64,000 bases of DNA. Source: Oxalobacteraceae bacterium AB_14 (GTDB taxonomy: Bacteria > Pseudomonadota > Gammaproteobacteria > Burkholderiales > Burkholderiaceae_D). Where the stretch lies: the NCBI GenBank assembly GCA_000381565.1, contig KB906724.1, forward strand, positions 242,045-306,044. The letters run 5' to 3'. This document shows positions 1-64,000 of the stretch, piece after piece. The notes beneath the pieces were generated by a model. It saw nothing but the letters and a program-made list of their open reading frames with translations. It was not told the origin of the DNA and did no database searches. Each line of letters starts with the position of its first letter. Positions within the stretch are counted from its first letter, which is position 1. The position numbers and the translations under genes are program-made.

Positions 1-1
1 T

Positions 2-955
2 CCGGAGAAGCGCGAAGCGTATGACCGTTACGGTCACGCCGGCGTCGATCCGAACATGGGCGGCGGCGGCGGCTTCGGCGGCGGCGCCGGCGGTTTCGGC
101 GACGCCTTCGGCGACATCTTCGGCGACATCTTCGGCGGAGGCGGCCGCGGCCGCAGCCAGGGCCCGCAGGTATATCGCGGCGCTGATTTACGCTATAACC
201 TGGAGATCACGCTGGAGCAGGCCGCGCACGGCTTCGACACCACCATCCGCGTGCCGTCGTGGGACAAGTGCGACACCTGCCACGGTTCGGGCGCCAAGCC
301 CGGCACCTCGCCGGTCACGTGCTCGACCTGCGCCGGCCACGGCCAGGTGCGCATGCAGCAGGGCTTCTTCAGCATCCAGCAGACCTGCCCGAAGTGCCAC
401 GGCACCGGCAAGATCATCCCCGAGCCATGCGCAGCCTGCGCCGGCCAGGGCCGCATCAAGCGCAACAAGACGCTGGAAGTGAAGATCCCGGTCGGCATCG
501 ACAACGGCATGCGCATCCGCTCGTCCGGCAACGGCGAGCCGGGCACCAATGGCGGACCGTCGGGCGACCTGTATGTGGAAATCCACATCAAGCCGCACAG
601 CGTGTTCCAGCGCGAGGGCGACGACCTGCATTGCGAAATGCCGATCTCGTTCGCCAAGGCGGCTTTGGGCGGCGACATCGAGGTTCCGACATTGTCTGGT
701 AAAGTGTCGTTCACGATCCCTGAAGGCACCCAGTCGGGCAAGACCTTCCGCCTCAAGGGCAAGGGCATCAAGGGCGTGCGTTCCGGCTTCGCGGGCGACT
801 TGTTCTGCCACGTGGCGGTCGAGACCCCGGTCAAGCTGACCGAGAAGCAGAAGGACATGTTGCGCGATTTCGAAAAGCTGACCACCGAGGGCGGCGCCAA
901 GCACAGCCCGCAAAGCAAGACCTGGCGCGACAAGGTGAAGGACTTTTTTGAATAA
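2..955 (+). CDS. dnaJ: Chaperone DnaJ (5' end outside window)
   Basis: Hsp40 co-chaperone that delivers unfolded clients to DnaK and stimulates its ATPase in the cytoplasm. The reading frame is open to the left edge; the visible part starts in the last helix of the J domain (residues [15 protein letters not shown]). It continues through the Gly/Phe-rich linker, a zinc-binding domain with four CxxCxGxG-type repeats ([32 protein letters not shown]), and the two C-terminal beta domains. Roughly 60 N-terminal residues, including HPD, should lie upstream. All four zinc repeats are intact. A GC-rich hairpin follows the stop codon. Confidence 0.97.
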
Positions 956-998
956 AGGTTTCGAGTAACTGCGACGTCATGCAGTCTTGGTAATATCG

Positions 999-1041
999 GA
1001 CCGCCGCGCCACCCTTTCCGGGTGGACCGGCGGTCTTCTTA
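999..1041 (+). terminator. Hairpin after dnaJ, probable terminator
   Basis: GACCGCCG at 999-1006 pairs with CGGCGGTC at 1028-1035, and CCACCC with GGGTGG inside it, followed by a short pyrimidine run TCTTCTT. The stem is strong and the T-tract weak, so this is a plausible but not perfect intrinsic terminator between dnaJ and the carbonic anhydrase gene. Confidence 0.6.
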
Positions 1042-1058
1042 TGTACGAGAGGAGCATC

Positions 1059-1736
1059 ATGAGTGATCTGGACAACAGCAATTCCCCGTTGAGCGACCTG
1101 CTGGACAACAACCGCCGCTGGGCCGAATCGGAAGTCGAGCGCGATCCCGACTTCTTCAACCGCCTGGCGCAGCAAGCCTCGCCGGAATACCTGTGGATAG
1201 GCTGCTCCGACAGCCGGGTGCCGGCCAACGAGCTGCTGGGCCTGGCGCCTGGCGACGTCTTCGTCCATCGCAACATCGCCAACGTGGTGGTGCACTCGGA
1301 CCTGAACGCGCTGTCGGTGCTGCAGTTCGCGATCGACGTGCTGAAGGTCAAACACGTGATCATCGTCGGCCACTACGGCTGCAAGGGCGTGCACGCGGCG
1401 ATGACCGGCACCCGCGTCGGCCTGGCCGACAACTGGCTGCGCCACGTGCAGGACGTGCACCAGAAGCATGAGCGCTACCTGGGCGATGTGCTGACCAGCA
1501 AGCTGCGCGCGGAACGCATGTGCGAGCTCAACGTGGTCGAGCAGGTGTCCAACGTCTGCCAGACCACCATCGTCCAGGACGCCTGGGACCGCGGCCAGAA
1601 CGTCACGGTGCACGGCTGGGTCTACGGCCTGAAGGACGGCAAGCTGCACGATCTGGAAATGACCGTCTCCGCCGCCCACGAACTGGCGCCACGCGTGGCC
1701 AAGCGCCTGAGCGAGTACGAGGCGGAAATCGGCTGA
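1059..1736 (+). CDS. can: Beta-class carbonic anhydrase
   Basis: Interconverts CO2 and bicarbonate in the cytoplasm, supplying bicarbonate for carboxylases. 225 residues from the ATG at 1059, which follows GAGAGGA; a TTG 72 bases earlier would read through the upstream hairpin and is not preferred. The zinc ligands of the class are all visible: Cys49 with Asp51 and Arg53 in CSDSRVP, then His105 and Cys108 in GHYGC. Length and motif order match the Can/CynT group (about 220 residues). It stands alone between dnaJ and the nitrate regulator, and nothing in the sequence ties it to nitrate use. Confidence 0.95.
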   Translation: MSDLDNSNSPLSDLLDNNRRWAESEVERDPDFFNRLAQQASPEYLWIGCSDSRVPANELLGLAPGDVFVHRNIANVVVHSDLNALSVLQFAIDVLKVKHVIIVGHYGCKGVHAAMTGTRVGLADNWLRHVQDVHQKHERYLGDVLTSKLRAERMCELNVVEQVSNVCQTTIVQDAWDRGQNVTVHGWVYGLKDGKLHDLEMTVSAAHELAPRVAKRLSEYEAEIG

Positions 1737-1864
1737 TTTCCGACGCGGTCCGTTGCGACGCCGTTGGCGGCGGACCGCTATCGCTGGCAGCACAGCGGCT
1801 TTGTGCCGTAGAATGGATTGATTCTTGCTTGCATAAGCGTCATGAACCAACTCCCAACCTCCGC

Positions 1865-2494
1865 ATGACCATGAAACATTTACGCATCGTGGTCGTCAAC
1901 ACCATCATCCACGCCGGCGACGAGGATGACGACGCGCTGCGCGCGCAGGCCGAGCGGGCCCGCGCGCTGCGCATCGGCTTGCTCGAAGCGGGCTATGACA
2001 TCATCGCCTCGCTGCCGCCGGACATGTATTTGCCCGAGCGCATAGCACAGCTGCAACCGGACATGATCATCGTCGACGCCGAATCCGACGCCCGCGACGT
2101 GCTCGAACACATCGTCATCGCCACCCGCGACGAGCGCCGCCCCATCGTCATGTTCACCGAGAGCGACGACACCGAGAGCATGGAGGCCGCCATGGCGGCC
2201 GGCGTGTCGGCCTACATCGTGGCCGGCCTGCAGAGCGACCGCATCAAGCCGGTGCTGCAGGTGGCGCTGGCGCGCTTCAAGCGCGAGCAGAAGCTGCTGG
2301 ACGAACTGTCCGACACCAAGAGCAAGCTGGCCGAACGCAAGATCATCGAACGCGCCAAGGGCCTGTTGATGGAACGCCAACGTTTCACCGAAGAGCAAGC
2401 CTTTCAAAAGCTGCGCGGCATGGCCATGAGCAAGAACCTCAAGCTGTCCGAAGTCGCCCAGCGCATCCTCGACATCGAAGACCTGCTCGGCTAA
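1865..2494 (+). CDS. nasT: ANTAR-domain response regulator, NasT-type antiterminator
   Basis: RNA-binding antiterminator predicted to control the nitrate genes that follow. 209 residues from ATG 1865 (a second ATG at 1871 gives 207; neither has a clear Shine-Dalgarno). The N-terminal part is receiver-like; the last 60 residues form an ANTAR helical bundle (ERKIIERAKGLLMERQRFTEEQA followed by LSEVAQRILD). In NasT/NasR systems ANTAR dimers bind paired hexaloop hairpins in nitrate-gene leaders and stop a terminator from forming. Two such leaders occur in this window, at 2624 and 8021. It lacks the NIT sensor of Klebsiella NasR, so it is NasT-like and would need a partner; the usual NasS is not next to it. 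Confidence 0.88.
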   Translation: MTMKHLRIVVVNTIIHAGDEDDDALRAQAERARALRIGLLEAGYDIIASLPPDMYLPERIAQLQPDMIIVDAESDARDVLEHIVIATRDERRPIVMFTESDDTESMEAAMAAGVSAYIVAGLQSDRIKPVLQVALARFKREQKLLDELSDTKSKLAERKIIERAKGLLMERQRFTEEQAFQKLRGMAMSKNLKLSEVAQRILDIEDLLG

Positions 2495-2515
2495 ATCCCG
2501 TCCAAAATGATGCAC

Positions 2516-2532
2516 TGCGCAATAGCGGTGCG
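2516..2532. promoter_or_regulatory. NtrC-like enhancer site upstream of nrtA
   Basis: GCGC-AATAGCG-GTGC at 2517-2531 fits the NtrC dyad GCAC-N7-GTGC with one mismatch. Its centre lies about 100 bases upstream of the predicted sigma-54 start, a usual enhancer distance. Only one good site is visible here. Confidence 0.5.
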
Positions 2533-2597
2533 TTTTCTGCGCCATCGCACGGCGCTGTCATCCGCCCGATTCCTGCTTTCTTCCTCTGCAAACTTGC

Positions 2598-2613
2598 TGG
2601 CACAGACATTGCA
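2598..2613 (+). promoter_or_regulatory. Sigma-54 promoter of the nrt operon
   Basis: TGGCACAGACATTGCA matches the -24/-12 consensus TGGCAC-N5-TTGCA exactly, with GG (2599-2600) and GC (2611-2612) separated by ten bases. Transcription should start near 2624, which is exactly where the first leader hairpin begins. This places the nrt operon under RpoN and an enhancer-binding protein, probably NtrC. Confidence 0.85.
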
Positions 2614-2623
2614 TAGCCTGTAG

Positions 2624-2689
2624 GCAAGCGCAACGATGCGCTTGCTGTACCTCGCCAACGGCGGTGAGGTCCACCAGACAACGACGTCT
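2624..2689 (+). promoter_or_regulatory. ANTAR-type antiterminator leader of nrtA: three hexaloop hairpins
   Basis: Three successive hairpins each close a six-base loop with A at position 1 and G at position 4, the signature bound by ANTAR proteins. Hairpin 1 is 2624-2645 (stem GCAAGCGC, loop AACGAT). Hairpin 2 is 2649-2670 (stem ACCTCGCC with one G-U, loop AACGGC). Hairpin 3 is 2676-2689 (stem AGAC, loop AACGAC). The 3' strand of hairpin 3 (GTCT) is also the 5' strand of the following terminator, so the two cannot form together. Known ANTAR leaders have two such hairpins; here there are three. Confidence 0.85.
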
Positions 2690-2729
2690 ACACGCATGAA
2701 TCCGTTCATGTTGGGTAGACTTTTTTTTT
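2686..2729 (+). terminator. Regulated intrinsic terminator in the nrt leader
   Basis: GTCTAC (2686-2691) pairs with GTAGAC (2715-2720) and CATGAA (2695-2700) with TTCATG (2705-2710), followed directly by nine T residues. It lies between the promoter and the nrtA start and shares its first four bases with leader hairpin 3, so it should be the default stop that NasT relieves. Confidence 0.87.
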
Positions 2730-2765
2730 GCCGTTTTGTCTTGCTGACTACATGAGGGATTTGCG

Positions 2766-4043
2766 ATGGAATATGAAGAGCCAAAAGCGGGCAACGACCT
2801 GCCATCCGACACTGTGAACACCAAGCGTCGGCAAATCATTCATGGCGCAGGCCTGGTAGCGGGGGGAAGCATGTTGGGATTGGCAACGGGCGGGGTGTGG
2901 GCGGCGGGTTCGGACAAGCCGGAGAAGGAAGAAATCAAGATCGGCTTCATTCCGCTGACCGATTGCGCGTCGGTGGTGATGGCCTCGGTGCTGGGCTTCG
3001 ACAAGAAATACGGCGTCAAATTCGTGCTGAGCAAAGAGGCTTCCTGGGCCGGCGTGCGCGACAAGCTGGCCAACGGCGATCTCGACGCGGCCCATGTGCT
3101 GTATGGCCTGCTTTACGGCGTGCAGATGGGCATAGGCGGCCAGAAGAAGGACATGGCGGTGCTGATGAGCATCAACAACAACGGCCAGGGCATCACGCTG
3201 TCGAAGAAGCTGGCCGACAAGGGCGCCGTCGACGGCGCGTCGCTGGCCAAGCTGATGCGGACCGAACGGCGCGAGTACACCTTCGCCCAGACCTTCCCGA
3301 CCGGCACCCACGCGATGTGGCTGTACTACTGGATGGCCGCCAACGGCATCAATCCGATGAAGGACGCCAAGGTCATCACCGTGCCGCCGCCGCAGATGGT
3401 GGCCAATATGCGGGTCGGCAACATGGACGGCTTCTGCGTGGGCGAACCGTGGGGCCACCGCGCCATCATGGACGGCGTCGGCATCACCGCCACCACCACC
3501 CAGGACATCTGGAAGGACCATCCGGAAAAGGTGCTCGGCTCGACGCTGGAATTCGCCAGGAAGAACCCGAACACCTGCCGCGCGATGATGGCCGCCATCC
3601 TCGACGCCAGCAAATGGATCGACGCCTCGCTGGCCAACAAGAACAAGATGGCCGAGGTCATCGCCGACAAATCCTACGTCAACACCAGCAAGGACGCGAT
3701 CGACCAGCGCATCATGGGCCGCTACCAGAATGGCCTGGGCAAGACCTGGGACGACCAGAACTACATGAAGTTCTACAACGACGGCGCGGTCAACTTCCCC
3801 TACCTGTCGGACGGCATGTGGTTCATGACGCAGCACCGCCGCTGGGGCCTGCTGAAGGAAGACCCGGACTACCTGGCCGTGGCCACCGCGGTCAACCAGA
3901 TCGACTTGTACAAGGAGGCCGCGGCGATGACCAGGACGCCGGTGCCGAAAAGCCCGATGCGCAGCTCGAAGCTGATGGATGGCGCCGTATGGGACGGCAA
4001 GAACCCGAAAGCGTACGCCGCCTCGTTCAAGATCAAAGCCTGA
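2766..4043 (+). CDS. nrtA: Nitrate ABC transporter, periplasmic binding protein NrtA
   Basis: Captures nitrate (and probably nitrite) in the periplasm for the NrtB/NrtD importer. 425 residues. The N-terminus carries a twin-arginine signal (Arg21-Arg22 in TKRRQIIHG followed by a hydrophobic stretch to about residue 47), so it is exported folded. The mature part is a NrtA/SsuA-like type 2 binding protein with the family stretch IGFIPLTDCASVVMA and a central GEPWGHRA block. ATG 2766 lies 37 bases after the leader terminator. NasS, the usual sensor for NasT, is a cytoplasmic relative of NrtA; the clear signal argues this protein is the transporter subunit instead. Confidence 0.95.
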   Translation: MEYEEPKAGNDLPSDTVNTKRRQIIHGAGLVAGGSMLGLATGGVWAAGSDKPEKEEIKIGFIPLTDCASVVMASVLGFDKKYGVKFVLSKEASWAGVRDKLANGDLDAAHVLYGLLYGVQMGIGGQKKDMAVLMSINNNGQGITLSKKLADKGAVDGASLAKLMRTERREYTFAQTFPTGTHAMWLYYWMAANGINPMKDAKVITVPPPQMVANMRVGNMDGFCVGEPWGHRAIMDGVGITATTTQDIWKDHPEKVLGSTLEFARKNPNTCRAMMAAILDASKWIDASLANKNKMAEVIADKSYVNTSKDAIDQRIMGRYQNGLGKTWDDQNYMKFYNDGAVNFPYLSDGMWFMTQHRRWGLLKEDPDYLAVATAVNQIDLYKEAAAMTRTPVPKSPMRSSKLMDGAVWDGKNPKAYAASFKIKA

Positions 4044-4055
4044 TAGGGGAATGCC

Positions 4056-4949
4056 ATGAACGCCATGCTCCAACCCGAAAGCGCCGCGCCAGTCGCGGCA
4101 CCGGCACCGGCCCCGGTGCGCCGCCCGCGTCGTCCGCTGGCGGCCAATTCGACTTCCCGCGCGCGCCGGCAGGTGTCGGCCACCGCGATGAAGATCGTCG
4201 CGCCGTTGCTGGGCGCCGCGCTGCTGGTGCTGGTCTGGCAGATCATCACCATCAACAACGCCAGCTTCCCGACGCCGCTGGCGACCTTGCAGGAAGCGGT
4301 CAAGCTGTTCTCCGATCCGTTCTACAGCAAAAGCCCGAACGACCAGGGCATAGGCTGGAATATCCTGGCGTCCTTGCAGCGGGTGGCGGTGGGCTTCGGC
4401 TTGGCGGCGCTGGTGGGCATTCCGCTGGGCTTCCTGATCGGCCGCGTGCAGTTCGTCGCCAGCATGTTCGGGCCGATCATCAGCCTGCTCAAGCCGGTGT
4501 CGCCGCTGGCCTGGCTGCCTATCGGGCTGCTGGTGTTCAAGTCCGCCGACCCCGCCGCCATCTGGTCGATCTTCATCTGCTCGATCTGGCCGATGATCAT
4601 CAACACCGCCGTCGGCGTGCAGCGCGTGCCGCAGGACTACATGAACGTGGCCAAGGTGCTGAACCTGTCGGAGTGGAAGGTGCTGACCAAGATCCTGCTG
4701 CCGTCCGCGCTGCCCTACATCCTGACCGGCGTGCGGCTGTCGATCGGCACCGCATGGCTGGTGATCGTCGCGGCGGAGATGCTGACCGGCGGCGTCGGCA
4801 TCGGCTTCTGGGTGTGGGACGAGTGGAACAACCTGAATGTCCCGCACATCATCGTCGCCATCGTCGCCATCGGCGTGGTCGGCCTGATGCTGGAGCAGGC
4901 GCTGATGGCGCTGGCCCGCGCCTTCACCTACGAACAAGTATCCAACTAA
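4056..4949 (+). CDS. nrtB: Nitrate ABC transporter permease NrtB
   Basis: Inner-membrane subunit of the nitrate importer. 297 residues with an N-terminal Ala/Pro-rich cytoplasmic tail of about 45 residues, then some six hydrophobic segments of the binding-protein-dependent permease fold. The cytoplasmic EAA-type loop that contacts the ATPase corresponds to the region around NVAKVLNLSEWKVLTKILLP. It starts 12 bases after nrtA and 12 bases before the ATPase gene, all in one operon. Confidence 0.95.
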   Translation: MNAMLQPESAAPVAAPAPAPVRRPRRPLAANSTSRARRQVSATAMKIVAPLLGAALLVLVWQIITINNASFPTPLATLQEAVKLFSDPFYSKSPNDQGIGWNILASLQRVAVGFGLAALVGIPLGFLIGRVQFVASMFGPIISLLKPVSPLAWLPIGLLVFKSADPAAIWSIFICSIWPMIINTAVGVQRVPQDYMNVAKVLNLSEWKVLTKILLPSALPYILTGVRLSIGTAWLVIVAAEMLTGGVGIGFWVWDEWNNLNVPHIIVAIVAIGVVGLMLEQALMALARAFTYEQVSN

Positions 4950-4961
4950 AGGACCACGATC

Positions 4962-5768
4962 ATGGACGAGCCAAGATTCATCGACATCGAAGGCGTGGAG
5001 ATGGTGTTCCATACCCGGAAGGGCGTGTTCCACGCGCTGCGCGAGATCGACCTGACGGTGCGCAAGGGAGAGTTCATCACGCTGATCGGCCACTCGGGTT
5101 GCGGCAAATCGACCTTGCTGAACCTGATCGCCGGCCTGCTCAAGCCCACCGACGGCGTGCTGTTGTGCGCCAACCGTGAGATCGCCGGGCCGTCGCCGGA
5201 GCGCTCGGTGGTGTTCCAGAACCATTCGCTGCTGCCCTGGTTGACCTGCTACGAAAACATCCACCTCGGCGTGGAGCGCGTGTTCGGCAAGACCGAGTCG
5301 CGCAACCAGCTGCGCGAGCGCACCATGCAGGCGCTGGCGCTGGTGGGCCTGACGGCGGCCGGGTCCAAGCGCCCGCATGAAATCTCGGGCGGCATGAAGC
5401 AGCGCGTTGGCATCGCCCGCGCGCTGGCGATGGAGCCGAAGGTGCTGCTGATGGACGAACCCTTCGGCGCGCTCGATGCGCTGACCCGCGCGCACTTGCA
5501 GGACGAGCTGCTGAAGATCGTCGCCGCCACCAGGTCGACGGTGGTGATGGTCACGCACGATGTGGACGAGGCGGTGCTGCTGTCGGACCGCATCGTCATG
5601 ATGACCAACGGCCCGGCGGCCACCATCGGCGAGATCGTCGATGTGAAGCTGGATCGTCCGCGCGACCGTGTGGCGCTGGCGCAGGATGCGCGCTACACCG
5701 GGTACCGTACCGCAGTGCTGGAGTTCTTGTATCGCAAACAAGCCCACCCTACGAAGGAAGCCGCCTGA
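4962..5768 (+). CDS. nrtD: Nitrate ABC transporter ATPase NrtD
   Basis: ATP-hydrolysing subunit that powers NrtB. 268 residues: Walker A GHSGCGKST (43-51), Q-loop at VVFQNHSLLPW, ABC signature ISGGMKQR, Walker B VLLMDEPFGALD and switch His in VTHDVDEA. It is the single-domain NrtD form, without the NrtA-like fusion of cyanobacterial NrtC. Its stop codon shares one base with the next start (TGATG), so translation of the PilJ/MCP-like protein is probably coupled to it. Confidence 0.94.
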   Translation: MDEPRFIDIEGVEMVFHTRKGVFHALREIDLTVRKGEFITLIGHSGCGKSTLLNLIAGLLKPTDGVLLCANREIAGPSPERSVVFQNHSLLPWLTCYENIHLGVERVFGKTESRNQLRERTMQALALVGLTAAGSKRPHEISGGMKQRVGIARALAMEPKVLLMDEPFGALDALTRAHLQDELLKIVAATRSTVVMVTHDVDEAVLLSDRIVMMTNGPAATIGEIVDVKLDRPRDRVALAQDARYTGYRTAVLEFLYRKQAHPTKEAA

Positions 5769-6439
5769 TGGACATGACCACACCCCCCATGGCGCCGGAA
5801 GGCGCCGCCAAGAAAGCGCTGACCGGCGAAATGTTCGGCGCCTTGATCAACCTGTCGGGCCGGCGCCGCTTCACGTCGCAGCGCATCGTGCTGTATGCGC
5901 TGCTGGCGTCGCAAGGGCAGGGGGAGGGTGTGGCTGTCGCGCAGGAGGCGCTGGCGCTGTTCCGTGGCGCTCACAAGTCCCTGCTGGCCGAGAAGGATGG
6001 CTTGCCGGGCGTGTTCTGTCCCGAGCTGCACGAGGCGTATTTCGGCAAGCCGGACGGCGACCGCCAGATCGTCGCCTTTGCAGACCTGGGCGAGCGCACC
6101 CTGAAGGCGATCGAACAGGGTTCGCCGCGCAGCGCCGAGCTGCTGGCGGAGCTGGTGCGCATCACCACGCCGACGCTGGCGGTGCTCAACACGATCACCA
6201 GCATCTACGAAGAGCAGGCCAAGCTGAACGCGCGGCTGGTGCGCAAGCAGCTGCGCGGCGTCATCACCGATATCGAAACGATCAACCGCCAGGCGCGCAT
6301 GGTGGCCTTCAATGCGCGCATCGTCGCGGCAAGGGCGGGGCACGCGGGCAAGGAATTCTCGGTGGTGGCGGGCGTACTGTCCAACATCACCGGCGAGATC
6401 GATGAAATGGTCAGCGCGGCGCTGGCCGCCGCGGGTTAA
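5768..6439 (+). CDS. Soluble PilJ-type (nitrate P-box-like) / truncated chemoreceptor protein
   Basis: 223 residues, no membrane segment or signal peptide. The start has INLSGRRRFTSQR (residues 27-39), the conserved motif of the PilJ/NarX-type sensor domain, related to the P-box that binds nitrate in NarX/NarQ. The C-terminus (about 170-215) keeps only the hairpin tip of a chemoreceptor signalling domain (INRQARMVAFNARIVAARAG, then FSVVAGVLSNI), with no room for methylation helices or long coiled coils. Coupled to nrtD and followed by cobA. I infer a cytoplasmic nitrate/nitrite sensor, possibly the partner of the NasT-like regulator; this is untested and the fold is assigned by motif only. 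Confidence 0.75.
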   Translation: MDMTTPPMAPEGAAKKALTGEMFGALINLSGRRRFTSQRIVLYALLASQGQGEGVAVAQEALALFRGAHKSLLAEKDGLPGVFCPELHEAYFGKPDGDRQIVAFADLGERTLKAIEQGSPRSAELLAELVRITTPTLAVLNTITSIYEEQAKLNARLVRKQLRGVITDIETINRQARMVAFNARIVAARAGHAGKEFSVVAGVLSNITGEIDEMVSAALAAAG

Positions 6440-6449
6440 GGAGAACATG

Positions 6450-7205
6450 ATGAGCAACGTAACCCTGGTCGGCGCCGGCCCCGGCGATCCGGAACTGCTG
6501 ACGTTAAAGGCCGTCCGCGCCATCGAGCGTGCCGACGTGGTGCTGATCGATGACCTGGTCAACCCGGAGATACTCGGCTTCGCGCCGTCCACCGCGCGGG
6601 TGATCCAGGTCGGCAAGCGTGGCGGTTGCGCCTCCACGCCGCAGGAGTTCATCGAGCGGCTGATGATCGCCGAAGCGCGCGCGGGGCATCGCGTGGTGCG
6701 GCTCAAGGGCGGCGATCCGTATATGTTCGGCCGTGGCGGCGAAGAGCGCGCATCGCTGCGCGCGCACGGCATCGAGGTCGAGGTGGTGCCGGGCATCAGC
6801 AGCGGCCTGGCCGCGCCGACCAGCATCGGCATACCCTTGACGCACCGCTCGTGGAGCCAGGGCGTGACCTTCGTCACCGGCCATGGCAAGGACGCGGAGT
6901 CGGAGCCCGAATGGAAGGCGCTGGCGCAGAGCGGCCTGACCCTGGTGATCTACATGGGCGTGGCCCGCGTGGATGCGATCCAGGCCGGCCTGCTGGCCGG
7001 CGGCGCGGCGGCCGACACGCCGGTGGCGGTGGTGCAATCGGCCACGCGCGACAACCAGCGGCAGTTGCTGACCACACTGGGCCAGCTGCCGCAAGCGTTG
7101 CGCGACAGCGGCCTTGGCAGCCCAAGCATCATCGTCGTCGGCGACGTGGTGCGCTGCGCGGATGACTGGCAGGCGCTTGTCGAGCCGGTGCGCGCTAGCG
7201 CTTGA
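6450..7205 (+). CDS. cobA: Uroporphyrinogen-III C-methyltransferase
   Basis: Transfers two methyl groups from S-adenosylmethionine to uroporphyrinogen III, giving precorrin-2, the precursor of the siroheme that NirB needs. 251 residues. The N-terminal VTLVGAGPGDPELLTLKA and the later RLKGGDPYMFGRGGEE are the two signature stretches of the SUMT family. AAGGAGA precedes tandem ATG codons at 6447 and 6450; spacing favours 6450. It lacks the oxidase/chelatase half of CysG, so siroheme completion must come from a gene elsewhere. Last gene of the nrt operon; its end overlaps the converging hydrolase relic. Confidence 0.95.
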   Translation: MSNVTLVGAGPGDPELLTLKAVRAIERADVVLIDDLVNPEILGFAPSTARVIQVGKRGGCASTPQEFIERLMIAEARAGHRVVRLKGGDPYMFGRGGEERASLRAHGIEVEVVPGISSGLAAPTSIGIPLTHRSWSQGVTFVTGHGKDAESEPEWKALAQSGLTLVIYMGVARVDAIQAGLLAGGAAADTPVAVVQSATRDNQRQLLTTLGQLPQALRDSGLGSPSIIVVGDVVRCADDWQALVEPVRASA

Positions 7206-7821
7206 CGCTGATCGCGGCAAAAGTCTTCAGGAAGATATCGCGTGAGAAGGGCGATGAATAAGGCGCCACGCCACGGTCGGCGAAGATCAGGAAGCTCTGG
7301 CTCTGCGGAAGGCCGCCACTGCCTCCGGTTGCTAGCCAGCCTATCTTGGGGCTGCGCAGCGCCACGATCGGCGCCACCGCCCCGCCTTCGGAAAAGCCCA
7401 GCAGCGCCACGCTGCGCGCGCCCACGACCTTTAACTTCGGCTCCAGTTCAATGAACGACAGGGTATCGCTGACCCTGCGTTCCAAGGTATCGGCCTGGTT
7501 GTAGGTCTCGGAGCATGCCTGGCCATCCGCTCCTTTTTGAATGCCGATCTTTTCAAGGAAGTAGACATCCGCCGGCGCCGGCTAGTACTCAAAGAACAAC
7601 GGGACGCGGCTGCCGAAGTCTTTGCAGCCCGATCCACTGAGCAGCACGATGGGCGTTGCCGGTCCATGGTCCACTGCATCGTGCAAATGGTAGTCGCGGC
7701 GCGCCTGTCCATCAATCTGGATCGACCTCTCATCCAGTACGCGGGCGGCAAGCGCGGATGTGGTCAGAAGGGCGGCAGCGGCCGCCAACGCTGTGCTGCG
7801 TAGAATATGGCGTAAGGCCAT
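7195..7821 (-). pseudogene. Alpha/beta-hydrolase relic with in-frame amber codon
   Basis: The reading frame starts at 7821 with a signal peptide (MALRHILRSTALAAAAALL, cleavage near SALA-AR), runs 79 codons, meets TAG at 7584-7582, and continues in the same frame to 7195. The downstream part has a serine-hydrolase nucleophile elbow GFSEGG. The protein also ends only about 45 residues after the elbow, so the Asp and His of a hydrolase triad are missing, and its end overlaps cobA by 11 bases. An internal stop plus a cut C-terminus points to a dead gene. A single sequencing error could explain the stop but not the truncation. Confidence 0.72.
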
Positions 7822-7892
7822 GGCTGCAGCTTATGCCAGCATTGCAGTATCGTCAAAAATTCGAAAGCTTGCATGCAATGCACCGACGGTGC

Positions 7893-7940
7893 GCACCGAT
7901 AGCGTGCATCGTGCACCGCAACATGGCACGACACCAGTGC
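7893..7940. promoter_or_regulatory. Pair of NtrC-type enhancer sites upstream of narK
   Basis: Two exact GCAC-N7-GTGC dyads, at 7893-7907 and 7926-7940. Their centres are 33 bases apart, close to three helical turns, and lie about 119 and 86 bases upstream of the predicted sigma-54 start. This is the standard layout for cooperative NtrC dimers. Confidence 0.78.
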
Positions 7941-7991
7941 AAACCAGGCCCACTGCGGCCCTCTCCCCCTGCAAACAAGCCCTTCTCGGTC

Positions 7992-8007
7992 TGGCACGCC
8001 TCTTGCA
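7992..8007 (+). promoter_or_regulatory. Sigma-54 promoter of narK-nirBD-nasA
   Basis: TGGCACGCCTCTTGCA is a perfect -24/-12 element, GG at 7993-7994 and GC at 8005-8006 with ten bases between. Start of transcription predicted near 8018, just before the first leader hairpin. Confidence 0.87.
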
Positions 8008-8020
8008 CTACAAAGGCTAA

Positions 8021-8088
8021 GGGATCAACGGCGATCCCCCCGAATACATCAGTCAACCCAATGACGGGTTGGCAGGACAACGGCGTCC
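8021..8088 (+). promoter_or_regulatory. ANTAR-type antiterminator leader of narK: three hexaloop hairpins
   Basis: Same design as the nrtA leader. Hairpin 1 is 8021-8038 (stem GGGATC, loop AACGGC). Hairpin 2 is 8052-8073 (stem GTCAACCC with one U-G, loop AATGAC). Hairpin 3 is 8075-8088 (stem GGAC, loop AACGGC). Every loop has A at 1 and G at 4. Hairpin 3 overlaps the 5' arm of the terminator that follows, so binding there would block termination. Linkers are 13 and 1 bases, against 3 and 5 in the nrtA leader. Confidence 0.86.
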
Positions 8089-8138
8089 GCCCAACCTGGT
8101 CTTAGGTGATCTTGGTTGCGCGGGCGCCTTTTTGTTTT
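8082..8138 (+). terminator. Regulated intrinsic terminator in the narK leader
   Basis: GGCGTCCGCCCAACC (8082-8096) pairs with GGTTGCGCGGGCGCC (8114-8128): 15 positions with one mismatch and one G-U, followed by TTTTTGTTTT. Positions 8082-8088 are shared with leader hairpin 3. Transcription would stop 17 to 27 bases before the narK start unless hairpin 3 is held. Confidence 0.87.
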
Positions 8139-8154
8139 CTGAACGGGATAAAAT

Positions 8155-9474
8155 ATGGCCACCAAAGCTACCAGCATCAAGCTCTTTTCGATCTCAACGC
8201 CTCAGATGCGGGCGTTCCACTTGACCTGGATGGCGTTCTTCGTCTGCTTCTTCGCCTGGTTTGCCTGCGCACCGCTGATGCCGGTGATTAAAGGGGAATT
8301 CGGCCTGAGCGTCGCGCAGATCGCCAACATCAACATCGCCGCCGTCGCCATCACCATCCTCGTGCGGCTGGTGGTCGGCCCTCTGTGCGACCATTTCGGT
8401 CCACGCAAAACCTATACGGGCTTGCTGCTGCTGGGCGCCATCCCGGTGATCGGCGTCGCCTTCGCGCAAAGCTACGAGAGCTTCCTGCTGTTCCGCCTTG
8501 GTATCGGCGCGGCCGGCGCCAGCTTCGTCATCACGCAGTACCATACCTCGGTGATGTTCGCGCCCAAGGTGGTGGGCACCGCCAACGCCGCGGCCGCAGG
8601 TTGGGGCAATGCCGGCGGCGGCGTGGCGCAAGCCGTGATGCCGCTGCTGATGACCGCCATGGTCATGCTGGGCGTGAGCGAAACCTACGGCTGGCGCGCC
8701 GCGCTGCTGGTGCCGGGCGTGCTGATGATCGTCATGGCCGGCCTCTACTACCGCTTTACCCAGGATTGCCCGCAAGGGAACTTCAGCGAACTACGCGCAG
8801 CCGGCATCACCATCGAAGGCGGAAGCAAGGGCACTGCCCGAGCAGGTGGCTGGGATAGTTTCAAGCTTGCCTCCATCAATTACCGCGTATGGATGCTGTT
8901 CATCACCTACGGCGCCTGCTTTGGCATCGAGATCTTCATCCACAACATCGCCGCGATTTATTACGTCGACCACTTCAAACTGACGCTGGCCCAAGCCGGC
9001 ATGGCGGCGGGCAGCTTCGGCCTGCTGGCGTTGTTCGCCCGTGCGCTGGGCGGCTGGGTGTCGGACAAATTCGCCGCCGCCGGCAACCTGAATAACCGCG
9101 TCACGCTGCTGTTCGTGCTGATGCTGGGCGAAGGCGCCGGCCTGCTGTTGTTCGCCAACGCCGGCAGCGCCGCACTGGCGATCGGCGCCATGCTGGTATT
9201 CGGCCTGTTCACCCACATGGCCTGCGGCGCGACCTACGCCATCGTGCCTTTCGTCGACAAGCGCGCCCTGGGCGGCGTGGCCGGCATCATCGGCGCGGGC
9301 GGCAACGTCGGCGCCGTGGCCGCGGGCTTCCTGATGAAGGGCCTGGGCAACGTTCAGCAAACCTTGAGCATCCTCGGCATCGTCGTCGCCGCATCCGCGC
9401 TATGCGCACTGGCGGCGCGCTTCAGCAGCAGCACCGTCGAAGAAACCGCAACCGCCGCCGAGCTGGCAGCCTAA
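8155..9474 (+). CDS. narK: Nitrate/nitrite transporter, NarK/NasA family MFS
   Basis: Inner-membrane nitrate porter. 439 residues, twelve predicted membrane helices. The first nitrate-signature stretch AGWGNAGGG and the second, GAGGNVGAV, are both present, and the substrate-binding Arg lies in ITILVRLVVGPLCDHFGPR. It is a single NarK unit, not the NarK1-NarK2 fusion of denitrifiers. Its place ahead of nirBD and nasA fits assimilatory uptake of nitrate, parallel to NrtABD. GAACGGG serves as the ribosome binding site. Confidence 0.95.
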   Translation: MATKATSIKLFSISTPQMRAFHLTWMAFFVCFFAWFACAPLMPVIKGEFGLSVAQIANINIAAVAITILVRLVVGPLCDHFGPRKTYTGLLLLGAIPVIGVAFAQSYESFLLFRLGIGAAGASFVITQYHTSVMFAPKVVGTANAAAAGWGNAGGGVAQAVMPLLMTAMVMLGVSETYGWRAALLVPGVLMIVMAGLYYRFTQDCPQGNFSELRAAGITIEGGSKGTARAGGWDSFKLASINYRVWMLFITYGACFGIEIFIHNIAAIYYVDHFKLTLAQAGMAAGSFGLLALFARALGGWVSDKFAAAGNLNNRVTLLFVLMLGEGAGLLLFANAGSAALAIGAMLVFGLFTHMACGATYAIVPFVDKRALGGVAGIIGAGGNVGAVAAGFLMKGLGNVQQTLSILGIVVAASALCALAARFSSSTVEETATAAELAA

Positions 9475-9483
9475 GAGGACATC

Positions 9484-12027
9484 ATGAGGATTATCGTTAT
9501 CGGCCACGGCATGGTTGGCCACAAATTCCTGGAGAGCCTGGCCAACAGCGGCGCCTCCCACCTGCGGGTGACGGTGTTGTGCGAAGAGCCGCGTCCCGCG
9601 TACGACCGCGTGCACCTGTCCGAGTTCTTCTCCGGTAAAGCTGCGCAAGACCTGTCGCTGGTGAAGCCCGGCTTCTTCGACCGCGACGACATGGTGCTGC
9701 GCCTGAATACCCGCGCCACCCAGATCGACACCGCCGGCAAGACCGTTACCACCGCCGACGGCGATGTGCTGGACTACGACAAGCTGGTGATCGCCACCGG
9801 TTCCTTCCCCTTCGTGCCGCCACTGCCGGGCAAGGAGCGCAAGGACTGCTTCGTCTACCGCACCATCGAAGACCTGGAAGCGATGCTCGAATGCGGCAAG
9901 CGCTCCAAGACCGGCGTCGTTATCGGCGGCGGCCTGCTGGGTCTCGAATGCGCCAAGGCGCTGCGCGACATGAAGCTCGATACCCACGTGGTCGAATTCT
10001 CGCCGCGCCTGATGGCGGTGCAGGTGGACGACGGCGGCGCGCGCGTGCTGCGCCGGAAAATCGAAGAACTGGGCGTGACCGTCCACACGGGAAAAAACAC
10101 CACCGCCATCGTCGACGGCGTCGATGGCAAGGAAGGTGGACGTCAGCGCCTGGAGTTCGCCGACGGCGGCCACCTGGACGCGGACATGATCGTGTTCTCG
10201 GCTGGTATCCGCCCGCGCGACATGCTGGCGCGCGAGAGCGGCCTGACCATCGGCCCGCGCGGCGGCATCGAGATCAACAACAACTGCGTCACCTCCGATC
10301 CGGACGTCTACGCCATCGGCGAATGCGCTCTGTGGGGCGGCTTGATCTTCGGCCTGGTGGCGCCGGGCTACGAAATGGCGCGCGTCGCGGCCAAGCACAT
10401 GCTGGGCGAAGCGGCGGAATTCGCCGGCGCCGACATGAGCACCAAATTGAAGCTGATGGGCGTGGACGTGGCCAGCATCGGCGACCCGCACGGCAAGGTC
10501 GAAGGCAGCCGCTCCTACCAGTTCACCGACGAGCGCAAACAGATCTACAAGAAGATCGTCGTCTCCGACTGCGGCAAGTACCTGCTGGGCGGCGTGATGG
10601 TGGGCGACGCCAGCGAATACGGCACGCTGCTGCAAATGATGTTGAACAAAATCGAACTGCCGGAATCGCCGGAGTTCCTGATCCTGCCGCAATCGGATGG
10701 CGCGGCCAAGCCTGGCCTGGGTGTGGACGCGCTGCCGGAAGGCGCGCAGATCTGCTCCTGCAACGACGTCTCGAAAGGCGCGCTGTGCGCAGCGGTGGCC
10801 GGCGGCGCCACCAGCATCGGCGAATTGAAGAGCTGCACCAACGCCGGAACCTCCTGCGGCGGCTGCGTGCCGCTGGTGACGCAGGTGATGAAGGCCGAGA
10901 TGAAAAAACTCGGCATGGCTGTCAACAACCACGTGTGCGAGCACTTCGCCTACTCGCGCCAGGAGATGTTCCACCTGATCAAAGTCGGCCAGATCAAGCG
11001 CTTCGGCGAGCTGCTGGCCAAGCATGGCAAGGGACTCGGTTGCGACGTCTGCAAACCGCTGGCGGCCAGCATCCTGGCGTCGGTGTGGAACGACTTCGTG
11101 CTGAAGAAGGAACACGCCAGCCTGCAGGACACCAACGACTACTTCCTCGGCAATATCCAGAAGGACGGCACCTATTCGGTGGTGCCGCGCATGCCGGGCG
11201 GCGAAGTCACGGCCGACGGCCTGATCGCGGTCGGCATGGTCGCCAAGAAGTACCAGCTGTACACCAAGATCACCGGCGGCGCCCGCGTCGACCTGTTCGG
11301 CGCGCGCGTCGAGCAGCTGCCGCTGATCTGGGAAGAGCTGATCGCCGCCGGTTTCGAATCGGGTCACGCCTACGGCAAGTCGCTGCGCACGGTGAAATCC
11401 TGCGTCGGTTCGACCTGGTGCCGTTACGGCGTCGACGATTCCATCGGCCTGGCGATCGAGCTGGAAAACCGCTACAAAGGCCTGCGCACGCCGCACAAGA
11501 TCAAGTTCGGCGTATCAGGCTGCACCCGCGAGTGCGCCGAAGCGCAGGGCAAGGACGTCGGCGTGATCGCCACCGAAAAAGGCTGGAACATGTACGTGTG
11601 CGGCAACGGCGGCATGAAGCCGCGCCACGCCGAACTGCTGGCGACGGACCTGGACAAGGCCACGCTGATCAAATACATCGACCGCTTCCTGATGTTCTAC
11701 ACCCGCACCGGCGACCGACTGCAGCGCACCAGCGTATGGCGCGAGAACCTGGAAGGCGGCCTGGATTACCTGAAGCAGGTCGTCGTCAACGACAAGCTGG
11801 GCATCGGCGCTGAACTGGAAGCCGACATGCAGCACGTGGTCGACACCTACGCGTGCGAGTGGAAGGAAGCCGTCGAGAATCCGGAAACCCGCAAGCGCTT
11901 CCGCCACTTCGTCAACAGCGAAAAGGGCGACGAGAACGTGTTGTTCATGGAAGAACGCGGACAGATTCGTCCGGCCACCGTGGAAGAACGCAAGCGCGTG
12001 ATTCCGATCGCAGTCAAGGCAGCTTGA
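9484..12027 (+). CDS. nirB: NADH-dependent nitrite reductase, large subunit
   Basis: Reduces nitrite to ammonium with six electrons from NAD(P)H in the cytoplasm. 847 residues, the usual NirB length. Domains in order: FAD/NAD(P)H-binding reductase (GxGxxG near the start and GGGLLGLE near 145), BFD-type [2Fe-2S] domain (Cys424, Cys426, Cys458, Cys461), ferredoxin-like domain, and sulfite/nitrite reductase domain. The [4Fe-4S]-siroheme ligands are Cys640, Cys646, Cys680 and Cys684. Starts 9 bases after narK with AGAGGA before it; nirD follows after 10 bases. Confidence 0.97.
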   Translation: MRIIVIGHGMVGHKFLESLANSGASHLRVTVLCEEPRPAYDRVHLSEFFSGKAAQDLSLVKPGFFDRDDMVLRLNTRATQIDTAGKTVTTADGDVLDYDKLVIATGSFPFVPPLPGKERKDCFVYRTIEDLEAMLECGKRSKTGVVIGGGLLGLECAKALRDMKLDTHVVEFSPRLMAVQVDDGGARVLRRKIEELGVTVHTGKNTTAIVDGVDGKEGGRQRLEFADGGHLDADMIVFSAGIRPRDMLARESGLTIGPRGGIEINNNCVTSDPDVYAIGECALWGGLIFGLVAPGYEMARVAAKHMLGEAAEFAGADMSTKLKLMGVDVASIGDPHGKVEGSRSYQFTDERKQIYKKIVVSDCGKYLLGGVMVGDASEYGTLLQMMLNKIELPESPEFLILPQSDGAAKPGLGVDALPEGAQICSCNDVSKGALCAAVAGGATSIGELKSCTNAGTSCGGCVPLVTQVMKAEMKKLGMAVNNHVCEHFAYSRQEMFHLIKVGQIKRFGELLAKHGKGLGCDVCKPLAASILASVWNDFVLKKEHASLQDTNDYFLGNIQKDGTYSVVPRMPGGEVTADGLIAVGMVAKKYQLYTKITGGARVDLFGARVEQLPLIWEELIAAGFESGHAYGKSLRTVKSCVGSTWCRYGVDDSIGLAIELENRYKGLRTPHKIKFGVSGCTRECAEAQGKDVGVIATEKGWNMYVCGNGGMKPRHAELLATDLDKATLIKYIDRFLMFYTRTGDRLQRTSVWRENLEGGLDYLKQVVVNDKLGIGAELEADMQHVVDTYACEWKEAVENPETRKRFRHFVNSEKGDENVLFMEERGQIRPATVEERKRVIPIAVKAA

Positions 12028-12037
12028 GGAGAACACG

Positions 12038-12385
12038 ATGCATCGCGATATTCAAACCGACAACTGGATCGCCGTCTGCAACCTGGACGAGATCGTTCCC
12101 AACACCGGCGTGTGCGCCTTGTTGAACCAGCAGCAGGTCGCCGTGTTCCATGTCGACGACGGCAGCGCGCGCGTGTTCGCCATCGACAACTACGATCCGA
12201 ATTCGGATGCGTCCGTGCTGTCGCGCGGCCTGGTGGGCAACCTGGGCGAACGCATCGTGGTCGCCTCGCCGATCTACAAGCAGCACTTCGACCTGCAAAC
12301 GGGCGAGTGCCTGGAAGCGCCGGAACATTCGGTCGGCATCTATCCCGCCCGCATCGACGGCGGCAAAGTCTGGGTAGGCCTGTGA
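12038..12385 (+). CDS. nirD: Nitrite reductase (NADH), small subunit
   Basis: Small partner of NirB, required for nitrite reductase activity. 115 residues with a Rieske-like beta fold but without the Cys-His cluster ligands, as is usual for NirD. Directly after nirB, with TTGAGGAGAA before the start codon. A paired inverted repeat separates it from the next gene of the unit. Confidence 0.93.
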   Translation: MHRDIQTDNWIAVCNLDEIVPNTGVCALLNQQQVAVFHVDDGSARVFAIDNYDPNSDASVLSRGLVGNLGERIVVASPIYKQHFDLQTGECLEAPEHSVGIYPARIDGGKVWVGL

Positions 12386-12395
12386 ACATGGCTCC

Positions 12396-12473
12396 GTCAT
12401 TCCCGCGCACGCGGGAATCCATAGAACGCTTGCCAAGACGCTGTGCATGGATTCCCGCCTGCGCGGGAATGAC
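12396..12473. repeat. REPIN-like paired inverted repeat, copy 1
   Basis: Two REP-type units in opposite orientation. The left reads GTCATTCCCGCGCACGCGGG then AATCCAT; the right is its near reverse complement, ATGGATTCCCGCCTGCGCGG then GAATGAC, about 26 bases apart. Each unit is itself a hairpin (CCCGCG/CGCGGG). It lies between nirD and the FAD reductase gene inside one transcription unit. Relatives are at 52294-52368 and 55917-55986. No REP-associated transposase (RAYT) is visible in the window. Confidence 0.85.
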
Positions 12474-12491
12474 TGCGGAAGGGGTAACGCA

Positions 12492-13706
12492 ATGAAGCCA
12501 TCACTGGTGGTCATCGGCAACGGCATGGCCGGCATGCGTACGGTCGAGGAGCTGTACAAGCTGGCGCCGGACATGTACGACATCACCGTGTTCGGCGCCG
12601 AGCCGCACGGTAACTACAACCGCATCCTGCTGTCGCCTGTACTGGCGGGCGAAAAGAGCATGCAAGACATCATGCTCAACACCCGCGAATGGTACGTCCA
12701 GCATGGCATCACGCTGCACGCCGGCGATCCGGTCGAGCATATCGACCGCCGCAAGCGCATCGTGCGCGCGCGCTCCGGGCTGGAGGTACGTTACGACCGC
12801 CTGCTGATCGCCACCGGCTCCAAGCCCTTCATCATTCCCGTGCCCGGCCACCAGCTGCCCGGCGTGCTGGCCTTCCGCGATATCCAGGATGTGGAGACCA
12901 TGCTGGCGATGGCGCGCAATCACCGCCACGCGGTGGTGATCGGCGGCGGCCTGCTGGGTCTTGAAGCGGCCAACGGCCTGCAACGCCAGGGCATGTCCGT
13001 CACCGTGGTCCACGTGACCGACGCGCTGATGAACCAGCAGCTCGACAAGCCTGCCGCGCTGCTGCTGCAAAAGGCGCTGGAGGCCAAGGGTCTGAAGTTC
13101 ATGATGAACGCGCAGACCGCAGAAATCGCCGGCCCGGACCGCGTGCGCGCGGTACGCTTCAAGGACGGCAGCGAAATCCCGGCCGACCTGGTGGTGATGA
13201 CCGCCGGCGTGCGTCCGAACATCGACCTGGCCAAGTCGGCCGGCCTGCACTGCGAACGCGCCATCGTGGTTGACGACACGCTGCAAACCTACGATCCGCG
13301 CGTGTATGCTGTGGGCGAGTGCGTGCAGCACCGCAGCGCGACCTTCGGCCTGGTGGCGCCGATCTGGGACCAGGCGCGCGTTTGCGGCGCCCACCTGGCC
13401 GGCGCCGGCGTGCGCCGCTACGTGCAGCAGACCTCGCCGACTCGCCTGAAAGTGACCGGCGTGGACCTGTACTCGGTCGGCGATTTCGTCGGCGGCGAAG
13501 GCAGCGAGGACCTGGTGCTGCGCGACGCGCGGCGCGGCGTCTACAAGCGGCTGGTGTTGAAGGACGGGCGCGTGACCGGCGCCGTGCTGTATGGCGATGT
13601 CAAGGATGGGCCGTGGTACTTCAACCTGATTCAAAACCGCACCGACATTACGCCGATCCGGCAAAACCTGTTGTTTGGCGAAGCGCTTTCCGCGCGCGCC
13701 GCATGA
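12492..13706 (+). CDS. FAD-dependent NAD(P)H reductase, electron donor of assimilatory nitrate reductase
   Basis: 404 residues from ATG 12492, preceded by GGAAGGGG; a longer frame would begin inside the upstream repeat and is rejected. It resembles the N-terminal FAD/NADH half of NirB: dinucleotide fold VVIGNGMAGMRTVE at the start, a second one AVVIGGGLLGLEAANG near 150, and VYAVGEC for FAD. It has no BFD or siroheme domain. Its place between nirBD and nasA suggests it passes electrons from NAD(P)H to NasA, like the small subunit (NasC/NasB) of other assimilatory nitrate reductases. The role is inferred from context. Confidence 0.85.
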   Translation: MKPSLVVIGNGMAGMRTVEELYKLAPDMYDITVFGAEPHGNYNRILLSPVLAGEKSMQDIMLNTREWYVQHGITLHAGDPVEHIDRRKRIVRARSGLEVRYDRLLIATGSKPFIIPVPGHQLPGVLAFRDIQDVETMLAMARNHRHAVVIGGGLLGLEAANGLQRQGMSVTVVHVTDALMNQQLDKPAALLLQKALEAKGLKFMMNAQTAEIAGPDRVRAVRFKDGSEIPADLVVMTAGVRPNIDLAKSAGLHCERAIVVDDTLQTYDPRVYAVGECVQHRSATFGLVAPIWDQARVCGAHLAGAGVRRYVQQTSPTRLKVTGVDLYSVGDFVGGEGSEDLVLRDARRGVYKRLVLKDGRVTGAVLYGDVKDGPWYFNLIQNRTDITPIRQNLLFGEALSARAA

Positions 13707-13723
13707 TTTGAGCGAGAAGCATC

Positions 13724-16447
13724 TTGAACCTGTCCACTGACCATCTTGCAGTACGCACCACCTGCGCCTATTGCGGCGTCGGTTGCGGCGTGCTGGCCAC
13801 GCCCAGGGCCGACGGCACGATCGCCATCGCCGGCGACAAGCTGCATCCTGCGAACAAGGGCCGCCTGTGCGTCAAGGGCTCGGCCTTGGGTGAGACGACC
13901 GGCCTCGAAGGCCGCCTGCTGTATCCGCAGCTGCGCGACGCGGACGGCTTGCGCCGCGTGACCTGGGATGCCGCGCTGGACAAGGTCGCCGACGGCTGGC
14001 GCGCCATCATCGCCGAGCATGGTCCCGACGCGGTGGCGCTGTACGTCTCCGGCCAGCTGCTGACCGAGGACTACTACGTCGCCAACAAACTGATGAAGGG
14101 TTACATCGGCAGCGCCAATATCGACACCAACTCGCGGCTGTGCATGTCGTCGGCGGTGGCCGGCTACAAGCGCGCCTTCGGCGAGGACCTGGTGCCGCTG
14201 TGCTACGACGACCTGGAACTGGCCGACATGGTGGTGCTGGTCGGCTCCAACACCGCGTGGTGCCATCCGATCCTGTTCCAGCGCGTCCTCAAGGCTAAGG
14301 AAAGCCGGCCGGAGATGAAGATCGTCGTCATCGATCCGCGCCGCACCGCCACCTGCGAGCTGGCCGACCTGCACCTGCCGGTCAAGGCGGGCACCGACGT
14401 GTGGCTTTTCAACGGCTTGCTGAGCTACCTGGCGCGCATCGGCGCCGTCGATCCGGCGTTTATCGGTCACCACACCAGCGGACTGGATGCGGCGCTGGAG
14501 ACCGCCAACATCGATTGCAGCGATCCCGCCGCCGTGGCCAAGATCTGCCGCATCGAACTGCCGGTGCTGATGGAGTTCTACGAATCGTTCGCCTCCACGC
14601 GCAAGACCATTACCGCATTCTCGATGGGCGTCAATCAATCGTCGGCCGGTACCGACAAGGTCAACGCCATCATCAACTGCCACCTGATCGGCGGCCGTAT
14701 CGGCAAGCCGGGCATGGGCCCGTTCTCGATCACCGGCCAGCCGAACGCGATGGGCGGCCGTGAAGTGGGCGGCCTGGCCAACATGCTGGCCGCGCACATG
14801 GACCTGGACCGCGCCGATCACCGCGAAGTGGTGCAAACCTTCTGGGATTCGCCGGCCATCGCCGCCAAACCTGGCCTGAAGGCGGTCGACCTGTTCCAGG
14901 CGATTGAAGCGGGCAAGGTCAAGGCGGTGTGGGTGATCGCCACCAATCCGCTGGTCAGCATGCCGGACGCGGACCAGGTGCGGCGCGCGCTGGAAAAGTG
15001 CGAGCTGGTGGTCGCCACCGACATCATGCAGAACACCGACACCAACGCCTATGCCGACGTGCTGCTGCCGGCGCTGGGCTGGGGCGAAAAGGACGGCACC
15101 GTCACCAATTCCGAGCGCCGCGTTTCGCGCCAACGCGCCTTCCTGCCGGCGCCGGGCGAGGCGCTTCCGGACTGGAAGATCCTGTCGCTGTTCGCGCAGC
15201 GCCTGGGCTTTAGCGGCTTCGATTTCTGCGGCGCCCAGGGTGTGTTCGACGAGCATGCGCGCCTGAGCGGCTTCCGCAACGCCGTCGGCGACGTGCCGCG
15301 CGCCTTCGACATGTCCGGCGTGGCCGGCCTCAATCAGCGCGAATACGACGAACTGGAACCGACCCAGTGGCCGGTGCGCCGCACCGCGTCGGGCGAGCTG
15401 CAGGTCGAGGCGCGCCTGTTCAAGGACTACGTCTTTGCCCACGCCGACGGCAAGGCGCGCTTCATCGCCACCGCCACGCGCGCGCCGGCCAACGCCATCT
15501 GCGAAGACTTCCCGCTGACGCTCAACACCGGCCGCGTGCGCGACCAGTGGCACACCATGACGCGCACCGGCAAATCGGCCACGCTGGCCGACCACATCGC
15601 CGAATCCTTCGTCGACATCCACCCGCAGGACGCGCTGCTGCACGGCGTGCGCGAGGGCGAACTGGCGCGCGTCAGCTCCGCATGGGGCGCGATGGTGGCG
15701 CGCGTGCAGCACGGCGGCGGCATCCCGCGCGGCAGCGTGTTCATTCCGATCCACTGGTCGGGCCAGACCTCGTCCGATGCGCGCGTTGGCGCCCTGGTCA
15801 ATCCGGTGGTCGATCCGGTCTCCGGCGAGCCGGAATTCAAGCACACGCCGGTGCGCATCGAGCAGTTCCGCGTGAACTGGCATGGCTTCATCCTGAGCCG
15901 CACCGAGATGTGCCTCGACAGCGTGGCCCACTGGACGCGCATCCAGGGCCGCGAATTCGCCCGCTACGAACTGGCCGGCCGCAACACCGTCAAGGACTTC
16001 GGCGGCTGGGCGCGCGAGCTGCTGGGCGTGGCCGACCTGGACGCCGACTGGCTCGAATACGAGGACCGCACCGCCGGCGTGTATCGCGCCGTGCACGTGG
16101 TGAGCGATCGCATCGAACAATGCATCTTCCTGTCGCCGCGCCAGGACATGCCGTCGCGCGCCTGGCTGGCCAGCCTGTTCGTCAAGCAGGAGCTCAGCGA
16201 GATCGACCGGGTCGGCCTGCTGGTCGGCATGCCGGTCGAGAAGGGCGCCGATACCGGTCCTGCCGTGTGCTCCTGCTTCGGCGTGGGCCGCAACACGATC
16301 TGCAGCGCCATCCTCGAAAAGGGCCTGAAAACGGTGCCGGAAGTGACGGCCTGCCTGAAAGCGGGCGGCAATTGCGGCTCCTGCGTGCCGGAGATCAAAA
16401 AGATTCTTGTGCAAACTCGCGCGGAGGCGGAGGAAGAAAGGCTGTAA
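13724..16447 (+). CDS. nasA: Assimilatory nitrate reductase, catalytic subunit
   Basis: Molybdenum bis-MGD enzyme reducing nitrate to nitrite in the cytoplasm. 907 residues. The N-terminal [4Fe-4S] ligands are Cys14, Cys17, Cys21 and Cys49, followed by the molybdopterin oxidoreductase domains and the dinucleotide-binding domain. A C-terminal BFD-like [2Fe-2S] module has Cys849, Cys851, Cys884 and Cys887, as in Klebsiella NasA. It has no Tat signal. The likely start is TTG at 13724, because the first iron-sulfur Cys is only 14 codons in and no ATG precedes it in frame nearby; the Shine-Dalgarno is weak. Last nitrate gene of the unit. Confidence 0.95.
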   Translation: MNLSTDHLAVRTTCAYCGVGCGVLATPRADGTIAIAGDKLHPANKGRLCVKGSALGETTGLEGRLLYPQLRDADGLRRVTWDAALDKVADGWRAIIAEHGPDAVALYVSGQLLTEDYYVANKLMKGYIGSANIDTNSRLCMSSAVAGYKRAFGEDLVPLCYDDLELADMVVLVGSNTAWCHPILFQRVLKAKESRPEMKIVVIDPRRTATCELADLHLPVKAGTDVWLFNGLLSYLARIGAVDPAFIGHHTSGLDAALETANIDCSDPAAVAKICRIELPVLMEFYESFASTRKTITAFSMGVNQSSAGTDKVNAIINCHLIGGRIGKPGMGPFSITGQPNAMGGREVGGLANMLAAHMDLDRADHREVVQTFWDSPAIAAKPGLKAVDLFQAIEAGKVKAVWVIATNPLVSMPDADQVRRALEKCELVVATDIMQNTDTNAYADVLLPALGWGEKDGTVTNSERRVSRQRAFLPAPGEALPDWKILSLFAQRLGFSGFDFCGAQGVFDEHARLSGFRNAVGDVPRAFDMSGVAGLNQREYDELEPTQWPVRRTASGELQVEARLFKDYVFAHADGKARFIATATRAPANAICEDFPLTLNTGRVRDQWHTMTRTGKSATLADHIAESFVDIHPQDALLHGVREGELARVSSAWGAMVARVQHGGGIPRGSVFIPIHWSGQTSSDARVGALVNPVVDPVSGEPEFKHTPVRIEQFRVNWHGFILSRTEMCLDSVAHWTRIQGREFARYELAGRNTVKDFGGWARELLGVADLDADWLEYEDRTAGVYRAVHVVSDRIEQCIFLSPRQDMPSRAWLASLFVKQELSEIDRVGLLVGMPVEKGADTGPAVCSCFGVGRNTICSAILEKGLKTVPEVTACLKAGGNCGSCVPEIKKILVQTRAEAEEERL

Positions 16448-16498
16448 ACATGGTAAATTAGACCATCGATCGCTTGATCATGACTACCGAGAGCGAAC

Positions 16499-17869
16499 AT
16501 GTCTATCCGTGAAAATTTCTCCGATGCCGATATGGATCAGTGGCTCAACGAGAACCGAGTCACTGAAATCGAATGCCTGGTGCCCGATTTGACGGGCGTG
16601 GCGCGTGGGAAGATCCTGCCGCGCGCCAAATTCACCCAGGAGCGCGGCATGCGCATACCCGAGGCGGTGCTGGGCATGACCGTCACCGGCAACTACCCGA
16701 CCGAGAACGCGGCCTACGACCGCGCCATCTCCTCCACAGACCGCGACATGATCCTGCGCGCGGACCCCGGCAGCATCACCACCGTCCCCTGGGCCATCGA
16801 TCCCACCGCGCAGGTGATCCACGACTGCTACTTCGCCGATGGCACGCTGGTCGATTTCGCTCCGCGCTCGGTGCTGCGCCGGGTGCTCAAGCTGTACGCC
16901 GACAAAGGCTGGAAGCCGGTGGTGGGCCCGGAGCTGGAGTTCTACCTGACCGAGAAGAACATCGATCCCGACCTGCCGCTGAAGGCGCCGGTGGGCCGCA
17001 GCGGCCGCGCCGAAACCAGCCGCCAGGTCTACAGCATCGACGCCGTCAACGAATTCGATCCGCTGTTCGAGGACATCTACGACTACTGCGCGCTGATGAA
17101 CCTCGACGTCGACACGCTGATCCACGAAACCGGCGCCGGCCAGATGGGACTCAACTTCCAGCACGGCGACGCGCTGGCCCTGGCCGACAACCTGTTCTAC
17201 TTCAAACGCACCTTGCGCGAAGCGGCGCTCAAGCACGATATGTACGCCACCTTCATGGCCAAGCCGATGGCGGGCGAGCCCGGATCGGCGATGCATGTGC
17301 ACCAGAGCGTGAGCGACGCCGCCACCGGCCGCAATATCTTCAACACGGCGGACGGTTCGCCGTCGGCCCACTTCCGCCACTACATCGGCGGCCTGCAGCG
17401 CTACACGCCGTCGGTGATGGCGATCATGGCGCCGTATGTGAATTCCTACCGCCGCATCGTGCGCCATACGGCCGCACCGATCAACATCCAATGGGGCATC
17501 GACAACCGCACCGTGGGTTTCCGCATTCCGATTTCCGGCGTCGAGCAGCGCCGGGTGGAGAACCGCATCATCGGCGCCGACGCCAATCCCTACCTGGCGA
17601 TGGCGGTGACGCTGGCCTGCGGCTACCTCGGCCTGGTGGACCAGCTGGAGCCGACCCCGATGACCACCGCCAACGCCCACGAGCACCTGTTCGAGCTGCC
17701 GCAAGGGTTGCCGCAGGCGCTTGAGCTGCTGCGGCGCGAGGACCGGCTGCGCGATGTGCTTGGCGAGCGCTTCGTCGACGTCTACACCGCGATCAAGGAA
17801 CTGGAACACCAGGAGTTCATGACCGTCATCAGCCCGTGGGAGCGGGAGCACCTGCTGTTGCATGTGTGA
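16499..17869 (+). CDS. Glutamine synthetase-like protein (gamma-glutamylpolyamine synthetase family), metal ligand changed
   Basis: 456 residues, a close paralogue of the gene at 24357 (same length, near-colinear). It keeps the N-terminal beta-grasp (VTEIECLVPDLTGVARGKIL), PELEFYL, the HVHQS metal His, and the Arg-rich NRTVGFR/VENRIIGADANPYLA region. However, the metal-binding block reads HETGAGQMGLNF: the Glu that binds the n1 magnesium, present as QMEINF in both other copies, is Gly217. This may make it weak or inactive as a ligase. It lies 51 bases after nasA and ahead of potGHI. Family assigned by alignment with its neighbours; substrate unknown. Confidence 0.88.
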   Translation: MSIRENFSDADMDQWLNENRVTEIECLVPDLTGVARGKILPRAKFTQERGMRIPEAVLGMTVTGNYPTENAAYDRAISSTDRDMILRADPGSITTVPWAIDPTAQVIHDCYFADGTLVDFAPRSVLRRVLKLYADKGWKPVVGPELEFYLTEKNIDPDLPLKAPVGRSGRAETSRQVYSIDAVNEFDPLFEDIYDYCALMNLDVDTLIHETGAGQMGLNFQHGDALALADNLFYFKRTLREAALKHDMYATFMAKPMAGEPGSAMHVHQSVSDAATGRNIFNTADGSPSAHFRHYIGGLQRYTPSVMAIMAPYVNSYRRIVRHTAAPINIQWGIDNRTVGFRIPISGVEQRRVENRIIGADANPYLAMAVTLACGYLGLVDQLEPTPMTTANAHEHLFELPQGLPQALELLRREDRLRDVLGERFVDVYTAIKELEHQEFMTVISPWEREHLLLHV

Positions 17870-17898
17870 TTGCATGTCTGATTGCGTCATTTATAATC

Positions 17899-17940
17899 AC
17901 GGGTTCGACTAAGCGCCCGGCCTGCGGCCGGCCCGTTTTC
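17899..17940 (+). terminator. Probable terminator after the first GS-like gene
   Basis: ACGGG (17899-17903) pairs with CCCGT (17932-17936) around an inner hairpin CCGGCC/GGCCGG (17917-17931), followed by TTTTCC. The T-run is short. An AT-rich stretch (17943-17973) follows and probably holds the potG promoter. Confidence 0.5.
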
Positions 17941-17975
17941 CAGTATATCGTTAATATAATTTATATTTTAATAAC

Positions 17976-19097
17976 ATGGCCCAAGAGCGAGAACCCTTCC
18001 TGCTGATCCGCAACCTGGTTAAGGAATTCGACGGCGTCCGCGCCGTCAACGATGTGTCGGTGGCGATCAACAAGGGCGAGATATTTGCGCTGTTGGGCAG
18101 TTCCGGCTGCGGCAAGTCCACGCTGCTGCGCATGCTGGCCGGTTTCGAGACGCCGACCCAGGGCCAGATCGCGCTGGCCGGCAAGGACATCGTCAGCGTG
18201 CCGCCGTACGAGCGCCCGATCAACATGATGTTCCAGTCCTACGCGCTGTTCCCGCACCTGACGGTATGGGACAACATCGCCTTCGGCCTGCGCCGCGACG
18301 GCCTGCCGAAAGACGAAATCGCCGCCCGCGTGGAGCAGATGCTGGCGCTGGTGCAGCTGACCGCCTACGGCAAGCGCAAGCCGCACCAGCTGTCCGGCGG
18401 CCAGCAGCAGCGCGTGGCGCTGGCGCGCAGCCTGGCCAAGCGTCCGCAGTTGCTGCTGCTGGACGAGCCGCTGGGCGCCCTGGACAAGAAGCTGCGCGAA
18501 CGCACGCAGATGGAGCTGGTCGGCATCATCGAGGAAGTGGGCGTGACCTGCGTGATGGTCACCCACGACCAGGACGAGGCCATGAGCATGGCGACCCGCA
18601 TCGCCGTGATGAGCGAAGGGCGCATCCTGCAAGTGGGCGCGCCGGACGAGATCTACGAAACGCCGAACTGCCGCTTCGTCGCGGATTTCATCGGCAGCGT
18701 CAATATGTTCAACGGCAGCGTGACGGTCGATGAGCCGGACCACGTCATCGTCGACACGACGGAATGCCGCCACTACGTCACCCACGGCATCACCGGCACG
18801 GTGGGCATGCAGGTGTCGGTGGCGGTACGTCCCGAAAAAATCGCCGTGCAGGCCGAGGCCCCGACCGCGGCGCAGCGCGCCAACCCCGGCGAGGACGGCT
18901 ACAACTGCGTGCAGGGCGTGATCACGGCGATGGCCTACTTCGGCAACGAGACGCTGTACCACGTGCGTCTCGACAGCGGCATGGCGCTGAAGGTCTCGCG
19001 CACCAACGCGGCCCGCCATGACGACTCGGCGCTCAAGCGCGACCAGCGCGTCTACGCCTGGTGGGACGGCGCCGACGTCGTCGTGCTGACCAGCTAA
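17976..19097 (+). CDS. potG: Putrescine ABC transporter ATPase PotG
   Basis: ATPase subunit of a polyamine importer. 373 residues: Walker A GSSGCGKST, the PotG/PotA stretch RPINMMFQSYALFPHLTV, signature LSGGQQQR, Walker B LLLLDEPLGALDKKL, and a C-terminal TOBE domain from about 300. The sequence is closer to E. coli PotG (putrescine) than to PotA in my reading. It is followed by potH after 12 bases and potI with a 4-base overlap, but the binding protein PotF is not in the window. Confidence 0.9.
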   Translation: MAQEREPFLLIRNLVKEFDGVRAVNDVSVAINKGEIFALLGSSGCGKSTLLRMLAGFETPTQGQIALAGKDIVSVPPYERPINMMFQSYALFPHLTVWDNIAFGLRRDGLPKDEIAARVEQMLALVQLTAYGKRKPHQLSGGQQQRVALARSLAKRPQLLLLDEPLGALDKKLRERTQMELVGIIEEVGVTCVMVTHDQDEAMSMATRIAVMSEGRILQVGAPDEIYETPNCRFVADFIGSVNMFNGSVTVDEPDHVIVDTTECRHYVTHGITGTVGMQVSVAVRPEKIAVQAEAPTAAQRANPGEDGYNCVQGVITAMAYFGNETLYHVRLDSGMALKVSRTNAARHDDSALKRDQRVYAWWDGADVVVLTS

Positions 19098-19109
19098 GGC
19101 GGAGCGGCC

Positions 19110-20018
19110 ATGAAATTCCTCAAGAACCTGCTGACCGGGCGCTGGCTCACCGGCCGCAACGTGGTGATCGCCGTGCCGTTCCTGTGGCTGACGGTGGCCT
19201 TCCTGGTACCGTTCCTGATCGTGATGCGCATCAGCTTCACCGAGGCGGACACCGGCGGCAATCCCTTCGGCACCCTGATGACGATGGCCGACGGCGTCAT
19301 CACGCTCAAGGTCAAGATCTCCAACTACCTGTTCATCGCGCAGGACGAGCTGTATGCGCTGACCTACCTGAACTCGATCAAGTTCGCCGCCATCACGGCC
19401 GCGCTGTGCCTCATCATCGGCTATCCGTTCGCCTACTTCATGGCGCGCGCCAAGCCGACCGTTCGCCCGGTGCTGCTGATGCTGGTGATGATGCCGTTCT
19501 GGACCTCCTTCCTGCTGCGCATCTACGCATGGAAGGGCATCCTGGCCAACAACGGCATCCTGAACCACTTCCTGATCAGCATCGGCGCGATCAACGAGCC
19601 GCTGCACCTGATGAACACCCAGTTCTCGCTCATCATCGGCATGGTCTACGCCTACCTGCCGTTCATGATCCTGCCGCTGTACGCCAACCTGGTGAAGATG
19701 GACCTGCGCTTCCTGGAGGCCGCCGCCGACCTGGGAGCGACGCCGCTGCAGGCCTTCTGGCGCATCACGGTGCCGCTGTCGAAGTCCGGCATCATCGCCG
19801 GCACCATGCTGGTGTTCATCCCGGCGGTGGGCGAGTATGTGATCCCGGAACTGCTGGGCGGCCCGGAAACGCTGATGATCGGCCGCCAGCTGTGGGACGA
19901 GTTCTTCACCAATAACGACTGGCCGCTGGCGTCCTCGGTGACGGTGGTGGTGATCCTGCTGATCCTGGTGCCGATGGCGATCTTCAATAAATACAAGGCA
20001 GAGGAGGGCCGCCCATGA
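19110..20018 (+). CDS. potH: Putrescine ABC transporter permease PotH
   Basis: Inner-membrane permease, 302 residues with six hydrophobic segments. The stretch PFWTSFLLRIYAWKGIL, the coupling loop EAAADLGATPLQAFWRITVPL and FIPAVGEYVIPELLGGPETL correspond block by block to E. coli PotH. The stop codon overlaps the potI start (ATGA). Confidence 0.92.
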   Translation: MKFLKNLLTGRWLTGRNVVIAVPFLWLTVAFLVPFLIVMRISFTEADTGGNPFGTLMTMADGVITLKVKISNYLFIAQDELYALTYLNSIKFAAITAALCLIIGYPFAYFMARAKPTVRPVLLMLVMMPFWTSFLLRIYAWKGILANNGILNHFLISIGAINEPLHLMNTQFSLIIGMVYAYLPFMILPLYANLVKMDLRFLEAAADLGATPLQAFWRITVPLSKSGIIAGTMLVFIPAVGEYVIPELLGGPETLMIGRQLWDEFFTNNDWPLASSVTVVVILLILVPMAIFNKYKAEEGRP

Positions 20019-20860
20019 AAGGACATTCCAATTTCGTGCAGCGCTGGTTCGGGCGCGGCTGGCTGTCGCTGGGTTATCTGTTCCTCTACCTGCCGATCGT
20101 GGTGCTGGTGGTGTTCTCGTTTAACAGCTCGCGCCAGGACATGGTGTGGAGCGGCTTCTCGACCCAGTGGTATGCGGCGCTGATGGAGGATACGGAGATC
20201 ATCAGCGGTTTCGGCCTGTCGTTGCGTATCGCGCTGCTGACTGCCTGCAGCTCGGTGGTGCTGGGGACGTTCGCCGCGTTTGTGCTGAACCGCTACCAGC
20301 GCTTCGCCGGCCGCACGCTGTTCTCTGGCATGGTCAGCGCGCCGCTGGTGATGCCGGAGGTGATCATCGGCTTGTCGCTGCTGCTGATGCTGGTGTCGGT
20401 GCAGAAGGCGTTCGGCTTCCCGGAGCGCGGCCTGATGACTATCTGGCTGGGGCACACCTTGCTGGGCATGGCCTATGCGGCGGTGGTGGTGCAGTCGCGC
20501 CTCCAGGAGATGAACAAGTCGCTGGAGGAAGCGGCGATGGATCTCGGCTGCCGTCCGTACCAGGTGTTCTTCCTGGTGACGCTGCCGAACATCACGCAGG
20601 CGCTGGGTTCCGCGTGGCTGCTGACGTTCACGCTGTCGCTGGACGACGTGGTGCTGTCGGCCTTCCTGTCCGGCCCCGGCTCGTCGACCATGCCTATCGT
20701 GATCTTCTCGCGCGCGCGCCTGGGCCTGGACCCGCGCGTGAACGCGGTGGCGGCGCTGACCATCCTCGTGGTGTCGATCGGCGTGATCGCATCGAGCCTG
20801 TACATGGCGCGCAGCGAGCGCCTGCGGCAGAAGCAGGTCGCGGCAGCGGCCAAGGGTTAA
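20015..20860 (+). CDS. potI: Putrescine ABC transporter permease PotI
   Basis: Second permease of the importer, 281 residues, six hydrophobic segments. The coupling loop is EEAAMDLGCRPYQVFFLVTLP, and LSLDDVVLSAFLSGPGSSTMP is typical of PotI/PotC. It starts inside the end of potH, and its stop meets the end of the oppositely oriented MFS gene (overlap of 4 bases), so the two units converge here without a visible spacer terminator. Confidence 0.92.
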   Translation: MKGHSNFVQRWFGRGWLSLGYLFLYLPIVVLVVFSFNSSRQDMVWSGFSTQWYAALMEDTEIISGFGLSLRIALLTACSSVVLGTFAAFVLNRYQRFAGRTLFSGMVSAPLVMPEVIIGLSLLLMLVSVQKAFGFPERGLMTIWLGHTLLGMAYAAVVVQSRLQEMNKSLEEAAMDLGCRPYQVFFLVTLPNITQALGSAWLLTFTLSLDDVVLSAFLSGPGSSTMPIVIFSRARLGLDPRVNAVAALTILVVSIGVIASSLYMARSERLRQKQVAAAAKG

Positions 20861-22002
20861 TCGACGTAGCCCTGTTTATGTTCCCACCAGGCGCAGGCGA
20901 CGAAGATCGCCGCGCCGCACCACAGCACCGCCGGTAGCGCATTGATGCCGGCGCTCTGCATCAACAGGCCTGTCACCAGCGGCCCGCCGCTGCTGGTGAT
21001 ACCCCAGCTGGCGTTGACCACCGCGCTGGCCGCGACCAGCGATTGTCCCTGGAAGCGCGCGCCGCACGCCACCAGCGACAGCATGTATATCGCCCCCGCC
21101 ACAGCGCCCAGCATCAGCAGCAGTATCCACCACAGCCACGGCGTGCACGCCGCGAAAGGCAGCAATGGCAGCAGCACGCATACCGCGATGCCGCAACCGG
21201 TGTGCACGCGCCGGCGACCCACGTGGTCGGCCAGCCAGCCGAAGGCGAATTGCAGCGCGGTGTCGCCGACCAGCACCACGGTGGCCGACAGCAGCGCCAG
21301 TTCGGTGAGCATGCCCTGGCGGATCGCGTACAACGGCAGCAGGCTCAATGCCAGCGTGTCGAACAGCGCGAAGAAGGCCGCGCCGACGGCGATCATCGGC
21401 ATGCGGGGCAGCACCGCGCGCCAGGAGACATGCGGTTCGTCCTCCTCGACCTGGCCATCGTTGGAGATCAGCGCCATGCCGGGCAGGGCGAGCAGGAACA
21501 GCGCGCCGCAGGCGGCGAACGGCCATGCGACCTTGCCTTCCAATCCGGCCACCAGCGCAGGGCCTATCAGCTGGAACAGCGTGAAAGCGGTGGTGTACAT
21601 GGCCACCACGCGGCCGCGCGAATTGACCGGCGCAAGATGGTTGACCCAAGCCTCGCCGATGGTGAACAGCACGCCCATGCAGGCGCCGAACACGAAGCGC
21701 AGCACACCCCACAGCAGCACGTTGCCGGTCGCCTCCATCAAGCCGGTGGCCAGCGCACCGATGGCGATCGCGCCCGTCATGCATCCACGCGGTCCGTAAC
21801 GGGCCACCCAGCGCGAGACGAAGGGCGTCGCCGCCAGGATGCCGAAGGCGCTGGCGGCGGTGATGATGCCGATGATGTCGGTGCCGACGCCGCGCTGGTC
21901 CAGCCGCAGCGCCGTCAGCGGAATGGTGGCGCCCAGTCCCAAACCGACCACGCCGATGCTGCTGACCAGCGCACAGAAGTCCCGCCAGGGCATGCGCTTC
22001 AT
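20857..22002 (-). CDS. MFS transporter, DHA1-type, coupled to a MocR regulator
   Basis: 381 residues, about twelve membrane helices; a conserved MFS loop lies in FVSRWVARYGPRG and a second half-repeat loop in GWLADHVGRRR. Closest in layout to YcaD/YfkF-like small-molecule exporters; substrate not deducible. The start at 22002 overlaps the stop of the MocR gene (ATGA), so the two are translationally coupled and probably share one regulator and inducer. Given the surrounding polyamine genes, export or uptake of an amine or amino acid is a reasonable guess only. Confidence 0.85.
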   Translation of the reverse strand: MKRMPWRDFCALVSSIGVVGLGLGATIPLTALRLDQRGVGTDIIGIITAASAFGILAATPFVSRWVARYGPRGCMTGAIAIGALATGLMEATGNVLLWGVLRFVFGACMGVLFTIGEAWVNHLAPVNSRGRVVAMYTTAFTLFQLIGPALVAGLEGKVAWPFAACGALFLLALPGMALISNDGQVEEDEPHVSWRAVLPRMPMIAVGAAFFALFDTLALSLLPLYAIRQGMLTELALLSATVVLVGDTALQFAFGWLADHVGRRRVHTGCGIAVCVLLPLLPFAACTPWLWWILLLMLGAVAGAIYMLSLVACGARFQGQSLVAASAVVNASWGITSSGGPLVTGLLMQSAGINALPAVLWCGAAIFVACAWWEHKQGYVD

Positions 22003-23510
22003 GCTGGCACTCCCGCCTCGATCAGGTCCGCCAGGATGCGGCCGTAGTGGCTGATCTTCTCCGGCGTGCAGTAGGCGTAGCCGACCAGCAGCCCGCGCCT
22101 GGCCGGCTGCGCGAGGTAGTAGGCGGAGAGGGCCTTGACGCGGATGTCCGCCGCCGCCGCGGCCTCCTCCAGCGCCAGATCGTCGGCATCGCCGGGCAGC
22201 TGCACCACCAGATGCAGGCCAGATTCCTCGCTGGAGATGGTCACCTTGCCGCGCAGCCGGGGTGCGAGCTGCTGCACCAGCGTGCGGCGCAGCAGCTCGC
22301 GACGGGCGCCGTAGGTCTGGCGTATCTTGCGGATGTGGGTGGTGAAGTGGCCCAGCGCGATAAAGTCCGCCAGCACCGCCTGCACCGTCAGCTGGCCGGG
22401 ACGCTGGAGATCGTACAGCGCCGTCTTGAAGCCGTCGACCAGCGCCGGCGGCACCACCAGGTAGCCGACCTTGATGCCGGGGTAGAGGACCTTGGAGAAG
22501 GTGCCCATGTAGAGCACGCGGTCGTCGATGTCCAGTCCCTGCAGCGCCGCCAGCGGGCGGCCGGTGTAGCGGAATTCGCTGTCGTAGTCGTCCTCCAGTA
22601 TCCATGCGTCCTTGCGCACGGCGATGCTGAGCAGCTCGCGCCGGCGGGCCAGGCTCATGACCGAGCCGGTCGGATACTGGTGCGACGGCGTCGCGTAGAT
22701 CAGGCGCGGCCTGGTGGCCAGGTCCGACTCCGTCAGCACCATGCCGTCGTCGTCGACCGCGACCGGATGCAGCTTCAGTTCACGCGACTGGAACACGCGG
22801 CGCGCGCCCCAGTAGCCGGGGTCCTCGACCCAGGCGGTGTCGCCGGCGTCGGCCAGCAGCTGCGCGCACAGGTCCAGCGATTGCTGCGTGCCGGCCGTGA
22901 TCATCACCTGGTCCACCGTCACCTTCACGGAACGCGACAAGCGCAGGTACTCGGTGATGGCCTGGCGCAGCGGCAGGTGGCCGCCGGACTGGCCATAGTC
23001 CAGCAGTTCGGTGCGCGCCTCGCGCCAGATGCGGTTCTGCAGGCGCTGCCAAAGCTTGAACGGGAAGGATGAGAAATCGTCCTCGCCCGGCGCGAAAGGC
23101 TGGATCTCGAAGCGCGGGCCGGCGGCAAAGCTGGTCAATTCGCGTCCCCGCCGCGACAATCGCGCCGGGCGGCCCTGCGGCGATCCACGCGGCGCCGGCC
23201 CGGAACCGCGCATGCTGGCGCGCTGCGCCTGCAAGTCCGCCACATAGGTGCCGCTTCCCGGCTGGCTGGCGACGTAGCCCTCGGCCGCCAGCTGCTCGAA
23301 GGCGGCGATCACCGTGTTGCGCGAGATCCCCAGGTCGCGCGCCAGGTCGCGGCTGGACGGCAGTTTGCTGCCCGCGGCCAGCAACTGGCGGTGGATCGCG
23401 CTCTTGGCCGCCTCGTACAAACGGCGCTGCTGCGGCAGGCGCGGATGGAAGCCGGATTGCGCCAATGTCTGGGCTAGCAGATCGGAAGTTGGGGACGGTG
23501 GCTGCGGCAT
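21999..23510 (-). CDS. MocR/GabR-type PLP-binding transcription regulator
   Basis: 503 residues from ATG 23510. A GntR-type winged helix occupies about residues 20-90 (LPSSRDLARDLGISRNTVIAAFEQL), a linker follows, and the rest is a fold-type I aminotransferase domain. Its PLP Lys lies in GTFSKVLYPG. This is the MocR/GabR/PdxR architecture, where PLP and an amino acid or aldehyde act as inducer. It is divergent from puuD across 75 bases, so it may control the puuD-puuA-spuC-puuC genes in response to GABA or a polyamine breakdown product. The frame is open further upstream but that extension has no family features. Confidence 0.9.
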   Translation of the reverse strand: MPQPPSPTSDLLAQTLAQSGFHPRLPQQRRLYEAAKSAIHRQLLAAGSKLPSSRDLARDLGISRNTVIAAFEQLAAEGYVASQPGSGTYVADLQAQRASMRGSGPAPRGSPQGRPARLSRRGRELTSFAAGPRFEIQPFAPGEDDFSSFPFKLWQRLQNRIWREARTELLDYGQSGGHLPLRQAITEYLRLSRSVKVTVDQVMITAGTQQSLDLCAQLLADAGDTAWVEDPGYWGARRVFQSRELKLHPVAVDDDGMVLTESDLATRPRLIYATPSHQYPTGSVMSLARRRELLSIAVRKDAWILEDDYDSEFRYTGRPLAALQGLDIDDRVLYMGTFSKVLYPGIKVGYLVVPPALVDGFKTALYDLQRPGQLTVQAVLADFIALGHFTTHIRKIRQTYGARRELLRRTLVQQLAPRLRGKVTISSEESGLHLVVQLPGDADDLALEEAAAAADIRVKALSAYYLAQPARRGLLVGYAYCTPEKISHYGRILADLIEAGVPA

Positions 23511-23585
23511 GGGGTTCAAAGTGGTTCCATCAATTTTAAACAAGTGGCACTCACAATGATACCAAAATAGGCATATGATGAAGCC
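23511..23585. promoter_or_regulatory. Divergent control region between the MocR gene and puuD
   Basis: 75-base AT-rich spacer between two divergent starts. It holds an ATACCA (23559-23564), the half-site type used by GabR, and TGGTTCCA near 23522. TATGAT at 23574-23579 could be a -10 for puuD, which would put the start of transcription at or next to the ATG; no convincing -35 is seen. TGGCAC at 23545 has no matching -12 and is not a sigma-54 site. Confidence 0.4.
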
Positions 23586-24338
23586 ATGCATAGCCCAATT
23601 GTCATCGTTCCCGCCTGTGTGAACCAGATCGGCGCCCATGCCAATCACACAGTCCAATTCAAATATGTCGCCGCGGTGGCCGATGGGGCGGGCTGTACTC
23701 CGCTCATCATGCCGGCCCTGGGCGCGGCCACCGATTTTGAGACGCTGCTGGCGCTGGCCGACGGCGTCATGCTGACCGGATCGCCATCGAACGTGCATGC
23801 CAGCCTGTATGGGCAGGAAGTGCTGGACCCCTCGCTGCCGCAGGACGCGGCGCGCGACGCCACCACGCTGCCCTTCATCCGGGCGGCGCTCAAGCGCGGC
23901 ATACCGCTGCTGGCGATATGCCGCGGCTTCCAGGAGGTGAACGTGGCGCTGGGCGGCACGCTGCACCAGGCGGTGCACAACGTGGCCGGCATGGCCGACC
24001 ACCGCGAGCGCAAGGACCAGCCTTTGGCGCAGCAATACGCCGCCGCCCATCGCGTGCGATTGGAGCCTGGCGGGCAACTGGCGCGCATCCTGGGCGGCGC
24101 GTCCGACATCATGGTCAATTCGCTGCACGGCCAGGGCATCGCCCAACTGGCGCCATCGCTGGTCGCGGAAGCACGCGCCGACGACGGCCTGGTGGAAGCC
24201 TACAGCGTAGCAAACGGCAGCAGTTTCGCGCTCGGGGTACAGTGGCACCCAGAGTGGCGCCTGGCGGAGAATCCAGACTCCGTCAAATTATTCAAGGCCT
24301 TCGGCGAGGCTTGCCGCAACTATAAAAACCAACGCTAA
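23586..24338 (+). CDS. puuD: Gamma-glutamyl-GABA hydrolase
   Basis: Class I glutamine-amidotransferase-like hydrolase that releases glutamate and GABA (or the matching amino acid) from the gamma-glutamyl intermediate of polyamine breakdown. 250 residues. Catalytic triad visible: Cys112 in AICRGFQE, His221 and Glu223 in QWHPEW. The family stretch LTGSPSNVHASLYG is present. No strong Shine-Dalgarno precedes ATG 23586. First gene of the catabolic unit, 18 bases ahead of the GS-like gene. Confidence 0.94.
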   Translation: MHSPIVIVPACVNQIGAHANHTVQFKYVAAVADGAGCTPLIMPALGAATDFETLLALADGVMLTGSPSNVHASLYGQEVLDPSLPQDAARDATTLPFIRAALKRGIPLLAICRGFQEVNVALGGTLHQAVHNVAGMADHRERKDQPLAQQYAAAHRVRLEPGGQLARILGGASDIMVNSLHGQGIAQLAPSLVAEARADDGLVEAYSVANGSSFALGVQWHPEWRLAENPDSVKLFKAFGEACRNYKNQR

Positions 24339-24356
24339 AAACAAAGAGAGAAAACC

Positions 24357-25727
24357 ATGGCAATCCGCGAAAATTTTACTTATACCGACATGGACCTGTG
24401 GCTCAACGAGAAGCACGTCACCGAAATCGAATGCCTGGTCCCCGACTTGACCGGCGTGGCACGCGGGAAGATCCTCCCGCGCGGTAAATTCACCCAGGAG
24501 CGCGGCATGCGCATCCCCGAAGCGGTGCTGGGCATGACCGTGACCGGCAACTGCCCGGTGGAAGACGCAGGCTACGACCGCGCCATCTCCGCCACCGACC
24601 GCGACATGGTACTGAAGGCCGATCCGACCACCATCACGATGGTGCCGTGGGCCACCGATCCAACCGCTCAGGTCATCCACGACTGCTACTTCTCCGACGG
24701 CCGCCTGGTCGATTTCGCGCCGCGCTCCGTGCTGCGCCGCGTGCTCAAGCTGTACGCCGACAAAGGCTGGAAGCCTGTCGTGGCGCCGGAACTGGAGTTC
24801 TACCTGACCGCCAAGAACAGCGATCCCGATCTGCCTTTGAAACCGCCTATCGGCCGCAGCGGCCGCGCGGAAACCAGCCGCCAGGTCTACAGCATCGATG
24901 CGGTGAACGAATTCGATCCGCTGTTCGAAGACATCTACGACTACTGCGACCTGATGAACCTCGACGTCGACACGCTGATTCACGAAATCGGCGCCGGCCA
25001 GATGGAGATCAATTTCCTGCACGGCGATCCGCTCGGCCTGGCCGACAAGGTGTTCTTCTTCAAGCGCACCTTGCGCGAAGCGGCGCTCAAGCACGACATG
25101 TACGCGACCTTCATGGCCAAGCCGATGGCCGGCGAGCCGGGTTCCGCGATGCACGTGCACCAGAGCGTGGTCGACGCCAAGACCGGCAAGAACATCTTCA
25201 GCGCCGAAGATGGTTCGGCCGCGCCGATCTTCAAGCACTATATCGGCGGCCTGCAACGCTATATGCCGTCGGCGATGGCGATCGTCGCGCCTTACGTCAA
25301 CTCGTATCGCCGCATCGTGCGCCACACGGCCGCGCCGATCAACATCCAGTGGGGCATGGACAACCGCACGGTCGGTTTCCGTGTGCCGGAATCGGGCGTG
25401 CAGGATCGCCGCGTGGAGAACCGCATCATCGGCGCGGACGCCAATCCCTACCTGGCGCTGGCGGTTACGCTGGCCTGCGGCTACCTCGGCATGACCGAGC
25501 AGCTGGAGCCTACGCCGATGACCGTCGGCAGCGCGTATGACCTGATGGTCGAATTGCCGCAAGGCCTGCCGGAAGCGCTGCAGCTGCTGCGCGGCGAGGA
25601 CAAGCTGCGCAGCGTGCTGGGCGAGCGTTTCATCGACGTCTACTCGGCCATCAAGGATCTGGAACACCAGGAATTCATGACCGTCATCAGCCCGTGGGAG
25701 CGCGAGCACCTGCTGCTGCACGTCTGA
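24357..25727 (+). CDS. puuA: Gamma-glutamylpolyamine synthetase (glutamine synthetase family)
   Basis: ATP-dependent ligase joining glutamate to putrescine or another polyamine, first step of the glutamylated pathway. 456 residues. The metal and glutamate-binding blocks are intact: PELEFYL, HEIGAGQMEINF with Glu217, HVHQS, and NRTVGFR/VENRIIGADANPYLA. Very similar to the 16499 gene along its length, which suggests a fairly recent duplication. It is flanked by puuD and spuC in one direction with short gaps (18 and 22 bases). AAAGAGAGAAAACC precedes the start. Substrate is inferred from context. Confidence 0.92.
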   Translation: MAIRENFTYTDMDLWLNEKHVTEIECLVPDLTGVARGKILPRGKFTQERGMRIPEAVLGMTVTGNCPVEDAGYDRAISATDRDMVLKADPTTITMVPWATDPTAQVIHDCYFSDGRLVDFAPRSVLRRVLKLYADKGWKPVVAPELEFYLTAKNSDPDLPLKPPIGRSGRAETSRQVYSIDAVNEFDPLFEDIYDYCDLMNLDVDTLIHEIGAGQMEINFLHGDPLGLADKVFFFKRTLREAALKHDMYATFMAKPMAGEPGSAMHVHQSVVDAKTGKNIFSAEDGSAAPIFKHYIGGLQRYMPSAMAIVAPYVNSYRRIVRHTAAPINIQWGMDNRTVGFRVPESGVQDRRVENRIIGADANPYLALAVTLACGYLGMTEQLEPTPMTVGSAYDLMVELPQGLPEALQLLRGEDKLRSVLGERFIDVYSAIKDLEHQEFMTVISPWEREHLLLHV

Positions 25728-25749
25728 TCATTTAGAGATAGGAGCCATC

Positions 25750-27201
25750 ATGTCGAACAATTCATTGGCGCCAAGCGCCGCATTGGTCGCGTCGGCAAAG
25801 GCCGCCGCGCGCCCGGAAGTGTATGACACCGCCGCCATCCAGAAGCTGGACACGGCCCACTACATCCACCCCTTCACCGACCACAAGGCGCTCGGCGAAA
25901 AGGGCGCGCGCGTGATGGTGCGCGGCGAGGGCATCTATTTGTGGGACTCGCAGGGCAAGAAGGTATTGGACGGCATGTCCGGGCTGTGGTGCGTCAACGT
26001 CGGCTACGGCCGCACCAGCATATCCGAGGCGGTGTACAGGCAGATGGAGACGCTGCCGTTCTATAACAGCTTCTTCAACACCACCAACATCCCGGCGGTG
26101 GAGCTGGCGGCCAAGCTGGTGAAGATATCGCCGCCGCAGTTCAACCACGTCTACTTCACCGGCTCCGGCTCGGAAGGCAACGACACCAACCTGCGCATGG
26201 TGCGCCGCTATTGGGACGTGTTGGGCTACAAGGAGCGCCACACCATCATCAGCCGCCACAACGCCTATCACGGCAGCACGGTGGCCGGCGCATCGCTGGG
26301 CGGCATGGACGGCATGCACGCCCAGGGCGGCTTGCCGATTCCCGGCATCGTGCACATTGGTCAGCCGAACTACCTGGAATCCGGTCGCGGCATGTCGGAG
26401 GACGAATTCGGCATCGAAGCCGCATCGTGGCTGGAGAAGAAAATCCTGGAGGTCGGCCCCGACAAGGTCGCGGCCTTCATCGGCGAGCCGATACAGGGCG
26501 CGGGCGGCGTGATTATTCCGCCGGCCACCTACTGGCCTGAGATCCAGCGCATCTGCGACAAGTACGGCATCCTGCTGATCGCCGATGAGGTGATCTGCGG
26601 CTTCGGCCGGCTGGGCAAATGGTTCGCGTCCGAGCTGTTCGGCATCAAGCCGGACCTGATCACTTTCGCCAAGGGAGTCACCTCCGGCTATGTGCCGCTG
26701 GGCGGCGTGCTGGTTGGCGACCGCGTGGCCGATGTGCTGATCGAGAAGGGCGGCGAGTTCAATCACGGCTTCACCTACTCCGGCCATCCGGTCGCTTGCG
26801 CGGCGGCGCTGGAGAATATCCGCATACTCGAAGACGAGAAGCTGGTCGAGCGCGTCGGCAGCGAGACCGGGCCGTATCTGAAAAAGCGGTTTGCCGAGCT
26901 GGCGGACCATCCGCTGGTTGGCTATGCCGATAGCTGCGGTTTCGTCGCGGGCCTGAACCTGGTGCGCGTCAAAGGCGCGACCGTGCACGAGAACGTGCCG
27001 TTCGACGAGGAGCAGGCGGTGGGTATGATCTGCCGTGGCTACATGTTCAACAATGGCATGATCATGCGCGCCGTCGGCGACCGCATGATCATCGCGCCGC
27101 CGCTGGTGATGAGCTGCGCGCAGATCGACGAGATGGTGGCGCTGATCCGCCACTGCCTCGACCTGACCTACGCCGACCTCCAGCAGCGCGGCTGGCTGTA
27201 A
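25750..27201 (+). CDS. spuC: Putrescine (polyamine):pyruvate aminotransferase, SpuC type
   Basis: Class III PLP aminotransferase that converts putrescine, cadaverine or their gamma-glutamyl forms to the aldehyde with pyruvate as acceptor. 483 residues. GSGSEGNDTNLRMVRRYW binds the cofactor phosphate, IADEVICGFGRLGKW holds the PLP-contacting Asp, and Lys308 in TFAKGVTSGY is the Schiff-base Lys. No puuB-type oxidase is present, so this enzyme probably fills that step. Start follows ATAGGAGCC with good spacing. Confidence 0.92.
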   Translation: MSNNSLAPSAALVASAKAAARPEVYDTAAIQKLDTAHYIHPFTDHKALGEKGARVMVRGEGIYLWDSQGKKVLDGMSGLWCVNVGYGRTSISEAVYRQMETLPFYNSFFNTTNIPAVELAAKLVKISPPQFNHVYFTGSGSEGNDTNLRMVRRYWDVLGYKERHTIISRHNAYHGSTVAGASLGGMDGMHAQGGLPIPGIVHIGQPNYLESGRGMSEDEFGIEAASWLEKKILEVGPDKVAAFIGEPIQGAGGVIIPPATYWPEIQRICDKYGILLIADEVICGFGRLGKWFASELFGIKPDLITFAKGVTSGYVPLGGVLVGDRVADVLIEKGGEFNHGFTYSGHPVACAAALENIRILEDEKLVERVGSETGPYLKKRFAELADHPLVGYADSCGFVAGLNLVRVKGATVHENVPFDEEQAVGMICRGYMFNNGMIMRAVGDRMIIAPPLVMSCAQIDEMVALIRHCLDLTYADLQQRGWL

Positions 27202-27221
27202 ATCCTGAAGTGGAGACGAAT

Positions 27222-28709
27222 ATGACGACAACATCCTGGCATGAGCGGGCGAGCAGTCTGCAAATCGACGGCCGCGCCTTCATCGGCGGCGAGCGCGTTT
27301 GGGCCAAATCCGAACAGCAGTTTGAAAACCTGTCGCCGATCGACGGCCGCAAGCTGGGCATGGTGGCGCGCTGCGACAGCGCCGATGCCGACCTGGCGGT
27401 GGCCGCCGCACGCGCGGCGTTCGAAGACCGTCGCTGGGCCGGAAAGTCGCCGGCCCAGCGCAAGCGCACGCTGATCAAGTTTGCGGACCTGGTGCAGAAA
27501 TACGGCCCGGAACTGGCGCTGCTCGAAACGCTGGACATGGGCAAACCAATCAAATACAGCCAGAGCGTGGACGTGGGCGCGACCGCCAACTGCCTGCGCT
27601 GGTACGGCGAAGCGATCGACAAGATCTACGACGAGATCGCGCCGACGGCGGCCAACAGCCTGGCGCTGATCACACGCGAGCCGGTCGGCGTGGTGGCGGC
27701 CATCGTGCCGTGGAACTACCCGATGATCATGGCCGGGTGGAAGATCGCGCCGGCGCTGGCCGCCGGGAATAGCGTGGTGCTCAAGCCGTCCGAGAAGTCG
27801 CCGCTGACGGCGTTGCGGTTGGCGGAGATCGCGCTGGAGGCGGGCATCCCTGCGGGCGTATTCAATGTGCTGCCGGGTTACGGCCATGAAGCCGGCGCCG
27901 CGCTGGGCCTGCATATGGACGTGGATTGCATCGGCTTCACCGGTTCCACCCGCATCGGCAAGCAGATCTTGCAGATGGCCGGGCAGTCCAACCTGAAGCG
28001 GGCATGGACTGAGTTGGGCGGCAAGTCGGCCAATATCGTTTGCGCCGATTGTCCGGACCTGGACAAGGCGGTGGAAGCGGCCATCGGCTCCATCTACTTC
28101 AACCAGGGCGAGAGCTGCAACGCTCCTTCGCGCCTGTTTGTGGAAGCATCGATCAAGGAGCAGTTCCTCGAAAAAGCGATGGCGATGATGCCGGCCTTTC
28201 AGCCAGGCGATCCGCTCGACGAGAACACCGTCATGGGCGCCATCGTCGATGCGACGCAATTGAAAACGGTGATGGGCTATATCGAAGCCGGCCGGTCGGA
28301 CGGCGCCAAGCTGCTGTCCGGTGGACGCCAGGCGCGCACCGACACCGGCGGCTACTATGTCGAGCCGACGCTGTTCGATCAGGTCGACAGCAGCATGACC
28401 ATCGCGCGTGAAGAGATCTTCGGGCCGGTGCTGTCGGTGCTGAGCTTTACCGACGTCAAGGACGCGGTCAGGCAGGCCAACGCCACGCCCTACGGCTTGC
28501 AGGCCGCCGTGTGGACGGCCGATATCAGCAAGGCGATCCAGACCGCGCGTGCACTGCGCGCCGGCACCGTGCACGTCAACCAGTACGATGGCGACGACAT
28601 CACCGTGCCGTTCGGCGGCTATAAGCAGTCCGGCAATGGCCGCGACAAGTCGCTGCATGCTTTCGACAAATACACCGAGCTGAAAACCACATGGATACAA
28701 ATCGGCTAG
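27222..28709 (+). CDS. puuC: Gamma-glutamyl-gamma-aminobutyraldehyde dehydrogenase (aldehyde dehydrogenase)
   Basis: Oxidises the aldehyde made by SpuC to the acid with NAD(P)+. 495 residues from ATG 27222 with GGAG six bases before it; a GTG 12 bases earlier is possible but has no site. Catalytic Cys299 in NQGESCNAPSRL and Glu264 in WTELGGKSANIV are in place, and PWNYPMIMAGWKIAPALAAGN is the usual cofactor-side block. Pairs with puuD downstream in the pathway. Confidence 0.92.
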   Translation: MTTTSWHERASSLQIDGRAFIGGERVWAKSEQQFENLSPIDGRKLGMVARCDSADADLAVAAARAAFEDRRWAGKSPAQRKRTLIKFADLVQKYGPELALLETLDMGKPIKYSQSVDVGATANCLRWYGEAIDKIYDEIAPTAANSLALITREPVGVVAAIVPWNYPMIMAGWKIAPALAAGNSVVLKPSEKSPLTALRLAEIALEAGIPAGVFNVLPGYGHEAGAALGLHMDVDCIGFTGSTRIGKQILQMAGQSNLKRAWTELGGKSANIVCADCPDLDKAVEAAIGSIYFNQGESCNAPSRLFVEASIKEQFLEKAMAMMPAFQPGDPLDENTVMGAIVDATQLKTVMGYIEAGRSDGAKLLSGGRQARTDTGGYYVEPTLFDQVDSSMTIAREEIFGPVLSVLSFTDVKDAVRQANATPYGLQAAVWTADISKAIQTARALRAGTVHVNQYDGDDITVPFGGYKQSGNGRDKSLHAFDKYTELKTTWIQIG

Positions 28710-28710
28710 A

Positions 28711-28870
28711 CAGCACTGCGGCCCGATCGTCGCTGGCCACCAGCATATCGAATGGCGCTTCATCGTCAACGAGTTTGTGGCGCTGAAGAGCGCCGAATGG
28801 CTCGAATACAGCCAACACGTCAGCGCCTGGGAAACCAAGCGCTATCTCGACCGCTTCCAGGAGCAAAGCA
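28711..28870 (+). pseudogene. C-terminal remnant of a fourth glutamine synthetase-like gene
   Basis: Frame 1 from just after the puuC stop reads RFIVNEFVALKSAEWLEYSQ, then HVSAWETKRYLDRFQEQ. This matches the tail pattern of the GS family, F-V-x(3)-A-x-K-x(2)-E-x(3)-Y/F-x(3)-V-S-x-W-E-x(3)-Y/L-L; compare FVDVYTAIKELEHQEFMTVI then SPWEREHLLLHV at the end of the 16499 protein. No start codon or N-terminal domain remains; the frame runs on into the next gene, whose ribosome binding site (AGGAG, 28859) lies inside it. I read it as the leftover of a deleted GS paralogue of another subfamily. Confidence 0.52.
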
Positions 28871-30208
28871 ATGAGCCAGGCCATGAGGGATTTTCTACGC
28901 GACCGCAACATACACGAAGTGGAGTGCGTAATCGCCGACATGACCGGCATCGCCCGCGGCAAGATCCTGCCCAAGGACCTGTTCCTCAGCGAGGGCGAGA
29001 TGCGCCTGCCCAAGAGCGTATTGCTCAACACTGTCAACGGCGAGCAGCCCAATAATCTTCCCTATACCGGCGCCACCGATCCCGACATGATCTGCGTGCC
29101 GGACCTGGCCACGCTGCGGCAGGTGCCATGGGCGGCGGAGAACGTCGCGCTGGTGATCCACGATTGCCAGAACTTCGACGGTTCGCCGGTCGGCCTGTCG
29201 CCGCGCGCCGTGCTGCGCAAGGTGCTCAAGCTGTACGCGGAACGTGGCTGGCAGCCGGTGGTGGCGCCGGAGATGGAGTTCTACCTGGTCGCGCGCAGCA
29301 GCAATCCGCACGAGCCGCTGACGCCGCCGCTGGGCCGCAGCGGCAAGACGGAATCGGGCCGGCAGTCCTATTCGATCGACGCGGTCAACGATTTCGATCC
29401 CTTCTTCCTGGAGCTCTCCACCTTCTGCAAGCAGCACGAGCTGGGCGTGGAGACGCTGATCCACGAAGCGGGCGCCGGGCAGATGGAGATCAACTTCACG
29501 CACGGCGAGGCGCTGGAACTGGCCGACCGCGTGTTCCTGTTCAAGCGCGCGGTGCGCGAGACGGCGCTGCGGCACGGGATCTTCGCCACCTTCATGGCCA
29601 AGCCGATGGAGACGGAGCCCGGCAGCGCGATGCACATCCACCAGAGCATATTGGACGCGGTTACCGGCGCCAACATCTTCAGCCGCGCCGACGGTGAGGC
29701 CAGCGAATTGTTCTTCAACTATATCGCGGGGCTGGAGCAGTACGCGGCGGCGGCCACGCTGCTGTTCGCGCCGCACGTGAATTCGTATCGCCGGCTGTCG
29801 CGCTTCATGTCGGCGCCGACCAATGTGCATTGGGGGTACGACAACCGCACCTGCGGCATCCGCATCCCGAACTCCGCGCCGCTCAACCGCCGCGTGGAGA
29901 ACCGCGTGCCGGGTGTGGACGTCAATCCCTACCTGGCGATGGCCGCCACGCTGGCATGCGGCTATCTCGGCATGACGCAAGGCTTGACACCATCGCCACC
30001 GACCGCCGACAGCGCCGAACATGTGCACGACCAGCTGCCGCGCAACCTGGAGGACGCCATTCTGCGCCTGCGCGAATGCCAGCCGCTGAGCGAGATCCTG
30101 GGCGAGTTGTTCGTGCAGGCCTTCTGCGAAGTGAAGGAGCTGGAATTCGCCACCTACAGCCGCGTGATCAGCTCATGGGAGCGCGAGCACTTGATGCTGC
30201 TGGTGTAA
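28871..30208 (+). CDS. Gamma-glutamylpolyamine synthetase-like protein, second subfamily
   Basis: 445 residues, GS family but clearly diverged from the two 456-residue copies. Catalytic blocks intact: PEMEFYL, HEAGAGQMEINF, HIHQS, NRTCGIR and VENRVPGVDVNPYLA. It differs at the substrate side (for example PNSAPLNRRVE where the others have PESGVQDRRVE), suggesting another amine substrate. The start at 28871 uses the AGGAG in the relic upstream. It is followed after 2 bases by a class III aminotransferase, so the two probably act in sequence. Confidence 0.9.
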   Translation: MSQAMRDFLRDRNIHEVECVIADMTGIARGKILPKDLFLSEGEMRLPKSVLLNTVNGEQPNNLPYTGATDPDMICVPDLATLRQVPWAAENVALVIHDCQNFDGSPVGLSPRAVLRKVLKLYAERGWQPVVAPEMEFYLVARSSNPHEPLTPPLGRSGKTESGRQSYSIDAVNDFDPFFLELSTFCKQHELGVETLIHEAGAGQMEINFTHGEALELADRVFLFKRAVRETALRHGIFATFMAKPMETEPGSAMHIHQSILDAVTGANIFSRADGEASELFFNYIAGLEQYAAAATLLFAPHVNSYRRLSRFMSAPTNVHWGYDNRTCGIRIPNSAPLNRRVENRVPGVDVNPYLAMAATLACGYLGMTQGLTPSPPTADSAEHVHDQLPRNLEDAILRLRECQPLSEILGELFVQAFCEVKELEFATYSRVISSWEREHLMLLV

Positions 30209-30210
30209 GC

Positions 30211-31572
30211 ATGGCCGGCACCCGCGACGGCTTGAACTGGCCCCGCGCGCAAGCGCTGGCCGCCGCCGAACGCGCCGGCTACATCGCGCGCAATCCGGTC
30301 TCGGCGCGCTTGGCGGCGCAGGCCGCGCAGCACTTGCTGTTCGGCGTGCCGATGCACTGGATGAACGACTGGTCCACGCCGTTCGCGCTGACGGTGCGCG
30401 AAGCATCAGGCGCCCGCTTCCGCGACGCCGATGGCCATGAATACATCGACTTCTGCCTCGGCGACACCGGCGCCATGTTCGGCCACGCGCCGCAACCGGT
30501 GGCGCAGGCCATCGCACGCCAGGCCGCGCGCGGCTACACGGCCATGCTGCCGTCGGAAGATGCAGCGCCGGTGGCGGCGGAACTGGCGCGGCGTTTCGGC
30601 CTGCCGTACTGGCAGTTCGCGCTGTCCGCATCGGACGCCAACCGCTTCGTGCTGCGCTGGCTGCGCGCCGCGACGGGCCGCAGCAAGGTGCTGGTCTTCA
30701 ACGGTTGCTACCACGGCACGGTGGACGATGTATTTGTCGATCTGGTGGACGGCGTGCCGACGCAGCGCGACAGCCTGCTGGGGCAGGTGCACAAGCTGAC
30801 GGATCACACGGTGGTGGTGGAGTTCAACGACCTGCCGGCGCTGGAGGCGGCGCTGAAGCAGGGCGACATCGCCTGCGTGCTGGCCGAGCCGGTGATGACC
30901 AACATCGGCATGGTGCTGCCGCAGCCGGGCTATTGGGAGGCCGCGCAGCAGCTCATCAAGCGCCATGGCAGCCTGCTGGTGATCGACGAGACGCACACCA
31001 TCAGCAGCGGCCCCGGAGGCTACGCGCAGGCGCACGGCATGCAGCCGGACGCGCTGGTGGTCGGCAAGCCGGTCGGCGGCGGCATTCCTTGCGCGGTCTA
31101 TGGCTTTACCGAGGAGTTGGCGCGGCGGGTGGAGCGGGCCAAGCACGATGCGCCACCCGGCCACTCCGGCGTCGGCACCACGCTGAGTGCCAACATGTTC
31201 GCGATGGCCGCGATGCGCGCCAATCTGGCGCAGGTGATGACGGAGCAGGCCTACCAGCACATGTTCGCGCTGGCGGCCCAACTGGCGGAAGGCCTGCGCG
31301 CCATAGTCGCGCGTCACAAACTGCCGTGGTGCGTCACCCAGATCGGCGCCCGCACCGAATTCCAGTTCACGCCCACCGCGCCGCAAAACGGCACGCAGGC
31401 GCAAGCGATACTGGACGGCGACCTTGAGCAGATCATCCACCTCTACCTGCTCAACCGCGGCCTGCTGATCACGCCGTTCCACAATATGCTGCTGGTCTGC
31501 CCTGAGACGAATGAAACTGATGTGGAGCGCCTGCTGTCCACATTTGAAAACTGCGTCGGGAGTATTGTTTAG
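30211..31572 (+). CDS. Class III aminotransferase, glutamate-1-semialdehyde aminomutase-like
   Basis: 453 residues from ATG 30211, which follows the GS-like stop almost directly. PLP features: FNGCYHGTVDDVFVD, IDETHTISSGPGGYA with the cofactor Asp, and Lys286 in VVGKPVGGGIPCAVYG. The C-terminal NRGLLITPFHNMLLVCPETN fits the GSAM-like branch of class III, but the tail and operon place argue against the haem-pathway enzyme HemL. Substrate probably an amine or gamma-glutamylamine; no further assignment possible. Last gene of the polyamine block. Confidence 0.82.
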   Translation: MAGTRDGLNWPRAQALAAAERAGYIARNPVSARLAAQAAQHLLFGVPMHWMNDWSTPFALTVREASGARFRDADGHEYIDFCLGDTGAMFGHAPQPVAQAIARQAARGYTAMLPSEDAAPVAAELARRFGLPYWQFALSASDANRFVLRWLRAATGRSKVLVFNGCYHGTVDDVFVDLVDGVPTQRDSLLGQVHKLTDHTVVVEFNDLPALEAALKQGDIACVLAEPVMTNIGMVLPQPGYWEAAQQLIKRHGSLLVIDETHTISSGPGGYAQAHGMQPDALVVGKPVGGGIPCAVYGFTEELARRVERAKHDAPPGHSGVGTTLSANMFAMAAMRANLAQVMTEQAYQHMFALAAQLAEGLRAIVARHKLPWCVTQIGARTEFQFTPTAPQNGTQAQAILDGDLEQIIHLYLLNRGLLITPFHNMLLVCPETNETDVERLLSTFENCVGSIV

Positions 31573-31600
31573 CCGATCATGTTTCGGGAAAAACCAAGAC

Positions 31601-31656
31601 TTGTACAATGATTGACCAGAAAAGCCAATACTTGTACAATGTTTTTAGTCTGTACT
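31601..31656 (+). promoter_or_regulatory. yefM-yoeB promoter with autoregulatory TGTACA operators
   Basis: TTGACC (31612-31617) and TACAAT (31635-31640), 17 bases apart, form a good sigma-70 promoter. Two copies of the palindrome TTGTACAA lie at 31601-31608 and 31632-31639, the second over the -10 element; a third half-site TGTAC is at 31651. TGTACA-centred palindromes are the known YefM target, so this is the self-repression operator. Confidence 0.8.
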
Positions 31657-31681
31657 TTTCTAGATTCTCGGAGTTATCACT

Positions 31682-31969
31682 ATGAACATCCTAACTTTTA
31701 GCGAGGCGCGCGCCGGACTGAAAGCTGCGATGGACGACGTTTGTACCGACCACACCCCGACAGTCATCACGCGCCAAGGCGGCGATCCGGTGGTGATGAT
31801 GTCGCTGGCTGATTTCAACAGTATCGAGGAAACGCTGTATCTCCTCGGTTCTCCGAAAAACGCCAGCCGGTTGATGGCGTCGTTCGAGCAGCTTAAGGCT
31901 GGTAAGTCCAGGACCAGGGAACTTATCCGTCATGACGAACAAAAAGACAAGCAACAAAAAACAGGCTAA
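31682..31969 (+). CDS. yefM: Antitoxin YefM (Phd/YefM family)
   Basis: Labile antitoxin that binds and blocks YoeB and represses its own promoter. 95 residues: N-terminal Phd/YefM fold (ILTFSEARAGLKAAMDDV, VITRQGGDPVVMMSLADFNSIEETLYLL) and a charged, disordered C-terminal tail that wraps the toxin. Starts 42 bases downstream of the -10 element. Its end overlaps the start of yoeB by 38 bases. Confidence 0.95.
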   Translation: MNILTFSEARAGLKAAMDDVCTDHTPTVITRQGGDPVVMMSLADFNSIEETLYLLGSPKNASRLMASFEQLKAGKSRTRELIRHDEQKDKQQKTG

Positions 31970-32228
31970 GCAAAGTGTGGTGGCGTTTACGGATAGTGGC
32001 TGGGAAGACTATCTGACCATGCAGAAGGAGGAGCCCAAGCTGGCTCAAAGAATCAACGAATTAATCGACGCCTGCCTGGCCGACCCTTTCAAGGGAATCG
32101 GCAAGCCGGAGCCGCTGAAGGGGAATTTGACGGGGTTATGGTCGCGCCGTATCGACCTTGAACACCGACTGGTCTACGCGGTGATGGACGATACAATACA
32201 TGTCGTAGGCTGTCGGTTTCACTACTAG
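31932..32228 (+). CDS. yoeB: Toxin YoeB (RelE-family mRNA interferase)
   Basis: Ribosome-dependent endoribonuclease. 98 residues from ATG 31932; residues 1-16 are a lysine-rich extension absent from other YoeB proteins, and a GTG at 31977 or 31980 would give the usual N-terminus (VAFTDSGWEDYL). Catalytic residues are all present with the E. coli spacing: Glu60, Arg79, His97 and C-terminal Tyr98. The toxin therefore looks active. A strong terminator follows. Confidence 0.94.
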   Translation: MTNKKTSNKKQAKQSVVAFTDSGWEDYLTMQKEEPKLAQRINELIDACLADPFKGIGKPEPLKGNLTGLWSRRIDLEHRLVYAVMDDTIHVVGCRFHY

Positions 32229-32236
32229 GCTGAATC

Positions 32237-32266
32237 AGGCGCAGCTTCAAGGCTGCGCCTTTTTTT
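32237..32266 (+). terminator. Terminator after yoeB
   Basis: AGGCGCAGC (32237-32245) pairs with GCTGCGCCT (32252-32260), six-base loop, then T7. It also lies just past the end of panB from the other strand. Confidence 0.92.
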
Positions 32267-32273
32267 ACGTCGC

Positions 32274-33152
32274 TTAGAAGCAGTGCTCCAGCGCCGGGAA
32301 GCTGCCGTCCTTGACGGCGGTGACATAGGCGGTGACGGCGGCGTCGATGCTGGTCTGGCCTTCCATGAAGTTCTTCACGAAGCGCGCTTTGCGGCCCGGG
32401 AACACGCCCAGCAGATCGTGCATCACCAGCACCTGGCCCGAGCAGTCCGGACCCGCGCCGATGCCGATGGTCGGCACCGACAGCAGCTCGGTGACTTCCT
32501 TGCCCAGCTGCGCGGGGATGGCTTCCAGCAGCACCACCGCGGCGCCGGCGGCCTGCAACTTCAACGCGTCCGCCTTCAGCAGCTCGGCGCTTTCCGTGGT
32601 CTTGCCCTGCACCTTGTAGCCGCCCAGTTGGTGCACCGATTGCGGCGTCAGGCCGAGGTGGGCGCAGACCGGTACCGCGCGGTCGGTCAGGAAGCGCACG
32701 GTGTCGGCCAGCCAGGCGCCGCCTTCCAGCTTGACGATGTGCGCGCCGGCCTGCATCAGCTGCACGGCGTTGGCGTACGCGGTTTCCGGCGTGCCGTAGG
32801 CGCCGAACGGCAGGTCGGCCATGATCATCGCCGATTTGCTGCCGCGCGCGACGGCGGCCGTGTGGTAGGCCACTTCGGCCACCGTCACCGGCAGCGTCGA
32901 CTGGTGCCCGTTGCAGACCATGCCCAGCGAATCGCCGATCAGCAGGATTTCAACACCGTTGCGGTCCATCAGCGAGGCGAAGCTGGCGTCGTAGCAGGTC
33001 AGCATGGTGATCTTTTCACCGGCCGCGCGCAGGGTTGCCAGCGTGGGGATGGTGACTGCCTTGTTGGCGGCCGTTTTGGCCGGTGCAGGTGCGGTGGTGG
33101 CGGCAGGCTTTTGGCTCGCGGCCATTTCGTTTCCTTGCAAATAACCAGACAT
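32274..33152 (-). CDS. panB: 3-methyl-2-oxobutanoate hydroxymethyltransferase
   Basis: First committed step of pantothenate synthesis: adds a hydroxymethyl group from methylene-tetrahydrofolate to 2-oxoisovalerate. 292 residues from ATG 33152 (AAAGGA before it); ATG 33125 also has a good site and would remove nine residues. Residues 10-30 are an Ala/Pro-rich extension before the conserved [20 protein letters not shown]. Active-site stretches [11 protein letters not shown] and [18 protein letters not shown]-type are present. Last gene of the hda-panB operon. Confidence 0.95.
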
Positions 33153-33220
33153 GGGAAATCCTTTAAAGATGTGATGACACGGCGATAGTGTAGTCCTGAA
33201 TGCTATCGCGTGCAGGGGAG

Positions 33221-33736
33221 TCAAATAATGGGGCTGATGCCCTGGCCGGCTACCGCGGCGGCATAGTCCTGCGCCGCGCCGCGGCCGGGAATGTGGATGG
33301 CCGGCGCCAGTTCCAGCAGCGGCACCAGCACGAAGGCGCGCTCGGTCATGCGCGGATGCGGCACCGTCAGCGTGGCGCTGGCGATCTGCCGGTCGCCGTA
33401 CAGCAGCAGGTCCAGGTCCAAGGTGCGCGGGGCGTTGCGGTAGGGCCGTTCACGGCCGTGCGCCTGCTCGATGCCGTGCAGCGCTTGCAGCAGCGCTTCG
33501 GCGTCCAGCGTGGTGGCGATGCGGGCCACGGCGTTGATGTAGTCGTCGCCGCTCGAATCGATCGGCGCGGTGCGGTACAGGCCCGATGCCGCCATCAGCG
33601 TGCAGCCGGGCAGACTTTGCAGGCGCTCCAGCGCGTCGGCCACGTTGCCGCGCGCGTCGCCCAGGTTGGCGCCGATGCCGATGTAGGCGATGGTGAAGGC
33701 GAAGCCGTCCTCACCTGGTTGGCCGATGATGCTCAT
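33221..33736 (-). CDS. folK: 2-amino-4-hydroxy-6-hydroxymethyldihydropteridine pyrophosphokinase
   Basis: Transfers pyrophosphate from ATP to the pterin in folate synthesis. 171 residues with [15 protein letters not shown] at the start, the Mg-binding [11 protein letters not shown] and the [21 protein letters not shown] block. Between pcnB and panB, the usual Burkholderiales order; folate feeds PanB. Confidence 0.96.
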
Positions 33737-33754
33737 GATGCGTGAAAGCGCAGC

Positions 33755-35134
33755 TTATTCCGCGCCGCCGTCGCCGCCGGCGTTGCCGCCCTCGGCGCCG
33801 CCCTTGCTGCGGCCACCGCGACGCGGCGCGCGCTTGCGCTTGGCGCCGCCGGCGCCCGCAGGCTGGTTGGCCGTCGCGATCAGGTCTTCGCGGGTGGCTT
33901 CGTCGCCTTCATAGAACGCGGTCCACCATTCGCCCAACTCGGCGTCGATCTCGCCCGAGGCGCAGCGTAGCAGCAGGAAGTCGTAGCCGGCGCGGAAGCG
34001 CAGGTGTTCCAGCAGCTTGTGCGGCGACTTGCCGCTGCGGCGCTCGAAGCGCGGCTGCATCGACCAGATGTCGCGCATGTCGGAGCCGATCTTGCGCTGC
34101 AAGGCCAGCTTCTCGGTCTGCGAATCGAGCACGTCGTCGGCGGCCAGGTGCAGCGCGGGGATGGTCTGCTCGCCGGCGGCGCGGTAGGCGGTCCACTTCT
34201 CCAGCACCTGGTGCCACAGCAGCGACGCAAACAGGAAGCCCGGCGACACGGTCTTGCCGGCGTGGATGCGGGAGTCGGTCGAATCGAGCGCCAGCGTCAC
34301 GAACTTGAAGCCCAGCGGCTGCTCCAGCACCACGTCCAGCAGCGGCAGCAGGCCGTGATGCAGGCCTTCCTTGCGCAGCTGCTGCAGGCAGGCCAGCGCC
34401 TGGCCGCTCATCAACAGCTTGAGCATCTCGTCGAACACGCGCGCCGCCGGCACGTTGTCGATCAGGGACGCCATCACCGGGATCGGCGCGCCGGTGTTCG
34501 GCTCGATGGTGAATTTGAGCTTGGCCGCGAAGCGCACCACGCGCAGCATGCGCACCGGGTCTTCGCGGTAGCGCGCTTCCGGCTGGCCGATGATGCGCAG
34601 CGTCTTGGCGCGGATGTCTTCCACGCCGCCGTGGTAGTCCAGCACCTGCTGGTTGGCCGGGTTGTAGTACATGGCGTTGATGGTGAAGTCGCGCCGCACC
34701 GCGTCCTCCGCCTGCGAACCGAAGGTGTTGTCGCGCAGGACGCGGCCATGTTCGTCCTTGGGCGCGTTGTCCAGCGTGGTGCCGCGGAAGGTGGTCACCT
34801 CCAGCAAATCCTGGCCGAACATCACGTGCACGATCTGGAAGCGCTTGCCGATGATGAAGGCGCGGCGGAACAGGCGCTTGACCTGCTCCGGCGTGGCGTT
34901 GGTGGCGATGTCGAAGTCTTTCGGCTTCACGCCCAGCAGCAGGTCGCGCACGGCGCCGCCGACCACGAAGGCTTCGTAGCCGGCTTCCTGCAGGGTGCTG
35001 GTGACGCGCACCGCGTTCGACGACAGCAGGCGCGGATCGATGCCGTGGGCTTCGGGGCCCAGTATCACCGGCGTGCTGGTGTCGCGTGCCTTGCTCTTGG
35101 TGCCGAGGATTTTGCGGATCAGTTTCTTAATCAT
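33755..35134 (-). CDS. pcnB: Poly(A) polymerase I
   Basis: Adds 3' poly(A) tails to RNA and marks it for decay. 459 residues from ATG 35134; a TTG at 35146 would add four residues. The nucleotidyltransferase head is seen in FVVGGAVRDLLLGVKPKDFDIATNATPEQ with catalytic DxD (DFD), then the neck and body, and a basic C-terminal tail rich in Arg, Gly and Ala (RKRAPRRGGRSKGG) for RNA binding. The start overlaps the stop of the HAD gene by 8 bases, so translation is coupled. Confidence 0.95.
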   Translation of the reverse strand: MIKKLIRKILGTKSKARDTSTPVILGPEAHGIDPRLLSSNAVRVTSTLQEAGYEAFVVGGAVRDLLLGVKPKDFDIATNATPEQVKRLFRRAFIIGKRFQIVHVMFGQDLLEVTTFRGTTLDNAPKDEHGRVLRDNTFGSQAEDAVRRDFTINAMYYNPANQQVLDYHGGVEDIRAKTLRIIGQPEARYREDPVRMLRVVRFAAKLKFTIEPNTGAPIPVMASLIDNVPAARVFDEMLKLLMSGQALACLQQLRKEGLHHGLLPLLDVVLEQPLGFKFVTLALDSTDSRIHAGKTVSPGFLFASLLWHQVLEKWTAYRAAGEQTIPALHLAADDVLDSQTEKLALQRKIGSDMRDIWSMQPRFERRSGKSPHKLLEHLRFRAGYDFLLLRCASGEIDAELGEWWTAFYEGDEATREDLIATANQPAGAGGAKRKRAPRRGGRSKGGAEGGNAGGDGGAE

Positions 35135-35798
35135 TGAATAGGTCAATTAATGGCCAGCCTTGGGCTGTGGCGTGCGTTTTCAGTGCGGCGTTGGGGTTGG
35201 TCGCCACCGGATGGCTGACGATGGACATCAGCGGCAGGTCGTTGTGCGAGTCGCTGTAGAAGTGGACGGTGCCGAAGTCTTCCAGCTTCTTGTCCATCTT
35301 CGCCAGCCAGGCCTTGGTGTGCGTGACCTTGCCCGCGCCCTGGGTCGGCGTGCCGAGCAGCCTGCCGGTCAGCTTGCCGTCGGCGTCCGTTTCCGGCATG
35401 GCCGCGATCAGGTGCTCCACGCCCAGCGCCTTGGCGATCGGCGCGGTGACGAAGTGGTTGGTGGCGGTGACGATGGCCACCAGGTCGCCTGCGTCGACGT
35501 GCTTTTGCAGCAGCGCGCGCGCCGACGGGCGGATCGCCGGCAGCACCACTTCGGCCATGTACTGCTGATGCATCGCCTGCAGGCGCTCGCGCGGGAACGA
35601 GGCCAGGGTGCCGAGCGAGAACTCCAGGTATTCCACCGGGTCGAGCGTGCCGGCCTGGTACTGGGCGAAGAATTCATCGTTGCGGCGGGCGAATTCGGCG
35701 GCGTCCACGGCGCCGATGCGCACCAGGAACTGGCCCCACTCGTAGTCGGAGTCGATCGGCAGCAGCGTGTGGTCGAGGTCAAATAAGGCTAAGTTCAT
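35127..35798 (-). CDS. HAD-superfamily IB phosphatase
   Basis: 223 residues. HAD motif I DLDHTLL at residues 7-13, motif II TAT followed by NHFVTAPIAKALGVEHLIA, motif III Lys and motif IV YSDSHNDLPLMS. The helical cap between motifs I and II is that of subclass IB (SerB/CicA-like). A small phosphate ester substrate is expected; histidinol-phosphate or phosphoserine have been suggested for relatives, but nothing here decides. Eleven bases downstream of hda, overlapping pcnB. Confidence 0.9.
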   Translation of the reverse strand: MNLALFDLDHTLLPIDSDYEWGQFLVRIGAVDAAEFARRNDEFFAQYQAGTLDPVEYLEFSLGTLASFPRERLQAMHQQYMAEVVLPAIRPSARALLQKHVDAGDLVAIVTATNHFVTAPIAKALGVEHLIAAMPETDADGKLTGRLLGTPTQGAGKVTHTKAWLAKMDKKLEDFGTVHFYSDSHNDLPLMSIVSHPVATNPNAALKTHATAQGWPLIDLFND

Positions 35799-35808
35799 GC
35801 AGGATTCG

Positions 35809-36495
35809 TCATTCTTTAGCTTCCGCCTGCAACCACTCGCGCAACAGCGGCAGGGTGATCGGGCGTTGGGTTTCCAGGGAATATTGGTCCAGCGAGTCCA
35901 GCATCGTCGACAGCGACCGCATGTCGCGCTGAAAATGGGACAGCAAGTAGGGTATCACGCCGGGCGACAGCGTCAAGCCGCGGGCGGTGGCGGCGGCGGT
36001 CAGCGCGGCCACCTTTTCGTCGTCGGTCAGGGCGTGGATCTGGTAGATCAGGCCCCAGCCCATGCGGGTGCGCAGGTCCTCGCGCACCGGCAGCACCGCC
36101 GGCGCCACCGCGCCGCTGCACACCATGAAGGCGTGGTTGGCGCGGATTTCGTTGAACAGCGCGAAGGCGTCGATCTGCGCCAGCGGCGACAGCTTTTCGC
36201 AGTCGTCCAGCAGGTACAGGTCCACCTCCGGCGAGTAGACGAATTCGGATTCGATGGAAAACGGCGAGATGTAGCGCGCGCGCAGCTGCTCGGCTTCGCC
36301 GCCGGCGCTGGCCAGGGCTTTCAGCAGATGGGTCTTGCCGACGCCGCCCGCGCCCCACAGGTAGGCGAAGTGCTCGCGCGACGTGCGATCGGCGAACTGC
36401 GCCATCAGCGCTGCCGCTTCGGCATTCTGTCCCACCTCGAACGATGCGAGGCTGTGCGCCTGGTCTGCGCCTAAATCGAGCACCAGCTGTTTCAT
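35809..36495 (-). CDS. hda: DnaA regulatory inactivator Hda
   Basis: AAA+ protein that, bound to the DNA-loaded sliding clamp, makes DnaA hydrolyse its ATP and so prevents re-initiation. 228 residues. The N-terminal clamp-binding motif is QLVLDLG (residues 3-9). A DnaA-like AAA+ domain follows with P-loop WGAGGVGKTHLLKA and Walker B DLYLLDDCEKL; the C-terminal helical part matches Hda. Heads the five-gene operon to panB. Confidence 0.94.
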   Translation of the reverse strand: MKQLVLDLGADQAHSLASFEVGQNAEAAALMAQFADRTSREHFAYLWGAGGVGKTHLLKALASAGGEAEQLRARYISPFSIESEFVYSPEVDLYLLDDCEKLSPLAQIDAFALFNEIRANHAFMVCSGAVAPAVLPVREDLRTRMGWGLIYQIHALTDDEKVAALTAAATARGLTLSPGVIPYLLSHFQRDMRSLSTMLDSLDQYSLETQRPITLPLLREWLQAEAKE

Positions 36496-36543
36496 GGCGT
36501 TCGCCTGTTCATGATCTTTTGCATAACGTTTTTCTGTTCGACG

Positions 36544-37638
36544 TCACGCATTATAGAAGCTGCTGCGCAGGTAGTGGCGGCGCAGATGCTTAAATGCCAC
36601 CATCAGCACCGCCGAAGCGGGCAATGCGAGCAGCACGCCGACAAAGCCGAACAGCTGGCCGAAGGCCAATAAAGCGAAAATCACCGCCAGCGGATTGAGG
36701 CCGATGCGCTCGCCCACCAGGCGCGGCGTGAGGAAAAAGCCCTCCAGCACCTGGCCGGCGCCGTAGATCACGGCCACCGCGATCACCCCGCTCCAGTCGG
36801 TAAATTGCAGCACCGCCGAAATCAGCGCCAGCACCAGGCCCAGGCCGAAGCCGAGGTAGGGGATGAACACCAGCAGGCCGGTGATGATGCCGACCGGCAG
36901 CGCGACGTCGAAGCCGGCGATCGCCAGCGCCACCGAGTAGTACACCGCCAGCACGAACATCACCAGCAGCTGGCCGCGCAGGTACTGGGCCAGCAGGGTG
37001 TCGACTTCCTCGGCCATGTCCATGGTGGCGGCTATCCAGCGGCGCGGCACGCAGCCGGCGATACGGGCCAGCATCGGGTGCCAGTCCAGCAGCAGGTAGA
37101 ACAGCACCACCGGGATCAGCACCAAGGTGGCGATCCAGCCCAGCACCGCGGTGCCGCCCACGCGCGCCGAATTGAGCACCGCCCTCCAGATCTCTTCGCC
37201 GCTGGTGGACATCTGCTGCGACACCAGCTTCTTGATGCCGGCGCTGTCGAGGCGCACCCTGACGCCCATTTCCTGCAGCTTGGGGCCCAGCAGGTCGTTG
37301 GCCTTGGCCAGGAAGGCGGGGATCTGCGCCTGCAGCAGGGGGATTTCCTTTTGCAGCACCGGCACCACGATCAGCACCAGGGTGGCGATGGCGGCGAAGA
37401 ACACCACCACCACGACCAGCACGGCCAGCGCGCGCGGCACCCGCAGGCTCAGGCGGCCCAGCCGTGGATGCAGGTGGTCGAGGAAATCGACGCCCGGATT
37501 GAGCGCGTAAGCGAGGATGGCGGCGGCCAGGAAGGGCGTCAGCACCGGTCCCAACGTGACCAGCAACAGGAAGAATGCCGTCCAAACCGCTACCCAGAAT
37601 GCCGTTTGCTTTTGCTCTACCGAGAGGGGAAATGGCAT
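36544..37638 (-). CDS. AI-2E family transporter (PerM-like membrane protein)
   Basis: 364 residues with about eight membrane helices: two N-terminal (LVTLGPVLTPFLAAAILAYA and ALAVLVVVVVFFAAIATLVL), a long extramembrane stretch of about 80 residues, then a helical bundle ending in FGFVGVLLALPASAVLMVAF. Family members include TqsA, PerM and sodium/proton exchangers, so the substrate is open. Divergent from purM, which is the usual Burkholderiales arrangement. Confidence 0.88.
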   Translation of the reverse strand: MPFPLSVEQKQTAFWVAVWTAFFLLLVTLGPVLTPFLAAAILAYALNPGVDFLDHLHPRLGRLSLRVPRALAVLVVVVVFFAAIATLVLIVVPVLQKEIPLLQAQIPAFLAKANDLLGPKLQEMGVRVRLDSAGIKKLVSQQMSTSGEEIWRAVLNSARVGGTAVLGWIATLVLIPVVLFYLLLDWHPMLARIAGCVPRRWIAATMDMAEEVDTLLAQYLRGQLLVMFVLAVYYSVALAIAGFDVALPVGIITGLLVFIPYLGFGLGLVLALISAVLQFTDWSGVIAVAVIYGAGQVLEGFFLTPRLVGERIGLNPLAVIFALLAFGQLFGFVGVLLALPASAVLMVAFKHLRRHYLRSSFYNA

Positions 37639-37799
37639 GGAAAGTGATTTAGATGGTTAAAAACGGCTGTTGGACGGGGCATTTTGATAAAATAGCGGAT
37701 TGACCGGGTTGTTGTGCAGCTTTTTGCGCATTTTCGTAGCTTTTTATTACGAAACAGGTCTCCGCCTTCTATTTTACCGCCTCCGCTGCGAAATACACC
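37639..37799. promoter_or_regulatory. Divergent promoter region, AI-2E transporter / purM
   Basis: 161-base spacer, lower in GC than its flanks, with several T-rich runs (TTTTTGCGCATTTTCG, GCTTTTTATTACG). It must hold promoters for both genes. No PurR-type palindrome or purine riboswitch was recognised by eye. Confidence 0.4.
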
Positions 37800-38843
<1,044 letters not shown>

Positions 38844-38859
38844 GCGATAGTTATTTCCA

Positions 38860-38897
38860 AAAAGCGGACCACGCCCCGGCGTCGTCCGCTTTTTTTA
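38860..38897 (+). terminator. Terminator after purM
   Basis: AAAAGCGGAC (38861-38870) pairs with GTCCGCTTTT (38885-38894), a GC-rich inner loop between, and the T-run continues to 38897. The A-tract on the other side lets it act for the converging small gene at 38926 as well. Confidence 0.9.
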
Positions 38898-38925
38898 TGC
38901 CTGGCCAGGTTGGGCTTTCCGCAGG

Positions 38926-39318
38926 CTATCTGCAAGAAAAAATAAACAGGCGGTCCGCTTGGCTTAAGGTCGCCGTGCAGCGCTTCACCGCTGGCGCCTC
39001 TATTCTCAAAAAACGCTCGGTGCCGCTGAACAGGCAATCAAACTTGTAGGCGTATTTTGGTGCGTCGGCGTTCATGCGCCATGTTTGCAGAAGCTTGCCA
39101 TCGCGCTCGTGCTCCTCGTCTGGCGCCATGATGGGCAAGGGGCCGGCGTCATCAATCTTTCCATCGGCTGGATGGGACAGTACTCGCACCGATTCAAGCT
39201 TGGCATTTCCCAAGCCCCATGAACTGGGGGCGAAAGCAGGGCAGGCCAACGGCTTGGCAGGTGCAGGTAGCGTCATGAAAAGCGTCGCTACCGCAAAAAG
39301 ACAGATTGAGGTCTTCAT
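38926..39318 (-). CDS. STY0301-family exported protein, candidate immunity protein
   Basis: 130 residues with a signal peptide (MKTSICLFAVATLFMTLPAPA, cleavage near AKP) and four Cys in the mature part that could form disulfides. The SSWGLGNAKLESVRVLSHPA stretch is what makes me place it in the STY0301 family. It overlaps the preceding gene by four bases (ATGA). A periplasmic protein coupled to a small amidase-like protein is the layout of effector-immunity pairs; immunity function is inferred. Base composition is more AT-rich than the flanking core genes. Confidence 0.65.
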   Translation of the reverse strand: MKTSICLFAVATLFMTLPAPAKPLACPAFAPSSWGLGNAKLESVRVLSHPADGKIDDAGPLPIMAPDEEHERDGKLLQTWRMNADAPKYAYKFDCLFSGTERFLRIEAPAVKRCTATLSQADRLFIFSCR

Positions 39319-39683
39319 TCTACGACCGAATAGAGTTCTGGCCGTTGTGCCGCGCCGATCTTGCCTGACCGGCCAAAGCGGATGATGCGTTCCACCGGCT
39401 TATGCGTGCGCCACTGATCAAAGACCACGATGCCGCCTGGGACTGCCTTGACGAAGATAGCCGCATGATTGCCGTGTGCGTGGTTCTGGTATCTGCCTTT
39501 AACGAACGTGGCGATAACAGTGCGGGGGGCTATTCGGCTGGACTTCACTAACTCAGCCACCTTTTCACCTTCAGACCATAACGATGCCGCCGGCGCACTG
39601 GAAAACGCCTTCACCAAAGTAACGCACTGACCATTGCCAACCAACTCTTTTTGATCTGCATAATTGCGGGCGATGTAGGGCAT
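39315..39683 (-). CDS. BPSL0067-family protein, putative peptidoglycan amidase effector
   Basis: 122 residues, no signal peptide. It shows a papain/NlpC-like set: Cys20 in GNGQCVTLVK, His73 in NHAHGNHAAIF and Asp89 in VVFDQW. This is the arrangement of small Tae-type amidases injected by type VI secretion. No secretion genes, VgrG or Hcp are present in the window, so this would be an orphan effector. Its stop overlaps the start of the exported STY0301-like protein. Family name from recollection of the motif pattern; activity is inferred. Confidence 0.68.
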   Translation of the reverse strand: MPYIARNYADQKELVGNGQCVTLVKAFSSAPAASLWSEGEKVAELVKSSRIAPRTVIATFVKGRYQNHAHGNHAAIFVKAVPGGIVVFDQWRTHKPVERIIRFGRSGKIGAAQRPELYSVVE

Positions 39684-39860
39684 GATGAGCTCCTTTGACT
39701 GGGGAACTCAAATCCTAGCGTGGCAGTGCAATTTGGTCTTGAGCTAAGTTAATTTAAGCCGTGCCTGCTTGCGTTGGGCCGGCGGCGTCGATGGTGACAT
39801 CATACTACTGATGCCTACCCTCGCCGTGGTGTAAGCTGTAGCCAGATACCGACAGCAGCA

Positions 39861-39986
39861 ATGGCTATGAGCGCAAGTATTTTCGAGCAGGATATCGTGT
39901 CCGCGTTGCGCCAGCGGCTGCCCTCGCTGCTGGCCATCTACCTGTTCGGCAGTCGCGCGACGGGACATGCAGGCGTGGCCGCTTAA
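39861..39986 (+). pseudogene. N-terminal fragment of a MntA-type nucleotidyltransferase antitoxin
   Basis: 41 codons from ATG 39861 (or 39867) to TAA. The end reads LLAIYLFGSRATGHAGVAA: the GSRATG turn of the minimal nucleotidyltransferase (MNT) fold, as in MntA of HEPN-MNT toxin-antitoxin pairs. It is cut just before the catalytic DxD, and no HEPN partner follows. The break point near 39975 joins DNA reading in the other direction (the HigB-like fragment). Confidence 0.65.
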
Positions 39987-40019
39987 TTGCTTGACGTTTT
40001 TTGATACGCCAAGGCCGCC

Positions 40020-40175
40020 ACGAACATCATCAAGACTGCGCGCCGTGTACAGATGGACCAGAATGGCGCCTGCGACTTTTACCCAAGATGCGGAAATGCC
40101 GCCCGTATCTTTTCCAGCCGAATTCCAAAAACGCTGCAAACCTTTATGTCGGATTTCCTTGGCTTGAAAACTCAT
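40020..40175 (-). pseudogene. N-terminal fragment of a HigB/RelE-like toxin
   Basis: From ATG 40175 the frame gives EIRHKGLQRFW, then ISASWVKVAGAILVHLYTAR and SLDDV, matching the start of HigB toxins (RHKGLxRFF ... AxxLxxxLxxLxxAxxxxDM). After about 52 codons the likeness ends; the frame runs on with composition unlike a RelE fold and lacks the C-terminal catalytic half. It points away from the HigA-like gene, opposite to the normal co-directional higBA order, so rearrangement is likely. Confidence 0.55.
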
Positions 40176-40259
40176 GGCAGTACCCTCGTCACGGTTGACG
40201 ACTTACGGCTTTGCTCCTACCATGAAAAATCAGGGACCCGACTGGTATTGGAGGCGAAC

Positions 40260-40556
40260 ATGATCACTATGCACCCCGGCGAATATCTTTTTCTGACCTA
40301 TGTCGAACCGCACAAAATTAGCTGTGGTGAGTTGGCTGGCCGCTTGGGGCTGCCATTGCAGGTAGTGGAAGATTTGCTTGCCAAGGAAATCGCCTTGACG
40401 GCGGAAATGGCAGTACGGCTCGAACTGGTGTTCGACCGATCTGCCATGTCATGGATGGACATGCAGGTGGCGCACGATATGACGCAGGCGAGAAAAAAGG
40501 TCGATACCGCGACGGTTCGACCTTTCGTTTTTCCTGCCCGAGCAGACGCGGCGTGA
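40260..40556 (+). CDS. HigA-like antitoxin, XRE-family HTH
   Basis: 98 residues from ATG 40260 with GGAGG five bases before it; the frame is open upstream but has no family features there. MHPGEYLFLTYVEPHKISCG then ELAGRLGLPLQVVEDLLAKE is the HigA/VapI helix-turn-helix, followed by the typical LTAEMAVRLELVFDRSAMSW segment. The gene looks whole. It has no intact toxin partner; the HigB-like fragment 85 bases away is divergent and cut. Confidence 0.72.
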   Translation: MITMHPGEYLFLTYVEPHKISCGELAGRLGLPLQVVEDLLAKEIALTAEMAVRLELVFDRSAMSWMDMQVAHDMTQARKKVDTATVRPFVFPARADAA

Positions 40557-40583
40557 GCGTCTGAACTAAACTAAGTTAATCCT

Positions 40584-40862
40584 CTACTTGCGCGGCTCCG
40601 GCGGTGGCGGCATGCCGCCTTCCGGCACGGCGACCACACCTTCACGCATCTTCTTGCAGACGCCCTTGACGTCCTCGCCGCGCCGGCCCTTGAACGTGAC
40701 CTTGACGCCTTCGGCCTTGCCCTTGCACGCGTCGATCGCTTCCTGCGGCGGGCCGCGCTTGCCGTCGGGCGGCGGCGGTGGCTGGTTGGCGTTCTGCGCG
40801 GCGGCGCTCAGTGCTGCGCCGGCCAGCACGGCCAGCAGCATGCTGCGTTTGAATAATCCCAT
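40584..40862 (-). CDS. Small exported Pro-rich protein of unknown function
   Basis: 92 residues. Signal peptide MGLFKRSMLLAVLAGAALSAAA, then a Pro-rich stretch (NQPPPPPDGKRGPP), a central part with two Cys (DACKGKAEGVKVTFKGRRGE and GVCKKM) that could form a disulfide, and a second Pro-rich end (PEGGMPPPPEPRK). The strongly basic core suggests a periplasmic binding protein for something acidic, but there is no family I can name. Nine bases downstream of the phosphofructokinase gene, hence probably cotranscribed. Confidence 0.75.
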   Translation of the reverse strand: MGLFKRSMLLAVLAGAALSAAAQNANQPPPPPDGKRGPPQEAIDACKGKAEGVKVTFKGRRGEDVKGVCKKMREGVVAVPEGGMPPPPEPRK

Positions 40863-40871
40863 CGTCGTCTC

Positions 40872-42086
40872 CTATTTTTTCAGAATTTTTTCCACCGGCG
40901 AAGGCCGCAGGCGGAACGCGTCCGGCATGCCGGAACCCAGCAGCGGGCGCAGGTACAGGCGGAAGGCGTCGGTCACGTCGGTGCCGCTGGCGCTGATGAA
41001 CTCGTCCTCCATCACGCGCGTCTTGCCGGCCACGTCGGACAGCGCCATCAACTCGTAATCGACCGAGTAGAAGCCGGTGCGCTTGATCGCCACCGAGCCG
41101 TCGCGCCCGCCCCACATGGCGAACTGCACCGCCTTCTCGCCGACCTCGCGCGCTTCGCGCTGGTCGACGTCCGACACGCAGCCGATGAACGAGCGTTGCA
41201 GATAGCCGAAGGTGTCGCCGCGCACGCGCTTGATGCCCAGCTTGGCCTTGATCTCGTCGCACAGCAGGTCGGCCAGCGCGCCGGTGCCCGACAGCTGCAC
41301 GTTGCCGTGCGCGTCGCGCTCGACCTCCTTGGCCAGCAGGCTGGCGATCGGCTCGCCGGACGCGTCGTGGATGCCCTCGGATACGGCGATCACGCAGCGG
41401 CCATAGCGCGCGTAGGTGGCTTTGACGTCGGCCAGGAACTGCTCCAGCGAGAACACCCGCTCCGGCAGGTAGATCAGGTGCGGGCCGTCGTCCGGGAACT
41501 TCTTGCCCAGCGCCGAGGCGGCCGTCAGGAAGCCGGCGTGGCGGCCCATCACCACGCCCACGTACACGCCCGGCAGCGCGGCGTTGTCCAGGTTGGCGCC
41601 GGCGAAGGCCTGGGCGACAAAGCGCGCCGCCGACGGGAAGCCCGGCGTGTGGTCGCTGCCGACCAGGTCGTTGTCGATGGTCTTGGGGATGTGGATGCTG
41701 CGCAGCGGATAGCCGGCCTGCTGCGCCTGCTCGCTGACGATGCGCACCGTGTCGGAGGAATCGTTGCCGCCGATGTAGTAGAACTGCTCGATCTCATGCG
41801 CGCGCAAGACCTTGAAGATCTCCTCGCAATAGGCCAGGTCCGGCTTGTCGCGGGTCGAGCCCAGCGCCGACGACGGCGTGGCCGCCACCAGCTCCAGGTT
41901 GTGGCTGGTCTCGCGGGTCAGGTCGACCAGGTCTTCGTTGATGATGCCGCGCACGCCGTGCAGCGCGCCGTACACGCGGGTGACGTCGCGGAAGCGGCGC
42001 GCCTCCAGCACCACCCCCGCCAGCGACTGGTTGATGACGGCGGTCGGCCCGCCTCCCTGTGCGACCAATATTTTTCCCGACGACAT
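40872..42086 (-). CDS. pfp: 6-phosphofructokinase, predicted pyrophosphate-dependent
   Basis: Phosphorylates fructose 6-phosphate at C1. 404 residues. The donor-selecting positions are Asp109 in YYIGGNDSSD (Gly in ATP-using PfkA) and Lys135 in IPKTIDNDL (Gly in ATP-using enzymes). Asp plus Lys at these two places is the established mark of pyrophosphate-dependent enzymes, which work reversibly. The PKTIDND block also carries the catalytic Asp, and GVVMGRHAGFLTAASAL binds the sugar phosphate. No other glycolytic gene is near. Confidence 0.88.
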   Translation of the reverse strand: MSSGKILVAQGGGPTAVINQSLAGVVLEARRFRDVTRVYGALHGVRGIINEDLVDLTRETSHNLELVAATPSSALGSTRDKPDLAYCEEIFKVLRAHEIEQFYYIGGNDSSDTVRIVSEQAQQAGYPLRSIHIPKTIDNDLVGSDHTPGFPSAARFVAQAFAGANLDNAALPGVYVGVVMGRHAGFLTAASALGKKFPDDGPHLIYLPERVFSLEQFLADVKATYARYGRCVIAVSEGIHDASGEPIASLLAKEVERDAHGNVQLSGTGALADLLCDEIKAKLGIKRVRGDTFGYLQRSFIGCVSDVDQREAREVGEKAVQFAMWGGRDGSVAIKRTGFYSVDYELMALSDVAGKTRVMEDEFISASGTDVTDAFRLYLRPLLGSGMPDAFRLRPSPVEKILKK

Positions 42087-42143
42087 GCGCGCTCCTCCGT
42101 ATTCGTTGAACAGCTTTGCTGCACCGAGACTATAGCGCGACTT

Positions 42144-43315
42144 TCAGCGCGCGCCGATATTCTTGTCGAGGAATTTCTCCACCCGGCGCCAGAAATCGAT
42201 GCGGTTCTTCGGCAGCGCCCAGCCGTGGCCTTCCTCCGGGTATTCGATCCACTCGACGTTGGGATTGCCGGCCTTGACCGCGTCGTAGAACTTGAGCCCG
42301 TGCGTGATCGGCACCCGCACGTCGGCGCCGCCGTAGGCCAGCAGCAGCGGCTGGGTCACGCGCGCGGCCTGGCGCAGCGGCGAGGTGGCCTGCAGCTGCG
42401 CCGCGTCCTTGACGCGGTCGCCGATCAGCACCGGCATGCCGTACTGCTTCCACCCCTGCGGCAGGTCTGAGGCGTAGCGCCAGCCGCTGTCGTACAGCAG
42501 GTCGATGTCGGTCACGCCCACCCAGTCGACGCCGCAGCGGTACAGCTCGGGATCGTTGATCAGGCCCATCAGGGTGGCGTAGCCGCCGTAGCTGGCGCCG
42601 GCGATGCAGATGCGCCTGGCGTCGGCCGTGCCCTGGGCGATGGCCCAGCGCGTGCCGTCGGCGACGTCGTCCTGCATCTTCAGGCCCCATTGTTTCCAGC
42701 CGGCGCGGAAGTGGGCGTCGCCGAAGCCGACGCTGCCGCGGAACTCCGGCTCCAGCACCGCATAGCCGCGCGTGGCCAGGAACTGGTCGTCGGCGTTCCA
42801 GTTCCAGCTGCCGCCGCGCATGAACGGGCCGCCGTGCACCAGCACCACCATCGGCAGCTTGTGGTCCTTGCCGCCCGGTGGCAGGGTCAGCCAGACCGGG
42901 ATGTCGCGGCCGTCGCGCGCGGCGTAGTGCGCCAGCTTGCGGCTGCCCATCTCGGCCGGCCTGATCTGCGGCGCCAGGCCGGGATGCTCGACCGCATGGG
43001 TCAGGCCGGTGCGCGTGTTCAGCCGCAGCAGGTCCGACGCCACCAGGATGCCGGCGCCGCGGATGTCGGCGTCGGCGGCGTAGACTTCCTCGCTGTCCTG
43101 CGCGCCGGCCTGGTCGAGCATGAAGGTGTGCCAGGGCAGCAGTTCGCGGCCGCCGTCGCCGTTCTGGAAGAAGGGATTGTTGCGCTTGGCCAGCTGGCGG
43201 GGGCGCCGTTGAAGGCGGAGTTGTTGAAGAAGCTGGTGATCGGCGGCGGCGCGGCCTGGGCCTGGCAGGCGCAGGCCACTACGAGCAGGCACAGCAGTTT
43301 GCGGCCGGCGCTCAC
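42144..43315 (-). pseudogene. Decayed tandem copy of the S9 prolyl oligopeptidase
   Basis: Starts at GTG 43315, overlapping the stop of the intact copy (GTGA), with signal peptide RKLLCLLVVACACQAQA and ITSFFNNSAFNGAP. The frame then shifts near 43200 (at a run of five G) and resumes as RQLAKRNNPFFQNGDGG. Compared with the intact neighbour about 130 residues are missing at this joint and about 150 more after LTHAVEHPG, so most of the beta-propeller is gone. The C-terminal hydrolase domain is complete (nucleophile in GASYGGYATLMG, His in EEGHGWALP). A run-length sequencing error could cause the shift, but not the two deletions. Confidence 0.75.
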
Positions 43316-45333
43316 TGTGCCGCTCCCGGACCGATATGCTTGTCGAGGAATTTCTCGACCCGGGTCCAGAAGTCGAAGCGGGTTTTCGGCAGCGCCCAGC
43401 CGTGGCCCTCGTCCGGGTATTCGACCCATTCGACGTGGGGGTTGGTTTGCTTGACCGCGTTGTAGAACCTGGTGCCGTGCGGCAGCGGCACGCGCATGTC
43501 GGCGCCGCCGTAGGCCAGCAGCAGCGGCTGCTTGATGCGGGCCGCCTGCAACAGCGGCGAGGTGGCCTTCAGCTGCTCGGCGTCCTTGACCGGGTCGCCG
43601 ACCAGGTCGACCATGCCGTACTGGCGCCAGCCGTCCGGGAAGTCCGACGTGTAGGCCCAGTGGCCGTCATGCATCAGATTGATGTCGGTGACGCCGGCCC
43701 AGTCGATGCCGCATCGGTAGAGGTCGGGATCGTTGATCAGTCCCATCAAGGTGGCGTAGCCGCCGTAGCTGGCGCCGGCGATGCAGATGCGCTTGGCGTC
43801 GGCGGTGCCCTGGGCGATGGCCCAGCGCGCGCCGTCGGCGATATCGTCCTGCATCTTCAAGCCCCATTGCTTCCAGCCGGCGCGGTAGTGGCGCACGCCG
43901 AAGCCGCGGCTGCCGCGGTATTCCGGCTCCAGCACCGCGTAGCCGCGCGAGGCCAGGAACTGCGCGTCCGGCTCCCACGCCAGGTCGCCGCCGCGCACAT
44001 ACGGGCCGCCGTGCACCAGCACCACCAGCGGCAGCTGCTTGCCGCTGCCTTGCGGCACGGTCAGCCAGGCCGGGATGTCGAGGCCGTCGCGCGCCTTGTA
44101 GCGCACCATGATCTTGTGCGCCATCCGGGTCGGGACGATGGCCGGGTAGCTGGCGCCGACGGCGGTCAGCTGCCCGCTGTCGCGGTTGTACAGGAAGCTG
44201 CGCGACGGCCACACGTCGCTGAAGGACTGCACCAGCACCCACGGCGCCTGCGGCCGCGACGGCGGCGTCAGCAGGTTGATGGTGTTGGGCAGCATGGTGT
44301 CTATCTTTTCCTGCATGGCCTTCATGGCCGCGTCGAACCAGAAGGTGCCGGCGGCATCGGTCTGGTAGCGCACGCCCAGCATCTTGTGCTGGTCCATGAT
44401 CAGCTGGCCGCCGAAGTCGTAGCCGTCGAGCTTGACGATGGGCTGCTCGGAGACGGTGTTGGTGGCGAGGTCGTAGCTGTGCACCGCCGCGAGGTCGCTG
44501 CGGTGGTTGACGACCACGTACAGCGTGCCGTCCGGCCCGAACGCCAGCGGCCGGAAGGCGCCCTTGCCGCCGGTGTAGCTGTCGAAGCCGGTCAGCTTGC
44601 GCCAGGCGTTGGTGGCCGGATCGCGGTACCAGATCTCGCTGGTGCGGTCGTTCGAGGTGACGGTCAGGCGCGGCTCGCCCTTGTTGTCCAGCAGCCAGCT
44701 CATGCTGTCGCCGGGACGGGCGAAGGTGCTGGCCACGCGGCCGGTGAGCGTGTTGATGCGCTGCAGGTCGACGTAGTCCAGCTGGCCGGGGCCGCTGATG
44801 CTCTTGTTGAGCACGTACATATACTCGGAATCCTGCGGGCCGTCCTGGTCCAGCATGAAGGTGTGCCAGGGCAGCAGCTCGCGCAGCTGGGTAGCGCCGG
44901 GGCCGCCGCTGATGAAGGGCTTGCCGCTGCGCGCGACCAGCTGGCGGAAGGCGCTGCCGTCGCGGTTGATCGCGTACAGGCCTGGCGCGTAGCGCTGGTC
45001 GCCCTGGGCCAGCGTATGGTCGGCGGCGGTGAAGGCCAGGCGCTCGTCGTTAATCCACTGGAACTGGCCGATGTCGGCGTCGCTGAAGTTGCCCACCACC
45101 TTGACCGTGTTCGCGCCCAGCTCCACCACGGCCAGACGGTCGCGCTTGTCCTTGGAGCCGACCTTGACGGCCAGGTACTTGCCGCTGGGCGAAAGCAGCG
45201 CTTCGCTGAACTCGGGATTGCCGAAAAAGTCCTCGACCGGGGGGCGGGCCGGCGGCGCATCGGTGGCCTGGACGGCATGGAAAACCTGGCCGGCGGCGCA
45301 GGCCGCCAGCAGCAGGATGGTGCGGAGTTTCAT
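43312..45333 (-). CDS. S9-family prolyl oligopeptidase, exported
   Basis: 673 residues from ATG 45333. Signal peptide MKLRTILLLAACAAGQVFHA (cleavage near VQA-TD), beta-propeller-like region to about 400, and alpha/beta-hydrolase domain. Nucleophile Ser in CIAGASYGGYATLMGL, Asp in LLLAYGGADMRVPL, His in YPDEGHGWALP. HGGP (oxyanion side) lies before it. Probably degrades short peptides in the periplasm. It is 94 bases from the unrelated gene upstream and runs directly into its decayed duplicate. Confidence 0.92.
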   Translation of the reverse strand: MKLRTILLLAACAAGQVFHAVQATDAPPARPPVEDFFGNPEFSEALLSPSGKYLAVKVGSKDKRDRLAVVELGANTVKVVGNFSDADIGQFQWINDERLAFTAADHTLAQGDQRYAPGLYAINRDGSAFRQLVARSGKPFISGGPGATQLRELLPWHTFMLDQDGPQDSEYMYVLNKSISGPGQLDYVDLQRINTLTGRVASTFARPGDSMSWLLDNKGEPRLTVTSNDRTSEIWYRDPATNAWRKLTGFDSYTGGKGAFRPLAFGPDGTLYVVVNHRSDLAAVHSYDLATNTVSEQPIVKLDGYDFGGQLIMDQHKMLGVRYQTDAAGTFWFDAAMKAMQEKIDTMLPNTINLLTPPSRPQAPWVLVQSFSDVWPSRSFLYNRDSGQLTAVGASYPAIVPTRMAHKIMVRYKARDGLDIPAWLTVPQGSGKQLPLVVLVHGGPYVRGGDLAWEPDAQFLASRGYAVLEPEYRGSRGFGVRHYRAGWKQWGLKMQDDIADGARWAIAQGTADAKRICIAGASYGGYATLMGLINDPDLYRCGIDWAGVTDINLMHDGHWAYTSDFPDGWRQYGMVDLVGDPVKDAEQLKATSPLLQAARIKQPLLLAYGGADMRVPLPHGTRFYNAVKQTNPHVEWVEYPDEGHGWALPKTRFDFWTRVEKFLDKHIGPGAAQ

Positions 45334-45427
45334 AGGCGCTCTCGTACGGGTTGGTCGGGCCATTATGTAAAATGGCCAAGCACCGGACAATAGCACTAAG
45401 TTGTTAAATACGCCATAAGTTTGTGGA

Positions 45428-45841
45428 TCACAGTGACGTCGGCCGCTGGACGCGGTCGCTCAGTATCGCCACCAGGCCATACGGCGGCCAGCCACCTTCG
45501 ACCTGGCTGGAGCCATTGAGCAGCAGGGTCAGCCTGACCTCGGGAGCCTTCCCGACCGCGGCGGCGGGATAATGCATCCGCCAGCCGTAGAAGGTGACGA
45601 TGGGCACGTTGTGGTCCAGGGAGGTCGAGCTGATCTGCACGAACGCCACCTGGTCGGGCGTGGCGGAGGGCAGGTAGCGCTGGGCGGCCAGCAAGGCCGC
45701 TTGACGTGTGTCCTTCGGTGGCGGCACGCGGGTGCTGACCCAGTTCACGCCTTCCTTATACTGTGTCTGGCCGGTCGCGGCGGGCAGCAGCCAGATGCCG
45801 GACAGGAATAGCAAGCATGCGATCACGGGTAAGCGGCTCAT
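45428..45841 (-). CDS. Exported protein of unknown function, end of the ECF-sigma gene block
   Basis: 137 residues from ATG 45841 (AAGGAG before it). Signal peptide MSRLPVIACLLFLSGIWLLP (cleavage near TGQ). The mature part has no Cys and alternating hydrophobic segments (QVAFVQISSTSLDHNVPIVT, VRLTLLLNGSSQVEGGW) suggestive of a beta fold. No family recognised. It follows the 99-residue gene by 19 bases on the same strand, so probably in the same transcript. Confidence 0.72.
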   Translation of the reverse strand: MSRLPVIACLLFLSGIWLLPAATGQTQYKEGVNWVSTRVPPPKDTRQAALLAAQRYLPSATPDQVAFVQISSTSLDHNVPIVTFYGWRMHYPAAAVGKAPEVRLTLLLNGSSQVEGGWPPYGLVAILSDRVQRPTSL

Positions 45842-45860
45842 GGTAGCTCCTTTCGTTCGA

Positions 45861-46160
45861 TTAGTGGAGGCCGCCGCCGGGCGGGCCGGCGGCGCTGGGG
45901 TCCTCATCAAGGTCGATCACGCCGCTGGGGGAGAAGAAGCCAACTATGCGTTGGATTAACTCCGCCACCACCTCGAATTCCTCGTCGCGCCTGGCCGCCT
46001 CCAATTGCTGCAGGATGCCGTTCAACAGCGCGATGATGGCGGATTTTTTCATGCCGCCATGGTTGGCCGCGACCACCTGCCGCGACAGGGCGGCCTGGGT
46101 GAACGCGCCGCCGTCCAGGCACGAATGGCAGTATTGTTGTAACGCGGATGATTGCGGCAT
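45861..46160 (-). CDS. Small protein of unknown function in the ECF-sigma gene block
   Basis: 99 residues, no signal peptide. An N-terminal CHSCLDGG motif (Cys11 and Cys14) is followed by amphipathic helices (SAIIALLNGILQQLEAARRD, FEVVAELIQRIVGFF) and an acidic, Pro/Gly-rich end. The helices look like a dimerising or scaffold element. An internal ATG (MKKSAII) could also serve as start. No function can be given. Confidence 0.6.
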   Translation of the reverse strand: MPQSSALQQYCHSCLDGGAFTQAALSRQVVAANHGGMKKSAIIALLNGILQQLEAARRDEEFEVVAELIQRIVGFFSPSGVIDLDEDPSAAGPPGGGLH

Positions 46161-46204
46161 GATGAGGTCACTGGTCGGTAAGGTCTGCGGCTATGGTACG
46201 CCGA

Positions 46205-46768
46205 TCAAGGGCAAGCCGCTGGCGGCAGCGGCGCGATGACCCAGTTGCCGGCGGTGCCGGCCACGGCTGCCTGCATGTTCGCCAGCGTCATGCCAGGCGC
46301 CACGGTCGTCACCAGCGCATGCGCGGGCGCGGCCGGCGGTCCGGCCACCGGGGCGGCGGCCAACGCCAGCGTGACCGGCAGCGGATGGGTGTTCAGGTCC
46401 AGGCGCCAGACCCGCACTGTGGCCGGGTTGCCGGTGCCGTTCCACAGGCCGCCGGCCGGACGCGAGAACACCGGTAGCTGGCAAGCGTCGCCATCGTTGT
46501 TCGACCAGATCACCGACATGCCTTGCGGCTGACCGTGGACATCGTTGGGAAGCACCGGCACGAGGGGACCTGGCGTGCCGACATCCACCGGCCGCACCGT
46601 CAGGCCCAGCGCGACGATCGCGGTGCTCGGCAGGCCGGTCGCCGGGATGAGGTGCATGCCCCGATACAGGTACTGCTGCGCGTGGGCGCTGCCGGCCAGT
46701 GCGGCGGCAAGCAGCGCGAAGAGGACGACGCGGTGGCGGCGGAAGTGGGCAAGTGCGGTGGTGTTCAT
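46205..46768 (-). CDS. Exported protein of unknown function in the ECF-sigma gene block
   Basis: 187 residues from ATG 46768. N-terminal basic stretch (HFRRHR) then hydrophobic VVLFALLAAALAGSAHA, cleavage near AHA-QQ. The mature part begins QQYLYRGMHLIPATGLPSTA and contains WSNNDGDACQLPVFSRPAGG and VRVWRLDLNTHPLPVTL. LYRG near the start recalls the first strand of some ADP-ribosyltransferase toxins, but I see no convincing Ser-x-Ser or catalytic Glu, so that idea is weak. Longer upstream frames are shadows. Confidence 0.65.
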   Translation of the reverse strand: MNTTALAHFRRHRVVLFALLAAALAGSAHAQQYLYRGMHLIPATGLPSTAIVALGLTVRPVDVGTPGPLVPVLPNDVHGQPQGMSVIWSNNDGDACQLPVFSRPAGGLWNGTGNPATVRVWRLDLNTHPLPVTLALAAAPVAGPPAAPAHALVTTVAPGMTLANMQAAVAGTAGNWVIAPLPPAACP

Positions 46769-46884
46769 CAGGTTTCTCCAGTCATGCAAGGGCGTTGCAA
46801 AAGGACTGCCGCGAGGGCAGTTGAGGCGTCGCCAGCAAACCGGCCTGGCACTTGTATGACGAACGCGGCGCGTCACTGTGAAGA

Positions 46885-47514
46885 CTATTCGTCGAGATCG
46901 CTGTTGAAGTTGAAGCTCCAGCGGCTCTGGTTGAAGCAGACCTCGACATCGAGCATCCCCATGCCGTCCTCGAGCCGATAGGCCGTCATATCGGTAAAGG
47001 CTTGCAGCGAAAAGTTCTCGCCGGAACTCATCGGCGCGGCCACCATGAAGTACAGCGTCGGCGCGTACTCGAAGGTGCAAGTCATGCCCCAATCGAGGCG
47101 CGGCATGGTCACGACCGGCCGTCCGCCGACTTGCCATACGCAATCGACGGTGGTGTAGGGGATGGTTTGATTGAACACGCCGGCCTGCTGCGGTATCAGC
47201 CGCGCTTTCGCCATGCCGGTTGGCGCCAGGATCAGCGCGGGCGACAGTTGGTCGTGCCGCTCAGCGAGCAACAACTGGCCGCGATGGCACACATGCGGGG
47301 CCGACCAGGTCTGGTTGCCACCCCGGCTCCCGGTCAGGATGCGGGCGCTGATGGTGTCGTCGAACTGGAAGCAGGCCGTCGCCGCCGCCGAGATTTCCAG
47401 CGTTTGCCATGCGTGGACCAGGTAGTCGGTCTTGGCGGCGCGCGGGCGCAGGAACACCAGCACCCGCTTGCCATGCATCTCTTCGACGCTTGAATGAACC
47501 TTGCATTCGATCAT
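46885..47514 (-). CDS. Paralogue 3 of the AWQ family (unknown function)
   Basis: 209 residues, no signal or membrane segment. It aligns along its length with the 47576 gene: VLVFLRP, YLVHAWQTLEISAAATACFQ (Ala-Trp-Gln at 35-37), QAGVFNQTIPYTTVD, PVVTMP, FEYAPTLYFMVAAP and FTDMTAY. Mostly short hydrophobic stretches separated by polar turns, which suggests a beta-sandwich. It starts 61 bases after paralogue 2, beyond a perfect palindrome. Function not recognised. Confidence 0.78.
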   Translation of the reverse strand: MIECKVHSSVEEMHGKRVLVFLRPRAAKTDYLVHAWQTLEISAAATACFQFDDTISARILTGSRGGNQTWSAPHVCHRGQLLLAERHDQLSPALILAPTGMAKARLIPQQAGVFNQTIPYTTVDCVWQVGGRPVVTMPRLDWGMTCTFEYAPTLYFMVAAPMSSGENFSLQAFTDMTAYRLEDGMGMLDVEVCFNQSRWSFNFNSDLDE

Positions 47515-47544
47515 CTTGCCCTCCTTCGGGGTCTGGTCGCAATA

Positions 47545-47570
47545 GCCGGGCGGGCTGCAGCCCGCCCGGC
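47545..47570. repeat. Perfect 26-base palindrome between paralogues 2 and 3
   Basis: Half-site GCCGGGCGGGCTG followed immediately by its exact reverse complement. It starts six bases beyond the stop codon of the 47576 gene and is not followed by a T-run on the minus strand, so it is not a textbook terminator. It could stabilise the upstream mRNA end or partly attenuate transcription of the next gene. Confidence 0.8.
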
Positions 47571-47575
47571 GGGGA

Positions 47576-48205
47576 TTACTGCGCGGCGAAGTCGAAGGTC
47601 CACAGGCCCTGGTTGCGGGTCAGCTTCACATTGACTTCGGTGGCCGTAATCGGCATCACGTACTGCGTCATGTCCGAGAAGTTCTGGACGATGTAGGTCT
47701 GGCCCACCATCGGCGGCGTCGCCACCATGAAGTAGAAGTTGGGCAGGTATTCGAAGCTCACCGTCATGTTGGTGTCGACGTAGGGCATGGTCACCACCGG
47801 CTTATCGTTCACATACCAGTTGCTGTCGAACTGGGTGTAAGGATTGGTCTGGTTGATGACGCCACATTGCTGCGGAGTCAGCTTGGTTTGCGCCACCGAC
47901 GTCGCCGCCGGTTGCAGTTTGGGCGACAGGCCGCTGGGACTGACCGCCGACAGCAACTGGCCAGGCAGCAGCGGCTGGCGACCCGAGACGATCTTGTTGT
48001 CGTTGACGCCGATGCTGGTGACGTCGGTCGAGATGTTGGCCTCGTAGCCGAACGATTCCGTCGCGCCGGCCGAGCCGGTCAGTACCTGCCACGCATGGAT
48101 CAGGTAGTTGCGCTGCGGATTTTGCGGCTTCAGGAATACCAGCACGGTCTTGCCCTGCAGTTCGTCGGACCCGACGTCGTAGATTACGTTGAATTTCGTA
48201 GCCAT
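47576..48205 (-). CDS. Paralogue 2 of the AWQ family (unknown function)
   Basis: 209 residues, no signal or membrane segment. VLVFLKPQNPQRNYLIHAWQ (Ala-Trp-Gln at 38-40), then SAGATESFGYEANIST. Later NQTNPYTQFDSNWYVNDKPV, VSFEYLPNFYFMVATPP and FSDMTQYVMP. The same landmarks appear in paralogue 3 and, more weakly, in paralogue 1 (TAWQFL, IDWYLGGLEPRQ, LLFLTVPSNHAGQ). AGGAGC lies 8 bases before the ATG. The 105-base leader upstream contains interleaved inverted repeats. Confidence 0.78.
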   Translation of the reverse strand: MATKFNVIYDVGSDELQGKTVLVFLKPQNPQRNYLIHAWQVLTGSAGATESFGYEANISTDVTSIGVNDNKIVSGRQPLLPGQLLSAVSPSGLSPKLQPAATSVAQTKLTPQQCGVINQTNPYTQFDSNWYVNDKPVVTMPYVDTNMTVSFEYLPNFYFMVATPPMVGQTYIVQNFSDMTQYVMPITATEVNVKLTRNQGLWTFDFAAQ

Positions 48206-48235
48206 TATTTGCTCCTGGTGGTGGGGGAGAGTGTT

Positions 48236-48291
48236 GCGGACTCGAAAACAAGATCCCGTCGCGGAACGAGTCCGCGATTTTCCACGACGGG
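48236..48291 (-). promoter_or_regulatory. Interleaved inverted repeats in the leader of paralogue 2 (possible pseudoknot)
   Basis: On the minus strand the order is CCCGTCG (48291-48285), GCGGACTCG (48275-48267), CGACGGG (48261-48255), CGAGTCCGC (48244-48236). First pairs with third (7 bp) and second with fourth (9 bp), the order of an H-type pseudoknot. A competing hairpin TCGCGGA/TCCGCGA (48277-48259) uses parts of both. It sits about 30 bases before the ATG of the 47576 gene, hence able to influence its expression. Confidence 0.55.
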
Positions 48292-48310
48292 TATGAAAGG
48301 CGGGATGGCG

Positions 48311-49003
48311 CTAGCTGCCGCTCAGTGCATTGCGCTGGCTGAAGGTGTACACCGGCATGCCGGTCTCGTCGTATTGCAGGCGGACGCCGATCGTGGTGGC
48401 GCTGGCCGGCGCCTTGTAAGCTTGCGCCAGCTGGAGTTCCAACGGTTCGTAAATACGCTGGCCCGCATGATTGGACGGCACCGTCAGGAATAGCAGGACG
48501 CCGTTGTCGGGTTGATAGTGGGCGGCGCTGCCGCTGCGCACGCCGCAGGTGACGCCGACCCGGCGCGCCTGGCGGGGCTCGAGGCCGCCCAGGTACCAGT
48601 CGATTTCCGCCGACAGGGGATCGATCACCGGCGAGGAGACGAGTATTTCCACGCCGCCGGCGCCGCCCGCTCTCGGCGGCAGATCCTGCAGGCCGATGTC
48701 GTCGCCGCGCAGCACCAGCGCATAGCTGCGTCCGACATACACCGGGTGACGCAGGAGGTGAGGGTTCCAAGCTTGGTCGCTATGGCGGACGCTGACGTAG
48801 AGTTTGTCTTCGTAGTGGAACTGCTCTTCGGCCAGGGGCGACGGGTTGAGAAACTGCCAGGCGGTGTAGGCGAATGCCGGGCCGACGCCGGCCTCGGGAG
48901 CCGCGGCGTCCTGGTCGCGGCCGGGCTTGTCCATCAGGTTGCGGACCGCCACCACCGTGGCAGATACCACGTCGACGTTTTTGAGCGTGTAGTACATTCC
49001 CAT
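48311..49003 (-). CDS. Paralogue 1 of the AWQ family (unknown function)
   Basis: 230 residues from ATG 49003 (GAAAGGAA before it). No signal or membrane segment. Shared landmarks with the two 209-residue proteins: AYTAWQFLNPSPLAEEQFHY (Ala-Trp-Gln 48-50) near the N-terminus, IDWYLGGLEPRQ in the middle, and YQPDNGVLLFLTVPSNHAGQ where the others have FEYLPNFYFMVATPPMVGQ. Likeness is low but in order. First gene after the ECF sigma factor, 80 bases downstream. Function not recognised. Confidence 0.75.
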   Translation of the reverse strand: MGMYYTLKNVDVVSATVVAVRNLMDKPGRDQDAAAPEAGVGPAFAYTAWQFLNPSPLAEEQFHYEDKLYVSVRHSDQAWNPHLLRHPVYVGRSYALVLRGDDIGLQDLPPRAGGAGGVEILVSSPVIDPLSAEIDWYLGGLEPRQARRVGVTCGVRSGSAAHYQPDNGVLLFLTVPSNHAGQRIYEPLELQLAQAYKAPASATTIGVRLQYDETGMPVYTFSQRNALSGS

Positions 49004-49083
49004 GATCGTTCCTTTCAATGGCCGGAGGCCGGTTGCGACGGTCCATGCTAAGACGGATGTGGTCGCCGCGATGTGAATTTTTT

Positions 49084-49695
49084 TTAACGATCGCTGCGCG
49101 CTGCATTCTGCCGAGTTCCCAGGTAAGCCTGCAGATATTCGACCAATAGCTTGCGGGCCTCCTGGATCAACTTGCGGGCCAGGACTTCGTTGATCGACAG
49201 ATGCGCGGCGATTTCCTGGTACGGTGCTTCGTCGTGAAAGCGCATCCGCGCGGCCGCTTGCAGGCGCTGCGGCAGGCGGTCGAAGGCCTGGCGCAGATGC
49301 CGCCGCAATTCATTGTTCAGCAATTGCTGCTCCGGCGAGGGCGCGTCGACGCCGTAGGCCGTGCTGAGAAATATCAGCTCGTCGTCGCGGCGCGCCATCG
49401 CCTGGCGTTCACGCTGGTCGTCGATGAACTGGTTCTGCGCCACTCGGTACAGCCAGCCGCCCAGATGGCGGATCTGCTCCATCTGCGTGGGCGGTTCGCT
49501 GCAGAGTTTGAGCATGACGCGGCTGAACAGATCGTTGGCGTCCTCGCGGTTGCCGCGGGTGAGCTGGCGACATCGCCCCATCAGGAAAGTCCGGTAGTTC
49601 CATGCCAGCGTGGCCGACGGCTCCTGATCGCTGGAGGAGATGCTTGGCTGCTTGTGCGGCGCAAGCGCTGGGTCGAACGAGACATTGATTTCCAC
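49084..49695 (-). CDS. ECF-type RNA polymerase sigma factor
   Basis: 203 residues from GTG 49695 (GGAAAGGG before it). Region 2 covers about residues 35-105 (GNREDANDLFSRVMLKLC, HLGGWLYRVAQNQFIDDQRE), and region 4 about 130-190 (LPQRLQAAARMRFHDEAPYQ, EIAAHLSINEVLARKLIQEA). No anti-sigma gene lies next to it and no C-terminal extension is present. It heads six co-oriented genes that I cannot assign, and probably transcribes them and itself. Confidence 0.9.
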   Translation of the reverse strand: MEINVSFDPALAPHKQPSISSSDQEPSATLAWNYRTFLMGRCRQLTRGNREDANDLFSRVMLKLCSEPPTQMEQIRHLGGWLYRVAQNQFIDDQRERQAMARRDDELIFLSTAYGVDAPSPEQQLLNNELRRHLRQAFDRLPQRLQAAARMRFHDEAPYQEIAAHLSINEVLARKLIQEARKLLVEYLQAYLGTRQNAARSDR

Positions 49696-49960
49696 TTCGT
49701 TTCCCTTTCCGTTTCAAAGCAGGACTGCCGGCGAGATGCGAAAAATCCTGAGTGAAAGACGGAAGGTGATTGACGATGTGAAATATTTTGAAAATTATAA
49801 TAAAAAGGTGTCGGCACGGCGTCCGATGAAATGAAACGGCGCCAATGGCTATAAGGGAAAGATGGCGATGCAGCGGCGCCGCGACGATGGCCGCGCTTGC
49901 TTCCCGCTTGCTAGTCTGAGAGCCGCCCCGCGCTGGTTGCGGGCGGGGGACATAATGGCG
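49696..49960. other. Intergenic region, ECF sigma / symporter
   Basis: 265 bases without a gene. 49770-49812 is AT-rich (AAATATTTTGAAAATTATAA) and probably holds the promoter of the sigma gene on the minus strand. A GC hairpin (CCGCCCCGC / GCGGGCGG, 49923-49946) lies just past the symporter stop codon but lacks a T-run on that strand. Confidence 0.45.
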
Positions 49961-52015
49961 TTACACTTCCGGCGCCCGGATGTAGTCGACCAGCGCGCCG
50001 GTCGCGCGGTCGGGCGCCGGCGTGAGCAGGCTGATCGTTATCATCGTCAAGAGGCCGGCCGGCACGCCGAAGATGCCGGCCGAGATCGGCGCGATGTGGA
50101 ACCACTGGCCGGCCGCGCTGCCGCCCAGGATGGGATTGGCGTGCAACATGTAGACCAGGCAGACCGCGAAGCCGGTCGCCATGCCGGCCACCGCGCCCTG
50201 GTAGTTGGCGCGCTTCCAGAACACGCCCAGCACCAGCGCCGGGAACAGCGCTGAGGCCGCCAGCGAGAAGGCCGCGCCCACCAGCGACAGGATGTCGCCC
50301 GGCTTTTGCGAGGCGCCGTACGCGGCGATGAAGGCCACGCCCAGCAGCAGCAGCTTGGAGATGGTGACCCGCTTCTGGGTCGAGGCGCCGCGGTCGACCA
50401 GCTTGTAGTAGATGTCGTGCGACAGCGCGTTGGAGATCGCCAGCAGCAGGCCGTCGGCGGTCGACAGCGCGGCGGCCAGGCCGCCCGCCGCCACCAGGCC
50501 CGACACCACGTAGGGCAGGCCGGCGATTTCCGGCGTGGCCAGCACCAGCACGTCGGCGTCGATGGTGATCTCGGCCAGCTGCACGATGCCGTCGTGGTTG
50601 ATGTCGCTGATGCCGAACAGCGGATTGGCCTTGTCCACATTGGCCCAGTACGACACCCAGTTGGGCAGGTGCGCATAGTCGCTGCCGACCAGCGCGCTGT
50701 AGATGTCGTACTTGACCAGCACCGCCAGCGCCGGAATGGTCAGGTAGATCAGCAGGATGAAGAACAGCGTCCAGAACACCGACACGCGGGTGTCGTGCAC
50801 CGACGGCGTGGTGTAGGAGCGCATCAGGATGTGCGGCAGCGCGGCCGTGCCCAGCATCAGGCAGAACACCAGCGCCAGGAAGTTGTTGCGCTTGATGTCC
50901 GAGGTTTCCGGATCGCCGGGGTAGGGCGTGGCGTGCGGCGTGATCGGCTCGCTGCGGGCCAGGTTCTGGGCGCGCGCCTCGGCCCAGTCGTGCGCCGCCT
51001 CGTCGGCGCTTTTCGGGTAGGCGATCAGGATCCGCTCGGCGCTGCGGATCTCCAGCAGCGAAGCGTTGCGCACTTTGACGCGGTCGAGCGCGCGCTGGAC
51101 CTCGGCGCGGCCGGCCTCCCACGACGCCGGCAGGGTGCGGATGCGGGCGTCGAAATCGGCGGCGCGCCGGCGGAAGATGGCGCGCACCTCGGCCTCCTTC
51201 GGATCGTTTTGCAGCACGTTCTCGCGCGCGCTCAGCTTGGGCAGCAGCTTGCCGTAGGCCACTTGCGGGATCGGATTGTCGGTGTGCTTGCCGGACAGCC
51301 AGACCGCCGGCATCAGGAACGCCACCAGGATGATGATGTACTGCGCCACCTGGGTCCAGGTGATGGCGCGCATGCCGCCGAGGAAGGAGCACACCAGGAT
51401 GCTGGCCAGGCCGAGGAAGATGCCGACCGAGAAATCGACGCCGGTGAAGCGCGAGGCGATCAGCCCGACCGCGTAGATCTGCGCCACCACGTAGGTGAAG
51501 GAGACGATGATGGTGGCGGCCACCGCCAGGATGCGCACCGCGCGTCCGCCGCGGCCGTCGCCGTCGCCGCCGCCGTAGCGGGCCGCCAGGAAATCGGGGA
51601 TGGTGTACTGGCTGAACTTGCGCAGATAGGGCGCGATCAGCAGCGCCACCAGGCAGTAGCCGCCGGTCCAGCCCATGATGTAGGCCAGGCCGTCGAAGCC
51701 GTGCAGGTACAGGCCGCCGGCCAGGCTGATGAAGCTGGCGGCGGAGATCCAGTCGGCGGCGGTGGCCATGCCGTTGAACATGGCCGGCACGCGCCGCCCG
51801 GCCACATAGTATTCGAGCACGTTGGACGTGCGGCTGAGCACGCCGATCGACGCGTACAGCACGATGGTGGCGAACATGAACAGGTAGCCGATCCAGGTGC
51901 GCGACATGCCTTCCTGCTCCAGCACCGAGAGCGCAACCAGGAAGCAGGCGAAGCCGCCCGTGAACAGCAGGTAGTAGCTGCGCAGGCGCTGGAAGAGGGT
52001 GCGGGCGGCCTTCAC
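49961..52015 (-). CDS. Sodium:solute symporter (VC_2705-type), with an EF-hand-like loop
   Basis: 684 residues, about thirteen membrane helices of the SSS/ActP family. AGRRVPAMFNGMATAADWIS and FISLAGGLYLHGFDGLAYIM are the N-terminal signatures. A soluble insert of about 120 residues lies between helices near 255-375, as in the branch paired with DUF4212. Residues 471-482 read DINHDGIVQLAE, a textbook EF-hand loop (D-x-N-x-D-G, Glu at 12), placed between two helices. Overlaps the small DUF4212 partner gene (ATGA). Likely takes up acetate or another short carboxylate; substrate not certain. Confidence 0.9.
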   Translation of the reverse strand: MKAARTLFQRLRSYYLLFTGGFACFLVALSVLEQEGMSRTWIGYLFMFATIVLYASIGVLSRTSNVLEYYVAGRRVPAMFNGMATAADWISAASFISLAGGLYLHGFDGLAYIMGWTGGYCLVALLIAPYLRKFSQYTIPDFLAARYGGGDGDGRGGRAVRILAVAATIIVSFTYVVAQIYAVGLIASRFTGVDFSVGIFLGLASILVCSFLGGMRAITWTQVAQYIIILVAFLMPAVWLSGKHTDNPIPQVAYGKLLPKLSARENVLQNDPKEAEVRAIFRRRAADFDARIRTLPASWEAGRAEVQRALDRVKVRNASLLEIRSAERILIAYPKSADEAAHDWAEARAQNLARSEPITPHATPYPGDPETSDIKRNNFLALVFCLMLGTAALPHILMRSYTTPSVHDTRVSVFWTLFFILLIYLTIPALAVLVKYDIYSALVGSDYAHLPNWVSYWANVDKANPLFGISDINHDGIVQLAEITIDADVLVLATPEIAGLPYVVSGLVAAGGLAAALSTADGLLLAISNALSHDIYYKLVDRGASTQKRVTISKLLLLGVAFIAAYGASQKPGDILSLVGAAFSLAASALFPALVLGVFWKRANYQGAVAGMATGFAVCLVYMLHANPILGGSAAGQWFHIAPISAGIFGVPAGLLTMITISLLTPAPDRATGALVDYIRAPEV

Positions 52016-52269
52016 GCGCGCGGTTCCAGCGGCGGCGCGGCGGCGCGGTCGAGCTTGCGCATGCGCCAGGCGTAGACGGCCAGGATGGCCAGGTAGACCA
52101 GCGACGCGCCCTGCGCCGCCAGGTAGAACGACAGCGGCCAGCCGAACACGCTCAGGCCGGCCAGCTCGCGCGCGAAGTAGGCGGCGCAGAAGCCGGTCGC
52201 CAGCCAGACCAGCAGCAGGATGGCGGACAGGCGGCGCGTCCGGCGCCAGTGCTGCGCGCGGGTCAGCAT
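52012..52269 (-). CDS. DUF4212 small subunit of the sodium/solute symporter
   Basis: 85 residues from ATG 52269; an upstream extension would begin in the REPIN-like repeat and is rejected. Two membrane helices (LSAILLLVWLATGFCAAYFA and FYLAAQGASLVYLAILAVYA) with the DUF4212 core FGWPLSFYLAAQGA between and W near the N-terminus. This family is almost always coupled to the large symporter gene that follows, which it overlaps by four bases. Confidence 0.9.
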   Translation of the reverse strand: MLTRAQHWRRTRRLSAILLLVWLATGFCAAYFARELAGLSVFGWPLSFYLAAQGASLVYLAILAVYAWRMRKLDRAAAPPLEPRA

Positions 52270-52293
52270 GAGGAGGCCCCGAACCAGCTCGCC

Positions 52294-52368
52294 GTTCCCG
52301 CGCAAGCGGGAACCCATGCGGAGTATCGCGCTCGGCGAACTATGGATACCCGCTTGCGCGGGAATGAC
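52294..52368. repeat. REPIN-like paired inverted repeat, copy 2
   Basis: Left unit GTTCCCGCGCAAGCGGGAAC then CCATG, right unit ATGGATACCCGCTTGCGCGG then GAATGAC. Same structure as copy 1 at 12396-12473, with a different 25-base centre. It lies between the DUF4212 gene and the sensor kinase. Confidence 0.83.
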
Positions 52369-52401
52369 GAATTCCGCTTAGTCGAAGTACCCATCAGAGG
52401 T

Positions 52402-53934
52402 TTATCCATAGTACGGTTGCTCATCGTCCTGTTCCGGCGGGCGCGGCGGCAGCGGGAAGGTCAGCCGGAACAGCGCGCCCGGCAGCTTCGATTGCTGCGC
52501 GCGCGGGTTGTTGTAGATGTCGACCTCGGCGCCGTGCTGCTGGGCGATCTCGCGCACGATGGACAGGCCCAGGCCGCTGCCCTCGGCCTTGTTGCCGAGG
52601 ATGCGGTAGAAGCGCTCGAACACCCGCGCGCGTTCGGCCTGGGCGATGCCCGGCCCGGTGTCCTCGACTTCCAGGTAGCCGTGCTCCTCGTCGCCGCGCA
52701 CCTGCACGGTGACGCTGCCGCCGGCCGGCGTGTAGCGCAGCGCGTTGTCGATCAGGTTCGACAGCAGCTCGCGCAGCATGGTCGGATTGCCGACGATCTG
52801 CACCGGCTCGGCCGGCGCCTCGTAGCCCAGGTCGATGCGCTGCGCGAACGAGGCCGGCACCCAGTCCTGCACCACGTCGCGCGCCAGCTCCGACAGTTCC
52901 AGCGGCAGCATGGCGGTGCCGGCCTGCGGCTGGTTCTCGGCGCGGGCCAGGGCCAGCAATTGATTGACCAGCCGCGTGGCCGCCTCCGAGCTCTTGGCCA
53001 GCTGCTCCAGCGAGCGGTGGATTTCGCCGCTGTCGGTCTGGCGCAGCGCCAGCTCGGACTGCATGCGCATGCCCGCCAGCGGCGTGCGCATCTGGTGCGC
53101 GGCGTCGGCGATGAAGCGCTTCTGCATCTCGATCGACAGCGACAGCCGCGCCAGCATGTCGTTCAGTGAATTGACCAGCGGCGAGATCTCCTCCGGCACC
53201 TGGTTGGAGGCGATCGGGCTCAGATCGTCCGAGCTGCGCGCGCGTATCCGCTCCTGCAGCTGCGCCAGCGGCGACAGTCCGCGCGACAGCGCGAACCACA
53301 CCAGGGCCAGCACGATGGGCAGGATGATGAACTGCGGCAGGATCACCCCCTTGATGATGGCGTTGGCCAGCTGGCCGCGTTTTTCCAGCGTCTCGGCCAC
53401 CTGTACCAGCGCCAGCTGCTCGTCGCCGCTGTTGCGCTCCAGCCGCACATAGGCGTAGGCCACGCGCACCGGCGTGCCGTGCATGCTGTCGTTGCGAAAG
53501 CGCACACTGCCGCGCGGCTTGTCGTCCTCGTCGATGACCGGCGGCGGCAGGTCGCGGTCGCCGTCCACGTGTTCGCCGCGCGGGCCCTGGATCTGGAAGT
53601 AGACGTTGTCGACATCGTCGGCGCGCAGGATGTCGCGGGCCGGGCCGGACAGTCCCTTGATGAGCTTGCCGTCCAGCGCCCGCACCTGCTGCGCCAGCAC
53701 GGTGACGCTGTCCTCCAGCGCATGGTCGAACGGCTGGTTGGCGATCGACTTGGCCACCAGGTAGGTGATCGCGATGCTCATCGGCCACAGCAGCAGCAGC
53801 GGCGCCAGCATCCAGTCCAGGATCTCGCCGAACAGCGAGTGCTGGATGCCCTCGTCCGCCTCGGGCGCCGGCGGCTGGTATTCCAGATCCTTCGCCAGGT
53901 CCGGCGGCGCTGGCTGTGCGGCCGCCGGTGTCAC
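52402..53934 (-). CDS. Two-component sensor histidine kinase
   Basis: 510 residues from GTG 53934, overlapping the regulator stop (GTGA). Two membrane helices (WMLAPLLLLWPMSIAITYLV near 50, FIILPIVLALVWFALSRGL near 205) enclose a periplasmic domain of about 130 residues. HAMP follows, then the phospho-acceptor His280 in ADAAHQMRTPLAG, and the ATPase domain with N box (LLSNLIDNALRYTP), DTGPGIA and GSGLGLSIV. It resembles TctE/QseC-type kinases. The adjacent symporter suggests it senses that transporter's substrate; this is inference. Confidence 0.93.
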   Translation of the reverse strand: MTPAAAQPAPPDLAKDLEYQPPAPEADEGIQHSLFGEILDWMLAPLLLLWPMSIAITYLVAKSIANQPFDHALEDSVTVLAQQVRALDGKLIKGLSGPARDILRADDVDNVYFQIQGPRGEHVDGDRDLPPPVIDEDDKPRGSVRFRNDSMHGTPVRVAYAYVRLERNSGDEQLALVQVAETLEKRGQLANAIIKGVILPQFIILPIVLALVWFALSRGLSPLAQLQERIRARSSDDLSPIASNQVPEEISPLVNSLNDMLARLSLSIEMQKRFIADAAHQMRTPLAGMRMQSELALRQTDSGEIHRSLEQLAKSSEAATRLVNQLLALARAENQPQAGTAMLPLELSELARDVVQDWVPASFAQRIDLGYEAPAEPVQIVGNPTMLRELLSNLIDNALRYTPAGGSVTVQVRGDEEHGYLEVEDTGPGIAQAERARVFERFYRILGNKAEGSGLGLSIVREIAQQHGAEVDIYNNPRAQQSKLPGALFRLTFPLPPRPPEQDDEQPYYG

Positions 53935-54611
53935 TTGGGCGCGTCCGCGTATTTTTCGAGACAGTAGCCGAGGCCGCGCACGGTGGCGATACGGATGCCG
54001 CCGATCTCGATCTTCTTGCGCAGCCGGTGCACATAGACCTCGATGGCGTTGTTGCTCACTTCCTCGCCCCATTCGCACAGGTGGTCGACCAGCTGCTCCT
54101 TGGACACCAGGCGGCCGCTGCGCGCCAGCAGGATTTCCAGCAGGCCCAGTTCGCGCGCCGACAGGTCCAGCATCTGATCGTTGATGTAGGCGCTGCGGCC
54201 GACCTGGTCGTAGCTCAGCGGCCCATGCCTGACCACGGTGGCGCCGCCGCCGGCGCCGCGCCGGGTCAGCGCCCGCACCCGCGCCTCCAGCTCGGACAGC
54301 GCGAAGGGCTTGGCCATGTAGTCGTCGGCGCCGAGGTCGAGGCCGTTGACGCGCTGCTCGATCGAGTCGGCCGCCGTCAAGATCAGCACCGGCAGCAGCG
54401 AGGCGCGCGCGCGCAGGCGGCGCAGCACCTCCAGCCCGGACAGCTTGGGCAGGCCCAGGTCCAGGATCAGCAGGTCGAATTCCTGGGTCGAGAGGGCGGC
54501 GTCGGCTTCCTGGCCGTTGTTGACGCAATCGATGGCGTAGCCGGACTGGCGCAGCGAGCGGGTCAGGCCGTCGGCCAGCACGCTGTCGTCCTCGGCAAGT
54601 AAAATTCGCAT
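53931..54611 (-). CDS. OmpR-family response regulator
   Basis: 226 residues. Receiver domain with acidic pocket EDD (7-9), phospho-acceptor Asp51 in LLILDLGLPKLSG and Lys in YMAKPFALSELEARVRAL. A winged-helix DNA-binding domain from about 130 (LSARELGLLEILLARSGRLV, NAIEVYVHRLRKKIEIGGIR). TctD/QseB-like. Translationally coupled to the kinase gene downstream. Confidence 0.95.
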   Translation of the reverse strand: MRILLAEDDSVLADGLTRSLRQSGYAIDCVNNGQEADAALSTQEFDLLILDLGLPKLSGLEVLRRLRARASLLPVLILTAADSIEQRVNGLDLGADDYMAKPFALSELEARVRALTRRGAGGGATVVRHGPLSYDQVGRSAYINDQMLDLSARELGLLEILLARSGRLVSKEQLVDHLCEWGEEVSNNAIEVYVHRLRKKIEIGGIRIATVRGLGYCLEKYADAPK

Positions 54612-54715
54612 TATGTAGACACTCCAACACTCCGGCTGCAGAAGATCCTATTGTGTTTCATTTCGCGCAAGGTGGCGAGTTTTTGTGCAATCTCAAAATT
54701 GTGTAAAAATCGTGC

Positions 54716-54746
54716 TTGCATTAAGCACTGTTTTTTTATACAGTGC
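54716..54746 (+). promoter_or_regulatory. recA promoter with LexA (SOS) box
   Basis: CTGT-TTTTTTAT-ACAG at 54728-54743 matches the LexA consensus CTGT-N8-ACAG exactly, inside a longer dyad GCACTG...CAGTGC. It overlaps the likely promoter: TTGCAT at 54716-54721 and TACAGT at 54739-54744, spacing 17. LexA binding would therefore block polymerase directly. Confidence 0.88.
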
Positions 54747-54793
54747 TGCCTGTACCGACGAATTTGCACCCACCTACTGGTTGAAAGAACATT

Positions 54794-55912
54794 ATGGACG
54801 ATAAAAAAGCTGTTGTACCTGCATCAGAAAAAGCCAAGGCGCTGGCCGCCGCGCTGGCCCAAATCGAGAAGCAATTCGGCAAAGGCTCCGTAATGCGCAT
54901 GGACGCCAACACGCCGATCGAGGACGTGCAGGTCGTGTCGACCGGTTCGCTCGGCCTGGATATCGCGCTGGGCGTCGGCGGCTTGCCGCGCGGCCGCGTG
55001 GTGGAAATCTACGGCCCTGAATCGTCGGGCAAGACCACGCTGACCCTGCAGACTATTGCTGAAATGCAAAAACTGGGCGGCACCTGCGCCTTCATCGACG
55101 CCGAACACGCGCTCGACGTCGGCTACGCGCAGAAACTGGGCGTCAACCTGCACGAGCTGCTGATCTCGCAGCCGGACACCGGCGAACAGGCGCTGGAAAT
55201 CTGCGACGCGCTGGTGCGCTCCGGTTCGGTCGACCTGGTGGTCATCGACTCGGTCGCCGCGCTGACGCCGCGCGCCGAGATCGAGGGCGACATGGGCGAT
55301 TCGCTGCCGGGCCTGCAAGCCCGCCTGATGTCCCAGGCGCTGCGCAAGCTGACCGGTTCGATCAACCGCACCAACACCCTGGTCATCTTCATCAACCAGA
55401 TCCGCATGAAGATCGGCGTCATGTTCGGCAGCCCGGAGACCACCACCGGCGGCAACGCGCTGAAGTTCTACGCCTCCGTGCGCCTGGACATCCGCCGCAC
55501 CGGCTCGATCAAGTCGGGCGACGAGGTGATCGGCAACGAAACCAAGGTCAAGGTCGTCAAGAACAAGATCGCGCCGCCGTTCAAGGAAGCGCACTTCGAC
55601 ATCCTGTACGGCGCCGGCACCTCGCGCGAGGGCGAGATTCTTGATCTGGGCGTGGAAGCGAAGATCGTCGAGAAGTCCGGTTCCTGGTACAGCTACAACG
55701 GCGAGCGCGTCGGCCAGGGCAAGGACAACGCCCGCATCTTCCTGCAAGAGCGTCCCGAGCTGGCGTGGGAAATCGAAAACAAGGTGCGCGAATCGCTGGG
55801 CGTGCGCGTGCTGCCGCCGCTGGCCGCCGACAAGGGCGACACCGTGGTCAAGCTGAAATCGGTCGACAAGGCCGACAAGGCCGACAAAGGCGACAAGGCC
55901 GACGCCGCGTAA
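54794..55912 (+). CDS. recA: Recombinase RecA
   Basis: Forms filaments on single-stranded DNA, drives strand exchange and triggers LexA cleavage. 372 residues. Walker [10 protein letters not shown], then [10 protein letters not shown], Walker [11 protein letters not shown], loop 2 region around [20 protein letters not shown]. The C-terminal tail is a Lys-Asp-Ala repeat ([14 protein letters not shown]) that lengthens it past E. coli RecA. Followed by a repeat copy and recX. Confidence 0.98.
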
Positions 55913-55916
55913 AGCC

Positions 55917-55986
55917 GTCGTTCCCGCGCAGGCGGGAACCCATGCTGAGCATGCGTTCTATAGACTCCCGCGTGCGCGGGAGTGAC
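55917..55986. repeat. REPIN-like paired inverted repeat, copy 3
   Basis: Left unit GTCGTTCCCGCGCAGGCGGG then AACCCATG, right unit TAGACTCCCGCGTGCGCGGG then AGTGAC. It begins five bases after the recA stop and could shape the recA-recX message, whose ratio must be kept low in recX. Confidence 0.83.
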
Positions 55987-56046
55987 GGATCGACCACCGC
56001 GCTGTTCATGCAGCCGGTGGTTTTCTCATTGTGCAGGGGTTTTTAT

Positions 56047-56499
56047 ATGGCAGCACCGCAACTGAGCCTGAAGGGCCGCGCCCTGCGCTATCTGTCGATG
56101 CGCGAACACAGCCGCATGGAGCTGGCCCGCAAGCTGGCGCGCTACGCGGAGGAGGGCGACGACGTCGAAGCCCTGCTCGACCTGCTCGAAAAGAACAACT
56201 GGTTGTCGCAGGAGCGTTTCTCCGAAGCGCTGATCCACCGGCGCTCGGCCCGCTTCGGCAACAGCCGCATCGTCGCCGAGCTGCAAAGCCACGGCATCAA
56301 GGGTGAGGAACTGCAGGAACTGAAGGCCGGCCTGGCCGAAGGCGAGACCGAACGCTGCGTCGAGGTCTGGAACCGCAAGTTCGGCACCGTGGCCGCCGAT
56401 CCGCTGGAACGCAACAAACAGATGCGCTTTCTGCTGCAACGGGGATTCTCCCAGCGCGCCGTGCAAACCGCGCTGAAAGGCGCGCCGGAAGACGACTGA
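56047..56499 (+). CDS. recX: Regulatory protein RecX
   Basis: Caps and destabilises RecA filaments. 150 residues from ATG 56047 (AGGGG before it); longer frames read through the repeat. [20 protein letters not shown] at the start, then three helical repeats, with [20 protein letters not shown] and [15 protein letters not shown] typical of RecX. Lies 134 bases after recA, the usual arrangement. Confidence 0.95.
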
Positions 56500-56756
56500 C
56501 GGATCAGTGCCGCACCGCACCATGCAATGTTTCCATGACTGAAATAAGACCGGTGAATTTCTTGTAAAAACGATCTCGAAACGGCCATTTTTCCTTCCAA
56601 AAGATATGTTCTGACGCAACTGGAGGTCTTGATGTGCTACACTTTTGGGGTTTTTGCAGCGCCGCAGGTGCGGTAGTTGTCCGTAGAAGCTGCGGACACG
56701 TGCGATCAGCACATGGCTGCTTACTAAATTTCTGTCGCGAGAGCGGCATCGGTCTT

Positions 56757-57341
56757 ATGTCCCTGTCAACCCCAGTTACCCGACGTGCGCTGCGGCACAC
56801 GCGCGCAATTGCCGTCCAAGCGTACGCACGCGATGACGGACTGTGGGATCTCGACGCCCATATCACCGACATCAAAGTGATCGACACCGTGCTGGCCTCG
56901 GGCCCGCGTGCTGCCGGCACCCCTCTGCATGACCTGCACCTGCGTTTGACCGTCGATCTGCAACTGAACATCGTCGATGCCGAAGCCGCATCCGATGCCG
57001 TTCCGTATCCCGGCTACTGCGACACCATTGCCCCCGATTATAAAAAACAGCTCGTCGGCCTGAACCTGATGAAGGGTTTCCGCCACGAGCTCAAGCAACG
57101 CCTGTCCGGCATCGCCGGCTGCACCCATTTGACCGAGCTGGCGCAGATCCTGCCCACGGCCGCGGTGCAGGCGTTCGCCAACGATGTCTGGTCGACCAAC
57201 GACGCGGCGACCGAGAATGACGGCGTGCCGCGCCAGAAGCCGTTTCAACTCGACAAATGCCATGCCCTGCGCACCGACGGCGGAGCAGTGGCGCAGTTTT
57301 ACCCGCGCTGGGTGGCCAAAGCAGCACCAGGTGGCGCGTAG
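56757..57341 (+). CDS. DUF2889 domain protein
   Basis: 194 residues from ATG 56757. The start RRALRHTRAIAVQAYARDDG and WDLDAHITDIK, followed by LHDLHLRLTVDLQLNIVDAE, and CTHLTELAQILPTAAVQAFA are DUF2889 features. No signal peptide. The recX-DUF2889-sucC order is common in this bacterial group, but the function is not known to me. The longer frame from 56634 has no conserved residues. Confidence 0.88.
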   Translation: MSLSTPVTRRALRHTRAIAVQAYARDDGLWDLDAHITDIKVIDTVLASGPRAAGTPLHDLHLRLTVDLQLNIVDAEAASDAVPYPGYCDTIAPDYKKQLVGLNLMKGFRHELKQRLSGIAGCTHLTELAQILPTAAVQAFANDVWSTNDAATENDGVPRQKPFQLDKCHALRTDGGAVAQFYPRWVAKAAPGGA

Positions 57342-57418
57342 CAATCTCTGCTTACTAGATCCACACATTTCGCAGTATCAACCGATTTTTACACATCAGC
57401 ATCAGAAGGGAAGCCAGC

Positions 57419-58588
57419 ATGAAAATCCATGAGTATCAAGGCAAAGAAATCCTCCGAAAATACGGAGTGACGGTTCCGCGCGGTATTCCGTGCATGTCCG
57501 TTGAAGAAGCAGTCAAAGCTGCTGAAACCTTGGGCGGCCCGGTCTGGGTTGTAAAAGCACAGATCCACGCCGGTGGCCGTGGTAAAGGCGGCGGCGTCAA
57601 AGTCGCCAAATCGCTGGAACAAGTCAAAGAATTCTCCGAGCAGATCCTGGGCATGCAGCTGGTCACGCACCAGACCGGCCCTGAAGGCCAGAAAGTACGC
57701 CGCCTGCTGATCGAAGAAGGCGCGGACATCAAGAAAGAACTGTACGTATCGCTGGTCACCGACCGCGTCTCGCAGCGCGTGGTGCTGATGGCCTCCTCCG
57801 AAGGCGGCATGGACATCGAAGAAGTTGCCGAGTCCCACCCGGAACTGCTGCACTCGATCGCCATCGATCCATCGATCGGCCTGACCGACGCCGAAGCCGC
57901 CGGCATCGCCGCCAAGATCGGTGTGCCGGAAGCATCGATCCCTGACGCCGTCACCAACCTGCAAGGCCTGTACAAAGCCTACTGGGAAACCGACTCGTCG
58001 CTGGCTGAAATCAACCCGCTGATACTGACCGGTTCGGGCAAGGTCATCGCACTGGACGCCAAGTTCAACTTCGACGCCAACTCGCTGTTCCGTCAACCAG
58101 AAATCGTCGCCTACCGCGATCTGGACGAAGAAGATCCAGCTGAAGTCGAAGCATCGAAATTCGACCTGGCCTACATCTCCCTGGACGGCAACATCGGCTG
58201 CCTGGTGAACGGCGCCGGCCTGGCCATGGCCACCATGGACACCATCAAGCTGTTCGGCGGCGAGCCTGCCAACTTCCTGGACGTCGGCGGCGGCGCCACG
58301 GCCGAGAAAGTGACCGAAGCCTTCAAGATCATGTTGAAAAACCCAGGCCTGAAAGCCATCCTGGTCAACATCTTCGGCGGCATCATGCGTTGCGACGTGA
58401 TCGCCGAAGGCGTGATCACCGCGGTCAAGGCCGTGTCGCTGAACGTGCCGCTGGTGGTCCGCATGAAGGGCACCAACGAAGACCTGGGCAAGAAGATGCT
58501 GGCCGATTCCGGTCTGCCTATCATCGCAGCCGACACCATGGAAGATGCAGCGAAGAGCGTCGTCGCCGCCGCTGCCGGTCAAGCTTAA
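57419..58588 (+). CDS. sucC: Succinyl-CoA synthetase, beta subunit
   Basis: ADP-forming TCA-cycle enzyme, cytoplasmic heterotetramer with SucD. 389 residues: N-terminal ATP-grasp domain ([39 protein letters not shown]) and C-terminal ligase domain with [20 protein letters not shown] and [17 protein letters not shown]. Codon use is that of a highly expressed gene. sucD follows after 13 bases. Confidence 0.98.
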
Positions 58589-58601
58589 TTAAGGAATCAA
58601 C

Positions 58602-59483
58602 ATGTCCATTCTGATCAATAAAGATACCAAAGTCGTTACCCAAGGTATTACCGGCAAAACCGGTCAATTCCACACCCGCGGTTGCCGCGACTACGCGAAC
58701 GGCAAAGCTGCCTTCGTGGCAGGCGTGAACCCGAAGAAAGCCGGCGAAGATTTCGAAGGCATTCCTATTTTCGCTAACGTTGCAGAAGCGAAAAAAGAAA
58801 CCGGCGCCAACGTTTCCGTGATCTACGTACCACCGGCAGGCGCTGCCGCTGCGATCTGGGAAGCCGTCGAAGCCGAACTGGACCTGGCCATTTGCATCAC
58901 CGAAGGCATTCCTGTCCGCGACATGATGGCCCTGAAGGACCGCATGGCCAAAGCAGGTTCCAAGACCCTGCTGCTGGGCCCTAACTGCCCAGGCCTGATC
59001 ACCCCGGACGAAATCAAGATCGGCATCATGCCAGGTCACATCCACAAGAAGGGCCGCATCGGCGTGGTATCGCGTTCGGGCACCCTGACCTATGAAGCAG
59101 TCGGTCAGCTGACCGCGCTGGGCCTGGGCCAATCGTCGGCAGTCGGCATCGGCGGCGACCCGATCAACGGTCTGAAGCACATCGACGTCATGAAGATGTT
59201 CAACGACGATCCTGATACCGACGCGGTCATCATGATCGGCGAAATCGGCGGTCCGGACGAAGCCAACGCGGCTTACTGGATCAAAGACAACATGAAAAAA
59301 CCGGTCGTCGGCTTCATCGCCGGTGTGACCGCTCCTCCGGGCAAGCGCATGGGCCACGCCGGCGCGCTGATCTCCGGCGGCGCCGACACCGCACAAGCCA
59401 AACTGGAAATCATGGAAGCTTGCGGCATCACCGTCACCAAGAACCCGTCCGAAATGGCGCGTCTGCTGAAAGCCATGCTGTAA
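58602..59483 (+). CDS. sucD: Succinyl-CoA synthetase, alpha subunit
   Basis: Carries the phosphohistidine and the CoA site of the enzyme. 293 residues: [20 protein letters not shown] at the CoA-binding start, [13 protein letters not shown], and [14 protein letters not shown] with the phosphorylated His. AAGGAATC precedes the start. A strong terminator follows. Confidence 0.98.
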
Positions 59484-59509
59484 TTACAGCTTGCTTTAAT
59501 GTGGTATAA

Positions 59510-59567
59510 AAAGCCCGTGTGTGCATGCGACGCTCAAGATCGTCGCATAGCCACACGGGCTTTTTTT
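59510..59567 (+). terminator. Terminator after sucCD
   Basis: AAGCCCGTGTG (59511-59521) pairs with the CCACACGGGCTT arm (59551-59562), with an inner stem GCGACG/CGTCGC, and T7 after it. It ends 14 bases before the FHA gene start. Confidence 0.93.
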
Positions 59568-59580
59568 ATTGGAGACCAGA

Positions 59581-60156
59581 TTGGCGAAGATCCTCATCTC
59601 GCGGGATGGACAGATAGAACAGCAAGTACAACTGAGCAAAGAGCGGATGACCATCGGCCGTCACCCGCGCAACGACATCGTGCTGACGCATCCGGCCGTC
59701 AGCGGCGACCACGCCGTCATCGTCACCATCCTGGACGACTCCTTCCTGGAAGACCTGCACAGCACCAATGGCACCTTCGTCAACGGCCACCGCATCGGCA
59801 AGCACTTCCTGCAACACCAGGATGTGATCAAAATGGCCAAGTTCCAGGTCGAGTTCATTGCCGACGGCGTGCGGCCCATGATGGCGGCGGCGCCCGTGCT
59901 GGCGCAAATCGTAGTATTAAATGGCAACAATGCCGGCAAGCAGATGGCGCTGACCAAGCCGCAGACCACGCTCGGCCGCGCCGGCGTGCAGGTGGTGGTG
60001 ATCCATCGCCGGCCCGACGCCTACACCATCACCCACCAGGAGGGCGCACAGGCGCCGCTGGTGAACGGCATCGCCCTGGGCAAGCAGGCCCAGCGTTTGA
60101 ATCATGGCGATGTGATCGACCTCAGCGGAACCCAGATGGCCTTCCGCATCGCCTGA
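59581..60156 (+). CDS. FHA-domain protein, second FHA copy degenerate
   Basis: 191 residues from TTG 59581, which has GGAGACC six bases before it; TTG 59569 is a less likely start. The first FHA domain (about 20-95) has the phosphothreonine-binding set: IGRHPRNDIVL, SGDHAVI and DLHSTNGTFVNGHRI. The second half repeats the pattern weakly (TTLGRAG, LVNGIALG, LNHGDVIDLSGTQM) without the key Arg/Ser. A phosphopeptide adaptor; partner kinase not in the window. Its end overlaps the first putative pilA enhancer repeat. Confidence 0.87.
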   Translation: MAKILISRDGQIEQQVQLSKERMTIGRHPRNDIVLTHPAVSGDHAVIVTILDDSFLEDLHSTNGTFVNGHRIGKHFLQHQDVIKMAKFQVEFIADGVRPMMAAAPVLAQIVVLNGNNAGKQMALTKPQTTLGRAGVQVVVIHRRPDAYTITHQEGAQAPLVNGIALGKQAQRLNHGDVIDLSGTQMAFRIA

Positions 60157-60210
60157 CAAAAATTGTCAACGGCGACCCTGACTGACAAATTGCGGCGTCG
60201 GACTGACAAA
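60154..60210. promoter_or_regulatory. TGACAAA direct repeats upstream of pilA (putative PilR sites)
   Basis: TGACAAA occurs at 60154-60160, 60183-60189 and 60204-60210, spacings 29 and 21, with a looser GACACAAA near 60228. They lie 80-150 bases upstream of the sigma-54 start, where PilR would bind; TGTCA (reverse TGACA) elements are known in PilR sites. The first repeat contains the stop codon of the FHA gene. Confidence 0.55.
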
Positions 60211-60281
60211 AAACGGCAGTCCGGACGACACAAAGCGACAGTTTTTGGCATATTTTGTGGTTTTTGAAGCGAAAAATGGGC

Positions 60282-60297
60282 TGGCACACCAATTGCT
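60282..60297 (+). promoter_or_regulatory. Sigma-54 promoter of pilA
   Basis: TGGCACACCAATTGCT: GG at 60283-60284 and GC at 60295-60296, ten bases between, one mismatch at the last base. Predicted start near 60308, giving a leader of about 44 bases before the ATG. Confidence 0.82.
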
Positions 60298-60351
60298 CAT
60301 AGCTAAGTGTCCTACCAAATTTTGATGTTCAACACACCCCAGGAGTCGAAA

Positions 60352-60819
60352 ATGAAATCCATGAAAATGATGAAGAAACAAGCCCAGGCCGGCTTCACCC
60401 TGATCGAACTGATGATCGTGGTTGCCATTATCGGTATTTTGGCCGCAGTCGCGATTCCAGCGTACAGCGACTACACCGTGAAAGCCAAGATGGCCAACGC
60501 CCAGGGCGCGGTCGACTCGATCAAGACCGCGGTGGCACTGTGCGCCCAGGAAGGTGGAGGCGATCTGGCCGGCTGCGACGCCGGTGTCAAAGGCGTACCG
60601 AACTTCACCCCAACCAAAGAAGTGGTCAGCGCCACCGTCAAGGATGGTGTGATCGTTGAGAAATTCGCCACCGGCGTCGGCAAAGGCATCGACGGCCTGA
60701 CCGCGACCTACACCCCGACCATCGCCGCCGGCGCCTCCAACGTCACCTGGAACGTGACCACCGACGTCACCAACACTGCAGCCACGAATGCGCTGACCAA
60801 GAACAACGTAACCCCATAA
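60352..60819 (+). CDS. pilA: Type IV pilin PilA
   Basis: Major subunit of type IV pili. 155 residues from ATG 60352 with AGGAG six bases before it; an upstream GTG is rejected. The prepilin leader of 14 residues ends in Gly, followed by [20 protein letters not shown], with Glu5 of the mature protein in place. One Cys pair ([17 protein letters not shown]) probably forms a disulfide loop; it sits mid-protein rather than at the C-terminus as in Pseudomonas/Neisseria pilins. The C-terminal third is Thr/Ala/Asn-rich. Confidence 0.95.
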
Positions 60820-60843
60820 TATTCGAGTGCTTGCCCCCCGCCG

Positions 60844-60873
60844 GCCCGGTCGAATTTTCGACCGGGCTTTTTT
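60844..60873 (+). terminator. Terminator after pilA
   Basis: GCCCGGTCGAA (60844-60854) and TTCGACCGGGC (60857-60867) form a near-perfect stem, followed by T6. It separates pilA from the converging glycosidase gene. Confidence 0.93.
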
Positions 60874-60899
60874 ACGTTCAGGCCGCAGGGGCTTCGGCG

Positions 60900-63320
60900 C
60901 TAACGGCAGGGCGCGATGCGTGTCGTTCCTCTGAGGCTAGCCGGCGGCAGCTGTAGCGTTGCCAGCTGTCCGGAGCTGTCGAGCGTCGCGCTGAAACGCT
61001 TGCCGTTCACGCTGTAGCAAGTGCCGGCCCCGGCGCCGTGCAGTGTGAGCCGCCATGAACGCAGCAATGGCGCGCCACGGTAACTGCCGTGGGCGGCGCC
61101 GATGCTCAGGCGGCGATGGGCGTCATCCCAGCCGATGGCGGTGGTCATCAGCCGGCCCTGTTTGCGGTAAGCCTCGCTGACGTCATCGTCCTCCTGCAAC
61201 AAGGTGCTGCCCGACGCGCCGGTATAGATGTCGAGCAGCATCCGCCCCTTGTCGGCGCCGGCGGTGCTGGTGGCATACTCCTGGCGCGGCACGATGGCGC
61301 CGGCCTTGACGAACACCGGCAGCAAGCCGCGCTCGGCGCCGACGCTGATCACCGTTCCGACGGCGGCCGCCTGCCGCGGGGCTTGCGGCCGCCAGAAATC
61401 GTACCAGCCGCCTGCCGGCAGCCACACTTCGGTGGCGCCATCGCGGCTGGTGCGCGGCGCGACCAGCAGCGACGGGCCCCACATGTATTGCAGGTCGTGG
61501 CTCCATGCGGCATCGTCATGCGGATAGTCGAGCAGCATGGCGCGCGCCATCGGCAGGCCGCTGGCCGCCGCCTCATGCGCCGCCGAATAAATGTAGGGCA
61601 TCAGCTGATAGCGGGCTTGCGCAAACTGGCGTGCCGCATCCTGCTCGCCGGCGCTGCGGTCCAGCGGCCAGCGCGACGGTCCCATGCCATGCGGCTTCCA
61701 GATCGGCGCGAACGCACCGAAGCCCATCGCCCATTGCCGGTACAGGTCGGCGTCCGGCCCCTGTTTGGCATCCCAATCGTAGAAGCCGCCTGCGTCATGG
61801 CCCCAATACGGGAAGCCGGACAAACCGGCCAGCTGCATGCCGCGGATCTGCATCTTCATTTCGTCGAAATTGGGCTTGATGTCGCCGCTCCACAGCGAGG
61901 CATAGCGTTGCGCGCCGGCCGTCATGCCGCGCACCCAGACATACGGGCGCTGGGTGATGGCCGACTTGTCCCAGCCGTCGCGCACCAGCGCCTGCGCGAT
62001 CAGGAAGAACCAGTAATTGCGCATCTCGGCGAAGCTGCGGCCGTTGGCCAGCCTGGTATCGGCCGGCGCGCCGCCCATTTCGTCGAATTCATCTATCCAC
62101 AGCGCGTCGCCCGGATAGTGCAGCCTGGGGTCCAGCGACTTGCGGTACAGGACGTCCCAGAACCATTTGCGGAAGGCCGGGTTGGTCTGGTCCGGCGCGC
62201 TGGCGGCGAAGTCGATGCCCGATACGCCGGGCACGTTGAACTCGGGCTTCCAGCCTTCGCTGTACTGGAGGATGCAGCGGTTGACGTCGATGGTCGTGAC
62301 CAGGCTGTTCTGTTTCAGCCATTGCGCATATTCGGCCGGCTGCGGATAGCGGCCATGGTCCCATTCCAGATACGATTCGCAGCGCTTGCCGCCGCCGGCG
62401 CGCCAGCGATTGTCGTTGACGATATGGTCGATGGGGAAGCCGGCGGCGCGGTGCTCGCCGACCTTCTGTTTCCACCAGGCTTCGTCCGAGGGCGTGGCCG
62501 CATCGTGGTCGTGCGACTTGTCCGACAGCGCCAGGCCGAACACTGCCTTGGGCGGCAGGCGCGGCTTGCCGGTCAGTTCGACGTAATGCGCCAGCACCTC
62601 GCGCGGCGTCGGTCCGGCGATGAAATAGTAGTCCATGCGGCCGGCGTAGCCTTGCGTGTCGATGCCGAATTCATAGCGCCCGCCGGCGCCGAAACTGAAG
62701 CGATTCTGGAAGGTGCTGTTCAGGAAGACGCCGTAGCCCTTGCTGGAAATGAAGAACGGCACCAGCAGCGGCGCCTGCTGGATTTGTTCGCTGCCGTAGT
62801 TGCGGCCCAGTTCCTGGCCGCGCAGGTCGATGGATTGGGCGCGGCCGTAGTAGCCATGGCCCAGCGCGGTGAAGTGTTCGGCCGGATCGGGCGCGAAGCT
62901 GCGCACGATGCCGCTGTCGCGCCATTGCAGGCCGCCTTGTTCCGCCAGCACCGGCGTGTCCGCCATCAGGTAGGTGACGGCCAGCGTCTGCTTGTCGACG
63001 ACGAGGCGCAGCGGGGCGGCGCCCGGCAACTGCATCGTCAGCGTCGCGCCTTGCTCGCTGAGCTGTAGCGGGCCTCCATGCGGGAGCGCCTCGACCATCT
63101 CGTAATAATTATCGGGGAAGTAGTCCTCGCCCTGGCGTACCGTTTGCAGCCGGATCGCATGTGGGCCATAAGGCGTGATGCGCAGGCTGGCGCCCGCCGC
63201 ATCGGTGACGATTACGCTGGGGCCGCTGCGGACGTAGCCGGGATCTGCCTGCGCAGGCGCGGCGAGCACACCAGCGAGCGCCAACGCGCCCGGAAACCAC
63301 ACCCGATCAAAATTTCGCAT
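60900..63320 (-). CDS. GH31 family glycoside hydrolase, exported
   Basis: 806 residues. Signal peptide (GALALAGVLAAPAQA, cleavage near AQA-DP), N-terminal beta domain, TIM barrel from about 255, and C-terminal beta domains. The nucleophile is Asp410 in WIDEFDEMGG and the acid/base Asp480 in LWSGDIKPNF; both fit GH31 alpha-glucosidase or alpha-xylosidase. HDAGGFYDWD follows as in the family. The barrel insert IVNDNRWRAGGGKRCESYLE is unusual to my eye. Substrate: an alpha-linked glucoside or xyloside, not decidable. Stands alone, 8 bases from the PilZ gene upstream, possibly cotranscribed with it. Confidence 0.9.
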   Translation of the reverse strand: MRNFDRVWFPGALALAGVLAAPAQADPGYVRSGPSVIVTDAAGASLRITPYGPHAIRLQTVRQGEDYFPDNYYEMVEALPHGGPLQLSEQGATLTMQLPGAAPLRLVVDKQTLAVTYLMADTPVLAEQGGLQWRDSGIVRSFAPDPAEHFTALGHGYYGRAQSIDLRGQELGRNYGSEQIQQAPLLVPFFISSKGYGVFLNSTFQNRFSFGAGGRYEFGIDTQGYAGRMDYYFIAGPTPREVLAHYVELTGKPRLPPKAVFGLALSDKSHDHDAATPSDEAWWKQKVGEHRAAGFPIDHIVNDNRWRAGGGKRCESYLEWDHGRYPQPAEYAQWLKQNSLVTTIDVNRCILQYSEGWKPEFNVPGVSGIDFAASAPDQTNPAFRKWFWDVLYRKSLDPRLHYPGDALWIDEFDEMGGAPADTRLANGRSFAEMRNYWFFLIAQALVRDGWDKSAITQRPYVWVRGMTAGAQRYASLWSGDIKPNFDEMKMQIRGMQLAGLSGFPYWGHDAGGFYDWDAKQGPDADLYRQWAMGFGAFAPIWKPHGMGPSRWPLDRSAGEQDAARQFAQARYQLMPYIYSAAHEAAASGLPMARAMLLDYPHDDAAWSHDLQYMWGPSLLVAPRTSRDGATEVWLPAGGWYDFWRPQAPRQAAAVGTVISVGAERGLLPVFVKAGAIVPRQEYATSTAGADKGRMLLDIYTGASGSTLLQEDDDVSEAYRKQGRLMTTAIGWDDAHRRLSIGAAHGSYRGAPLLRSWRLTLHGAGAGTCYSVNGKRFSATLDSSGQLATLQLPPASLRGTTRIAPCR

Positions 63321-63327
63321 GTCAAGA

Positions 63328-64000
63328 TCAGACGATTTTCTGGCGGTCGGCGATCAGCGCTTCATAGGTCAGGTTTTGCAGCATGGTGTAGTGGACCGGA
63401 TCGAGGTCGATGAACTGCACGCCGTAGGTGAAGACCTCGGGCTTGTCGCCGGTGGCCGGCTTGACCACGTTGATGTTGCGGATGGTGGCATTCGGGTTGA
63501 TGCGCACCTGGCGGTTGCCGGGCTGGGCGATCAGATAGAACGACAGACCGACCTCGGCCTCGTCATCGGACAGCTTCTTGGACGATTCGATCAGCGCGCC
63601 GGAGACGCTCAGGTTCACCAGGAACACGGAGTTGGTGCCGGCCGGGGAACTCACCTGGGCCGGAATGTCGACCTTGACCCGCATCGCCGCCCGCAGGCTG
63701 GTGCCCTGGATGGACACCGGGAACGACAGGTGGACATAGAACAGCGGACGCGGAAACACCCGTTGCACCACGCAGGAGAACGAGCACACGTTGACGCCGG
63801 AAAAGACGCGGATGGTCAGCTTGTCGCCGTCGTTGAGGGCGATCGGTGCGCCATTCTCGAACGGAACCTTGACGATCATGTACTCGTCCTTGACCCAGCC
63901 GATCAGCGTGGAGAAGTGCTGGATCGGCTTGATCGTGCGGTGAGTGATGAACTGAATCCTGCCGCCCACCTGCAGATTCATTTGCTCGAATTCGTATTCC
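63328..64000 (-). CDS. PilZ-domain protein, YcgR-like (5' end possibly outside window)
   Basis: At least 217 residues from ATG 63981; the frame stays open to the window edge, so the real start may lie beyond. The N-terminal YcgR-like domain (about 1-95) is followed by a PilZ domain. RAAMRVKVDIPAQV gives the RxxxR c-di-GMP motif, and NLSVSGALI the (N/D)xSxxG motif. Both c-di-GMP motifs are intact, so it should bind the messenger and could act on flagella or pili. Confidence 0.88.
   Translation of the reverse strand, partial: EYEFEQMNLQVGGRIQFITHRTIKPIQHFSTLIGWVKDEYMIVKVPFENGAPIALNDGDKLTIRVFSGVNVCSFSCVVQRVFPRPLFYVHLSFPVSIQGTSLRAAMRVKVDIPAQVSSPAGTNSVFLVNLSVSGALIESSKKLSDDEAEVGLSFYLIAQPGNRQVRINPNATIRNINVVKPATGDKPEVFTYGVQFIDLDPVHYTMLQNLTYEALIADRQKIV

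Follow-up and report, generated by a model that had tools for sequence, protein, structure and literature searches.

The nitrate cluster and the narK leader

We analyzed a stretch of 64,000 nucleotides (here called the window) from a Duganella-like bacterium. It carries a nitrate cluster with the gene order nasT, nrtABC, a PilJ/MCP-like gene, cobA, narK, nirB and nasA. Several of these names were assigned from the protein sequences and are presumptive. The name narK for the gene at 8155–9474 (+ strand), taken over from a sequence-only reading of this DNA, is likewise assumed; its product is an MFS nitrate/nitrite transporter with a match to MFS_1. The nasT-like gene at 1865–2494 (+ strand) encodes an ANTAR-domain regulator (PF03861, 75.3 bits), and its Response_reg match (21.7 bits) lay below the cut-off. 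A second ANTAR protein is encoded on contig C2 (L002, 1090–1719), with what we take to be a receiver-like part and a neighbouring thiE-like gene.

The narK RNA leader is located at 8021–8133, 5' of the transporter gene. It contains three A1/G4 hexaloop hairpins on the + strand, all of which the sequence-only reading had described. The 5'-terminal hairpin HP1 (8021–8038) has a stem of 6 bp and the loop AACGGC (GGGATC-AACGGC-GATCCC). The middle hairpin HP2 (8052–8073) has 8 bp and the loop AATGAC (GTCAACCC-AATGAC-GGGTTGGC), and the antiterminator hairpin HP3 (8075–8088) has 4 bp and again the loop AACGGC (GGAC-AACGGC-GTCC). The linkers are 13 nt between HP1 and HP2 and 1 nt between HP2 and HP3, so that HP1 and HP3 stand 36 nt apart.

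HP3 overlaps an intrinsic terminator (8082–8133, + strand) with arms at 8082–8096 and 8114–8128, followed by T5. The terminator stem comprises 15 positions as previously read; C faces C at one of them, which leaves 14 pairs, one of these being G-U. Its 5' arm begins within the loop of HP3, and positions 8082–8088 are common to both structures, which are mutually exclusive.

A fold of the 120-nt leader gave a z-score of -4.5, and none of 200 shuffles was equally stable. For the leader as a whole, the lowest-energy structure predicted comprises HP1, HP2 and the terminator. This state had -57.1 kcal/mol in comparison to -44.9 kcal/mol for the full leader with HP3 forced, a cost of 12.2 kcal/mol. 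Folding of growing prefixes indicated that the hairpins form in the order HP1, HP2, HP3. The 3' arm of HP2 can alternatively pair with bases beyond HP3 (8066–8096), resulting in a longer transient HP3 stem. Some prefixes short of the complete terminator favoured this longer stem, with HP2 opened. We did not count it as a conserved element; by eye it apparently holds in near relatives only.

The nrtA leader and the standing of both leaders in the genome

A second leader with three A1/G4 hexaloops precedes nrtA at 2624–2690 (+ strand), with hairpins at 2624–2645, 2649–2670 and 2676–2689. Its terminator follows (3' arm GGTAGAC, then T9). The linkers of 3 and 5 nt set against 13 and 1 nt in the narK leader agree with what had been read before, and the stem sequences of the two leaders differ. 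All 16 loci of the nasT-nrtABC type, the window included, carried a triple nrtA leader. This list left out L016, L024 and L076, which had passed via a distant nrtC-like match and had neither nrtB nor such an HP3.

In a scan of the whole genome with Rfam narK RNA the nrtA leader reached 29.7 bits and the narK leader 26.9 bits, followed by 18.7 bits for the next site. A triple-hairpin model gave E-values of 8e-11 and 3e-18 for the nrtA and narK leaders, both of which belong to its training set, and 0.04 for the next site. Among the best 150 candidates scored per scan (out of 2197 first-look candidates for Rfam narK RNA and 4621 for the triple model) only these two leaders stand out. A looser pattern applied to the same genome found 4 sites, both leaders included, in comparison to 8 for its control and is uninformative alone.

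The promoter region

For comparison, the best 80 narK loci from a search in which 589 candidates encoded a relative were collected together with the window, yielding 79 usable narK leaders. L056 and L061, where the contig ends inside the leader, and L001/L002, which are not narK loci, were dropped ahead of the counts. The set is dominated by close relatives.

Upstream of the leader we found a consensus sigma-54 -24/-12 promoter, TGGCACGCCTCTTGCA, at 7992–8007 (+ strand), as the sequence-only reading had stated. From this promoter the +1 of the narK transcript would be located near 8017. The sigma-54 element was matched in 76 of 79 narK leaders, window included. HP1 starts at +4 to +7 in 74 of the 75 leaders with both HP1 and a promoter match, so that HP1, beginning 4–7 nt past the predicted +1, would be the first structure exposed by the polymerase.

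Further upstream are two exact GCAC-N7-GTGC dyads with a spacing of 33 nt, at 7893–7907 (GCACCGATAGCGTGC) and 7926–7940 (GCACGACACCAGTGC), a motif that we take from the earlier reading to be that of NtrC. The paired, putative NtrC sites of the earlier reading are present in the window and only partly conserved among its relatives. An exact pair was present in 2 of 75 promoters examined, namely the window and L003, after L049 and the leaders lacking a sigma-54 match had been dropped as well. Over the 160 nt upstream, 24 of the 75 promoters carried one or more exact dyads; besides the two with a pair, 22 had a single one. The dyads lie most often near the distance of the upstream copy of the window. 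In total there were 26 exact dyads in comparison to 0.45 expected under base shuffles. The narK promoter is probably activated by NtrC, whose binding is suggested by these dyads.

Conservation and covariation of the three hairpins

Conservation differed between the hairpins. HP3 was present in 79 of 79 narK leaders and its stem was invariant; HP1 was found in 78 of 79, with L032 as the exception. HP2 with an A1/G4 hexaloop was present in all 75 leaders outside Burkholderia/Paraburkholderia; its stem is uninterrupted in 67 of these and has a single mismatch among its eight pairs in the other 8. The 4 leaders of Burkholderia/Paraburkholderia all lack it. Three hairpins are thus not obligatory. 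The spacing between HP2 and HP3 ranged from 1 to 12 nt and that between HP1 and HP3 from 33 to 59 nt.

Since the detector imposed the A1/G4 loop, the remaining loop classes serve as the fair control. With a stem of 6 or more of 8 pairs required, the HP2 slot carried an A1/G4 loop in 64 of 79 leaders and the next loop class in 8 of 79. Two loop positions that were not imposed were restricted as well, with A at position 2 in 73 of 76 and A or G at position 5 in 76 of 76 rows. These 76 rows mean 75 leaders, as the covariation count also took a chance-like HP2 in L065 (5 of 8 pairs).

The sequence-only reading proposed that the third hairpin is selected and not accidental, and called for an alignment with covariation of all stems. 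On the NarK protein tree, HP2 showed 22 compensatory changes on both sides, 41 pairing-preserving changes on one side, 16 breaking and 8 restoring changes, L065 being included in these counts. When the 3' arm was slid by -2, -1, +1 or +2, only 0, 2, 3 and 4 compensatory changes were found, the slid controls containing fewer cells (456–532 of 608). HP1 showed 8 compensatory changes in comparison to 0 in the slid control. Its five inner pairs were unbroken in 78 of 78 leaders and its sequence is nearly fixed. For HP3 no covariation was seen, which is uninformative, since its stem never varies in narK leaders; its conservation could stem from the terminator alone. In an alignment of 15 rows (14 narK and 1 nrtA) 96.3% of the pair cells were paired, in comparison to 25–50% when slid.

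A chance origin of the extra hairpin, or its inheritance from a common ancestor with no selection acting on it, might be argued from the little varying sequences of HP1 and HP3, where conservation alone proves little, and from the dominance of close relatives among the best 80 of 589 loci. We nevertheless give this explanation hardly any credence, given the 22 compensatory events in HP2 against 0–4 in the slid controls, the excess of the A1/G4 loop over the other classes and the separate nrtA leader, which is triple in 16 of 16 loci with another sequence and other linkers.

Stem substitutions without compensation had been named beforehand as evidence against selection. Such breaks occur at single pairs; furthermore, none of the 4 Burkholderia/Paraburkholderia leaders has any HP2, and HP1 is absent from 1 of 79. 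Selection thus maintains the third hairpin inside the clade, as the compensatory changes of HP2 uphold, and elsewhere it is dispensable.

It might also be assumed that the compact HP2 and HP3 form the working pair, HP1 protecting the 5' end of the mRNA or being a relic. HP2 and HP3 stand at the spacing and loop distance seen in compact dual leaders, HP1 is located at +4 to +7, and L032 does without it. A plain 5' stabiliser needs neither the A1/G4 loop, which HP1 retains in 78 of the 79 leaders, nor a nearly fixed sequence, and HP1 persists where HP2 is gone. We consider this explanation unlikely.

Leaders found by the last hairpin and the terminator

A wider survey used only HP3 and the terminator as search pattern and thereby made no assumption on HP1 and HP2. 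The pattern was present in 39 of 399 genomes of the order and in 40 of 369 genomes of the class, the genome of the window being counted in both. Among the sites listed there were 42 in the order, 45 in the class and 51 in the phylum, in comparison to 0, 3 and 8 for the reversed pattern. No site of the phylum search lay outside the class. Removal of the window's own copies (L094, L115 and L132) left 85 leaders. Of these, 76 are followed within 1,400 nt by a homologue of any of six proteins from the window's nitrate cluster.

Upstream hexaloop hairpins with a dG of at most -6 were of the A1/G4 class in 108 cases and of each of the 15 other classes in 1–8 cases. At a dG of at most -4 the distances of the A1/G4 hairpins from HP3 were bimodal. 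There were 52 at 15–29 nt, 7 at 30–44 nt, 43 at 45–64 nt, none at 65–69 nt and 19 farther upstream, in comparison to an average of less than one per 5-nt bin for the other loop classes. Two slots, a proximal one at about 20 nt and a distal one at about 55 nt, can be distinguished. Both were occupied in 28 leaders, only the proximal one in 25 and only the distal one in 16; 9 leaders had another arrangement and 7 had none. The 28 leaders with both slots span 15 family codes including that of the window (f1). Two of these leaders, L164 and L102, count as such although their distal hairpins are weak (-4.4 and -4.3 kcal/mol); leaving both out gives 26 of 85 leaders and 13 families.

In the 16 leaders with a distal hexaloop only, this hexaloop sits in the same slot of 44–66 nt. 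Such leaders suggest that HP1 and HP3 could form the working pair of an expanded dual motif, HP2 being a spacer hairpin that joins them and its hexaloop secondary. Of the 16 inserts, 7 folded significantly, and 6 of them have a loop of 4, 5 or 8 nt instead of a hexaloop. In the alignment of Rfam narK RNA to the narK leader, too, HP1 and HP3 are matched and HP2 is a 28-nt insert. The remaining 9 inserts were not significantly structured, and the seventh structured one (L108) has the A1/G4 loop AGTGAA on two closing pairs, which the detector rejected. The idea of a spacer hairpin is thereby supported in just 7 of the 16 leaders. Together with the A1/G4 hexaloop of HP2 in 75 of 75 leaders outside Burkholderia/Paraburkholderia, this leaves the expanded dual motif a doubtful, if serious, alternative.

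A further 38 leaders were held out, with duplicates dropped; all belong to the class and 25 to the family f210. Here, 24 had the proximal hairpin only, 3 both, 1 the distal one only, 3 another arrangement and 7 none. Four loops fell in the distal bins (45–64 nt), where other classes had a mean of 0.9, and two in the trough (30–44 nt). This test, declared beforehand for genomes outside the class and run on 38 leaders inside it, did not reproduce the bimodality or the distal peak, and the evidence for the two-slot pattern comes from the 85 leaders that first revealed it. The distal slot is a property of some lineages and is not universal.

Two leaders of family f104 (L169 and L170) have HP3 and the terminator ahead of nrtA-like and reductase-like genes. 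No upstream A1/G4 hexaloop was detectable in either, and these are possibly single-hexaloop leaders.

Comparison with known ANTAR leaders and Rfam narK RNA

Textbook ANTAR antitermination leaders consist of two hexaloop hairpins. The motif is described for EutV/eut, NasR/nasF and AmiR/amiE (Ramesh 2012, PMC3369931; Walshe 2022, PMC8934654). The narK leader resembles it in its A1/G4 hexaloops on short stems, its nitrogen genes, the overlap of its last hairpin with an intrinsic terminator and the ANTAR regulator in the same cluster. ANTAR leaders have at least two A1/G4 hairpins, and the narK leader differs from the dual motif in having three.

The spacing differs as well. For eut a linker of 5–12 nt was critical, and 3 or 14 nt lowered induction (PMC3369931); in the EutV work, activity was lost with 20 extra nt. 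A search model for actinobacterial ANTAR leaders allows a linker of 2–25 nt. Set against these rules, the eut spacing is approached in the window between HP1 and HP2 (13 nt) and between HP2 and HP3 (1 nt) and not between HP1 and HP3 (36 nt); across narK leaders the latter gap of 33–59 nt is unlike eut.

The narK leader aligned over the full length of Rfam RF03032 (narK RNA) at 7993–8089. Its 26.9 bits, like the 29.7 bits of the nrtA leader, remained below the gathering score of 43.2, and the narK leader is therefore not filed as a member. Common to both are the sigma-54 promoter bases, a hexaloop hairpin at the 5' end and a 3' block resembling HP3. In contrast, a single hairpin is annotated in the model, where the HP3 block appears as unpaired bases, and HP2 of the narK leader forms a 28-nt insert. 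At gathering score RF03032 was found in 4 of 20 other loci, all of family f210 (L210, L211, L216 and L217; 57–81 bits), in none of the remaining 16 and in none of 6 narK loci. At gathering scores Rfam gave no match in the window. Matches to P11 (16.8 bits) and SR6 (21.7 bits) were far below their thresholds and were taken as chance. Judged from these alignments, RF03032 narK RNA appears to be a compact two-hexaloop NasT/ANTAR leader whose second hexaloop hairpin was left unannotated.

EutX likewise combines a dual hexaloop motif with one additional G4 hexaloop in one RNA, according to Walshe 2022 (PMC8934654); it is a sequestering small RNA, whereas the narK leader is an operon leader in cis. 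By analogy to this extra hexaloop, HP1 and HP2 might titrate or pre-load NasT as decoys without help in cis. This is very improbable, since the hairpins are part of one transcript and keep fixed distances to the terminator downstream. A literature search, largely without subscription journals and the presumed first report of narK RNA, retrieved neither a cis leader with three hexaloops nor a link between narK RNA and ANTAR; their absence from print is therefore not established.

The NasS-NasT nas leaders of Paracoccus and Bradyrhizobium (PMC5424462, PMC6759348) have a NasT-type regulator and a hairpin-bearing nitrate-assimilation leader in common with the window. The Paracoccus leader is reported to have two hairpins, HI and HII, in contrast to the three hexaloops found here. 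In contrast to the two-protein system, no separate NasS was found beside NasT (region 1865–4040) or elsewhere in the genome, where a search with NrtA gave NrtA alone (E ≤ 0.001). This counts against the nitrate input to NasT proposed below.

The gene directly following nasT is nrtA, with an N-terminal extension. In its sequence this extension resembles a Tat signal. In 27 relatives with nasT and lacking nrtB, an NrtA-like protein of 55–70% identity follows nasT. Its match begins at most 83 nt past the end of the nasT match in 22 of these, and in 21 of the 22 it covers NrtA only from residue 35–57 on. These 21 proteins would fit NasS without a signal peptide. The gene between nrtC and cobA (5768–6439) encodes a protein of 223 amino acids with weak matches to the PilJ N-terminal and MCP signalling domains and is found in 17 of the best 80 narK loci. 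As a speculation, its product is a candidate signalling partner.

Proposed mechanism and implications

Taken together, NasT, an ANTAR antiterminator, very probably targets the narK leader; its binding is suggested by the NasT-like gene in the same cluster, the excess of the A1/G4 loop class, the covariation and the ordered folding. The long distance between HP1 and HP3, beyond the critical spacing of eut, argues against three sites for NasT, and the mostly compact held-out leaders argue against their generality. On balance we consider it likely that the leader is a NasT (ANTAR)-controlled antitermination leader with a sigma-54 start, HP3 as antiterminator and HP1 and HP2 as selected NasT sites.

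We infer the following course, including NasT binding, the nitrate signal, NtrC, the relay and the benefit of a third site. Transcription would start at the sigma-54 promoter, probably activated by NtrC. In a transcript left alone the far more stable terminator would form and stop transcription before narK. With nitrate, active NasT would hold HP3 via its hexaloop until the polymerase clears the T-run. Most likely, HP1 and HP2 would bring NasT onto the growing transcript ahead of the synthesis of HP3.

According to Walshe 2022 (PMC8934654) binding is successive: a dimer first occupies the leading hexaloop and then shifts to that of the antiterminator. NasR bound two hairpins better than one (PMC7496416). 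Handing NasT from HP1 to HP2 to HP3 would be a three-site form of the two-site model, in which the third site would lengthen the loading time or admit a second dimer.

As a tentative generalization, which we hold at somewhat less than even confidence, Burkholderiales and several other families may possess three-site ANTAR leaders of nitrate assimilation. These would combine the antiterminator hairpin with a relay or spacer hairpin about 20 nt and a 5'-terminal loading hexaloop about 55 nt upstream of it. NasT would be passed on or two dimers would bind, the distal site being freed from tight spacing, and Rfam narK RNA would be the compact two-site form.

Two published ANTAR models differ in whether a single dimer holds two hexaloops at once (PMC3369936) or moves between the hexaloops in turn (PMC8934654). 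The natural three-site, distal-only and proximal-only leaders are ready-made constructs to separate these models. Search models with two hairpins and a short linker describe only part of such leaders, and the leaders suggest a function for Rfam narK RNA.
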